Origin: Parabacteroides sp. ZJ-118
Lineage (GTDB): Bacteria; Bacteroidota; Bacteroidia; Bacteroidales; Tannerellaceae
DNA: 40,786 nt
Reading direction: 5' to 3'
NCBI RefSeq assembly: GCF_011038785.1
Contig: NZ_JAAKDT010000032.1
Span: 1-40,786, forward strand
This document shows positions 1 through 40,786 of the stretch, piece after piece. Each line of letters begins with the position of its first letter. Position 1 is the first letter of the stretch. Both the position numbers and the translations under genes were made by a program. Below the pieces are notes generated by a model. It saw nothing but the letters and a program-made list of their open reading frames with translations. It ran no database searches and was not told where the DNA came from.

Positions 1-102
<102 letters not shown>

Positions 103-126
103 GAGTGAAGGCGATAGCCGGAAGAG

Positions 127-166
127 AGGGGAGTCAATCCGAAAGGGTTGGCTCCCTTTCTTTTTT
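127..166 (+). terminator. Rho-independent terminator of the rRNA operon
   Basis: GGGAGTCAATCC and GGGTTGGCTCCC form a 12-bp stem (with G-U pairs) around a GAAA loop, followed by CTTTCTTTTTT. It sits about 25 bases after the 5S end. On the minus strand there is no T run, so it does not obviously serve the converging cob operon. Confidence 0.88.
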
Positions 167-206
167 ATGAGCCGGAAAATATTTTTCTCGGAATGTGTGT
201 TGGAGG

Positions 207-740
207 TTAATTCAATACTAATTTTACGATAGATCCGTAAGACGGTACGTTCTTAAAAGCGTCTTGCAAAGGATATTCGCCCGCATAGACCCGGGCGCAT
301 GTTAATACGCCACCATGGGCGAACAAGCATACCTTCTGCAATCCGGTTTTACGAAGCTCGTCAAGGAAGTCGCTAACCCGGTTATATTGGTCTTGGAGTG
401 ATTCCCCATTCGGAGTCGGGTTGTTTATCCAATCCTTGAACCACGCCTCGGAACGAGGATCGGAAGATAACTCATTCCACGATTTCATTTCCCACTCTCC
501 AAAATTCACCTCCTTGATACGGTCTTCTCTCTCTGCCTCCGGAAAGCCGCAATAATTAGCTAAGCGTACGCAGCGGCTAAGGGGGCTTGTCCAAACTTTA
601 TCGAACGTATGATCGCTCAAGCTTTTTTTTACCTCTTCCGCCTCTTCCTCGAAAGTCGGTTTCAATGGAACATCGGTCTGTCCATAGGCGTAGCCGGCGG
701 GAACGTCGACAGAGGTATGTCTGATTAAATAAATTTCCAT
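207..740 (-). CDS. cobC: Histidine phosphatase, probable alpha-ribazole-5'-phosphate phosphatase (CobC-like)
   Basis: This 177-residue protein has the histidine phosphatase signature RHTS at residues 7-10 (catalytic His8) and a second conserved His in the AHGG motif near residue 142. The superfamily is broad (phosphoglycerate mutase fold). The CobC assignment, removal of the 5' phosphate of alpha-ribazole or adenosylcobalamin phosphate in nucleotide loop assembly, rests on its place: it starts 2 bases after cobS ends and is the last gene of the cobalamin operon. No signal peptide is seen, so it acts in the cytoplasm. The length is close to the 180-200 residues usual for the family. The superfamily is nearly certain; the exact substrate is inferred from context. 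Confidence 0.88.
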   Translation of the reverse strand: MEIYLIRHTSVDVPAGYAYGQTDVPLKPTFEEEAEEVKKSLSDHTFDKVWTSPLSRCVRLANYCGFPEAEREDRIKEVNFGEWEMKSWNELSSDPRSEAWFKDWINNPTPNGESLQDQYNRVSDFLDELRKTGLQKVCLFAHGGVLTCARVYAGEYPLQDAFKNVPSYGSIVKLVLN

Positions 741-742
741 AA

Positions 743-1492
743 TTATATTGTTTGATAGATGATCACGAAACCCATATAGAAACTTAACTCACAAAGAAGA
801 AAAGTCGCTCCACAGCAGTCTCCAGTATATCCTTGTATCTTTCTCTTCATGAAAGAGGTGAGGAGACACCAAGTGATAACAGGGAATGCACCTGCTATGG
901 AATAAACAGGTTGAGGAAGCCATAACAATGGTAGCAAAGCACAAATGATGCTAAATACATATTCCTGAGCGGTCATTCGGCTATATACGGTCTTGTTCTT
1001 GGCTTCCTCCTCTTTCCTCGCGTAGGGCAGGCGATTGATGATCATACTGGAGACACCTTTGCAAAAAGGATCTCCTGTTAGTATGGCACATCCCGCTAGC
1101 TCGATCGGAAGACTGCTTACTAGTAGGTAGAATAACCCGAAGTAGAAGATCAGCCCGATCACTCCATAACTACCAATATGCGAGTCTTTCATGATCGCCA
1201 GTATGCGTTCCCGGCTGGTGCCACCACCAAAACCATCGAAGAAATCCGCCAGCCCGTCCTCATGCAGACAGCCGGTTATCAACAATCGGGTAATCATGGC
1301 GCATAAGATCGCTACGGATGGAGGAAGGATCAAGGAGGAGGCGTACAAGACCAATACTGATAAACCAGCTGTCAACCAGCCGACCAACGCCCAATGACTC
1401 ACGATATTCTTGAAATATGTCGCCGGAACCTCCGCCAACCGCCAGAACGGTAGCCGTGTAAAGAATATAAACGCAGCGAGTATCCGCAACAT
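743..1492 (-). CDS. cobS: Adenosylcobinamide-GDP ribazoletransferase (cobalamin synthase)
   Basis: CobS joins adenosylcobinamide-GDP to alpha-ribazole (or its phosphate) to make adenosylcobalamin (phosphate), at the inner membrane. The 249-residue protein has the family hallmark near residues 75-110: an HEDGLADFFDGFGGG segment with the acidic D-x-x-D pattern, followed by RERILAIMKDSHIGSYG. Several hydrophobic helices fit an integral membrane enzyme, and the length matches the family (about 245-260). It starts 1 base after cobT stops and ends 2 bases before cobC starts, so translation is probably coupled. Identity is firm. Confidence 0.95.
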   Translation of the reverse strand: MLRILAAFIFFTRLPFWRLAEVPATYFKNIVSHWALVGWLTAGLSVLVLYASSLILPPSVAILCAMITRLLITGCLHEDGLADFFDGFGGGTSRERILAIMKDSHIGSYGVIGLIFYFGLFYLLVSSLPIELAGCAILTGDPFCKGVSSMIINRLPYARKEEEAKNKTVYSRMTAQEYVFSIICALLPLLWLPQPVYSIAGAFPVITWCLLTSFMKRKIQGYTGDCCGATFLLCELSFYMGFVIIYQTI

Positions 1493-1493
1493 A

Positions 1494-2534
1494 TCAAAAA
1501 TATTTGGTGATTGCCGCTTGCTTGAAACTATGCATCTCGTTGATCATGCGAACGGCGGAGTCGAGTATCGGGTAAGCGCATACTGAGCCGGAGCCTTCTC
1601 CCAGTCGTAGCCCGAGGTCGAGCAATGCTTTCGCTCCCAAGAAATCCAGTACCCGCTTATGCCCGGCCTCGTCGCCGCAATGCCCGAATACGCAATACGA
1701 CTGCATTTCCGGGTATAAACGGGAAGCCGCTAATACGCAGTTCGTCATGATAAAGCCATCCACGAGGATAATCATTTTCAGCTCGGCGGCACGCAACATA
1801 CCTCCTACAGCCATAACCATCTCATACCCTCCGAAGTAGCGCATTACATCCAAGACGCTTCCATTCCCATCATAATTCTCCAACGAGCGTTTCAGAACAT
1901 TGTATTTATGTCTTACACCCTCGCTATCCAGTCCGCTACCGGCACCCACACAGTCGATCAATGGGATTTGCGTGAGGCAAGTCATCCACATGCTGGAAGC
2001 CGCCGTATTCCCGATACCCATCTCTCCGAAACTGATCACGTTACAGCCCTCGTTGTAACAATCCGTCACGATACCGGCTCCGTATTGAAGCGCTTTTTCC
2101 ATCTCCTCTTCGGTCATGGCCGCCTCGTGAAGGAAGTTACGAGTTCCTCCTTTGCGTACCTTACGATCGATCAGTTGGGGGATAACGGGGAAATCGAAAT
2201 CCACGCCGCCATCCACAATCTTCAACTCGAAACCATGCTGGCGGGCAAGGTAGCAAACTCCCGCCCCTCCGTTTAAGAAATTATGGATCACTTGGCGGGT
2301 TACCTCTTTGGGAGATTTGCTTACACCCTCGTCGGCGATGCCGTGATCCGAGGCATAGATTACATTCACGGGATGACGTAAGACAGGCGATAAGGTCTGC
2401 TGGATCAATCCCACTTGCAGGGCGAGCGCCTCGAGCGTTCCCAATGAGCCTTTCGGCTTTGTCAGATTATCGATCTTGTCTTGTAAAGCTATCTCCAACC
2501 CTTTGTCTGGGGCCTTGATGTGAAATTGTATCAT
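1494..2534 (-). CDS. cobT: Nicotinate-nucleotide--dimethylbenzimidazole phosphoribosyltransferase
   Basis: CobT activates the lower base: it transfers phosphoribose from nicotinate mononucleotide to dimethylbenzimidazole (or another base) to give alpha-ribazole phosphate. The 346-residue protein shows the family motifs [10 protein letters not shown] near residues 27-36, [12 protein letters not shown] near 61-72, [10 protein letters not shown] near 171-180, and a C-terminal LGEGSG motif whose Glu (about residue 313) corresponds to the catalytic Glu317 of the Salmonella enzyme. It lies 30 bases after cobU and 1 base before cobS. No lower-base synthesis gene (bluB) is present in the window, so the base may be salvaged or made elsewhere. 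Confidence 0.97.
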
Positions 2535-2564
2535 GATCGTAGTATTTTATAGAAGTCGTTGTTC

Positions 2565-3080
2565 TTATTTCTTGATCTTGACGGGGATTCCGCTGACCAT
2601 CAAGACAACCTCGTCTGCCTTCGAGGCGATATATTGGTTGAGCCAGCCTTGCATATCGGTAAATTTCCGTTGCACCTCGTCTATCGGCACACCTCCCATA
2701 CCCAACTCATTTGTCACGAAGATCAAGCAGGCATCTTGCCGGGAAAGTTTATCGAACTCCGCTTTCAGGAGGGAGAGGGATAATTCCACGTCGCTTTGAT
2801 TATCGAAGAAGAAGTTCGTTCCCCAAAGGGTTATACAATCGATTACCACGACACGACCGGTAAGATCGTGACGACTCAGGTATTTCTCCTCCTCTATATT
2901 GGTCCACTCGGGTCCACGGTCCCGCTGATGGCGTTCCACCCGCTTCCGGAATTCCTCGTCCCAGATGCGGGAGGTCGCTAGGTAAACCGGGTTAGGCGAC
3001 AGTGATAAGGCGAGTCTTTGGGCGTATCCGCTTTTGCCTGACCGCTGTCCTCCGGTCACTAAGATCACTTTCTTACTCAT
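2565..3080 (-). CDS. cobU: Adenosylcobinamide kinase / adenosylcobinamide-phosphate guanylyltransferase
   Basis: CobU phosphorylates adenosylcobinamide and then adds GMP to give adenosylcobinamide-GDP. From the chosen start the protein has 171 residues, with the P-loop GGQRSGKS at 10-17 and the conserved RHQ..R segment with His51, equivalent to the His that carries GMP in the Salmonella enzyme. The reading frame stays open to 3116, but the ATG at 3080 puts the P-loop at the usual distance from the N-terminus. This start overlaps the end of the upstream S4-domain gene by 8 bases, which suggests translational coupling. It is the third gene of the minus-strand operon. Confidence 0.95.
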   Translation of the reverse strand: MSKKVILVTGGQRSGKSGYAQRLALSLSPNPVYLATSRIWDEEFRKRVERHQRDRGPEWTNIEEEKYLSRHDLTGRVVVIDCITLWGTNFFFDNQSDVELSLSLLKAEFDKLSRQDACLIFVTNELGMGGVPIDEVQRKFTDMQGWLNQYIASKADEVVLMVSGIPVKIKK

Positions 3081-3642
3081 TACCTTCGTGATTCCTGTTT
3101 TTCCGGTGGGCGGCACGTCTCGCCTTGTTGATCGGGTTGTTCTTGCTTGTTTTCCGAAGGGCGGCCGATTTCGGATTGGCGGCGACTCGTTGTGCCACCG
3201 CCGACTTTCTCAGCGCCTTTCCGAACTTAGGGCGCAAGACATCCCGTAATAATTTCTCCTCGTCGGTAAGTTTGGCGGTTTTGGACTTCCAGCCTCCCTC
3301 TTTCTGCGCCTTACGGGCGGCGGCGTATTTATTGAATTTTCCGAACTTCTCCGTTTTAGCGCCTTCCCGGGCTCCCTTGTTCTCAGGTTTCTCTTTCCAG
3401 AGCGTGCCGAGTAGTTCCTTCTCTTGTCGCTTCTCCTTTTTCGCCTCCTCCTGTAGGCGGATGTATTTCTCTACGTTCAAGCGTTCGCCATCTACCAATA
3501 CGACATCCTCCGCCGTGACCTTCTGGCCTACGTGCGGTAGCTTGCCGTTTACGGTTACCCGTTTCATCTCGATGAAATTGTCCGCTTCCCGGCGTGAGCA
3601 AACACCGGCTTCACTTATCAGTTTGTTTAATCTAATTTCCAT
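3073..3642 (-). CDS. S4-domain RNA-binding protein without a pseudouridine synthase domain
   Basis: Residues 1-60 form an S4 RNA-binding domain of the RsuA/RluB type (RLNKLISEAGVCSRREAD, then VTVNGKLPHVGQKV). In RsuA/RluB enzymes this domain precedes a catalytic domain of about 170 residues. Here it is followed only by about 130 low-complexity, very basic residues rich in Lys, Arg and Ala. No catalytic Asp motif is seen, so pseudouridylation by this protein is unlikely; it probably binds RNA or ribosomes. It lies inside the cobalamin operon, 10 bases after cbiB and overlapping cobU by 8 bases, although no role in B12 synthesis is evident. The domain call is firm, the cellular role unknown. 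Confidence 0.88.
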   Translation of the reverse strand: MEIRLNKLISEAGVCSRREADNFIEMKRVTVNGKLPHVGQKVTAEDVVLVDGERLNVEKYIRLQEEAKKEKRQEKELLGTLWKEKPENKGAREGAKTEKFGKFNKYAAARKAQKEGGWKSKTAKLTDEEKLLRDVLRPKFGKALRKSAVAQRVAANPKSAALRKTSKNNPINKARRAAHRKNRNHEGNE

Positions 3643-3652
3643 ACAATTGATA

Positions 3653-4612
3653 TTATGTTAGTAGTAAAATAAGGGTGACGATCATACCCGTCAACAATTC
3701 CGTATTGCCATTCACTTGGATGGCGATACGCATATCCTCGGTCGTGAACGGCCTTGCGTTCGTTCCGATATAAGGCTTCTCCACCGGTTTGCCGAAATAA
3801 TCATGCGTTCCCCCGAACTGGCAGTCCAAGATGGCCGCCAAGGCCGCTTCCGGATAACCGGAATTGGGGCTTGCGTGTTTTGGTCCGAAACGCCGTACGA
3901 AATCCCTTTTCCCCCAATTATTGGAGACCAACAACATCAGATAGGCCGTGAGGCGGGCCGGAATGTAATTGGCGATATCATCGATTTGCGCCGCTATCCG
4001 TCCGAACTCAAGGTAGCGCTCATTCTTATAACCGATCATTGAATCTAGCGTGTTCACCATCTTGTAAGCCATCATCCCCGGCAACCCTAGCGGGGCAAAC
4101 CAGAACATCGGGGCGATCACGCCGTCGCTTAAGTTCTCGGACAAGGTTTCCAACGCCGCTGCCCGTATCTCTTGTGGTGACAGGTTCGAGGTATCCCTAC
4201 CAACGATCCGCGCCACTTGCCGCCGTCCTTCTTCCGTACTACGGTCCACAGCCTCGAACACCGCCTTCACTTCCTTAATAAGTGTCTTTCCAGACAAGCA
4301 ATAAAATACTCCGACAGCCGTCAGTAACCCATTGAACTGCGGATGTATGATCCAAGCCCACGACAATGTCCACTCGCAGATTAAATACACGCCAAGGATG
4401 AGTGCGACTGCCAGTATACCGCCTTTTAGGATCCGCTCGGAGCCTTTATTCAAGGCTTTCTCTCCGGTGCTGATCGCCTTGCCAAACCATACGATAGGGT
4501 GGGGCCAACCTTCCGGATCTCCCAGCAACCGGTCGGATAACCAACCGCCCAAAAAAGGCACGATCTTGAGTAAATTGATGGAATGATGTAACCAATACAT
4601 ATCGAATGTCAT
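3653..4612 (-). CDS. cbiB: Adenosylcobinamide-phosphate synthase
   Basis: CbiB attaches the aminopropanol (phosphate) arm to adenosylcobyric acid, at the membrane. The protein, 319 residues from the chosen start, shows the family motifs LGDPEGWPHPIVWFGKAI near the N-terminus, IVGRDTSNLS and ETLSENLSDGVIAPMFW in the middle, and NTLDSMIGYKNERY and ASPNSGYPEAALAA further on, with four to five hydrophobic helices. The frame is open to 4645, but a promoter-like TAAGTTTG lies at 4628-4621 on the minus strand, so a start at 4612 (or 4600) is more likely than 4645. It is the first gene of the minus-strand cobalamin operon. Identity is firm; the start is uncertain by a few codons. Confidence 0.93.
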   Translation of the reverse strand: MTFDMYWLHHSINLLKIVPFLGGWLSDRLLGDPEGWPHPIVWFGKAISTGEKALNKGSERILKGGILAVALILGVYLICEWTLSWAWIIHPQFNGLLTAVGVFYCLSGKTLIKEVKAVFEAVDRSTEEGRRQVARIVGRDTSNLSPQEIRAAALETLSENLSDGVIAPMFWFAPLGLPGMMAYKMVNTLDSMIGYKNERYLEFGRIAAQIDDIANYIPARLTAYLMLLVSNNWGKRDFVRRFGPKHASPNSGYPEAALAAILDCQFGGTHDYFGKPVEKPYIGTNARPFTTEDMRIAIQVNGNTELLTGMIVTLILLLT

Positions 4613-4620
4613 TGAGGGGG

Positions 4621-4628
4621 CAAACTTA
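4621..4628 (-). promoter_or_regulatory. Candidate -7 box for the cobalamin operon
   Basis: On the minus strand these bases read TAAGTTTG, a perfect match to the Bacteroidetes -7 consensus TAnnTTTG, just upstream of the cbiB start. I see no TTG at the right distance for a -33 box, and no B12-box typical of a cobalamin riboswitch in the gap. Confidence 0.35.
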
Positions 4629-4692
4629 GACAAAAAAAAGAACATAAGGAAGCGGTAAGCGATTCTTCATCACACATTAGGCGAAAGAAACC

Positions 4693-4700
4693 TACATTTG
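4693..4700 (+). promoter_or_regulatory. Second possible -7 box upstream of rpsF
   Basis: TACATTTG matches the Bacteroidetes -7 consensus exactly and lies 188 bases before rpsF. No -33 TTG is seen at 19-21 bases. If used, it would give the ribosomal operon a leader of about 180 bases. The rest of the gap 4629-4838 shows no gene. Confidence 0.25.
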
Positions 4701-4816
4701 AAGGATTTTCGACCGTAGACTCTCATATTCTTCAGCCGCGAACAATCTTCCACCATCTATATCAATGTTAAAACAGGTTAAGTGGAAGTTTTTCCTTATT
4801 AATGATACGTGTTTGC

Positions 4817-4846
4817 TTGCCGGTCACGAAATAATCACTACCTTTG
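4817..4846 (+). promoter_or_regulatory. Probable promoter of rpsF-rpsR-rplI
   Basis: TTG at 4817-4819, 19 bases, then TACCTTTG at 4839-4846 fit the Bacteroidetes promoter pattern. Transcription would start near 4852, leaving a leader of about 35 bases before the rpsF ATG at 4888. Confidence 0.55.
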
Positions 4847-4887
4847 CACCGCAAAAAAAATTATTAATCAATATTAAACAGCGTTTT

Positions 4888-5244
4888 ATGAACAATTATG
4901 AAACCGTTTTCATTTTGACTCCCGTTTTGTCTGACGCTCAGATGAAGGAAGCGGTAGAGAAATTCACGAACCTCCTGAAAGCTCAAGGAGCTGAGATCGT
5001 GAATGAAGAGAACTGGGGCTTGCGTAAGTTAGCTTATCCTATCGACAAGAAGACAACAGGCTTCTACCAGTTGGTTGAATTCAAGGCAGATCCGAGTGTT
5101 ATCGCTACATTGGAATTGAACTTCCGTCGTGACGAGCGTGTGATCCGCTTCTTGACTTTCCGTCAGGACAAGTATGCCGCAGAATATGCAGCTAAGAGAA
5201 GAAATCTGAAATCATCTAAAGAAACAGTAAAGGAGAATAATTAA
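4888..5244 (+). CDS. rpsF: Small ribosomal subunit protein bS6
   Basis: The 118-residue product begins [11 protein letters not shown] and contains [21 protein letters not shown] and [12 protein letters not shown], the conserved core of S6, which pairs with S18 on the platform of the 30S subunit. The reading frame is open upstream to 4765, but that stretch crosses the promoter box; the ATG at 4888 gives the normal S6 N-terminus and length. It is the first gene of the S6-S18-L9 operon, 2 bases before rpsR. In many bacteria this operon is autoregulated by S6:S18 binding to its leader; I could not recognise that motif here. Confidence 0.97.
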
Positions 5245-5246
5245 TT

Positions 5247-5516
5247 ATGGCAGCAACTCAATCAGAAATCAGATATTTAACACCGCCTTCAGTAGACGTT
5301 AAGAGAAAAAAATATTGCCGTTTCAAAAAGAGCGGTATCAAGTATATCGATTATAAGGATCCTGAATTCTTGAAGAAATTCTTGAACGAGCAAGGTAAGA
5401 TCCTTCCGCGTCGTATTACTGGTACTTCCTTGAAGTTCCAACGTCGTGTGGCTCAGGCTGTAAAGCGTGCTCGTCACCTTGCTTTGCTTCCTTACGTAAC
5501 CGATTTGATGAAATAA
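5247..5516 (+). CDS. rpsR: Small ribosomal subunit protein bS18
   Basis: The 89-residue product has the S18 signature: [18 protein letters not shown], then [20 protein letters not shown] and the basic end [18 protein letters not shown]. It binds S6 in the 30S platform. It lies 2 bases after rpsF and 21 bases before rplI. The single Cys near residue 27 is not part of a complete zinc site, so this is a Cys-poor form. Confidence 0.98.
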
Positions 5517-5537
5517 TAAATTAAGAGGAGACAGAAT

Positions 5538-5984
5538 ATGCAAGTTATTTTGAAAGAAGATGTAGTGAATTTAGGCTACAAAGACGATATCGTAACAGTA
5601 AAAGACGGTTACGGACGTAACTTTCTAATCCCCACGGGTAAGGCAGTGATCGCTTCAGAGTCTGCTAAGAAAGTATTGGCTGAGAACTTGAAGCAACGCG
5701 CCCATAAGTTGGCTAAGATCAAGGAAGACGCTCAGGCTTTGGCCACTAAGTTAGAGGGTGTGGCTTTGACGATCGGCGCTAAGACTAGCTCTACAGGCAC
5801 GATCTTTGGTTCTGTGACAAATATCCAAGTTGCTGAGGCTTTGGCCAAGGCCGGTTTCGAGAATATCGACCGTAAGATTATCTATATCAAGGAGTCTGTT
5901 AAGGAAGTAGGTAGCTATAAGGCTGTTTTGAAACTTCACAAGGAGGTTTCTGTTGAGATTCCTTTCGAGGTCGTTTCTGAATAA
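5538..5984 (+). CDS. rplI: Large ribosomal subunit protein bL9
   Basis: The 148-residue product has the L9 N-terminal domain ([19 protein letters not shown], then [17 protein letters not shown]), a connecting helix of about 35 residues rich in Lys and Ala, and the C-terminal rRNA-binding domain. The length is normal. An unusually clear Shine-Dalgarno sequence, GAGGAG at 5524-5529, precedes the ATG; most genes in the window lack one. It is the last gene of the operon, and a terminator follows after 24 bases. Confidence 0.97.
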
Positions 5985-6008
5985 TAGAGACTGTAATAGA
6001 TCATAAGG

Positions 6009-6039
6009 GAGGGTGGTTTCGAAACTGCCCTCTTTTTTT
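6009..6039 (+). terminator. Terminator of the rpsF-rpsR-rplI operon
   Basis: GAGGGTGGTTTC and GAAACTGCCCTC form a 12-bp stem with almost no loop, followed by seven T. Confidence 0.88.
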
Positions 6040-6084
6040 GTTTTAATTATAAAAAAAGGACATCTGTCAATCAGTAAAAAACGC

Positions 6085-6092
6085 TACATTTG
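6085..6092 (+). promoter_or_regulatory. Candidate -7 box for the amidase-MCE genes
   Basis: TACATTTG matches the Bacteroidetes -7 consensus and lies 27 bases before the GTG start at 6120. The -33 region (TCTG at 6063-6066, 18 bases away) is poor. Confidence 0.4.
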
Positions 6093-6119
6093 TCTCCGGA
6101 TTCGCAATAATTTCAGAAA

Positions 6120-7283
6120 GTGAGCAAACCGTCTTTTCTATATATTAACTTGCTATTCGCGTTGTCTTTTTTCTTACCCGGACTTCAGGCGAGAGAGAAG
6201 AGTTTTACGGTCGTGATCGATGCCGGGCATGGCGGTAAGGACCCGGGAGCTAGAGGGGCAAATATTAATGAAAAGGAGATAAATCTCGCTGTCGCTTTGA
6301 AACTGGGGCGATTGATTGAGAACAACGCGGAGGATGTACGTGTGATTTATACCCGTAAGACGGATCGTTTTATCGAGTTGGACGAACGTGCGAATATAGC
6401 GAACCGCAACAAAGCGGATCTTTTCATATCTGTCCATACGAATGCCGTAAAGCGTGGAAGTACCGTGCAAGGTACGGAGACGTATACGCTGGGTTTGGCT
6501 CGTAGCGAAGAGAACTTAGAGGTGGCTATGAGCGAGAACTCGGCGATTTTGTTGGAGGATAATTATCAACAACGGTATGAGGGATTTGACCCGAATTCCT
6601 CGGAGTCATATATCATTTTCGAGTTTATGCAGAATAAGCACATGGAGCAAAGTATAAGTCTGGCTTCCGAGATACAGAAATCGTTCGGGGCTTGTAAACG
6701 AGTAGACCGTGGCGTAAGACAGGCTGGCTTTTTGGTGCTTCGTAAAACGAGCATGCCCAGTGTCCTGGTCGAGTTGGGGTATATCTCGAATCGTCAAGAA
6801 GAGCAGTTTATGAGAACCGCCGCTGGACAAAATAAATTAGCGGAGGCGTTGTACGACGCTTTTTGTAAATATAAGAAGAATTACGATCGCCGTAAAGGTT
6901 CTATTTCCGGAACTATCGCTGCTCCCGTGACGAATGAGGAAACCCCGCCTCCGGGGAGCGAGGCTGATATCTTAAATAGAAAGCAACAAACCGCAAGACA
7001 GAAAACTTTAGTTTCTTCCACCACTTCCGTGAACAGGAACACGAAGGGAAAGGTTATATATAAAATACAAATCTTGACTTCCGATAAGAAGCTTCCCGCG
7101 AACTCCCGGTTATTTAAAGGGTACAAGAACGTGGATTTCTATGTGGAGAAAGGTATCTATAAATACACGTATGGCGGGACTACGGATTTTAATTCGATCC
7201 GGAAGATGCGCCGAATGGTTGCGAGGGATTTTAAAGATGCTTTCATCATCGCTTTTAAGGATGGGAAGAAGGTGAAATATTAA
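6120..7283 (+). CDS. N-acetylmuramoyl-L-alanine amidase (Amidase_3), secreted
   Basis: This zinc enzyme cuts the bond between N-acetylmuramic acid and the peptide stem in peptidoglycan and acts in the periplasm. The GTG start gives a signal peptide (residues 1-24, ending LQA). The catalytic domain spans about 29-235: zinc ligands His37 (DAGHGGKDPGA), Glu51 (NEKEINL) and His106 (FISVHTNA), with catalytic Glu218 (VLVELGYISN). A Ser/Thr/Gln-rich linker follows, and residues 310-387 form a basic domain resembling the SPOR-like tails common on Bacteroidetes amidases. The next gene, 38 bases on, is an MCE protein, a pairing I expect in this phylum. The Amidase_3 call is firm; AmiA/B/C orthology is not resolved. 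Confidence 0.94.
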   Translation: MSKPSFLYINLLFALSFFLPGLQAREKSFTVVIDAGHGGKDPGARGANINEKEINLAVALKLGRLIENNAEDVRVIYTRKTDRFIELDERANIANRNKADLFISVHTNAVKRGSTVQGTETYTLGLARSEENLEVAMSENSAILLEDNYQQRYEGFDPNSSESYIIFEFMQNKHMEQSISLASEIQKSFGACKRVDRGVRQAGFLVLRKTSMPSVLVELGYISNRQEEQFMRTAAGQNKLAEALYDAFCKYKKNYDRRKGSISGTIAAPVTNEETPPPGSEADILNRKQQTARQKTLVSSTTSVNRNTKGKVIYKIQILTSDKKLPANSRLFKGYKNVDFYVEKGIYKYTYGGTTDFNSIRKMRRMVARDFKDAFIIAFKDGKKVKY

Positions 7284-7321
7284 TGATAGTAGGAATAAAT
7301 CATACATTATAAATAAAGGAA

Positions 7322-8206
7322 ATGAAAAGTGTATTCACTAAAGAGGCGAAGATCGGACTTGTGACGATCGTAAGTCTGGCGCTATTGTATTTAGGCATTA
7401 ATTATCTGAAGGGTATTAACCTGTTTCAACCGGTGAACCATTACTACGTATCATTCAGCAACGTAAAGGGAGTGACGATTTCCAGTCCTGTATTTGTGGA
7501 TGGTTTTAAGGTGGGATTGGTTCGTGATATCATTTATGATTATGATACGACCGGTAAGATCATCGTTGAGGTTAGCTTGGAAGATAAGATGAGACTGAAT
7601 AAGGGAAGTTATATAGCGATTGTCAATACTTTCTTAAGCGGAGCTGAGTTGCATATCCATTTGAATACTTACGTAGACGACTTCTTGAAGCCGGGTTCTA
7701 CGCTCGAGGGACGGATGGAAGGGGATATGATGCAATCCGTACAGGAGAAGATATTGCCGGGTGTAGAGAATCTTTTGCCGAAGATCGACACGATCTTGGG
7801 TAGCTTGCAGACCTTGATCGCTCATCCGGCCTTGGCTCAGTCCTTGAATCATATCGAAAAAACGACTGGCAACCTGGAGGTGTCTACCCGTCAGTTGAAT
7901 CAGATGTTGAGTAAGGATGTGCCGGGTATCGTGAATAACTTGAAGACGATGACGGATAATTTCTCGGAGGTGAGCGCTAACTTGAGAGAGTTGGATTTGG
8001 CTTCAACGGTCAATTCCATCAATGCGACCTTGGCGAACTTGAAGTTGACTACGGATAAATTGAACTCGACGGACAATAGTATCGGCTTGTTGTTAAACGA
8101 TAAAGGATTGTATGATAATCTGAACAGCACGATGGACAACGCCTCCAAGCTGTTGCTGGATTTGAGGGAGAATCCGAAGAGATACGTTCATTTCTCTGTT
8201 TTTTGA
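7322..8206 (+). CDS. MCE/MlaD family protein
   Basis: The 294-residue product has an N-terminal membrane anchor (residues 11-31), then an MCE domain (about 38-115; VSFSNVKGVTISSPVFVDGFKVG is its typical opening, shown in part) and a long helical C-terminal half with Asn/Leu-rich repeats (NLKTMTDNFSEVSANLREL and similar). MCE proteins form rings that pass lipids between the inner and outer membranes, with an ABC transporter (MlaEF). No such ABC genes are in the window. It probably shares a transcript with the amidase before it. The family is firm; the cargo is unknown. Confidence 0.92.
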   Translation: MKSVFTKEAKIGLVTIVSLALLYLGINYLKGINLFQPVNHYYVSFSNVKGVTISSPVFVDGFKVGLVRDIIYDYDTTGKIIVEVSLEDKMRLNKGSYIAIVNTFLSGAELHIHLNTYVDDFLKPGSTLEGRMEGDMMQSVQEKILPGVENLLPKIDTILGSLQTLIAHPALAQSLNHIEKTTGNLEVSTRQLNQMLSKDVPGIVNNLKTMTDNFSEVSANLRELDLASTVNSINATLANLKLTTDKLNSTDNSIGLLLNDKGLYDNLNSTMDNASKLLLDLRENPKRYVHFSVF

Positions 8207-8240
8207 TTATGTTAGAAAATCATAGTACAAAAAACGTTAT

Positions 8241-8255
8241 TTAGAATCGTTCTAA
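8241..8255. promoter_or_regulatory. Fur/PerR-like inverted repeat
   Basis: TTAGAATCGTTCTAA is a 7-1-7 dyad. It matches the Bacillus PerR box (TTATAATNATTATAA) at 11 of 14 fixed positions. The resemblance is to another phylum's consensus, so binding is only a possibility. Confidence 0.3.
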
Positions 8256-8281
8256 TTAGATAAAAAGTTAGGAGACTCCTG

Positions 8282-8350
8282 CCGGTTATATATATAAGGC
8301 CTTTAGGTAAAGTAAGATAGATGCTTCCTAAGGCCTTATTCTATCACCGG
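8282..8350. other. Long imperfect hairpin after the MCE gene
   Basis: ATAAGGCCTTTAGG (8294-8307) pairs with CCTAAGGCCTTAT (8327-8339) with one bulged T, and CCGGT (8282-8286) with ACCGG (8346-8350) closes an outer stem. It may end the amidase-MCE transcript, but no T run follows directly. Confidence 0.6.
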
Positions 8351-8574
8351 ACGTCAACGTTCGCGATTTTTTGGAGGTCTCTAAAATAAAGGGTTTTTTT
8401 GGCGTCGGGTGATCTAAATGACAGTAAATCAGATGCGTATTAGTAACTATCTGAATCTAAAAGGGATATTGAAAATTCATATTTACCAAACAAAATAGCA
8501 CTTTTTTTTTCGGAATTAATTTCTAAACTTTGTGGTCCGAATGTGAAAAGTATTAGTGGGAGAGAAAGAAAAAC

Positions 8575-9972
8575 ATGCAGACTGATCATCAAACATTGTG
8601 GAATAAGTGCCTTGCGGTCATAAAGGATATTGTGCCTAAGGCGGCTTTTGACACATGGTTCGTACCTATCGTTCCGTTATCATACGAAGACAAGAAGTTT
8701 ACCATACAGGTGCCTAGTCAGTTCTTCTATGAGTATCTGGAGGAGAAGTACGTCAATGTCTTAAAAGTTACATTGTATCGTGTAATCGGTCAAGGAACCA
8801 TTCTCAACTACCGTATCATGGTGGATAAGACAACCGGCGGTACGGTTGATTATCCGGCGGAGAATGCTTCCACTGCTGTAAAGAAAATCACTCCCAAGGA
8901 CGCTAACAAGGCTCCGAATCCTTTTATGACGACAGCTCCACAGGATTTGGATCCTCAGTTGAACCCGAAGTATAATTTTGATAATTATTTCGAGGGTACG
9001 AGTAACAAGCTGGTTCGTACGGCGGGTGAGGCTGTTGCCCAGAATCCGGGAAAGACTACGTTTAACCCGTTGTTCATTTTTGGCCCGTCAGGAGTAGGTA
9101 AAACTCACTTGTGCCATGCGATCGGAACCCGGATACGAGAGTTGCATCCGGAAAAGAAAGTGTTGTATGTATCTTCGCATTTGTTCCGGGTACAGTTCAC
9201 AGACGCTATCCGTAAGAATACGACTAATGATTTCTTGAATTTCTATCAGAATATCGACGTGCTGCTGTTGGATGATATACAGGAGTTGATCGGTATGGAT
9301 AAGACCCAGAATACATTCTTCCATATTTTCAACCACCTGCATCAGTTGGGTAAGCAACTTATCTTGACTTCTGATAAGCCGCCTGTGGATTTGCAAGGGA
9401 TGGAAGAGCGCTTGATCACCCGTTTAAAATGGGGATTGACGGCTGAATTGAGCCGTCCGGATCTGGATCTACGCAAGAAGATTCTGAAGAATAAGATCAA
9501 CCATGATGGAATCGTGATTCCGGATGAGGTGTTTAACTTTATCGCTAATAATGTGACGGAGAATGTTCGTGATTTGGAAGGCATTCTCGTCTCTTTGATG
9601 GCTAATGCCGTTATCAACAATCGTGAGATCGATCTGCCGTTGACGAAACGTGTGGTTAGCCAAGCCATCCGGTTAGAGAGGAAACAGATCTCCGTGCAGA
9701 TGATTCAGGAGATCGTTTGCAAGTATTTCAACCTGGAGCAGTCGGTTATCCAGACGAATTCCCGCAAACGCGAAATCGTACAAGCCCGTCAGATCACGAT
9801 GTATTTGGCGAAGAAATATACGGACTCCTCTTTTTCTCATATAGGAAAGATCGTAGGAAGGAAAGACCATGCGACAGTCTTGCATGCTTGTAAGACGATT
9901 AAAGATCAGATAGAGACCAGTAAGTCTTTCCGCTCTTCCGTAGAGGAAATCGAGGTCTTGCTCAAGAACTAA
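8575..9972 (+). CDS. dnaA: Chromosomal replication initiator protein DnaA
   Basis: DnaA binds oriC and opens it to start replication. The 465-residue protein has the four expected domains: an N-terminal DnaB/self-interaction domain (1-90, [23 protein letters not shown]), a short linker, an AAA+ domain with Walker [10 protein letters not shown] starting at Gly170, Walker [10 protein letters not shown], and sensor II near residues 330-345, and a C-terminal helix-turn-helix with the DnaA signature ([15 protein letters not shown]). The length is normal. Flanking DNA shows no cluster of DnaA boxes to my eye, so I cannot place oriC here. A terminator follows the gene. Confidence 0.98.
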
Positions 9973-9998
9973 ATTAAGAATCCCTGTATAGTTAGGAT

Positions 9999-10030
9999 AA
10001 GGACGTCTCTCTGAAGAGGCGTCCTTCTTT
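9999..10030 (+). terminator. Terminator after dnaA
   Basis: AAGGACGTCTCT and AGAGGCGTCCTT form a 12-bp stem with loop CTGA, followed by CTTTATTG. The gap 10031-10238 after it holds no gene; it contains two GGAAAACTTTT-like stretches but no recognisable NrdR box or B12 riboswitch. Confidence 0.85.
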
Positions 10031-10238
10031 ATTGTTCGATTTTGGAAAATTTGTGCGGGCGTTAAGTTTTCCTTTTGGGAAACTGTCTGGTATCTGATTT
10101 GATTTAAGTAATTGAAAATGTGAGGTTGTAAGTTCGGTTTTGGAAAACTTTTCAATAAGTGCTCTTTTTGGCGAGAGGTAATTTGGATAACTGGTAAAGT
10201 ATGCGTAAACTTGCAGTCATAAAATAAATATAATAATT

Positions 10239-12779
10239 GTGGATCGTAAAACTTATACTTTTGACGAAGCGTTTAAGGCTTCATTGGATTACTTTACCGG
10301 TGACGAGCTCGCCGCTAAAGTATGGGTAAATAAATATGCCTTGAAGGATGCGTTTGGAAATATCTATGAGGAATCTCCGAATGATATGCATCATCGCTTG
10401 GCGAGTGAGATTGCCCGTGTGGAAAAAAAGTATCCGAACCCGTTGTCGGAACAAGAACTTTTCGACCTGTTTGATCATTTCCGTTACATTGTTCCGCAAG
10501 GAAGTCCGATGACGGGAATTGGCAATGATTATCAAATTGCCTCACTCTCGAATTGTTTTGTTATCGGATTGGACGGACAAGCGGATTCATATGGCGCGAT
10601 TATCCGTATTGACGAGGAACAGGTACAATTGATGAAGCGTCGTGGTGGTGTAGGCCATGATCTTTCCCATATCCGCCCAAAAGGTTCTCCGGTTAAGAAT
10701 TCCGCGTTGACTTCTACCGGATTGGTCCCGTTTATGGAACGTTACTCGAATTCCACCCGTGAGGTAGCCCAAGATGGTCGTCGTGGAGCCTTGATGTTGA
10801 GCGTCTCCATTAAACATCCGGACTCGGAGGCGTTTATCGACGCTAAGATGACGGAAGGTAAGGTTACAGGTGCAAATGTATCTGTGAAAATCGATGATAA
10901 TTTCATGAATGCCGCGGTTAATGGTGGTACCTATAGGCAACAATATCCAATTGATTCGGATTCTCCCGTTTATGCGAAAGATATCGATGCTTCGGGCTTA
11001 TGGAAAAAAATTATTCATAATGCTTGGAAATCCGCTGAGCCGGGTGTGTTATTCTGGGACACGATCTTACGAGAGTCTGTACCAGACTGCTATGCGGATC
11101 TGGGATTCCGTACGGTTTCTACGAATCCTTGTGGCGAGATACCTCTTTGTCCGTATGATAGCTGCCGTTTGTTAGCGATCAATTTATATTCATATGTGGT
11201 AAATCCATTCACTCCGGACGCTCATTTCGATTATGATTTGTTTAAGAAGCATGTGGGTTTAGCCCAGCGGATTATGGATGATATCATTGATTTGGAATCG
11301 GAGAAGATCGAGATGATCTTGGCTAAGATCGACTCGGATCCGGAATCCATGGAGGTGAGACAGGCAGAGCGTCATTTGTGGGAAAAGATCCAACGAAAGA
11401 CTTTGCTAGGACGTCGAACAGGGGTAGGTATCACGGCGGAAGGCGATATGATTGCCGCTTTAGGCTTGCGTTATGGAACAGAAGAAGCAACCGATCGCGC
11501 GGAACTTATACAAAAGACATTAGCTTTGGCTGCTTATCGTTCATCCGTAATGTTGGCGAAAGAACGTGGAGCTTTTGAGATATTCGATGCGAAGCGTGAG
11601 GAAAAGAACCCGTTTATCAATCGTTTGCGTGAGGCCGATCCTGCTCTATATGAGGATATGTTGAAATACGGCCGTCGTAATATCGCTTGCTTAACAATCG
11701 CTCCGACAGGAACGACTAGCCTGATGACACAGACCACTTCCGGTATAGAGCCGGTATTTTTGCCGGTATATAAGCGCCGCCGTAAAGTAAATCCGAACGA
11801 TTCCGAGGCTCGTGTGGACTTCGTGGATGAGACAGGCGATGCTTTCGAGGAGTATATCGTATTCCATCATAAGTTTGTAACGTGGATGCAAGCGAATGGC
11901 TATTCGGCCAGTAAGAGATATACACAAGAAGAAGTGGAGGAACTAGTTGCTAAGTCTCCTTATTATAAAGCGACTTCCAATGATGTCGATTGGTTACAAA
12001 AAGTCCGTATGCAAGGACGCATCCAGAAATGGGTGGATCATTCGATCAGCGTAACGATCAATTTGCCGAACAATGTAAGTGAGGAGTTGGTAGACTCTTT
12101 GTATGTTGAGGCATGGAGATGCGGATGTAAAGGCTGTACTGTTTATCGAGATGGCTCTCGTTCCGGTGTCTTGATCGCGACAGATAAAAAGAAGAAAAAA
12201 GAGGATTGCAACTGCATGCAACCACCGATTATCGTATCTACCCGTCCTCGTGAATTGGATGCGGATGTGGTGAAATTCCAGAATAACCGTGAGAAATGGA
12301 TCGCTTTCGTCGGCTTGTTGAATGGCCGTCCGTATGAGATCTTTACTGGTTTGGCCGATGATGACGAGGGTATCATGTTACCCAAAAACGTATCTAAAGG
12401 AACGATCATCAAGAGTTATGATGAGGATGGTAATAAGCATTACGACTTCCAGTTCAAGAACAAACGCGGTTATAAGATGACAATCGAAGGCTTGGATGGT
12501 AAGTTTAATCCGGAATATTGGAACTACGCTAAATTGATCTCCGGTGTGCTCCGTTACGGAATGCCTATCGATCAGGTTATAAAACTCGTACAGGGAATGG
12601 AGTTGAATAGCGAGTCTATCAATACTTGGAAGAATGGCGTGGAACGGGCCTTGAAGAAATATTTACCGAACGGTATGGAAGCGAAAGGGCAGAAATGCCC
12701 GAACTGTGGATTAGAGTCTTTGATTTATCAAGAAGGTTGCTTGATCTGTACGAATTGCGGAGCTTCTAAATGCGGTTAA
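10239..12779 (+). CDS. nrdJ: Adenosylcobalamin-dependent (class II) ribonucleoside-diphosphate reductase
   Basis: Class II reductases make deoxyribonucleotides with a radical from adenosylcobalamin and need no oxygen. The GTG start gives 846 residues. Visible are the active-site Cys106 (SNCFVIG), the radical site NPCGEIPL with Asn296, Cys298 and Glu300, APTGTTSLM in the C-terminal part of the barrel, a Cys-rich turn CGCKGCTVYRDGSRSG, and a C-terminal zinc-ribbon-like end with paired CxxC motifs (CPNCG, CTNCG) ending in CG. It follows dnaA and precedes malQ by 23 bases. The late B12 operon at 207-4612 supplies its cofactor. The class is well supported; allosteric behaviour cannot be read. Confidence 0.94.
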   Translation: MDRKTYTFDEAFKASLDYFTGDELAAKVWVNKYALKDAFGNIYEESPNDMHHRLASEIARVEKKYPNPLSEQELFDLFDHFRYIVPQGSPMTGIGNDYQIASLSNCFVIGLDGQADSYGAIIRIDEEQVQLMKRRGGVGHDLSHIRPKGSPVKNSALTSTGLVPFMERYSNSTREVAQDGRRGALMLSVSIKHPDSEAFIDAKMTEGKVTGANVSVKIDDNFMNAAVNGGTYRQQYPIDSDSPVYAKDIDASGLWKKIIHNAWKSAEPGVLFWDTILRESVPDCYADLGFRTVSTNPCGEIPLCPYDSCRLLAINLYSYVVNPFTPDAHFDYDLFKKHVGLAQRIMDDIIDLESEKIEMILAKIDSDPESMEVRQAERHLWEKIQRKTLLGRRTGVGITAEGDMIAALGLRYGTEEATDRAELIQKTLALAAYRSSVMLAKERGAFEIFDAKREEKNPFINRLREADPALYEDMLKYGRRNIACLTIAPTGTTSLMTQTTSGIEPVFLPVYKRRRKVNPNDSEARVDFVDETGDAFEEYIVFHHKFVTWMQANGYSASKRYTQEEVEELVAKSPYYKATSNDVDWLQKVRMQGRIQKWVDHSISVTINLPNNVSEELVDSLYVEAWRCGCKGCTVYRDGSRSGVLIATDKKKKKEDCNCMQPPIIVSTRPRELDADVVKFQNNREKWIAFVGLLNGRPYEIFTGLADDDEGIMLPKNVSKGTIIKSYDEDGNKHYDFQFKNKRGYKMTIEGLDGKFNPEYWNYAKLISGVLRYGMPIDQVIKLVQGMELNSESINTWKNGVERALKKYLPNGMEAKGQKCPNCGLESLIYQEGCLICTNCGASKCG

Positions 12780-12802
12780 ATAATAGCCTAAATCAATAAT
12801 AC

Positions 12803-15490
12803 ATGAAAGTCACTTTCAATATAAACTTCCATACGGTTTGGGGGCAGAAGTTATGTATAGTGGGCTCCATACCGGAATTAGGTTCTTGGGAACCTGCCCT
12901 GGCTAAAGAGATGAATTACTCAGGGGATGGAAACTGGAAACTCGGACTGGATCTTCCATCCGATATAAAAGATATAGAATACAGATATTTTTTAAGTGTT
13001 AATGATAAGCAGATCTTTGAGGAGTGGGAAAAGAATCACCGGATTGTATTGGATGGCCAATCAGATTCTTACATCCTGTATGATTACTGGCAGATTCGTC
13101 CGGATAATCAAGCCTTTTATTCTTCTGCTTTCACCAAAAGTTTATTCGCTCATCCCCGCGATACACATGAGAGGGTCGTTAGGAGTGGTAGAAAATTGAT
13201 GATAAAGCTATCCGCTCCCCGGGTGGAAAGGAACCAGTGTGTAGCCATTACCGGAAATCAGGAATGCTTGGGTAGCTGGCATCCGGACAAGGCTTTGCCG
13301 CTGAGCTGCGATACTTTCCCGGAATGGCATATTGATTTAGATGCCGCGGAGATACGATACCCTTTGGAATATAAATTTTTGGTTTGGGATGAGGATTCCC
13401 GCCAGCCATTGTATTGGGAGAGTGGTGAGAATCGTATGCTAAGTCTTTCCCCCCAGGAACAGGGTGAGACCGTCGTGATATCTGGTCTTTACTTCCGGGA
13501 TAGCTTACCGTTATGGCGTTGTGCCGGCTCAGTTATCCCCGTCTTTTCCTTACGCTCGGAGAAGAGCTTTGGAGTAGGCGATTTGGGAGATTTACGCATG
13601 TTGGTGGATTGGGCTAAAAAGACGCGCCAACGTATCATTCAAGTATTACCTATGAATGATACGACGATGACCCATACTTGGGGGGATTCCTATCCGTATA
13701 GCGCTATTTCTATTTATGCCCTTCATCCGATGTATGTGGATTTATCCGCTTTGGGAGTTTTGCGAGATCCGGAGAGAGTCGCTTTTTATGCCGGGAAGCA
13801 AGAAGAATTAAACGCGAAAGATACGGTTGATTACGAGGAAGTACTGAAATATAAATTGGGCTATTGCCAAGAATATTTTGCGCAAGAGGGCAAGGCTCTG
13901 TTAGATACGCCGGAGTTTAAAGGGTTTTTGGCGCAAAATGAGTCATGGTTGATGCCTTACGCTACTTATTGCTTCTTGCGGGAAAGCTATGGGACATCAG
14001 ATTTCTCTCAATGGCAAGGTAATTCTATTTACAATAAGACACGTGTCCGGGCTCTATGCCGGGAAGCGAGCGACGCGTGGCCGGAGATCTCGTTCACTTA
14101 TTTCTTGCAATATGTATTGTACAATCAATTCAAGTCAGTATCGGATTATGCCCGTAAGAATGGCGTTGTATTGAAAGGTGACTTGCCAATTGGCGTGAGT
14201 CGTACTAGTGTTGAGGCTTGGACGGAACCAAAATATTTTAATATGAATGGTCAAGCGGGTGCTCCCCCCGATGATTTCTCCAAGGATGGTCAGAACTGGC
14301 TGTTCCCTACTTATAATTGGGACGCGATGGAGAAAGATAATTTCTCTTGGTGGAAGAAACGCTTTGCTAGGTTAGGTGATTATTTCGATTGCTTCCGTAT
14401 AGATCACATCTTGGGATTTTTCCGGATCTGGGAGATTCCTTGTGAATATGTGCAAGGGCTTTGCGGCCATTTCAACCCGGCGTTGCCGCTCTCGAAAGCA
14501 GAGATTGAGCAGTTTGGATTGAAATTTAACGAGTCTCGTTTTACGACTCCACATATCAATCGACAATTCTTGTCGGAATTGTTTGAGGAAAATACAGAAG
14601 AGGTTATAAGAGCTTATTTGGCGCAATCCTCCTCCCGGCATTATGTATTAAAATCGTTCTGTGATACACAAAGGAAGATTGAGGCATTGTTCGCGAATCA
14701 GGTGGATCCTGTTTCCCTGCGGATCAAGAACGGCCTGTTTACGATTGCGAATGAGGTGTTATTCCTTCGTGATCCAAGAGAGACCGATAGGTTCCACCCC
14801 CGGATCTCGGCGTATCAATCCTATATCTATCGGGAATTGAGTGGCTCCGACCGTTGTGCGTTCGATCAGTTATACTGGCATTTCTTCTATCATCGCCATA
14901 ATGAGTTCTGGAAGGCGCAAGCGTTTAAACGTTTGGCACCATTGGTCGCATCTACCGAGATGTTGGTTTGTGGAGAAGATTTAGGTATGATTCCCGCCTC
15001 TGTTCCCGAGGTCATGAATAAGTTGCAAATACTAAGCCTTGAGATTGAGCGTATGCCGAAGAGCCCCCAACGGGAATTTTCCGATATGTTTAATTTGCCT
15101 TATCATTCTGTTTGTACGACCTCTACACATGATATGACACCTCTTCGTAATTGGTGGAAAGAAGATCCGGAGAAGACACAGCGTTATTACAACCATGTGT
15201 TGCAACGGATCGGTGAAGCCCCCGATGAATGCACGGCTGAAATCGTAACCCAGATTATATCGAATCATTTGAAGACTCGTTCCATGTTGACGATCATACC
15301 ATTGCAGGATTGGTTTGCCATGGACGATTCTATCAAGCGAAAGGATATAGAATCCGAGCGTATTAACGTTCCCGCGAATTCAAAGCATTATTGGCGCTAC
15401 CGGATGCATATTACGTTGGAACAGCTTTTGCGGGCCGATAACCTAAATAATAAGATCGCCTCGTTGATAAAAGAGGCTGGAAGGAAATAA
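12803..15490 (+). CDS. malQ: 4-alpha-glucanotransferase (GH77) with two N-terminal starch-binding CBM20 domains
   Basis: The enzyme moves alpha-1,4-glucan segments between maltodextrins or glycogen. The 895 residues hold two CBM20 domains (about 1-110 with WGQKLCIVGSIPELGSWEP, and about 128-235 with CVAITGNQECLGSWHPDKA), then a GH77 barrel with nucleophile Asp534 (FRIDH), acid/base Glu725 (GEDLG) and Asp777 (STHDMT). This CBM20-CBM20-GH77 order is that of plant DPE2 and some Bacteroidetes enzymes; E. coli MalQ lacks these CBMs. No signal peptide, so it is cytoplasmic. It may share the nrdJ transcript (23-base gap), and a terminator follows. The family is firm; the acceptor is not known. Confidence 0.95.
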   Translation: MKVTFNINFHTVWGQKLCIVGSIPELGSWEPALAKEMNYSGDGNWKLGLDLPSDIKDIEYRYFLSVNDKQIFEEWEKNHRIVLDGQSDSYILYDYWQIRPDNQAFYSSAFTKSLFAHPRDTHERVVRSGRKLMIKLSAPRVERNQCVAITGNQECLGSWHPDKALPLSCDTFPEWHIDLDAAEIRYPLEYKFLVWDEDSRQPLYWESGENRMLSLSPQEQGETVVISGLYFRDSLPLWRCAGSVIPVFSLRSEKSFGVGDLGDLRMLVDWAKKTRQRIIQVLPMNDTTMTHTWGDSYPYSAISIYALHPMYVDLSALGVLRDPERVAFYAGKQEELNAKDTVDYEEVLKYKLGYCQEYFAQEGKALLDTPEFKGFLAQNESWLMPYATYCFLRESYGTSDFSQWQGNSIYNKTRVRALCREASDAWPEISFTYFLQYVLYNQFKSVSDYARKNGVVLKGDLPIGVSRTSVEAWTEPKYFNMNGQAGAPPDDFSKDGQNWLFPTYNWDAMEKDNFSWWKKRFARLGDYFDCFRIDHILGFFRIWEIPCEYVQGLCGHFNPALPLSKAEIEQFGLKFNESRFTTPHINRQFLSELFEENTEEVIRAYLAQSSSRHYVLKSFCDTQRKIEALFANQVDPVSLRIKNGLFTIANEVLFLRDPRETDRFHPRISAYQSYIYRELSGSDRCAFDQLYWHFFYHRHNEFWKAQAFKRLAPLVASTEMLVCGEDLGMIPASVPEVMNKLQILSLEIERMPKSPQREFSDMFNLPYHSVCTTSTHDMTPLRNWWKEDPEKTQRYYNHVLQRIGEAPDECTAEIVTQIISNHLKTRSMLTIIPLQDWFAMDDSIKRKDIESERINVPANSKHYWRYRMHITLEQLLRADNLNNKIASLIKEAGRK

Positions 15491-15500
15491 GAAAAATGAA

Positions 15501-15529
15501 GGGCCGTATCGAAAAGCGCGGCCCTTTTT
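15501..15529 (+). terminator. Terminator after malQ
   Basis: GGGCCG (15501-15506) pairs with CGGCCC (15519-15524) and is followed by five T. The stem is short but GC-rich. Confidence 0.75.
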
Positions 15530-15566
15530 GAGACAGTAAGTGAAAAGATACGGATTTAATTTGAGC

Positions 15567-15941
15567 TTATTTGTCCGCTTCCTTTATATCGGAACACATC
15601 GAGCAGGCTCCGTCGAACCGTGCGTTTGGTTCGATCTCTAGGGATTGGGTACATATATCTCCCTTGATGATTGCCGTCGATTTTAGAGTAAGCTTCGCGC
15701 TTACTTTTACGGAGCCATCTACCTCGCCGAGAATCTCGGCATTCTCGGATATGATATTACCTCTCACGCTACCTTTAGGTCCGATAACGATCTTGCCATT
15801 GCAACTGATGTCTCCTTCTACTTTTCCATCCAAGCGAAAGTCTGTTTCCGTTATAATATTACCCTTTATGGTTGTCCCTGCCGCCAAGGCATTATGCAAG
15901 CCACCCGCGGAGTTTTCATCTCTTTGTTTTTTTCCCATCAT
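15567..15941 (-). CDS. Bactofilin (polymer-forming cytoskeletal protein)
   Basis: The 124-residue product has the bactofilin beta-helix core at about 20-110: repeats such as GTTIKGNIITETDFRLDG, VEGDISCNGKIVIGPKGSV and AEILGEVDGSVKV. Charged, flexible ends flank it. Bactofilins polymerise without nucleotide on the inner membrane face and organise cell shape or wall enzymes. Two Cys near the C-terminus (CSMC) are unusual. The gene is transcribed away from folB; either of the two first Met codons could start it. Bactofilins often sit near M23 peptidases, but here the M23 gene is 6 kb away. Confidence 0.92.
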   Translation of the reverse strand: MMGKKQRDENSAGGLHNALAAGTTIKGNIITETDFRLDGKVEGDISCNGKIVIGPKGSVRGNIISENAEILGEVDGSVKVSAKLTLKSTAIIKGDICTQSLEIEPNARFDGACSMCSDIKEADK

Positions 15942-15964
15942 AATGTGTTGTTACTTGTGGTTGA

Positions 15965-15972
15965 CAAATATA
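15965..15972 (-). promoter_or_regulatory. Candidate -7 box for the bactofilin gene
   Basis: On the minus strand these bases read TATATTTG, a perfect match to TAnnTTTG, 24 bases before the start. No -33 TTG is seen at the right distance. Confidence 0.4.
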
Positions 15973-15982
15973 AGACTATTTT

Positions 15983-16014
15983 TTTGCAGGATGGTTTAAC
16001 TTTCCATACATTTA
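15983..16014 (+). promoter_or_regulatory. Probable folB promoter
   Basis: TTTG at 15983-15986, 20 bases, then TACATTTA at 16007-16014 (one mismatch to TAnnTTTG). The start codon is at 16030, so the leader would be about 10 bases. Confidence 0.5.
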
Positions 16015-16029
16015 CAGATAAAAAAGATT

Positions 16030-16398
16030 ATGACAACAAAGATTGAATTACGGAAGATGACGTTCTATGCCTATCATGGCGTGGCACCCCAAGAGAACCG
16101 GGTAGGGAATACTTTTTTCGTGGATTTGATATTGACAGCTCCGTTGGAAGATGCGGTATGGAGCGACGATTTGAACGATACGATCAATTACGCCACAGTA
16201 TATGAAACCGTGAAAGCGGAAATGGCTATCCCCTCGAAACTTCTCGAGCACGTGGCGGGGCGTATCCTGAAGGCTTTGAAGGCGAGATTTCCACAGATCA
16301 CGGAGGTGGAACTTGTCTTGTCTAAATTAAATCCTCCGTTTGGCGGAGATATTCATAGTGCCTCGATAATTCTTAAAGAAAGCTTTCTTTCTGTTTAG
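16030..16398 (+). CDS. folB: Dihydroneopterin aldolase
   Basis: FolB splits dihydroneopterin into hydroxymethyl-dihydropterin and glycolaldehyde in folate synthesis. The 122-residue product has the family opening FYAYHGVAPQENRVGNTFFV (residues 11-30, with the conserved Glu), the middle NDTINYATVYETVK, the motif LLEHVAGRI, and the late VELVLSKLNPPFGG with the conserved Lys. The length is normal. It stands alone, diverging from the bactofilin gene. The identity is firm. Confidence 0.95.
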   Translation: MTTKIELRKMTFYAYHGVAPQENRVGNTFFVDLILTAPLEDAVWSDDLNDTINYATVYETVKAEMAIPSKLLEHVAGRILKALKARFPQITEVELVLSKLNPPFGGDIHSASIILKESFLSV

Positions 16399-16558
16399 AA
16401 ACTTTTATTTACCTTCGCGCCTGTAGAAAGTGGCGCGATATACGATATGCTAAAGGCACAAATACGATAACATTACGTCATTTTGTGTACATAAGGAACG
16501 TGCCATTTGGAAATACAAGACCTTGCCTTCGCTTGGTTCTCTAAAAAATTATTGATAT

Positions 16559-17203
16559 ATGGAAGACTTGTTACCTTTCGCCCTGTTATGTTTCACTTCG
16601 TTTTTTACGTTGACCAATCCACTCGGTACGATGCCGGTTTTCCTGACCATGACCAATGGCATGAACGATCACGAGCGAAAAGCGATTGTCCGAAGGGCCA
16701 CGATCGTGTCGTTCATCACCTTGATGGTTTTTACCTTCTCCGGTCAGTTCCTGTTTAAGTTCTTTGGTATCTCCTCGAACGGCTTTCGCATAGCTGGCGG
16801 CTTTATTATCTTCAAGATCGGGTTTGATATGCTTCAGGCACGCTACTCCAACGCGAAGTTGAAAGAGGAAGAGGTGAAAACCTACGCGGACGATATATCC
16901 ATTACTCCTTTGGCGATCCCGATGTTGTGCGGCCCGGGAGCGATCGCCAACGCTATCATGCTTATGGATGACGCTTCGACACTCACCTTAAAGGGTACGT
17001 TGATCGGGATAATCGCATTGGTCTATTTTATCACGTTCTTGATCCTGCAAGCTTCTACCCGGTTGGTACATATACTGGGAGAGACGGGAAATAACGTGAT
17101 GATGCGTTTGATGGGATTGATACTGATGGTGATCGCCGTGGAATGTTTCGTAAGCGGATTGAAGCCCATCTTGATCGATATCTTGCGTGAGGCGATGGGC
17201 TAA
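16559..17203 (+). CDS. MarC family integral membrane protein
   Basis: The 214-residue product has six predicted membrane helices and the MarC-family motifs: FTLTNPLGTMPVFLTMT near residues 17-33, GNGFRIAGGFIIFKIGFDML-like text near 75-95, and ITPLAIPMLCGPGAIANAIM near 116-135. The NPLG and PLAIP..CGPGAI repeats are related halves. The family's function is unknown; early links to multiple antibiotic resistance in E. coli were not upheld. It stands alone; the gap 16399-16558 before it shows only a weak TACCTTCG at 16410-16417 as a promoter candidate. Confidence 0.92.
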   Translation: MEDLLPFALLCFTSFFTLTNPLGTMPVFLTMTNGMNDHERKAIVRRATIVSFITLMVFTFSGQFLFKFFGISSNGFRIAGGFIIFKIGFDMLQARYSNAKLKEEEVKTYADDISITPLAIPMLCGPGAIANAIMLMDDASTLTLKGTLIGIIALVYFITFLILQASTRLVHILGETGNNVMMRLMGLILMVIAVECFVSGLKPILIDILREAMG

Positions 17204-17225
17204 TCTTTGTAAATCGACTCCGAGT

Positions 17226-17254
17226 AGCCATTGTTGTGCGCAAACGGAATGGCT
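17226..17254. other. Small hairpin after marC
   Basis: AGCCATT (17226-17232) and AATGGCT (17248-17254) are perfect inverted repeats. No T run follows. A weaker dyad TTGTTA/TAACAA lies at 17271-17290. The rest of 17204-17343 shows no gene. Confidence 0.4.
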
Positions 17255-17343
17255 GAAGGAGCGTCACACATTGTTAGTTATACTTAACAATATGTCGGAG
17301 CAGATTGGTCGGCCCTGCCATTTGGAGAGGAGCTGAAAAGAAA

Positions 17344-17376
17344 TTTCCCGGCGGAGAATTATTTTTCGCCGGGAAA
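17344..17376 (-). terminator. Terminator for the catalase transcript (minus strand)
   Basis: TTTCCCGGCG and CGCCGGGAAA form a perfect 10-bp stem with a 13-base loop. On the minus strand the stem is followed by TTTCTTTTC. It lies 31 bases beyond the small lysine-rich ORF. Confidence 0.7.
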
Positions 17377-17406
17377 GGATTAATTACTTACAAGTGCGAC
17401 ATTCGG

Positions 17407-17517
17407 TTATTTCTTAGCCGGTTTCTTATCAGAAGTTGAGCACTTGGATTCTTTGACTGGGGTTTCTTTCTTTGAACCCGTCGCTTCCGCTTGTTTTTTT
17501 TCATCTTTCTTGTTCAT
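17407..17517 (-). CDS. Lysine-rich 36-residue ORF downstream of manganese catalase
   Basis: On the minus strand an ATG at 17517 opens 36 codons ending in TAA. The peptide starts MNKKDEKKQAEATGSKK and ends SDKKPAKK; about a third of its residues are Lys, there is one Cys, and no hydrophobic segment, so it is probably disordered. It lies 54 bases after the manganese catalase gene on the same strand and before a good terminator, so it may be the second gene of that transcript. I know no family for it. Its codon count is too small for a strong coding test; treat it as a likely but unproven gene. Confidence 0.5.
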   Translation of the reverse strand: MNKKDEKKQAEATGSKKETPVKESKCSTSDKKPAKK

Positions 17518-17571
17518 GATGCTTTAATTTTTAAAAGAGTAAATATATAAGGTAGCAGTCTCTAGCGCCTA

Positions 17572-18516
17572 CTACTTTTCTTTGTCTTGACAATCACACC
17601 AGCACATGACGCCCTTAGGAACAGACGAAAGAACCTCCTCGCTACGTTCCTTGGCCAGTTTCGTATCCATTTCCTTCACCTCTTTCTCGGTGCGATGTGT
17701 ACCTTTCGGCTTACGGTCGACAAGGCCATTTGTGCTTCGCACTTCTTCTAACGGATCCGTTATATACTGCCATTCCTCTTTTAACCGTGTGCTTTCTCCC
17801 TCGTTCCAAGGTCCGCGTGCCTCATTCTCTTTAGACAGATCGAAATACAGGTTGCTGTATTTGGGGGAGGTTTGAAACGATCCGGGAGGGAAGTTAGGCT
17901 GGATTGTCTCTAATGCCGCCTCGAATTGTTGGAAATGAGTAACCTCGCGCGTCATGAGGAAAACGAGAGTCTCCTTCACGTAAGGGTCATCCGTTAACGG
18001 AATAAGATTCTCATACCCGATTTTAGCCCGGCATTCTCCCGCCATGTTGGAACGTAGATCTACTGTAAGGTCCGCGTTCGCAGACACGTATGTCGCGCAC
18101 CATGGATTACCGTTGCTGTCTGTCAGCATAGGACTTCCGGGAGCTGTAACCAGGAATTGCGGATTGGTGAAGGCCTGATGGATGAAATCCTCTTTGGCCG
18201 CATTACCGTTCATCAGGGTATTGATCTCCATATTTTCCACGACGTCTTTCATTTCCCCATTCACCGGTCCGAGGAGCATTTGGATAGTGGCTCCAACAAT
18301 TTCAAGATGTCCCAGTTCTTCTGTCGCGATATCCATCAACATATCATATTTGTCGGGATAAGGATTATGGCAACTAAAAGCCTGGACAAAATATTGCAAG
18401 GCTGATTTTAACTCCCCGTTAGCGCCTCCGAAAGCCTCGAGGAGTACACGTGCGAAACGTGGGTCTGGAGCAGATACATGGGCATTGTACTGCAAATCTT
18501 TTACATGATAAAACAT
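17572..18516 (-). CDS. Manganese (non-heme) catalase
   Basis: Manganese catalases break down hydrogen peroxide with a two-Mn centre in a four-helix bundle. The 314-residue product has all five expected ligands: Glu35 (GANGELKSA), Glu67 and His70 (EELGHLE), Glu161 (MAGECRAKIGYE) and His194 (REVTHFQQFE). The length is near that of the 270-300 residue family. The last residues include CWCDC, a Cys cluster not needed by the family and of unknown role. It is followed by a small lysine-rich ORF. Upstream, 18517-18703, I see no gene and no good promoter; the nearest is TATATTTC on the minus strand at 18647-18640. The family also includes spore-coat homologues, but the full ligand set supports activity. 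Confidence 0.93.
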   Translation of the reverse strand: MFYHVKDLQYNAHVSAPDPRFARVLLEAFGGANGELKSALQYFVQAFSCHNPYPDKYDMLMDIATEELGHLEIVGATIQMLLGPVNGEMKDVVENMEINTLMNGNAAKEDFIHQAFTNPQFLVTAPGSPMLTDSNGNPWCATYVSANADLTVDLRSNMAGECRAKIGYENLIPLTDDPYVKETLVFLMTREVTHFQQFEAALETIQPNFPPGSFQTSPKYSNLYFDLSKENEARGPWNEGESTRLKEEWQYITDPLEEVRSTNGLVDRKPKGTHRTEKEVKEMDTKLAKERSEEVLSSVPKGVMCWCDCQDKEK

Positions 18517-18703
18517 AACTCAAAAGTTTAAATTATACATATAAATATTTGAAGATGCGCATCTGGTAAGAAAACAATGATAGGTCTGTTTTAGTTGGTA
18601 TATTCTTTTGTGTATAGGATTGTTTAACGAATAAGCGGGGAAATATAAACGTGTATTAATGAGATTTTATGGATTGAGTTGGCTTTTTAATTTCGTGATA
18701 AAT

Positions 18704-18745
18704 AAAAAGAGGGCGATAGTGTATAATAACTTACGTCCTCTTTTT
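18704..18745 (-). terminator. Terminator of the GlsB/YtxH pair, possibly bidirectional
   Basis: AAAAAGAGGGCG (18704-18715) pairs with CGTCCTCTTTTT (18734-18745). The stem ends in an A run on one side and a T run on the other, so it could act in both directions. It lies just after the YtxH-like gene. Confidence 0.75.
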
Positions 18746-18763
18746 GTTCGGATGATTAATCGA

Positions 18764-19060
18764 TCATTTTTTCATGTTACCTGCGTAGTTGTGTACTTTG
18801 TTTTTGATATCATCAGCCTTTTCCGTGATATTGGAAGCTTCGTCGGCAACCTTATCCGCTACTTTTGTGCCGATATTCGCCATTTTATTTTTGGCTGAAT
18901 CTATCATGTCCCCCGCTTTGTCTCCGATTTGATGAAAGACTTGATTCGTCTTTTCTTTCAATGCCATTCCCTTAGAAGAGCGAGAAAAACGATAAGCTAC
19001 TACGCCTATGATCGATCCTAATCCCAGGCCTAACCAAAATTTAGAACAATTAGTTTTCAT
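18764..19060 (-). CDS. YtxH-like small membrane-anchored protein
   Basis: The 98-residue product has one N-terminal hydrophobic segment (about 8-24, WLGLGLGSIIGVVAY) followed by a charged helical tail with repeats of the form DxxKNKxxNIGTKVADKVAD and ITEKADDIKNKV. This is the layout of YtxH and late-embryogenesis-like stress proteins. The molecular role is not known. It lies 32 bases after the GlsB-type gene and is probably co-transcribed with it; both are typical of general stress responses. Confidence 0.8.
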   Translation of the reverse strand: MKTNCSKFWLGLGLGSIIGVVAYRFSRSSKGMALKEKTNQVFHQIGDKAGDMIDSAKNKMANIGTKVADKVADEASNITEKADDIKNKVHNYAGNMKK

Positions 19061-19092
19061 AAATTCAAGAAGTTTAGAAGATGAATAATTGA

Positions 19093-19350
19093 TTATATTT
19101 CTGTTTTATGTGGAGCTCTAAATAAAGAGACAATCCACAATAATAGAATAGCTCCGACAACGGATGTGATCAAGCTACCCAGAATTCCTGCGGTGGCAAT
19201 GCCTAATAGGCTGAATACCAAACCTCCTAATACCCCGCCGACAATGCCGATCAATAAATTGATAAAGATACCGTAACCTCCTCCTCTCATAATCTTGCTG
19301 GCGATAAAACCAGCTAAAATTCCAATGATAATATACCAAATGAAATACAT
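19093..19350 (-). CDS. GlsB/YeaQ/YmgE family small membrane protein
   Basis: The 85-residue product is almost wholly hydrophobic, with three membrane helices and Gly-rich turns (GILAGFIASKIMRGGG, LIGIVGGVLGGLVFSLLG), the pattern of transglycosylase-associated (GlsB/YeaQ) proteins. These respond to stress in many bacteria; their mechanism is unknown. It is the first gene of a two-gene unit with the YtxH-like gene. Confidence 0.88.
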   Translation of the reverse strand: MYFIWYIIIGILAGFIASKIMRGGGYGIFINLLIGIVGGVLGGLVFSLLGIATAGILGSLITSVVGAILLLWIVSLFRAPHKTEI

Positions 19351-19391
19351 GTTAATAAGTTTTTATGTGTTAATATTCAAAAGCTATAACG

Positions 19392-19399
19392 CAAATATA
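19392..19399 (-). promoter_or_regulatory. Candidate -7 box for the GlsB/YtxH unit
   Basis: The minus strand reads TATATTTG, a perfect -7 match, 42 bases before the GlsB start. No clear -33 TTG is seen. The rest of the gap up to 19600 shows no gene. Confidence 0.4.
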
Positions 19400-19600
19400 A
19401 GTCTTGATATCAAAACTGAATTGTATGTTAACAACAGCGTTTGTATGAGAATAGTTCGTTGCTTAAAGATACATTAACAATTATTTTGATGTGAATATAT
19501 GACGGCGTTTGTCCTTGTGATATAAGAACGCATCTTGTTTATTGCCGGAACTATTTTCTTCTCAATATTGTTCTCTTTAAAAACGGATCTTGTAAACAAA

Positions 19601-19608
19601 TATCTTTG
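19601..19608 (+). promoter_or_regulatory. -7 box immediately before the 19615 gene
   Basis: TATCTTTG is a perfect TAnnTTTG and ends 6 bases before the ATG at 19615. Transcription would begin within a few bases of the start codon, giving a nearly leaderless mRNA. The -33 region is weak (CTTT at 19575-19578, 22 bases away). Confidence 0.5.
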
Positions 19609-19614
19609 CGAACA

Positions 19615-19908
19615 ATGAAATGGAAAGAGGCTTTGAAATATAAACTGGAGGATCCTGCCCAAGCGGATAATGAACGCCTTTACGGGATATGTAGGGAAGC
19701 TTATGAGGAGGGATGTATACACGAGAAATCGTTGGCAATGGAGGCATACAGGCTCAGATGCTGCCATTTGTTTGGAGATAAATGTATGATAGTATCGCAT
19801 ACAATTCCTCGTCATATTAAAACATGTGATGGCACCTGTGGCTATATGCGTGGATATGAATTTGAGCTGTATAAGCTGGAGGATTGTGTTGAGAAAATGC
19901 AACGTTGA
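19615..19908 (+). CDS. Small Cys-rich protein of unknown function
   Basis: I do not recognise this 97-residue protein. It opens with a charged stretch (MKWKEALKYKLEDPAQ) and contains eight Cys and several His: CREAYEEGCIH, RCCHLFGDKC, HIKTCDGTCGY and EDC. The CDGTC and CC spacing could bind metal or form disulfides, but no known motif fits. No signal peptide or membrane helix. The ATG at 19615 is chosen because the frame extends only to a TTG that lies inside the promoter box. The next gene starts 1 base after its stop, so the two form a unit. Confidence 0.68.
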   Translation: MKWKEALKYKLEDPAQADNERLYGICREAYEEGCIHEKSLAMEAYRLRCCHLFGDKCMIVSHTIPRHIKTCDGTCGYMRGYEFELYKLEDCVEKMQR

Positions 19909-19909
19909 T

Positions 19910-20101
19910 ATGGAGATAGTCGCGGTATGGTTCATCGGGTTGGTCCTGGCTTTGAAAGCTGCTCTTAAAATTTGGAACCTTCGTGCTCCAATGCGAAGAA
20001 GGCTTATTGCCGCTATTTTGGTAGTCATTACCAGTTGGATCGGATTACTCTTTTATGATTTCTATGGTAGAACCAGATTCCCGGTATGGTTGAATCAATA
20101 A
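19910..20101 (+). CDS. Small membrane protein of unknown function
   Basis: The 63-residue product has two hydrophobic segments (about 1-17, EIVAVWFIGLVLALKAALK, and about 31-48, LIAAILVVITSWIGLLFY) joined by a basic loop RAPMRRR, so it probably sits in the inner membrane with the loop inside. It starts 1 base after the Cys-rich gene stops, a strong sign of coupling. No family recognised. A longer frame exists upstream but overlaps the Cys-rich gene. Confidence 0.6.
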   Translation: MEIVAVWFIGLVLALKAALKIWNLRAPMRRRLIAAILVVITSWIGLLFYDFYGRTRFPVWLNQ

Positions 20102-20621
20102 CCTCAAGTCCGCGACCCTTCAATCAGCTCTTTGTCGTGTTTGAATCCGGAATTTGACATTTTGACATTTTGTAAACGGAAGTCCCGGAGAATCGATTCT
20201 TCCGGGCCAAGGGATAAGGTCTCTTCAAATCTACGTTAAAATATATTTAATTAGTTCATATTTAGCCGTATACTGAAAAAACCTCTTTCGTTCTAGCGAA
20301 AATCATTCATCCCAATGCATATCCATTGACTTCTTGGGGCGATTTCATTGGGTTACGACTGGGTTCTAACGGAGTTACGATGCCTATTCACGGCTCCTTT
20401 TGGCTTCCCGTTTGGCCGATCTCAGGGACGTCGCTGTCACGATTTGCTTATAAAAAGAATCAGAAAGAAAGGAAGAGGGCGATTTGGATACCTTATCGAT
20501 AATGCGGTTTATCGGTTGTAAGGACCGGGAAGAAAGAGGCTCCTTGGATGAAAGATTATTTATTCGATTCTGATTGGATAAATAAAATAAGATGTATATA
20601 TTCGCTCCCTATAACTGAATA
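20102..20621. other. 520-base gap without a convincing gene
   Basis: It contains a direct repeat TTTGACAT twice plus TTTG (20153-20172), a strong near-palindrome CCCGGAGAATCGATTCTTCCGGG-like at 20184-20206 (likely end of the preceding transcripts), inverted repeats TTTCG/CGAAA (20286-20301) and CCCAATG/CATTGGG (20311-20352), and a possible promoter for the hydrolase: TTG at 20574-20576, 21 bases, TATATTCG at 20598-20605. An ORF of about 40 codons around 20390-20502 shows no recognisable features. Confidence 0.5.
20184..20206. terminator. Hairpin after the small-gene pair
   Basis: CCCGGAGAATCGA and the complementary TCGATTCTTCCGGG form a stem of about 10 bp with one mismatch. No T run follows, so termination is uncertain. 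Confidence 0.4.
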
Positions 20622-21512
20622 ATGTGTTGTATGGTTAAGAAGTGGATACTCCCTTTATTGATTGGGGCTTGTTGGGTCAGTACGTCTATGGCGCAAGAGA
20701 ATCCGATTTTATTATTTCCAAAAGGTGCGCCGGGAGAAACTATTAAATTAATAGAGAAAGCTGATACGGACGGTGGAAAAACGGGTGGCGAGAGTGTTTT
20801 GCGTATTACGAATGTAAGTGAGCCAACGATTACTATATATCATGCTCCGGATGAAGTGGCCTCAGGTGCCGCTATGGTTGTCTGTCCTGGTGGTGGTTAC
20901 AATATCCTAGCGTATGATTTGGAAGGTGATGAAGTTTGCGAATGGCTTAATGATCTCGGAATAACAGCGGTCTTACTTAAATACCGGGTTCCAAGACGAG
21001 AAGGACTGGAAAAGCACGAGGCTCCCTTGCAAGATGTACAGCGTGCGCTTGGTTATGTTCGAGCGAACGCTGAGAGCCTGAATATAGATCCAAAGCGGAT
21101 TGGTGTGATGGGATTCTCGGCCGGTGCTCATTTAGCCGCCATGGCTAGCAATAATTTTTTGAAACGTACTTATCCGGCTATCGATGCTACGGATAAAGCA
21201 AGTTGTCGTCCGGATTATTGTTTGTTGGTTTATCCTGCTTATTTGGATGGAGAGAACTTTCAATTGGCGCCGGAGTTAAAAGTTTCATCTGCCACACCTC
21301 CAACAATGTTGATTCAAGCGGAAGATGATAATTCGTATGTCAACAGTAGTATTTTCTATTATTATGCTTTAAAGGAAGCAGGTGTTCCGGCGTGGATGCA
21401 TTTGTATAGCCAAGGTGGTCATGGATATGGGTTGCGAGATACGGGAGCGTCTGTAAATGAATGGCCGGATCGGGCTGAAGATTGGTTCCGCGAGATCGGT
21501 CTAATCGAATAG
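20622..21512 (+). CDS. Secreted alpha/beta hydrolase (acetyl esterase / lipase-like)
   Basis: The 296-residue product has an N-terminal signal peptide (start at 20622 or 20631; cleavage probably after STSMA), then an alpha/beta-hydrolase domain with the oxyanion motif CPGGGYN near residue 91, the nucleophile elbow GFSAG near residue 166, and a late GGHGYG with the catalytic His near residue 267; the Asp is probably in AEDDNSY. This is the pattern of esterases that remove acetyl groups from polysaccharides or act on small esters. It stands alone, so the substrate cannot be told from neighbours. Confidence 0.9.
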   Translation: MCCMVKKWILPLLIGACWVSTSMAQENPILLFPKGAPGETIKLIEKADTDGGKTGGESVLRITNVSEPTITIYHAPDEVASGAAMVVCPGGGYNILAYDLEGDEVCEWLNDLGITAVLLKYRVPRREGLEKHEAPLQDVQRALGYVRANAESLNIDPKRIGVMGFSAGAHLAAMASNNFLKRTYPAIDATDKASCRPDYCLLVYPAYLDGENFQLAPELKVSSATPPTMLIQAEDDNSYVNSSIFYYYALKEAGVPAWMHLYSQGGHGYGLRDTGASVNEWPDRAEDWFREIGLIE

Positions 21513-21594
21513 AGCCTCAGATATCTCTTTTCTGGGAATTTACGGAGTAGGTTCTTGATTTGTAATTAGAATCGGAGGGAATTGTTCAGGGGTA

Positions 21595-21625
21595 TTTGCT
21601 AAATTCGAAATTACGCGTATCTTTG
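21595..21625 (+). promoter_or_regulatory. tmRNA promoter
   Basis: TTTG at 21595-21598, 19 bases, then TATCTTTG at 21618-21625 match the Bacteroidetes promoter fully. Transcription would start near 21631, about 17 bases before the mature tmRNA. Confidence 0.75.
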
Positions 21626-21647
21626 CCGGAAGAAATTACAAAATCAT

Positions 21648-22044
21648 GGGGATGACCGGTTTTGACAGCGGGTAGAAGTGGTTTGTAAGCATGTAGTGCG
21701 TGGTTGGCTTGCACTTAAATCTCAGACAACGAACAATTAACTGGCGAAAACAATTACGCTCTCGCTGCTTAGTCGAAGTATAGTAGATGGAAGCTTAATC
21801 CCTGCAAAAGTTGCGGGGACGTGACATCACCCGGATGCTGTGGCTCCGAAGCGTTCCGATCAGGTGGTGCAGCAATATCGGAGATAGTTTGAGATAAGCC
21901 TCGGGTCTCAGGCGAAACTTTAGAGGATAAGGGATGAGTGGGTGGCTTCGGTCTTGCTCTTCCCCGACAATGAAGGCGAAGATAAACATGTAGAAAGCAA
22001 ATTAGTTCCTCGTTTGGACGAGAGTTCGAATCTCTCCATCTCCA
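21648..22044 (+). ncRNA. ssrA: Transfer-messenger RNA (tmRNA)
   Basis: tmRNA frees stalled ribosomes and tags the unfinished protein for breakdown. The 5' end GGGGATGACCGG and the 3' end, a T-arm with GTTCGAATC followed by CATCTCC, pair GGGGATG with CATCTCC to form the acceptor stem. The tag frame at 21743-21772 reads GENNYALAA and then TAG, the tag form known in Bacteroidales. The 3' CCA is not encoded (ACG follows), so it is added after transcription. The mature length is about 397 bases plus CCA. Confidence 0.97.
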
Positions 22045-22050
22045 CGGAAT

Positions 22051-22087
22051 GAAAAAGGGTCTTGCGGATTGTCTGTAAGGCCTTTTC
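22051..22087 (+). terminator. Terminator after tmRNA
   Basis: GAAAAAGGGTCTT pairs with AAGGCCTTTTC across a 13-base loop. It directly abuts the stop codon of the converging M23 gene (22088) and may serve both. Confidence 0.65.
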
Positions 22088-22909
22088 TCATTCATCGCGA
22101 ACCCCTTTATAAGAAGGTGGTGGTACGTATGGGCCTGCCTTTTGATGGGGTAATAGATCGACCGATTTGACGATTACGTTATTCCCTTTCCGGATACAAA
22201 CCAGGCATTTTGAGCGTAGTTTCCTGTTAGCCATGTTGAAGACGATATCCGGATTGAAATGAACGCCGTTTATACGAGTCTCAAAATGTAAATGCTCGGT
22301 AGTAGCCCTGCCGGTACGTCCGGTTAAGGCGATCGGTTGTCCGGCGAGAACATGGTCGCCGGGTTTAACCAGGTTCTTGGCATTATGGCTATAGATCGTT
22401 TCCAGTCCATTATAATGGCGGACAACGATAACGTTGCCATAGGCGGCGTATGGTCTCGCCATTCTGACGATGCCCTCGAAAGCAGACACGATCGTATCGT
22501 TGGCACAAGTCTTGATATCTACCCCGGAATGATGTCTTCTTTTTCCCCTGTAAGGCGAGATTACGTTTCCATTAGGAAGGGGAAATGCGTATTCCCCGGT
22601 AGAGATCAAGGATAGATCGATGATTTCCGTGTTATTCTCGTCGAATAGCTTGGGGTCTTTGATCGCTATCTGGCTTTTATCATGGGGCGTAAAGGCTTCC
22701 GTGATATCTTTTCTGGGAGAGTGACAAACCGCTGGCTCCGGAGCTTCCGGCAACATGAAATTGAAATCCATGACAGGAAGCGGAATACGCGCCGCGGGGA
22801 AATCTACAGTCTCGGGAGGAGCCGGACGCGGGGCAGGCCTTTGCGTATGGCAAGACACAAATACAATCAGCATAAGAATGAGTATCCCGTCGTGTGTTTT
22901 AGGTGCCAT
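22088..22909 (-). CDS. M23 (LytM-type) peptidase, lipoprotein
   Basis: The 273-residue product has a lipoprotein signal (hydrophobic stretch 8-19 then Cys20), a Pro-rich segment, and an M23 domain at about 105-225. Zinc ligands are visible: His127 and Asp131 (HHSGVDI) and His208 in EHLHFE, with the catalytic His206; His175 (YSHN) is also conserved. With the full ligand set it should cut peptidoglycan cross-bridges in the periplasm. It converges on the tmRNA gene. Membership is firm; the specific bond and partner are not known. Confidence 0.92.
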   Translation of the reverse strand: MAPKTHDGILILMLIVFVSCHTQRPAPRPAPPETVDFPAARIPLPVMDFNFMLPEAPEPAVCHSPRKDITEAFTPHDKSQIAIKDPKLFDENNTEIIDLSLISTGEYAFPLPNGNVISPYRGKRRHHSGVDIKTCANDTIVSAFEGIVRMARPYAAYGNVIVVRHYNGLETIYSHNAKNLVKPGDHVLAGQPIALTGRTGRATTEHLHFETRINGVHFNPDIVFNMANRKLRSKCLVCIRKGNNVIVKSVDLLPHQKAGPYVPPPSYKGVRDE

Positions 22910-23084
22910 TGGAAATTGTTTTACCGCGAAAGTATAAAAAAGCCTCTTTCAATAGCCTATATTTCCGGTAGGTTTATGCTTCTTTGTGTTTTTCTGACCG
23001 TTGAATTCGCCTGCCATCGTAAAGGTAAAACGGAGAATCATAACATTTTCCTTCCGTGTGCGCGCACGATTCGATTATTTCCTC

Positions 23085-23092
23085 TATATTTG
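23085..23092 (+). promoter_or_regulatory. Candidate -7 box of the TRAP operon
   Basis: TATATTTG matches the consensus and lies 32 bases before dctP. The -33 region has no TTG; instead a perfect palindrome GTGCGCGCAC lies at 23058-23067, where a regulator could sit. Confidence 0.45.
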
Positions 23093-23124
23093 TCGATAAA
23101 CAATGAATTGTTAACGTTTCTAAT

Positions 23125-24120
23125 ATGAAAGTTCTGAAGACCGCCCTGCTATTCCTGGTGTGTGTATCTTTCTCCTTCTCCTGTAAAGAGGGAGTGAAGG
23201 ACGTAAGGGTGCTGAAGCTGGCGCACGGATTGCCCCCCAGCCATTCCGTCCATTTGGGATTGCTCTATATGAACGAGCGTCTGAGCGCGTTGTCCGGAGG
23301 AAAGATGAGTATGGACATTTATTCATCCGCTCAATTGGGATCCGAAAATCAATGTATAGAGTTGCTTCAAATCGGGAGTCTCGATATCACGAAAGTTTCC
23401 TCCGCCGCGTTGGAAGGATTTGCCGATCCGTTTAAGGTATTTGGCATACCGTACCTGTTCCGTTCCCGTAATCAGTTTTTTGAGGTGCTGGATGGCTCGG
23501 TGGGTCAACAGATCTTGGAGTCAACGGAACCTTATTGGTTTAGGGGACTCGCTTATTTTGACTCGGGGGCGCGTAGCTTTTATACGGTAAACAAGCCGAT
23601 TCGTACTCCCGAGGATCTGAAAGGGCTGAAGATCCGTGTGCAAAAGAGCCCGATAGCCGTGGAGATGATGAAGACATTCGGGGGCTCGGCTACACCTGTG
23701 GATTGGGGTGAGTTGTATACGGCCTTGCAAAGTAATGTCGTGGATGGAGCCGAGAATAATACGCCTTCCGTGACAACCGCATTCCACCATGAGGTCGTAA
23801 AGTACTATTCGGTCAATGAGCATACGATGTGCCCGGACGTGATCATCGTCAGCTTGGCTACTTGGCGGAAGCTGACGGAGCAAGAGCGCAATTGGCTGCG
23901 GCAGGCCGCTGATGCCGCCGCTATTTATCAGCGGGAGCTTTGGACGGAGCAGGAGAAGCGATCGCTGGAGGAGATGGAAGCGCGTGGCGTGGAGATTATT
24001 TATCCGGACAAGCAGCCGTTTATGGATGCCGCCGCCCCGATGATCGAGCGGTTTCGGAAGGATCCGGTTTTTCAGGATTTGATAGATCAAATACAGAATA
24101 CCCATGAGAAAGATAATTGA
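23125..24120 (+). CDS. TRAP transporter substrate-binding lipoprotein (DctP family)
   Basis: The protein binds an organic acid outside the inner membrane and hands it to the DctQM permease. The 331 residues start with a lipoprotein signal (Cys20 after SFSFS). DctP hallmarks are VLKLAHGLPPSHSVHLGL at the N-terminus, SSAQLGSENQCIELLQIG, the substrate-contact Arg in LKGLKIRVQKSP and the helix GGSATPVDWGELYTALQSNVVDGAENN. It overlaps dctQ by 17 bases. Because uxu genes converge on the operon, a hexuronate such as glucuronate or galacturonate is the likely cargo; this is inferred. Confidence 0.94.
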   Translation: MKVLKTALLFLVCVSFSFSCKEGVKDVRVLKLAHGLPPSHSVHLGLLYMNERLSALSGGKMSMDIYSSAQLGSENQCIELLQIGSLDITKVSSAALEGFADPFKVFGIPYLFRSRNQFFEVLDGSVGQQILESTEPYWFRGLAYFDSGARSFYTVNKPIRTPEDLKGLKIRVQKSPIAVEMMKTFGGSATPVDWGELYTALQSNVVDGAENNTPSVTTAFHHEVVKYYSVNEHTMCPDVIIVSLATWRKLTEQERNWLRQAADAAAIYQRELWTEQEKRSLEEMEARGVEIIYPDKQPFMDAAAPMIERFRKDPVFQDLIDQIQNTHEKDN

Positions 24121-24580
24121 TAAAGGATTGGAGCTGTCGTTGATGGGCTTGATGGCTTTCTTGGTTATGGATGTGTTGTGGCAGGTATTGAGCCGGTATA
24201 TCCTGGTTTCCCCGAGCTCCGTGACGGATGAATTGGCCGGCTATTTATTGATCTGGCTGGGATTGCTGGGGGGCGCTTACGTATCCGGTAAAAAGGAGCA
24301 TCTCGCGATTGATTTGTTGCTTCAACATATGTCTCCTTCCCGCGGGAGGCTCTTGCGGTTGTTCATCTCCTCGATCGTATTTTTATTCGCCGTATTTGTA
24401 TGGATCGTAGGAGGGACTTGGCTGGTATACACGCGTTTTCATCTGGGAGTTACCTCGGCTTCCTTGGAGATTCATTTGGGATATGTGTATTTGGCATTGC
24501 CGCTAGGGGGGCTGCTTACCGCTTATTACGCGATAGATGACGCGATCGCTTTGTTTCGTTCCCCTGATTCTAATTCTTAA
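24104..24580 (+). CDS. TRAP transporter small permease (DctQ)
   Basis: The 158-residue protein has four membrane helices, including the family motif VLWQVLSRYIL near residues 24-34 and DELAGYLLIWLGLLGGAYV near 43-61. It links DctP with the large permease. It starts inside the dctP coding region (17-base overlap) and ends 12 bases before dctM. Confidence 0.93.
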   Translation: MRKIIDKGLELSLMGLMAFLVMDVLWQVLSRYILVSPSSVTDELAGYLLIWLGLLGGAYVSGKKEHLAIDLLLQHMSPSRGRLLRLFISSIVFLFAVFVWIVGGTWLVYTRFHLGVTSASLEIHLGYVYLALPLGGLLTAYYAIDDAIALFRSPDSNS

Positions 24581-24592
24581 AAGACGGATGAT

Positions 24593-25891
24593 ATGGATAT
24601 TACAGGTATACTCGTGTTGGTGACAAGTTTCTTCTTCCTGCTGGTGGTCGGGGTGCCGGTCGCATATAGCATTGGTGTTGCGGGGGTATTAACGATGCTC
24701 GTGAATATAGACTCGCTTCCCGCCTTTACGACTTACGCGATGCGTATGGCTTCGGGCCTGGACAGTTTCGCCCTGTTGGCGATCCCGTTTTTTATCTTGG
24801 CGGGGAATATCATGAATAGCGGAGGTATCGCCCTGCGCTTGATCGATTTTGCCAAGGTCCTGGTCGGACGGTTGCCCGGGGGGCTGGCGGTGGTCAATGT
24901 CGTGGCGAACATGTTATTCGGGGCGATCAGCGGCTCTGCCGCCGCCGCCGCTTCCGCTATTGGGAGCATCATGACACCGGAGATGAAAAAGGCCGGTTAC
25001 GATCCGGATTTCAGCGCCGCCGTCAATATCTCTTCCGCCACTACCGGCATGACGATACCTCCGAGCAATGTCTTGATCGTCTACTCCCTGGCGAGCGGCG
25101 GAGTCTCTGTATCCGCCTTGTTCATGGCCGGCTATCTGCCGGGAATACTCACGGGAGTGGCGATCATGATCGTAGCCGCCGTGTTTGCCGCGCGAAAGGG
25201 GTATCCGGTTGGCGCGCGCGTCTCGTTCCCGGAGGCGACGAGGGTGTTTCTCAGGGCGGTCCCGAGCTTGATGCTATTGGTGATCGTGATCGGTGGAATC
25301 TTGGCGGGGCTGTTCACGGCTACCGAGGCTTCGGCGATCGCGGTGTTGTACGCATTGATCCTCTCTTTCATCTATAGGGAACTTACCTGGGCCAAATTGC
25401 CGCAAGTATTGTTGCGATCGGCCAAAACCACGGCCATCGTCCTTCTTTTGGTGGCGACCTGTACGGGCTTGTCCTGGATCATGAGCTATGAGAATATCCC
25501 TCAGACGGTAAGCGCCGCCTTGCTAGGGATAAGCGATCGTCCGGTGGTCATTTTGATACTGATCAACGTGATCCTGCTGGTCGTCGGGATCTTTATGGAC
25601 ATGACGCCCGCCGTCTTGATTTTCACCCCGATCTTCCTGCCGATAGCGACGGGGCAACTGGGGATGGACCCGGTGCATTTTGGGATCATGATGGTGTTGA
25701 ACCTCTGCGTGGGATTGTGTACGCCACCGGTAGGCTCGGTATTGTTTATCGGATGTAGCGTGGCAGGGACTAGGATCGACCGGGTGATCCGCCCGTTGCT
25801 GCCGATGTTTGCGGCGATGGTGGTCGTCCTGTCCCTGGTGGCCTTCTTGCCGGACTTGAGCTTGTTGGTTCCCCGTCTGTTCGGGCTGTAG
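24593..25891 (+). CDS. TRAP transporter large permease (DctM)
   Basis: The 432-residue product has about 12 hydrophobic segments and typical DctM text: LLAIPFFILAGNIMNSGGIA near residue 60, NVVANMLFGAISGSAAAAASAIG, the TTGMTIPPSN loop near 150, and GLCTPPVGSVLFIG near 380. It uses a sodium or proton gradient to bring in the acid. It ends 16 bases before the end of the converging uxuA gene; no clear terminator hairpin lies between. Confidence 0.95.
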   Translation: MDITGILVLVTSFFFLLVVGVPVAYSIGVAGVLTMLVNIDSLPAFTTYAMRMASGLDSFALLAIPFFILAGNIMNSGGIALRLIDFAKVLVGRLPGGLAVVNVVANMLFGAISGSAAAAASAIGSIMTPEMKKAGYDPDFSAAVNISSATTGMTIPPSNVLIVYSLASGGVSVSALFMAGYLPGILTGVAIMIVAAVFAARKGYPVGARVSFPEATRVFLRAVPSLMLLVIVIGGILAGLFTATEASAIAVLYALILSFIYRELTWAKLPQVLLRSAKTTAIVLLLVATCTGLSWIMSYENIPQTVSAALLGISDRPVVILILINVILLVVGIFMDMTPAVLIFTPIFLPIATGQLGMDPVHFGIMMVLNLCVGLCTPPVGSVLFIGCSVAGTRIDRVIRPLLPMFAAMVVVLSLVAFLPDLSLLVPRLFGL

Positions 25892-25907
25892 ACTCTCCTC
25901 TTTTTTC

Positions 25908-27074
25908 TCACAGGGAGCGGGCGATGCCCATCTCCAATCCCCGCAGCTCGGCCAGGCCTCGTAAACGCCCGATGCAGGAGTAGCCCGGGTTGGTTTTCTT
26001 CCTCAGGTCGTCTATCATTTGATGCCCGTGATCCGGTCGCATGGCGATGGAGCATTGGCGGCGCTGTTGCAATTCCAGGAGGGCTTTCATGACGCCGTAC
26101 ATGTCCACGTCGCCCTCCAGGTGATTCGCCTCGAAGAAATTACCCTCCGCGTCTCGCCGCGTGCTGCGGAGATGGACGAAATGGATCCGATCTCCGTGAC
26201 GTTCCATGATCCCGACCAAGTCATTATCGCTCCTGACGCCCAAAGAGCCCGTGCATAGGCAAAGCCCGTTGCTGGGATTCGGCACGGCCTCTGTCAGTTT
26301 CCGGAAATCCGCTTCCGTGCTCAGTACGCGGGGAAGCCCGAGGATGGGATAGGGGGGATCATCCGGATGGATAACGAGCTTGACACCGGCCTCGTCCGCC
26401 ACGGGAGCGATTTCCCGTAAGAAATAGATCAGGTTCGAGCGAAGCCTCTCCGCGTCGATGCCTTTATAACGGCCCAACGCCTCCCTGAGCTGCTCGATCG
26501 TGAACGTCTCTTCCGAGCCGGGCAGCCCGGCGATCACATTGCGAACCAGCTGCTGCCGCTCTTCCTCGCTCATCGCGTCATAGCGTGCCTTGGCCCTCGC
26601 CTTGTCCGCCTCCGTATATTCGGCTTCCGCCTCCGGTCGTCTCAATAGGAATAAGTCGAACGCCATAAAAGCCGCGCGCTCAAAGCGCAGGGCCTTGGAG
26701 CCATCCGGCATTGCGTAAGCCAAATCGGTACGGGTCCAGTCCAATACCGGCATGAAGTTGTAGGTGACTATCCGGATGTCGCATGCGCCCAGGTTCCGGA
26801 TGCTTTGTTTGTAGTTCTCGATATAGGTTTGAAAATTCCCGGTTCGTGTCTTGATATGCTCGTGCACGGGTACGCTCTCAACCACGCTCCACCGTAATCC
26901 GGCGGACTCGATCAAAGCCTTCCGCTTTTGAATCTCTTCCGTAGTCCAAACCTCCCCGTTCGGGATATGGTGCAACGCGTTTACGATACCGGTGGCACCC
27001 GCCTGGCGGATGTCCCAAAGGTTGACAGGATCATTCGGTCCATACCAACGCCAAGTTTGTTCACATAGATACAT
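25908..27074 (-). CDS. uxuA: Mannonate dehydratase
   Basis: UxuA removes water from D-mannonate to give 2-keto-3-deoxygluconate in glucuronate breakdown. The 388-residue product has the family opening [20 protein letters not shown], the motif [38 protein letters not shown] in the middle, and the late [10 protein letters not shown] and MRPDHGHQ motifs with metal-binding His and Asp. The length is normal for the long UxuA form. It is the last gene of the minus-strand operon, 91 bases after the SDR gene, with a GC-rich hairpin in that gap. Confidence 0.97.
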
Positions 27075-27100
27075 AATGAATACGATTTAAATGGATCCCT

Positions 27101-27145
27101 GTGCCAATACGCCCGTGCGGTCTGACGCGCGCGGCCGGTTGGCAC
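27101..27145. other. GC-rich inverted repeat between the SDR gene and uxuA
   Basis: GTGCCAA (27101-27107) and TTGGCAC (27139-27145) are perfect inverted repeats flanking a 31-base GC-rich core that can pair further with internal loops. In the minus-strand mRNA it lies between the two genes. Confidence 0.5.
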
Positions 27146-27165
27146 GTGGGGTACATGGTACAAGG

Positions 27166-27978
27166 TTAGATGGAGAAGGCGTCGAAGCCTCCGTCTATGG
27201 GGATCACGGTGCCGGTCACGAATGCGGAGGCGTCGCTCGCCAGCCATTGCAAGGTCCCGAGCAACTCCTCCGGTTTCCCCAAGCGGCGGAATGGCGTGTG
27301 CGCGACGATCGTCGTGCGTCGCTCGCTGGGGGATCCATCCGGGTTGCTCATCAAGGCCCGGTTTTGCTCGGTAAGGAAGAATCCCGGTGCCATGGCGTTC
27401 ACTCGCAGGCCCTCCCCGAACTTAATGGCCAACTCCCCGGCCATATATCGCGTGAAATTGTTGATAGCGGCTTTCGCGCATCCATAGCCAACCACGCGCG
27501 TCAACGGACGTAGGGAGGATTCGGACGAGAGGTTGATAATGCTTCCTTTCCCTTGCCTGGCCATGACCTCGGCGAAGGCCATCGTCGGTAGTACGGTCCC
27601 GAACAGGTTCAGGTCCACGACCGCCCGGAACGCGTCGATATCCAGATCAAAGATCGTCTTGTCGGGAGGAATCGTCGCCCCGGCTTGGTTGCCGCCCGCC
27701 AAATTGACTAACACATCAATCTTCCCGTATGCTTTCAAAATCGCTTGTTTGTTTCGCTCCAGCAAGGCTTTATCCAATACGTCCGAAACCAGGAATGAGG
27801 CCTTGCCCCCTTCCGCCTCGATCTCACCGGCCAAGGCAGATCCTTTCCGCTCGTTGCGTCCGAGGATTACGACATACGCGCCTTCTCTCGCCAAGTGCTT
27901 GGCCATGCAGGCTCCCAATATGCCATAGCCTCCGGTCAGTAAAATCACTTTCTCTTTTACGCTAAATAAGGAGTTCAT
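27166..27978 (-). CDS. SDR family oxidoreductase, probable mannonate (fructuronate) oxidoreductase
   Basis: The 270-residue product is a classical short-chain dehydrogenase: nucleotide-binding GGYGILG at about 16-22, NLAGG at 92-96, the catalytic Ser near 151, and Tyr165-x3-Lys169 (YGCAK). Next to uxuA, an SDR of this type is the expected replacement for E. coli UxuB, interconverting fructuronate and mannonate with NAD(P)H; it is not homologous to that long-chain enzyme. Its ATG overlaps the stop of the regulator (ATGA). The SDR class is firm, the substrate inferred. Confidence 0.9.
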   Translation of the reverse strand: MNSLFSVKEKVILLTGGYGILGACMAKHLAREGAYVVILGRNERKGSALAGEIEAEGGKASFLVSDVLDKALLERNKQAILKAYGKIDVLVNLAGGNQAGATIPPDKTIFDLDIDAFRAVVDLNLFGTVLPTMAFAEVMARQGKGSIINLSSESSLRPLTRVVGYGCAKAAINNFTRYMAGELAIKFGEGLRVNAMAPGFFLTEQNRALMSNPDGSPSERRTTIVAHTPFRRLGKPEELLGTLQWLASDASAFVTGTVIPIDGGFDAFSI

Positions 27979-29039
27979 CAGATATAATTATTATAGTATC
28001 GTATATTTTCCTTTACCAAGATATCGATCGGCATATAATTGGCAGGCTCCGGTTTTTCCTTAAGAATCAGATGTCTGAAGAGCGCCTTGATACAATGATA
28101 TCCTTGTACTTCAGGCCGTTGGGCTATCAAATGCGTGATCAAGCCGTTTTCCAGATAACGGACGTTCGGTTCGATCACGTCGTAGCCAAGAAGCTTGAAA
28201 GGATAGTCCGGCCGTTCGCCGCTCAGATAATCTCCGATGAAATGGGCCCTCGAGTTAAAGATGATGCCGATCCCTACTTGAGGATATTTCTCGAAGAAAG
28301 CATTCAGTAGCCTCCTATTCTCTTCCCGGTCATCTGCGTGCACATGCTGCAAATGAATCTTCCCCTTGAACGGAGTATGGGCCAGGTAATCCCGGAATCC
28401 CTCCTCTCGCTTCTGCACTTGCGTAGAGCATGAGTCTCCCTTGCGGGTGAAGCGGAAAATCACCAAGTCGTCCTTCCGCCGGATTTGCCCGAACAAAAGG
28501 CGTCCCGCTATATACCCCGAATCATACGAATGCGTTCCGTAATAAGAGATGCAATTCGTGTGTTCGATAAACGAATCGATCAATACATAAGGGATCCCTT
28601 TCCGGTCCAGCCGTCGGGTCAGGGTCAAGACGCTTTGCTTGAATAATGTGGCGATGATAACCCCTTGGCAATCCGCGGTCTCCATCCTTGGGATTAGCTC
28701 GTCGAAACTGCCGCTGTCGTATTGGTCAAAATGGATTTGCTCGACATCGATGTTATAGCTGAATAATTCCCGTTCCGCTTTCTCGATTCCTTGGCTCAGT
28801 TTCGCCCAGTATTCCCCTTCGTGGAAAGAAGGGATCAAAGCGATGAGATGATAGTTTTTCTTCAACGCCAAAGAACGGGCTATCAGGTTGGGTTGATAGT
28901 CAATTTCCTTCAAGACGTTCTCCACCCTTTTCCGTGCCTCCTCCGATACCCTTCCCCGCTTATGTAAAACGCGGTCCACCGTACCGGTCGATACACCGGA
29001 TAATTCGGCGATATCTTTTATCCTGTAATTTTTATTCAT
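27978..29039 (-). CDS. LacI-family regulator, probably of hexuronate use
   Basis: The chosen ATG at 29039 gives 353 residues. Residues 3-50 are a LacI-type helix-turn-helix with hinge (IKDIAELSGVSTGTVDRVLH, then YQPN). The rest is a periplasmic-binding-protein-like sensor domain. In Bacteroidetes such proteins usually act on neighbouring sugar genes, so a hexuronate or its breakdown product is the likely signal. The frame is open to 29126, but that part overlaps the upstream membrane protein gene. Start and end both overlap neighbours by 4 bases (ATGA), a tightly coupled operon. Confidence 0.92.
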   Translation of the reverse strand: MNKNYRIKDIAELSGVSTGTVDRVLHKRGRVSEEARKRVENVLKEIDYQPNLIARSLALKKNYHLIALIPSFHEGEYWAKLSQGIEKAERELFSYNIDVEQIHFDQYDSGSFDELIPRMETADCQGVIIATLFKQSVLTLTRRLDRKGIPYVLIDSFIEHTNCISYYGTHSYDSGYIAGRLLFGQIRRKDDLVIFRFTRKGDSCSTQVQKREEGFRDYLAHTPFKGKIHLQHVHADDREENRRLLNAFFEKYPQVGIGIIFNSRAHFIGDYLSGERPDYPFKLLGYDVIEPNVRYLENGLITHLIAQRPEVQGYHCIKALFRHLILKEKPEPANYMPIDILVKENIRYYNNYI

Positions 29040-29647
29040 GGTATAGATAATTTCCGGAAAACGTAGCCATACATCATACAGACAAGGGGAGCGGCGACGA
29101 AAATTCCGATACCGAACAAGATGCATCCCAATATCAGGATCCCGATCATGACCAACGCCAGCATGAGCAGAGGCAATCCTTGTCCTTTCGTAATCTCCCA
29201 GCTCTTACGCAAAGATTCGATGATCCCGGCGTTTTCCTCGACAATAAAAGCTTGGAAGAACTGAAGGCGCAAAGCCAGATAAATACCGGGGATGATAAAA
29301 AAGAAGAACCCCGCCAATACGACAAATCCCGCGATAAGACTCGCGAGAAAGTAGGTGATGATATGCTTTGTCTGTTGTCCATACGCGGAAAATTGAGGCT
29401 CTTCCCCGTCCAGCGCTTGAAATATATTTTTCATGTATCCTAAGGAGAAAATAATGGAGAATGACACGCTGATCACGTTTACGATGATCTTTCCGATAAC
29501 AGAACTTTGCGTGGGCATCGCGAATGCTTCCAGCGTGAAAAACAAAATACAATATCCGATTAATAATCCGGCTAATATCCATAGCTGCGACTTCGTTCCC
29601 CTCCATGCGGTACTGAATACGTCTGATAGCATAAATTTAGATTCCAT
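29036..29647 (-). CDS. Membrane protein of unknown function, first gene of the uxu operon
   Basis: The 203-residue product has about six membrane helices: near 22-42, 55-75, 100-125, 150-180 and so on, with a cytoplasmic segment MKNIFQALDGEEPQFSAYG and a conserved-looking LRKSWEITKGQG. It resembles the DUF975 / glycerophosphodiesterase-membrane-domain proteins of bacteria, whose function is not known. The start at 29647 is chosen because the frame upstream (to 29716) crosses the promoter. The stop overlaps the regulator's ATG by 4 bases. A link to hexuronate is suggested only by position. Confidence 0.8.
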   Translation of the reverse strand: MESKFMLSDVFSTAWRGTKSQLWILAGLLIGYCILFFTLEAFAMPTQSSVIGKIIVNVISVSFSIIFSLGYMKNIFQALDGEEPQFSAYGQQTKHIITYFLASLIAGFVVLAGFFFFIIPGIYLALRLQFFQAFIVEENAGIIESLRKSWEITKGQGLPLLMLALVMIGILILGCILFGIGIFVAAPLVCMMYGYVFRKLSIP

Positions 29648-29679
29648 AACATATAAGATTTGTTTATTGTGCGTGGAGA

Positions 29680-29710
29680 CAAATGTAAAGTATATTGTTG
29701 AAAAAAACAA
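29680..29710 (-). promoter_or_regulatory. Promoter of the uxu operon (minus strand)
   Basis: On the minus strand TTG (29710-29708), 20 bases, then TACATTTG (29687-29680) fit the Bacteroidetes promoter. Transcription would start near 29675, giving a leader of about 28 bases. Confidence 0.65.
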
Positions 29711-29823
29711 TTTCATTTTCGTTTGAAACCAAAAGAGATGTATTTCAACAGGTGCTTCCTTCCAAGCGCTATTAATTTAGGTGAAAAAGATAAGTAGAAA
29801 ACAGAAATCGTGTAAAAAGTTCC

Positions 29824-29831
29824 TACATTTG
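29824..29831 (+). promoter_or_regulatory. Candidate -7 box of the efflux operon
   Basis: TACATTTG matches the consensus, about 120 bases before the first gene. No -33 TTG is seen. The leader 29838-29950 shows no gene. Confidence 0.4.
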
Positions 29832-29950
29832 CGGGGCGAAACGGCGAGTAAAGACCCTGTTGTGTGAATATAGATGTAAACGATCTTCACCTGGGTTGGA
29901 AAGGGAAAGCAACTGGAAAACAGCCTTGATTATATAATTATATACAAAAT

Positions 29951-31162
29951 ATGGATAAACGAATGCTGAAAATTACGATTACTCAGTTAAGGCAGATCGC
30001 GTTGTTCGCGGTGGGTATGTCTTTATTAACTGCCTGTGGAAACAGTCAGGGTGGTACGAAATTAGGGGATGCTGAGTTCGCTGTTATGGCGGTCAATTCG
30101 ACGACCAGCGACCAAACAACATCTTATCCGGCTACCATCAAAGGTACGCAGGATATTGAAGTTCGTCCTCAAGTTTCCGGATTTATCGTGAAATTATGTG
30201 TGGATGAGGGGGCTACGGTCCGTAAAGGACAAGCGTTGTTCCAAATTGATCCTACGCAGTACGCGGCCGCTGTAGGTCAGGCCAAGGCCGCGGTCGAGAT
30301 GGCTAAGGCAAACGTAAGTACTTTAACATTGACCGAGAAGAACAAGAAAACTTTATTTGACCAAAAAATCATCAGTGATTTCGAGTATCAGACTGCCGTG
30401 AACCAGCTGATGTCGGCAAAAGCGAGTTTGGCGCAGGCGGAGGCCCAATGGGTTAGCGCTAACCAGAACCTGTCTTTCTGTACGGTTACAAGTCCCTCGA
30501 ACGGCGTTGTCGGCACATTCCCGTATCGTGTAGGTAGCTTGGTAAGCGCTTCGATCGCTCAACCGTTGACTACTGTATCCGAAATCGGTGACATGTATGT
30601 GTATTTCTCGATGACGGAAAAAGAGCTATTGGCATTGACGAGAGCCAGTGGTACCTTGAAAGAGCAATTAGAGAAGATGCCGGCCGTGAGATTGCGATTG
30701 GCGGATGGTTCCACTTACCGGAATGAGGGTAAGATTGATGCGGTAAGTGGTGTTATCGATCAATCTACGGGTTCTGTAAGTATGCGTGCCATATTCTCTA
30801 ACGCGGAAAATATCCTGCGAAGCGGTGGTACGGGCAATATCATCTTCCCGTATACGATGAATGATATCATTATGATCCCCCAATCGGCCACCGTGGAGAT
30901 CCAAGATAAGAAATTCGTATTCGTATTGCAGCCTGATAATACCGTGAAGAACACCGAGATCAAGGTCTCTCATTTGAATGATGGCAAAAATTATCTGGTG
31001 ACGGAAGGCTTGAAGTCCGGCGATAAGATCGTCGTGGAAGGCGTACAGCTTTTGAAAGACGGCCAGGAGATCCAGCCGATTACTCGTGAGCAGCAAAAGG
31101 CAAAATTTGAGCAGGCCTTGAAAGACCAGCATGACGGTAATTTGCAGACTGCTTTTAATTAA
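29951..31162 (+). CDS. RND efflux periplasmic adaptor (membrane fusion) lipoprotein
   Basis: The 403-residue product has a lipoprotein signal (hydrophobic then LLTAC at about 25-29) and the MFP fold: lipoyl half VRPQVSGFIVKLCVDEGATVRKGQALFQIDPTQY, partly quoted, a helical hairpin at about 105-165, and a beta-barrel with ITVTSPSNGVVGTFPYRVG-like text. It links the inner-membrane pump with the outer-membrane channel. It precedes the RND permease by 54 bases. Substrates cannot be read from sequence. Confidence 0.94.
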   Translation: MDKRMLKITITQLRQIALFAVGMSLLTACGNSQGGTKLGDAEFAVMAVNSTTSDQTTSYPATIKGTQDIEVRPQVSGFIVKLCVDEGATVRKGQALFQIDPTQYAAAVGQAKAAVEMAKANVSTLTLTEKNKKTLFDQKIISDFEYQTAVNQLMSAKASLAQAEAQWVSANQNLSFCTVTSPSNGVVGTFPYRVGSLVSASIAQPLTTVSEIGDMYVYFSMTEKELLALTRASGTLKEQLEKMPAVRLRLADGSTYRNEGKIDAVSGVIDQSTGSVSMRAIFSNAENILRSGGTGNIIFPYTMNDIIMIPQSATVEIQDKKFVFVLQPDNTVKNTEIKVSHLNDGKNYLVTEGLKSGDKIVVEGVQLLKDGQEIQPITREQQKAKFEQALKDQHDGNLQTAFN

Positions 31163-31216
31163 ATAGGTATATAGAATAAGACAAATATTCGCTTTTGTCG
31201 AGTAAAAAAGAAAGAT

Positions 31217-34200
31217 ATGAAATTAGATAGATTTATAAACCGCCCGGTGCTCTCCACGGTGATTTCCATCTTGATTGTCATCTTGGGTTTTCTAGGCTTG
31301 ATCTCCCTGCCGATCACCCAATATCCGGATATCGCCCCTCCAACCGTTTCGGTAAGGGCGACTTATACGGGTGCCAACGCGCAGACCGTATTGAATAGTG
31401 TGATCGCACCTTTGGAAGACCAGATCAATGGTGTCGAGAACATGATGTATATGAGTTCCAATGCCTCTAATAATGGTTCCGCGGATATCTCCATTTACTT
31501 TAAGCAAGGAACGGACCCGGACATGGCGGCTGTCAATGTGCAGAACCGTGTATCTATGGCACAAGGCTTGCTGCCTGCCGAGGTGACGCAGATTGGTGTG
31601 ACGACCCAGAAACGTCAGAACTCGATGTTGTTGGTTTTCTCCGTATATGCGGAAGATGATCGTTATGACTCAGAGTTCCTTGAGAATTACGCGAAGATTA
31701 ATTTGATCCCGGAAGTTCAGCGGGTGCCGGGTGTCGGTGATGCCAACGTGTTGGGTACGGACTACTCCATGCGCATCTGGTTGAAACCGAATGTGATGGC
31801 CCAATATAAATTAAGTCCGAGCGACGTAATCGTCGCCTTGTCTGAACAGAATGTTGAGGCCGCTCCGGGTTCGTTCGGCGAGCAAGGAAATCAGTCTTTC
31901 CAATATACGATCCGCTATAAAGGGCGTTTGCAAGAGACGAATGAGTTTGAGCAGATTGTTGTAAAGGCTTTGCCGGATGGAGAGGTCTTGCGCTTGAAAG
32001 ATATCGCCGATATCGAGTTGGGGCGTTTGACCTACAGCTTTGTCAATCGTGTGAATGGTCATGACGCCGTTACTTGTATCGTTTACCAGATGCCGGGGAC
32101 CAACGCTACGGAGACAATTAGTAACATTGAAACCTTGCTGGAGGAAACCCAGTTGACAATGCCCCCCGGAATGAAGGTGAATGTTTCCATGAATGCCAAT
32201 GACTTCTTGTTCGCTTCCATCCATGAGGTAATCAAGACTTTGTTGGAGGCGTTCGTATTGGTGTTTATCGTGGTATATGTGTTCTTGCAGGATTTGCGTT
32301 CCACGTTGATTCCGGCTATCGCTATCCCGGTTGCCTTGATCGGAACTTTCTTTGTATTGTCCTTGATCGGATTCAGTATCAACTTGTTGACTCTTTGCGC
32401 TATGGTACTTGCCATCGCGATTGTGGTCGATGATGCGATCGTCGTCGTCGAGGGTGTCCATGCCAAGTTGGACCAGGGATACAAGTCGGCGAAACTCGCT
32501 TCTATCGATGCCATGAGTGAGTTGGGTGGCGCTATCATCTCCATTACGTTAGTCATGATGTCCGTGTTTATCCCCGTAAGTTTCATGGGAGGTACGGCCG
32601 GAACATTCTATCGCCAGTTCGGTCTGACGATGGCGATCGCTATCGGTTTGTCCGCGTTGAATGCCTTGACATTGAGTCCCGCTTTGTGCGCGATCTTCCT
32701 GAAGCCGCATGATGAGGGACATGGCGAGAAGAAATCCACATTCGTCTCCCGTTTTCATACCTCATTCAACGCGGCATACGACTCCTTGCTGAATAAGTAT
32801 AAGAAACAGGTCGTATTCTTTATCCAGAGGAAATGGCTTTCATTCGGTATTGTCGCCGGTTGTATCGCCGTATTGGTATTCTTGATGCAGGTTACGCCTA
32901 CCGGAATGGTGCCGAACGAGGATACGGGTACGATCATGGGTGCCGTTACATTGCCGCCGGGAACTTCTCAGGAACGCACCTATGAGGTAGTGAATAAGGT
33001 TGATAGTTTGATCGCGGCGGATCCGGCGGTAGAGTCGCGTACGGCGGTTGTCGGTTTCAGCTTTATCGGTGGTCAGGGACCTTCTTACGGTTCATTCATC
33101 ATCAAGCTGAAAGATTGGGAGGAACGTTCCATGATGCAAAACTCCGATATTGTATATGGCAGTTTGTTCATGCGTGCCCAAAAGGTCGTGAAAGACGCTC
33201 AGGTATTGTTCTTTACGCCGCCTATGATCCCGGGTTACTCCGCGTCCAGTGATATTGAGTTGAATATGCAGGATAAGACCGGTGGCAACTTGGATCGTTT
33301 CTTTGACATCTCCAAGGAATATATGGCCGCGTTGACGGAACGTCCGGAGATCAAGTCCGCTCAATCTACGTTTAACCCGAACTTCCCGCAATATGAGATC
33401 GATATTGACGCTGCCGCTTGTAAGAAAGCCGGTATCAGTCCAAAGGATATCTTGTCTACCTTGCAGGGATATTATGGCGGTTTGTATGCCTCTAACTTCA
33501 ACCGTTTCGGTAAGATGTACCGTGTAATGGTGCAAGCGGATCCTGATTTGCGTAAGAATATGGAGTCCATGAAGAACATCAAGGTAAAGAGCGGTAACGA
33601 TATGGCTCCGATCTCCCAATTCATTACGATGAAGAAGGTATACGGTCCGGATATTATCAGCCGTTTTAACATGTATACCGCTATCAAGGTCATGGTCGCT
33701 CCGGCAGATGGTTATACCAGTGGGCAGGCGTTGAAGGCGATCGATGAGGTGGCAAAGACAACACTTCCGGCAGGTTTCGACTATGAGTTAGGAGGTATGG
33801 CACGCGAGGAGGCAAGTACGAGTGGCAGTACGACGGCCTTGATCTTCTTGTTGTGTTTCCTATTCGTTTACCTATTGCTGAGTGCCCAGTATGAAAGTTA
33901 TATCCTTCCTTTGTCCGTATTGCTCTCCGTGCCGTTCGGTTTGATGGGTAGTTTCTTGTTCGTCCAGGGCTGGGCCGCGTTAGGAAATATCCCGGCGTTG
34001 CAGATGATCGTGGGAACCATGTCTAACAATATCTATATGCAGATCGCCTTGATCATGTTGGTCGGTTTGTTGGCGAAGAATGCCATCTTGATCGTAGAGT
34101 TCGCCTTGGAACGCCGTCGTATGGGCATGAGCATCACATGGGCCGCCGTATTAGGCGCCGCCGCCCGTTTGCGCCCGATATTGATGACCTCATTGGCGAT

Positions 34201-34438
34201 GGTTGTCGGATTGTTACCTATGATGTTCGCGTTCGGAGTAGGAGCACACGGTAACCGTACATTGGGTACAGCGGCTATCGGTGGTATGTTCATCGGTATG
34301 ATCTTCCAGATTTTTATCGTTCCGGTTTTGTTTGTGGTATTCCAGTACTTGCAGGAGAAATTCAAGCCGATCGAATGGGAAGATTTGGATAACAGCGATA
34401 TGAGTACGGAAATAGAACAGTACGCTAAAATAAAATAA
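31217..34438 (+). CDS. RND multidrug efflux permease (AcrB / HAE1 type)
   Basis: The 1073-residue protein has 12 membrane helices in two halves with two large periplasmic loops. The opening RFINRPVLSTVISILIVILG, the SLPITQYPDIAPPTVSVRA segment, the helix-4 Asp pair in AIVVDDAIVVVEGV (proton path) and the C-terminal VGLLAKNAILIVEFALERR all match HAE1 pumps. It uses the proton gradient to expel hydrophobic drugs, bile salts or similar. It lies 3 bases before the channel gene. Confidence 0.97.
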   Translation: MKLDRFINRPVLSTVISILIVILGFLGLISLPITQYPDIAPPTVSVRATYTGANAQTVLNSVIAPLEDQINGVENMMYMSSNASNNGSADISIYFKQGTDPDMAAVNVQNRVSMAQGLLPAEVTQIGVTTQKRQNSMLLVFSVYAEDDRYDSEFLENYAKINLIPEVQRVPGVGDANVLGTDYSMRIWLKPNVMAQYKLSPSDVIVALSEQNVEAAPGSFGEQGNQSFQYTIRYKGRLQETNEFEQIVVKALPDGEVLRLKDIADIELGRLTYSFVNRVNGHDAVTCIVYQMPGTNATETISNIETLLEETQLTMPPGMKVNVSMNANDFLFASIHEVIKTLLEAFVLVFIVVYVFLQDLRSTLIPAIAIPVALIGTFFVLSLIGFSINLLTLCAMVLAIAIVVDDAIVVVEGVHAKLDQGYKSAKLASIDAMSELGGAIISITLVMMSVFIPVSFMGGTAGTFYRQFGLTMAIAIGLSALNALTLSPALCAIFLKPHDEGHGEKKSTFVSRFHTSFNAAYDSLLNKYKKQVVFFIQRKWLSFGIVAGCIAVLVFLMQVTPTGMVPNEDTGTIMGAVTLPPGTSQERTYEVVNKVDSLIAADPAVESRTAVVGFSFIGGQGPSYGSFIIKLKDWEERSMMQNSDIVYGSLFMRAQKVVKDAQVLFFTPPMIPGYSASSDIELNMQDKTGGNLDRFFDISKEYMAALTERPEIKSAQSTFNPNFPQYEIDIDAAACKKAGISPKDILSTLQGYYGGLYASNFNRFGKMYRVMVQADPDLRKNMESMKNIKVKSGNDMAPISQFITMKKVYGPDIISRFNMYTAIKVMVAPADGYTSGQALKAIDEVAKTTLPAGFDYELGGMAREEASTSGSTTALIFLLCFLFVYLLLSAQYESYILPLSVLLSVPFGLMGSFLFVQGWAALGNIPALQMIVGTMSNNIYMQIALIMLVGLLAKNAILIVEFALERRRMGMSITWAAVLGAAARLRPILMTSLAMVVGLLPMMFAFGVGAHGNRTLGTAAIGGMFIGMIFQIFIVPVLFVVFQYLQEKFKPIEWEDLDNSDMSTEIEQYAKIK

Positions 34439-34441
34439 GAG

Positions 34442-35833
34442 ATGACAATGAAGAAACAAATTATATATATGGTATGTGCGACTGCTTTGTTAAGCAGTTG
34501 CCATATCTATAAGGCATACGAGCGTCCGGATTCCATTGATGCGACGGGAATTTATCGTGATCCGGTTTCCGAGACAGATACATTAGCCTCCGCGGATACG
34601 ACCAATATGGGGAACCTGCCTTGGAAGGAAGTTTTTCGTGATCCGAAGTTACAGGTGTTAATCGAGGAGGGATTGGCCAACAATGTAGATATGCAGGCAG
34701 CCGTTCTTCGGGTGGAAGAGGCGAAGGTATTGTTGACTTCCGCCCGTCTGTCTTTTTTGCCTTCTATTAATTTCGCTCCCCAAGGAACGATTACATCGAT
34801 AGGAAATAGCGAATACGTAAAAGCTTACTCAACACCTTTGGTCGCCAGTTGGGAGGTTGACCTATTCGGAAAACTCTTGAATGCGAGCCGCGGCCAAAAA
34901 GCCAACTATCTACAGAGCCAGTATTCCAGGCAGGCCGTTCGCTCTCAATTGATCGGTGGTATAGCGAATACTTATTATACCTTGTTGATGCTTGACCGGC
35001 AGGTGGAAATTACCGCTAAGACGGTTGATATCTATAAAGAGAATGTTCGTGTCATGGAGGCTATGAAGACAGTGGGTATGGCTACCGAGGCTGCCGTGAC
35101 GCAAATGCGTGCCGCTTACCACCAGGTTTCCGCCTCGTTGATCGAGCTGGAGAGTCAGGTGCGTAGCGTGGAAAACTCATTGTCCGTGTTATTGGCCAAG
35201 GCACCTCAACAGATTGATCGGGGTACTTTGGAGGAACAGGTAATGCCGGAGGACATCATGGTGGGTGTGCCTTTGCAATTGTTGGAGAATCGTCCGGACG
35301 TAAAGATCGCGGAGATGACACTTGCCGGCGCCTATTATACGACGAACAAAGCCCGTGCCGCTTTTTATCCGGGATTGAATATCACGGCGACAGCCGGTTG
35401 GACGAATGGTTCAGGCATCTCTGTCGCCAATCCGGGTCAATTTATGTTTCAAGCTTTGGCTTCGTTGGCTCAGCCGATTTTCAACAATGGCAAGTTGGTC
35501 GCTAATTTGAAGGTATCGAAGGCTGAAGAGAAGATCGCTCAAATGCATTATCAGCAGACAATTCTGGAAGCTGGTAAGGAGGTGAGTGATGCTTTACGTC
35601 AGTATGATGCCACGAGCAAGAAACTTGTTCAAGATAGAGCGCAGATCGAGCAGCTAGAGAAAGCGGTGGCTTACACCAGTGCCTTGTTCCAATCAGCTCA
35701 ATCTACTTATTTGGAAATTCTTTCCGCCCAGCAGAGCCTTTTGAGCGCTCAGTTGACGGAAGTGGCCGACAATGTGCAACGTATGCAAGCGGTTGTCAGT
35801 TTATACAGTGCCATCGGTGGTGGTAGAGAATAA
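34442..35833 (+). CDS. Outer-membrane efflux channel lipoprotein (TolC/OprM type)
   Basis: The 463-residue product has a lipoprotein signal (ALLSSC), then two OEP halves with long helices (NNVDMQAAVLRVEEAK, and LQYDATSKKLVQD-like text), the motif LLENRPDVKIAEMTLAGAYY and FNNGKLVANLKVSKA. It forms the trimeric exit duct of the pump. Its ATG is 3 bases after the pump's stop, so translation is coupled, and lpxA follows after 23 bases. Confidence 0.95.
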   Translation: MTMKKQIIYMVCATALLSSCHIYKAYERPDSIDATGIYRDPVSETDTLASADTTNMGNLPWKEVFRDPKLQVLIEEGLANNVDMQAAVLRVEEAKVLLTSARLSFLPSINFAPQGTITSIGNSEYVKAYSTPLVASWEVDLFGKLLNASRGQKANYLQSQYSRQAVRSQLIGGIANTYYTLLMLDRQVEITAKTVDIYKENVRVMEAMKTVGMATEAAVTQMRAAYHQVSASLIELESQVRSVENSLSVLLAKAPQQIDRGTLEEQVMPEDIMVGVPLQLLENRPDVKIAEMTLAGAYYTTNKARAAFYPGLNITATAGWTNGSGISVANPGQFMFQALASLAQPIFNNGKLVANLKVSKAEEKIAQMHYQQTILEAGKEVSDALRQYDATSKKLVQDRAQIEQLEKAVAYTSALFQSAQSTYLEILSAQQSLLSAQLTEVADNVQRMQAVVSLYSAIGGGRE

Positions 35834-35856
35834 TAACCTTTAAATGTAGTAAAGTT

Positions 35857-36624
35857 ATGATTAGTCCATTAGCCTATGTAGATTCAAGCGCGAGGATCGG
35901 GAAGAACGTTATGATTCACCCTTTCGCGTACATTGATAAGAACGTGGAGATCGGGGATGATTGCGAGATCATGCCTCATGCCAGCTTAATGAGCGGTACA
36001 CGCATGGGAAATCGCAACCGTGTATTTAACGGGGCTGTTATCGCCGCTGAGCCTCAGGACTTCTTTTATAAGGGAGGTGATACGATCACCGTAGTCGGGG
36101 ATGACAACGTGATCCGTGAGAATGTGGTGATTAACCGTTCCACGACAGCGGAAGGACGTACTTGTATCGGAAATGGTAATTTCTTGCATGAGGGGGTACA
36201 TGTCTCTCATGATACGCGGATAGGAAGCCATAGTGTATTTGGCTATGGTAGTAAGATTTCCGGAAATTGTATCTTGGAAGATTACGTGATCTTCGGGGGG
36301 AATGTATTGATGAGCCAAGGATCCCGGGTGGGATCTTGGGCAATGATTCAAACCGGCTGTCGTTTCCGTAAGGATATACCTCCTTTTATCGTAGCGGCTC
36401 AAGAGCCTACCACGTACTATGGAGTGAATTCTTTCATCATGTCTCATGAAGGATTCAATGAGAAGGTTATCAAGCATATCAGTCATGCGTACCGGATCAT
36501 TTTCCAAGGAAACAGCAGCCTTACAGATGCCTTGTTGATGATCAAGGATCAGGTTCCGATGAGTGAGGAGATCCAGCATATTATCGATTTCGTTGGTGAG
36601 TCTAAATTAGGTATTATCAAATAA
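35857..36624 (+). CDS. lpxA: Acyl-ACP--UDP-N-acetylglucosamine O-acyltransferase (LpxA)
   Basis: LpxA adds a hydroxyacyl chain to UDP-GlcNAc, the first step of lipid A. The 255-residue product is a left-handed beta-helix of hexapeptide repeats (SARIGKNVMIHP, KNVEIGDDCEIMP, GNGNFLHEGVHVSHD) with the catalytic His118 (HVSHD, equivalent to E. coli His125) and a C-terminal helical domain. It is cytoplasmic. Unusually, it is the last gene of an efflux operon rather than beside lpxD, lpxB or fabZ. Many Bacteroidales carry an lpxC-fabZ-lpxA cluster elsewhere, so this may be a second copy; I cannot test that here. Confidence 0.93.
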   Translation: MISPLAYVDSSARIGKNVMIHPFAYIDKNVEIGDDCEIMPHASLMSGTRMGNRNRVFNGAVIAAEPQDFFYKGGDTITVVGDDNVIRENVVINRSTTAEGRTCIGNGNFLHEGVHVSHDTRIGSHSVFGYGSKISGNCILEDYVIFGGNVLMSQGSRVGSWAMIQTGCRFRKDIPPFIVAAQEPTTYYGVNSFIMSHEGFNEKVIKHISHAYRIIFQGNSSLTDALLMIKDQVPMSEEIQHIIDFVGESKLGIIK

Positions 36625-36646
36625 ATACCCATAACAAACGATAGCT

Positions 36647-36682
36647 AAAAGCCGAAGGGAACCATTTCCTCCGGCTTTTTTT
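36647..36682 (+). terminator. Terminator of the efflux-lpxA operon
   Basis: AAAAGCCGAAGG pairs with CCTCCGGCTTTT, followed by TTT. The gap 36683-36803 after it holds only the leader of the recombinase gene, with no clear promoter. Confidence 0.85.
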
Positions 36683-36803
36683 AGGTTCGTCCGGCAGGGG
36701 TATAACCTGTACCCAATTGTTTATCAAAAAACCATATAACAGGGTGGGAAGTTGTGAAAAGCCAAAGATAGTGCTTTTTTTGATGTACTTACGACAAAAG
36801 ATT

Positions 36804-37736
36804 ATGAATAAGAAAAGTTTTATGGAAGGCATGTTGGCGTATATATCTAAGCTACGTGCGGGTGGTTATTATTCCACGGCGAAGAGTTATCAAGATGCGT
36901 TGAACTCGTTCCGGAGGTTTTGCGGCAAGGAGAGGATACCTTACTCTCATATTAACAGGGACACGCTCTCGCGTTACCAGTCCTGGTTGTTGGACAGGGG
37001 ATGTTCCATGAATACGGTGTCCACCTATATGCGCCGGATCCGTCACATCTACAACTTGGCGGTGGAGGCGGGCGAGGCTCCCTATATCCCTCTTTTGTTC
37101 AAGGGGATATTCACGGGCGTGGAGAGCAAGCGTAAGAGGGCGTTGCCCTCGGGAAGTTTGCGCTCGTTGATGGGGACCGCGGAAGTCGAGCCGGAGATGC
37201 GGAGAACCCGGCTGGCCTTTAGCCTGATGTTCGCGTTCAGCGGTATGGCGTTCGTGGATTTCGCTCATTTGAGGAAAGAGAACATCAAGGGCGGGGTCTT
37301 GTCGTACCACCGACAGAAGAGCGGGTCCCTCATCCGGGTGGAGATCCCCGCCGAGGTACGTCACTTGTTGGACGAGCTGGCGGCTTGCACGGACAAGGGG
37401 TCACCTTACCTGTTCCCATTCCTGAGCGGGAAGAAAACGGGCGAGGAGGCCTACGTGGAATACAACAAGGCCCTGTACCGTTTCAACCGCGACTTGAGGT
37501 TGTTGGCGGAGACTTGCGGCGTGGACGAGCCGGTCACCTCTTACACGATCCGCCACTCGTTCGCCACGACCTTGCGGGAACAGGAGGTGCCGATCGACGT
37601 GATCAGCGAGTTGCTGGGGCATACGTCCATCAAGACCACCCAGATCTATTTGAAGAGCTTTTCCTTGGAGCGTCTGTCGGCGGTGAACCGGGCCTGTTTC
37701 GGGAGCGTGTACAAGCCGGTATCCGGGGCTGGGTAA
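36804..37736 (+). CDS. Tyrosine site-specific recombinase, probable capsule promoter invertase
   Basis: The 310-residue product has an N-terminal SAM-like core-binding domain (about 8-95) and a catalytic domain with Lys172 (RQKSG), Arg250-His251 (YTIRHSFAT), His273 (LGHTS) and nucleophile Tyr282. The place of the first catalytic Arg holds Ser146 (FAFSGMAF), as recalled for IntDOT of CTnDOT, and the usual His of HxxR is Tyr247, common in Bacteroides recombinases. The ATG at 36804 is chosen over the open frame from 36717. It ends 6 bases before the left inverted repeat, so it probably flips the promoter segment that follows. Confidence 0.92.
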   Translation: MNKKSFMEGMLAYISKLRAGGYYSTAKSYQDALNSFRRFCGKERIPYSHINRDTLSRYQSWLLDRGCSMNTVSTYMRRIRHIYNLAVEAGEAPYIPLLFKGIFTGVESKRKRALPSGSLRSLMGTAEVEPEMRRTRLAFSLMFAFSGMAFVDFAHLRKENIKGGVLSYHRQKSGSLIRVEIPAEVRHLLDELAACTDKGSPYLFPFLSGKKTGEEAYVEYNKALYRFNRDLRLLAETCGVDEPVTSYTIRHSFATTLREQEVPIDVISELLGHTSIKTTQIYLKSFSLERLSAVNRACFGSVYKPVSGAG

Positions 37737-37742
37737 GCGCTT

Positions 37743-37760
37743 GGCTACTTGGGAAGTAGC
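37743..37760 (+). repeat. Left inverted repeat of the invertible promoter segment
   Basis: GGCTACTTGGGAAGTAGC is the exact reverse complement of 38038-38055. Each copy is also a near-palindrome (GCTACTT/AAGTAGC around GGG), the shape of a tyrosine recombinase core site. Confidence 0.9.
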
Positions 37761-37964
37761 GTAAAGATAGGGAATTTAAATACCCATTTGAGGGGATGAG
37801 ACGGGGCGTGTTCTGTTTCTACACGATGTTCGTGCGATTTTCATGGGGTGACGTGACGATGCAGGAAATAGGAGGTCGTTTCGTCTCTGTTGTCGTGTCC
37901 ATACACCACGAATAGAAACGAAAAATCGGGGAAAAATAAATTCAGAAAACAGACAAAGCCTACA

Positions 37965-37983
37965 CAAGCTTACACAAAGCTTG
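37965..37983. promoter_or_regulatory. Perfect dyad just upstream of the capsule promoter
   Basis: CAAGCTT-ACACA-AAGCTTG, 7 bases before the -33 box. It could bind a regulator or be an accessory recombination site. Confidence 0.4.
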
Positions 37984-37990
37984 AAAAATG

Positions 37991-38021
37991 TTTGTTGTTC
38001 CGGTGCTTTTTACTAAATTTG
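37991..38021 (+). promoter_or_regulatory. Capsule operon promoter, ON orientation
   Basis: TTTG (37991-37994), 19 bases, TAAATTTG (38014-38021): an exact Bacteroidetes promoter inside the invertible segment. Transcription would start near 38028. Confidence 0.85.
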
Positions 38022-38027
38022 CGGCGT

Positions 38028-38197
38028 GAAAGAACAAGCTACTTCCCAAGTAGCCTGCTTTCTTATCTTGAAAAGGAGCATGGATTCAAGTATTGGACCT
38101 TCCTTTTGACAATAGTCAACAAGTGTGTACGAATGTCTCAAAACCGGTCTTGGATTCGGTACCTCCAGAGGGTATCGACGCCGTAGGCGTTGAGAAA
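38028..38197 (+). promoter_or_regulatory. 5' leader of the upxY transcript
   Basis: The predicted leader holds the right inverted repeat, which folds into a GCTACTT/AAGTAGC hairpin, a TTGAC/GTCAA hairpin (38106-38119), and an ACGCC/GGCGT hairpin (38178-38190). In B. fragilis UpxY proteins act on such leaders to prevent early termination. Part of it may be coding (see upxY). Confidence 0.5.
38038..38055 (-). repeat. Right inverted repeat of the invertible promoter segment
   Basis: GCTACTTCCCAAGTAGCC, exact reverse complement of the left repeat at 37743-37760. Confidence 0.9.
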
Positions 38198-38791
38198 ATG
38201 GTTCCGACAATACCTTTCCAAGACAGTAAACCGATGCGTAAGCGTTGGTATATCGCCATCGTCAACAATAAGTCGGAGAAACTTTGCGCCGACAAATTAG
38301 AGAAACGTGTGGCGAGCCAGCCGGAAGGGGAGAAGGATTATGAGGTCTATGTCGCTTCCCAAAAGGAGATGACCCTCACGGCGGCAGGCAAGCGGAAGTG
38401 GGTGGAACGAATCTTGTTCCGCTCCATAGTCTTCATCCGCTGTACCGATACCTTACGTAAAAAGGAGATCGTACGTCTTCCATACATCAAACGTTTCATG
38501 GTGAACATCGCCGGAGAGAGGCAAGGCGGCATACGTCCCGTGGCTTTCATCCCGGACGATCAGATGGCCAAGCTTCGCCGGATGGTGAACGATTCGGACG
38601 AGCCTGTCACGATCGATCCCAGTCCTGTGCCGCTTGGCTCTAAGGTGCGGATCAATGGTGGAACCCTGCGTGGTTTGGAGGGGAACGTGTTGGAATCGCC
38701 GGATGGTGGAACCTGTTTCGTGATTCGCATAGACTTGCTCGGCTGTGCCAAGGTCAGTATTTCCCGGGATTTGCTGGACGTACTACCCTAA
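38093..38791 (+). CDS. upxY: UpxY family transcription antiterminator (NusG-like)
   Basis: UpxY proteins ride with RNA polymerase and let it read through a long capsule operon. The frame gives a NusG N-terminal domain (from MRKRWYIAIVNNKSEK, with RILFRSIVFIRC) and a KOW-type end (GSKVRINGGTLRGLEGNVL). From a TTG at 38093 the product has 232 residues; from the ATG at 38198 it has 197, nearer the usual size. A third possibility: an ATG at 38080 opens MDSSIGPSF and hits TGA, but removing one T from the TTTT at 38104-38107 would join it in frame to DNSQQVCTN of this frame, suggesting a one-base frameshift. The family is firm; the start is not. Confidence 0.88.
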   Translation: MDLPFDNSQQVCTNVSKPVLDSVPPEGIDAVGVEKMVPTIPFQDSKPMRKRWYIAIVNNKSEKLCADKLEKRVASQPEGEKDYEVYVASQKEMTLTAAGKRKWVERILFRSIVFIRCTDTLRKKEIVRLPYIKRFMVNIAGERQGGIRPVAFIPDDQMAKLRRMVNDSDEPVTIDPSPVPLGSKVRINGGTLRGLEGNVLESPDGGTCFVIRIDLLGCAKVSISRDLLDVLP

Positions 38792-38797
38792 ATAGGT

Positions 38798-39217
38798 ATG
38801 AGAACATCTTATAAGAAAGAGGAGGAGCGATCCGGTGTACGCCTGATCGCCCTGCTGGAAAATCATCTACAAGATATTTTGAGTCGTGAGGCGGACAACC
38901 ACACGTTCATCTATCTTTATCGCACGGGTCCGTATTGGGTGGCGTTTGAGAAATCCGCTTACTTTTTACATCGCATATCTTCCCGTGCGCAAGTAATCCC
39001 GATGCGTCCCACCACCTATCCGTTCCCTATCGTGATGGTCGCGTGGGCCGACAAGGAATTGTGGGCTTACAGCCGGACACATCTTTTCCTTCGTGAAGGT
39101 GATGATTATGGCCGACTGTCCGCCCCGTCCCATTCGCTTGAGGGTTATCGGGAATGGCATACGGAAGAAGTGGGAGATTTTTCCGTGCCACAAACACGTT
39201 TTCTGTTGGAGAATTAA
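38798..39217 (+). CDS. upxZ: UpxZ family regulator (inhibitor of other UpxY proteins)
   Basis: The 139-residue product has the UpxZ pattern: a charged N-terminus, then ALLENHLQDILSREADNHTFIYLYRTGPYWVAFEKSAY (quoted in parts: LIALLENHLQDIL, FIYLYRTGPYWVAFE) and PFPIVMVAWADKEL. UpxZ proteins of B. fragilis block the UpxY antiterminators of other capsule loci, so that one capsule is made at a time. It starts 6 bases after upxY and 4 bases before the transferase gene. Confidence 0.92.
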   Translation: MRTSYKKEEERSGVRLIALLENHLQDILSREADNHTFIYLYRTGPYWVAFEKSAYFLHRISSRAQVIPMRPTTYPFPIVMVAWADKELWAYSRTHLFLREGDDYGRLSAPSHSLEGYREWHTEEVGDFSVPQTRFLLEN

Positions 39218-39221
39218 GAAA

Positions 39222-40346
39222 ATGCGAATAATATTGCTTTTATCGTTCAGCTTCTTTCTGTCCATACTGTTCGGTATGGTGATCATCCCGAGGATCCTGG
39301 TGATCTCGCATAAGAAACGCCTGTATGACATCCCGGATTCCCGGAAGGTACATACGACCCCTGTTCCCCGTCTGGGCGGGCTGTCCTTTTTCCCGGTGAT
39401 CCTGATGTCGATGTTCCTGATGGTCGGTTTTCGCCTGTACTTTTGGGATATGGGGTCGTCGAGCCTGTCCTTCCACATGCTTTATGAGTACCTGTTCCTG
39501 TTCGTGGGCATGACGCTGCTTTATCTGGTGGGCGTTTGCGACGACCTGGTGGGTGTGGGCTATCGCCATAAGTTCGTCGTTCAGGTTATTGCGGCGCTGC
39601 TATTGATATTGTCCGGCAATTGGTTCGACTCGTTGGGAGGCTTGTTCGGCGTCTACTCGGTGCCGGCATGGATCGGGATGCCGCTCACGGTGTTTGCCGT
39701 GGTGTATATCACCAACGCCATCAACCTGATCGATGGCATCGACGGGCTGGCCTCGGGGCTTTGTTGCATCGCCTTGTCGGTCTTGAGCGTGATATTCTAT
39801 CTTTGCGGGCAGTATGTCTACGCGTTGCTGGCGATCTGCACGCTGGGTGTCTTGATGCCATTCTGGTGTTACAACGTATTCGGCAACGCCAACCGGGGCC
39901 ATAAGCTATTCATGGGAGACGCCGGCAGCCTCACGCTGGGCTACGTGATCAGTTTCCTGATCATCCACCTGAGCGTGACGAACCAAGTCTCGCCGGAGCT
40001 GCCCAATCCCTATATGGTGATCGCTTTCTCCACGGTGTTGGTACCGTTGCTGGACGTGATCCGGGTGGTCTTGCACCGCCTGCGCGAGCACAAGAACCCT
40101 TTTTTACCGGATAAGAATCATTTCCATCATAAGTTGTTACGCACGGGTATGCGAGTGCGGATGGTGATGGTGACGATCCTGAGCGTATCGGTCTTCTTTA
40201 TAACGTTGAACCTGCTGCTAACCAAGCGTATAAATATCACCTACCTCTTGTTCCTCAACCTCTTCCTGTGGTCTCTACTCCATCTGTCGATCAACAGGCT
40301 TATCACCCGGAACCGTGAGCGGAGGGAGAGGGAGGAAGCGAAGTAA
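39222..40346 (+). CDS. Polyprenyl-phosphate sugar-1-phosphate transferase (WecA/MraY family, GT4-like)
   Basis: This integral membrane enzyme moves a sugar phosphate (probably N-acetylhexosamine-1-phosphate) from UDP onto undecaprenyl phosphate to start the capsule repeat unit. The 374 residues from the ATG at 39222 have about ten helices and the family motifs DIPDSRKVHTTPVPRLGG near 30-47, GVCDDLVGVGYRHKF near 105, NLIDGIDGLASGL near 168, GHKLFMGDAGSLTLG near 226 and KNHFHHKLLRTGMR near 298. The open frame from 39093 overlaps upxZ and is not used. It is the first biosynthetic gene of the locus. The sugar is inferred. Confidence 0.93.
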   Translation: MRIILLLSFSFFLSILFGMVIIPRILVISHKKRLYDIPDSRKVHTTPVPRLGGLSFFPVILMSMFLMVGFRLYFWDMGSSSLSFHMLYEYLFLFVGMTLLYLVGVCDDLVGVGYRHKFVVQVIAALLLILSGNWFDSLGGLFGVYSVPAWIGMPLTVFAVVYITNAINLIDGIDGLASGLCCIALSVLSVIFYLCGQYVYALLAICTLGVLMPFWCYNVFGNANRGHKLFMGDAGSLTLGYVISFLIIHLSVTNQVSPELPNPYMVIAFSTVLVPLLDVIRVVLHRLREHKNPFLPDKNHFHHKLLRTGMRVRMVMVTILSVSVFFITLNLLLTKRINITYLLFLNLFLWSLLHLSINRLITRNRERREREEAK

Positions 40347-40392
40347 CATTAACATGAGACACGCTGATAACCCGCGTTTTCTTACGCTGCCC

Positions 40393-40485
40393 ATCGTAAG
40401 CTCCCTTGAATAGGCATTGTAAGAGGCTTACGATAGGCATTCAAAGAAGCTTAGAATAGGCATTCAAAGGAATGCCGGAATAGGG
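40393..40485. repeat. Tandem hairpin repeats before the Rpn-type gene
   Basis: Three imperfect copies of a 23-24-base unit starting ATAGGCATT lie at 40410-40432, 40433-40455 and 40456-40479, and a fourth begins at 40480. They contain a perfect ATCGTAAGC/GCTTACGAT inverted repeat (40393-40401 and 40426-40434) and a perfect GGCATTC-AAAG-GAATGCC hairpin (40459-40476). The rest of the gap 40347-40560 shows no gene. Confidence 0.7.
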
Positions 40486-40507
40486 TGCGGTTTAATTTGA
40501 CCATTCC

Positions 40508-40539
40508 TTTGTTTTTATGGATAGAAACCAGTATCTTTA
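40508..40539 (+). promoter_or_regulatory. Candidate promoter of the Rpn-type gene
   Basis: TTTG at 40508-40511, 20 bases, TATCTTTA at 40532-40539 (one mismatch to TAnnTTTG), 21 bases before the ATG. Confidence 0.45.
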
Positions 40540-40560
40540 TCCGGCAAAATAAAAGATCTT

Positions 40561-40786
40561 ATGGAACATTACATACGTTTTGACTGGGCGATGAAGCGCC
40601 TTCTCCGGAATAAGGCGAACCACGCCATACTGGAGGGTTTGATGACCTCTTTGCTGGGAACTCGTTTCAAGATCGTTCGATTCTTGGAGAGCGAGTCGAA
40701 CCAGGAGAGCCCTGAGGATAAGTTCAACCGAGTGGACATCTTGGCCGAGAGCGAGAAGGGAGAGTTGGTCATCTTCGAGATCCAGA
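40561..40786 (+). CDS. Rpn / PD-(D/E)XK nuclease family transposase, 3' end outside the window
   Basis: The first 75 codons are present. They read MEHYIRFDWAMKRLLRNKAN, then a segment with FNRVDILAESEKGELVIFEIQ, where Asp (VDIL) and Glu-x-Gln (FEIQ) form the PD-(D/E)XK nuclease core. Such genes (Rpn/YhgA-like, formerly called putative transposases) help RecA-independent transfer of DNA and are often found in capsule and other variable loci. It is on the same strand as the capsule genes but has its own promoter candidate and repeats before it. Confidence 0.88.
   Translation, partial: MEHYIRFDWAMKRLLRNKANHAILEGLMTSLLGTRFKIVRFLESESNQESPEDKFNRVDILAESEKGELVIFEIQ

Follow-up and report, generated by a model that had tools for sequence, protein, structure and literature searches.

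A putative invertible capsule promoter in Parabacteroides and signs of recombinase gene exchange among related switch loci

Ahead of an upxY-type capsule operon in Parabacteroides sp. ZJ-118, a promoter lies on a short DNA segment that is enclosed by exact inverted repeats and adjoins a tyrosine recombinase gene. This arrangement is very probably an inverton that makes the capsule operon phase variable, captured here in the ON orientation. The type of switch is known; comparison of the locus with its relatives would add a recombinase cassette swap, a rule for the spacers of the recombination sites, and four states at one chromosomal place. The comparison also gives testable rules: which sites are compatible, a reason for separate recombinases, and a route from a switchable to a fixed locus. 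The stretch analyzed (the window; 40,786 nt) corresponds to contig C50 in a draft genome of 3.17 Mb and 125 contigs (herein G000).

The promoter segment and its neighboring genes

The features of the locus are collected in Table 1. The inverted repeats were originally described as perfect over 18 bp, with the recombinase ending 6 bases before the left one, and both statements are exact: the two arms match throughout with 277 nt between them, and the recombinase stop lies at 37736. When a 600-nt region was shuffled 300 times with dinucleotides preserved, exact inverted repeats reached at most 15 nt. The description of each repeat as a near-palindrome (GCTACTT-GGG-AAGTAGC) is likewise correct. 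The term "ORF-free" holds for the segment insofar as no supported gene lies inside it, but two mechanical ORFs (37385-37759 and 37890-38186) do overlap it.

Table 1. Coordinates of the switch and neighboring features in the window
Feature	Position	Strand	Evidence or remark
lpxA, fixed upstream neighbor	35857..36624	+	NF003657 249.4 bits, TIGR01852 232.5 bits, both above cut-off
Putative upstream breakpoint zone of the recombinase cassette	36684..36710		just past the lpxA 3' hairpin
Tyrosine recombinase, 310 aa, likely inverting enzyme	36804..37736	+	PF00589 4.4e-17, 62.8 bits; PF13102 4.5e-17
Left recombination site	37743..37760	+	core GCTAC-TTGGGAA-GTAGC at 37744-37760
Invertible segment, 277 nt, ON orientation	37761..38037	+	313 nt with arms
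-33/-7 promoter	37991..38021	+	TTTG-N19-TAAATTTG
Right recombination site, inverted copy	38038..38055	-	
upxY-type antiterminator gene	38123..38791	+	PF02357 30.4 bits; NF033644 94.5 bits; mechanical ORF 38093-38791
Second operon gene, 139 aa	38798..39217	+	91% nt identity in G005 C109
WecA/MraY-type glycosyltransferase	39093..40346	+	PF00953 120 bits; TIGR02380 160 bits, under cut-off 326

A single promoter reading toward upxY had also been predicted, and the motif, which we take to be the Bacteroidetes -33/-7 element, is found there. On either strand it occurs in 79 of 5000 shuffled segments (1.6%), and alone it is therefore modest evidence. The promoter is convincing because the position of the -7 motif is constant: it begins 22 to 24 nt from one end in all 20 segments from C50, its siblings and relatives (scan of 45 nt from the segment ends). 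A sigma-70 style scan gave nothing relevant (1 site; shuffle mean 1.9), and terminator-like matches were near chance (3; shuffle mean 2.0), one of them being the right core itself. The predicted RNA fold of the segment is dominated by pairing of the two repeats (z -5.8), which is uninformative for a DNA switch. In the ON orientation, the operon mRNA would carry the right site in its 5' leader.

The IRHSFA, LLGH and TTQIYL blocks of the recombinase are invariant in the 24 loci compared, and the second Arg, His and Tyr of the catalytic domain are present. The canonical first catalytic Arg of tyrosine recombinases belongs to a GLR motif; in all 24 recombinases it is absent, with GMAF, GIAF or GMSF instead. 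A similar absence of the first Arg is known for IntDOT, and the domain assignment by PF00589 stands despite it. A PDB search returned only XerA/XerC/XerD/integron-type relatives (6 sequences). Measured from the first base of the stop codon of the recombinase, the core starts at -13 to +13 nt in 24 of 24 loci, and at the six loci of the own genome it lies 2-11 nt from the stop. With a core at most 13 nt away, there is no room for a terminator, and a promoter in the OFF orientation would read antisense into the recombinase gene; such reading could feed back on switching.

Upstream, lpxA marks the orthologous place of this locus in other species (87-94% nucleotide identity at G004 440 kb, G005 C109 and G023 C156). 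Downstream, the first gene narrowly misses the UpxY cut-off of NF033644 (94.5 bits, or 95.1 in a six-frame search, against 100); we call it UpxY-type because NF033644 is the best of the three families matched. Its GTG start at 38123 was chosen because three orthologues have ATG there (by eye). The second operon gene had no match in family profile searches, and the WecA/MraY-type gene more likely starts near 39222 than at the mechanical ORF start. Since the contig ends inside the operon at 40786, most capsule genes are deduced from the orthologous operon at G005 C109, which encodes glycosyltransferases, a pyruvyl transferase and a WecG-family protein. Elsewhere in the window, a tmRNA gene (tag GENNYALAA) occupies 21648-22045.

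Sibling modules, related loci and site anatomy

A recombinase search of the own genome gave 15 matches, six of them at 68-100% identity; all six recombinases (C50 and five siblings) are followed by two paired sites that enclose a promoter segment, and then by a NusG/UpxY-like gene. The original prediction had raised the recurrence of the core elsewhere in the genome, and 12 of the 13 GCTACYNNNNNRGTAGC sites indeed form the six module pairs (reversed control pattern, 2). Three modules are ON (C50, C36 and C52) and three OFF (C44, C70 and C51). The segments of C44 and C36 are 99% identical but inverted, which is comparative evidence that such segments flip, and the orthologous locus C52/G004 4422/G005 C106 takes the ON state in one species and the OFF state in the other two. 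These orientations, together with the UpxY-like downstream gene, support the predicted phase-variable capsule promoter in its ON state as the probable nature of the locus; C50 itself is known from one assembly, ON. Two distant recombinases of the same genome (L038, C36:44463-45332; L039, C66:20348-21217; 34-35% identity) are followed by different inverted repeats of 20 nt and 17 nt, and L038 stands before a gene above the UpxY cut-off.

DNA matches occur in 10 of 38 genomes of the genus, and recombinase matches at E 1e-90 or better in 5 of 123 genomes of the family, all of this genus (own genome included in both counts). In a search for related loci among genome contigs, the only ones confirmed were two distant loci of Bacteroides with 34% identity, which were not used further. 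The loci compared come from G000, G004 (a single contig of 4,811,379 bases), G005 (about 180 contigs) and G023; all except G004 are drafts. Both 17-bp cores are present at 19 of the 24 recombinase loci. The other five are G023 C33 and C129 (contig ends), G005 C109 (single site), G004 4643 (second core 2.9 kb away) and G023 C43 (one changed base in the right arm). The set of 20 segments comprises the 19 and G023 C43, the other four loci being dropped; 6 of these segments are ON and 14 OFF. At G004 4643 (L123, G004:C1:4644126-4647050), the distance between the cores points to what seems to be an insertion within the promoter segment. A remnant at G004 441 kb, short fragments and a module in G018 fall outside the 24 loci.

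Each site has the form GCTAC-N7-GTAGC, with constant arms and a 7-bp spacer that varies between loci. Tyrosine recombinases generally bind the arms of their sites and exchange strands in the spacer, and the probable roles of the parts here follow that pattern. The spacers within a pair are exact reverse complements at 19 of 19 loci with both cores, as they are in the G004 4643 and G018 pairs. Six spacer types are found across the 24 loci (TTGGGAA, TCGGGAA, CTGGCGA, TTGGCGA, TTGGGGA and TTAGTGA), and G018 has a seventh (TTGGTAG).

Several relatives show individual peculiarities. The G018 module (L124, G018:C40:191318-191473) has a 122-nt segment between its cores, apparently ON, and the gene behind it seems, by eye, to encode an HU-type DNA-binding protein. 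At L075 (G004:C1:4423345-4423388), a third core begins 27 bp past the right core, a duplication of the right site. The recombinase at L079 (G005:C87:52932) has a likely 1-bp frameshift near its start, with the promoter ON; this switch may be locked if translation does not begin at a start farther downstream. Several G004 and G005 segments (L073, L074, L080 and others) contain a repeated hairpin element (GAGACGGGGC / GCCCCGTCTC type), which may account for part of their size differences.

Probable mosaic history of the locus and states in other species

The window is 93% identical to G005 C109 up to position -1051 relative to the recombinase stop and 98% identical to the sibling C44 from -1024 to the left site, a part in which C50 and G005 C109 share only 69%. 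From the right site onward, the window again aligns with G005 C109 (86% over 2.1 kb; 91% in the initial 699 aligned nt). At rounding, identity between the recombinases of C50 and C44 is 100%, and the spacers of the two loci differ. Compared part by part, these two loci share 99% in the recombinase, 77% in the segment, 73% upstream and 75% downstream; the last three values are background, because 20 shuffles (of the downstream stretch only) give 70-79%. The nearest relative of the C50 segment is that of G005 C87 (88% over 259 columns; branch support 100/99). AU tests, for which the groups were named after the identities had been seen, rejected C50+C44+C36+C70 on segment data (p 3.6e-4) and C50+G005 C87 on recombinase data (p 1e-30), in agreement with discordance for C50 and G005 C33.

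Further discordant pairs are C50/C36 (recombinase 97%, segment 76%), G005 C33/G004 647 (98% and 82%) and G004 484/G023 C43 (93% and 75%; downstream 74%). Where all parts were measured in pairs that are clearly orthologues or duplicates, the segments are 85-100% identical. As the cassette of C50 resembles that of C44 and its segment, operon and upstream genes do not, the recombinase appears to have been swapped and to have a history other than that of its surroundings. We infer that the recombinase gene and its own upstream region form a replaceable cassette, recently exchanged here for a C44-like copy. G005 C33 is also readable as a cassette swap, since the bases that immediately follow its right core are the same as at G005 C120. 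The possibility that recombinases exchange promoter segments among loci was considered and set aside, a swap of the recombinase cassette alone being simpler for C50.

At one place after lpxA, four species show four states. G000 has a full switch downstream of oep-lpxA. At G005 C109, a different recombinase is followed by a lone core that abuts the right flank, with no promoter. In G004, the remains of a recombinase and of a upxY gene are fused to each other. G023 has, by eye, a sequence resembling a promoter that points toward upxY; its right core is altered, and no recombinase match occurs between lpxA and upxY. The G005 C109 junction is the product that would be expected of core-to-core deletion, although slipped mispairing or an assembly error could also have produced it. 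Taken at the level of sequence, the comparison of relatives suggests that recombinase genes are exchanged between switch loci and that switches are lost in several ways.

Proposed mechanism, alternatives and known systems

We propose that a tyrosine recombinase, either the adjacent one or a sibling copy, would bind the GCTAC and GTAGC arms of both sites and exchange strands within the 7-bp spacer; because the spacers match in inverted alignment, the 277-nt segment would flip. In the ON state, transcription would presumably start from the promoter and read through the right site into upxY, the product of which is expected to antiterminate the operon, with capsule as the likely product. After flipping, the promoter would point leftward and transcribe into the recombinase gene from its 3' end (OFF). 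A broader model, offered tentatively and with more doubt than confidence, treats the recombinase as an exchangeable cassette and the spacer as the private address of the locus. Any family member would recognize the shared arms and could thus drive any switch, and the spacer match would bar recombination between loci. Near-symmetrical spacers such as TTGGGAA could align as direct repeats, losing the promoter and leaving a silent single-site locus like G005 C109; this link between spacer and promoter loss rests on one allele.

That the segment is fixed ON and its repeats are a recent relic would fit the broken states seen at the same place in relatives (G023 with a promoter and no recombinase, G005 with a lone site and no promoter, G004 with the remains of a recombinase joined to upxY), as well as the one orientation known for C50. 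We nevertheless consider it very improbable: the two sites match perfectly along all 18 nt, the reading frame of the recombinase is uninterrupted and almost the same as at C44, and siblings exist in both orientations. Assembly error would explain the mosaic and the single-site allele differently, given that the draft assemblies of G000 and G005 consist of 125 and about 180 contigs and that paralogous modules are hard to assemble. It too is improbable, if less so, as the order lpxA-recombinase-upxY recurs in G005, the G005 junction runs exactly from core to right flank, and the C50 and C44 cassettes differ at 18 of 1024 positions and thus are not one collapsed copy.

Another reading is compatible with the inverton and changes only the enzyme: flipping might be carried out not, or not only, by the neighboring recombinase, with one sibling enzyme serving several loci in trans. 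The binding arms do not vary between loci, and the C50 and C44 recombinases are identical at rounding though their spacers differ. However, an uninterrupted recombinase gene persists at every one of the six loci of the genome, and the core lies 2-11 nt from its stop, an arrangement that suggests action in cis, and we regard service in trans as rather unlikely. Inversion of the promoter segment by a tyrosine recombinase, the adjacent one or a sibling copy, is the reading we carry forward.

As the original prediction recognized, the general phenomenon is known; the passages of PMC12118408 compared describe the repeat, integrase and promoter for capsule operons of P. distasonis, where the APCS2/PD invertible capsule promoters have a 17-bp repeat consensus GCTACTYRGNRAGTAGC. 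Inversion sites in P. distasonis are also reported in the part of PMC5903667 compared, and 14 capsule loci in ATCC 8503 in that of PMC9409006. The repeat GCTACTTGGGAAGTAGC of the window fits the consensus (PMC12118408, same passages). The core, originally thought specific to this locus, is thus of a published kind, and the recombinase pairing, thought specific too, looks interchangeable, because the C50 recombinase is nearly the same as that of C44, whose spacer differs. Titles and abstract starts of the literature searched gave no report of recombinase exchange between such switches, which does not establish its absence from print; nor did the passages compared mention a cassette swap, the spacer rule or the four states.

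According to the same passages of PMC12118408, the P. distasonis switches share with ours the upstream integrase, the promoter between repeats and the NusG/UpxY-like first gene; their region measures 314-345 bp, against 277 nt between the arms (313 with arms) here. The capsule switches of B. thetaiotaomicron and B. xylanisolvens described there also combine a local tyrosine recombinase with a palindromic repeat, but their arms are GTTAC-GTAAC rather than GCTAC-GTAGC; the sequence comparison covers the repeats. In B. fragilis, the passages of PMC5903667 describe the same outcome, invertible capsule promoters, from one master serine recombinase (Mpi) acting on many loci, in contrast to the local tyrosine recombinases here. 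Phase-variable capsules are reported to govern phage sensitivity of gut Bacteroidales (PMC12118408, passages compared). In P. distasonis, repeats accompany 10 of 12 operons, all with NusG-type first genes, and two UpxY operons are without repeats, as given in those passages; here, unlike in that account, a UpxY-type operon carries the switch.
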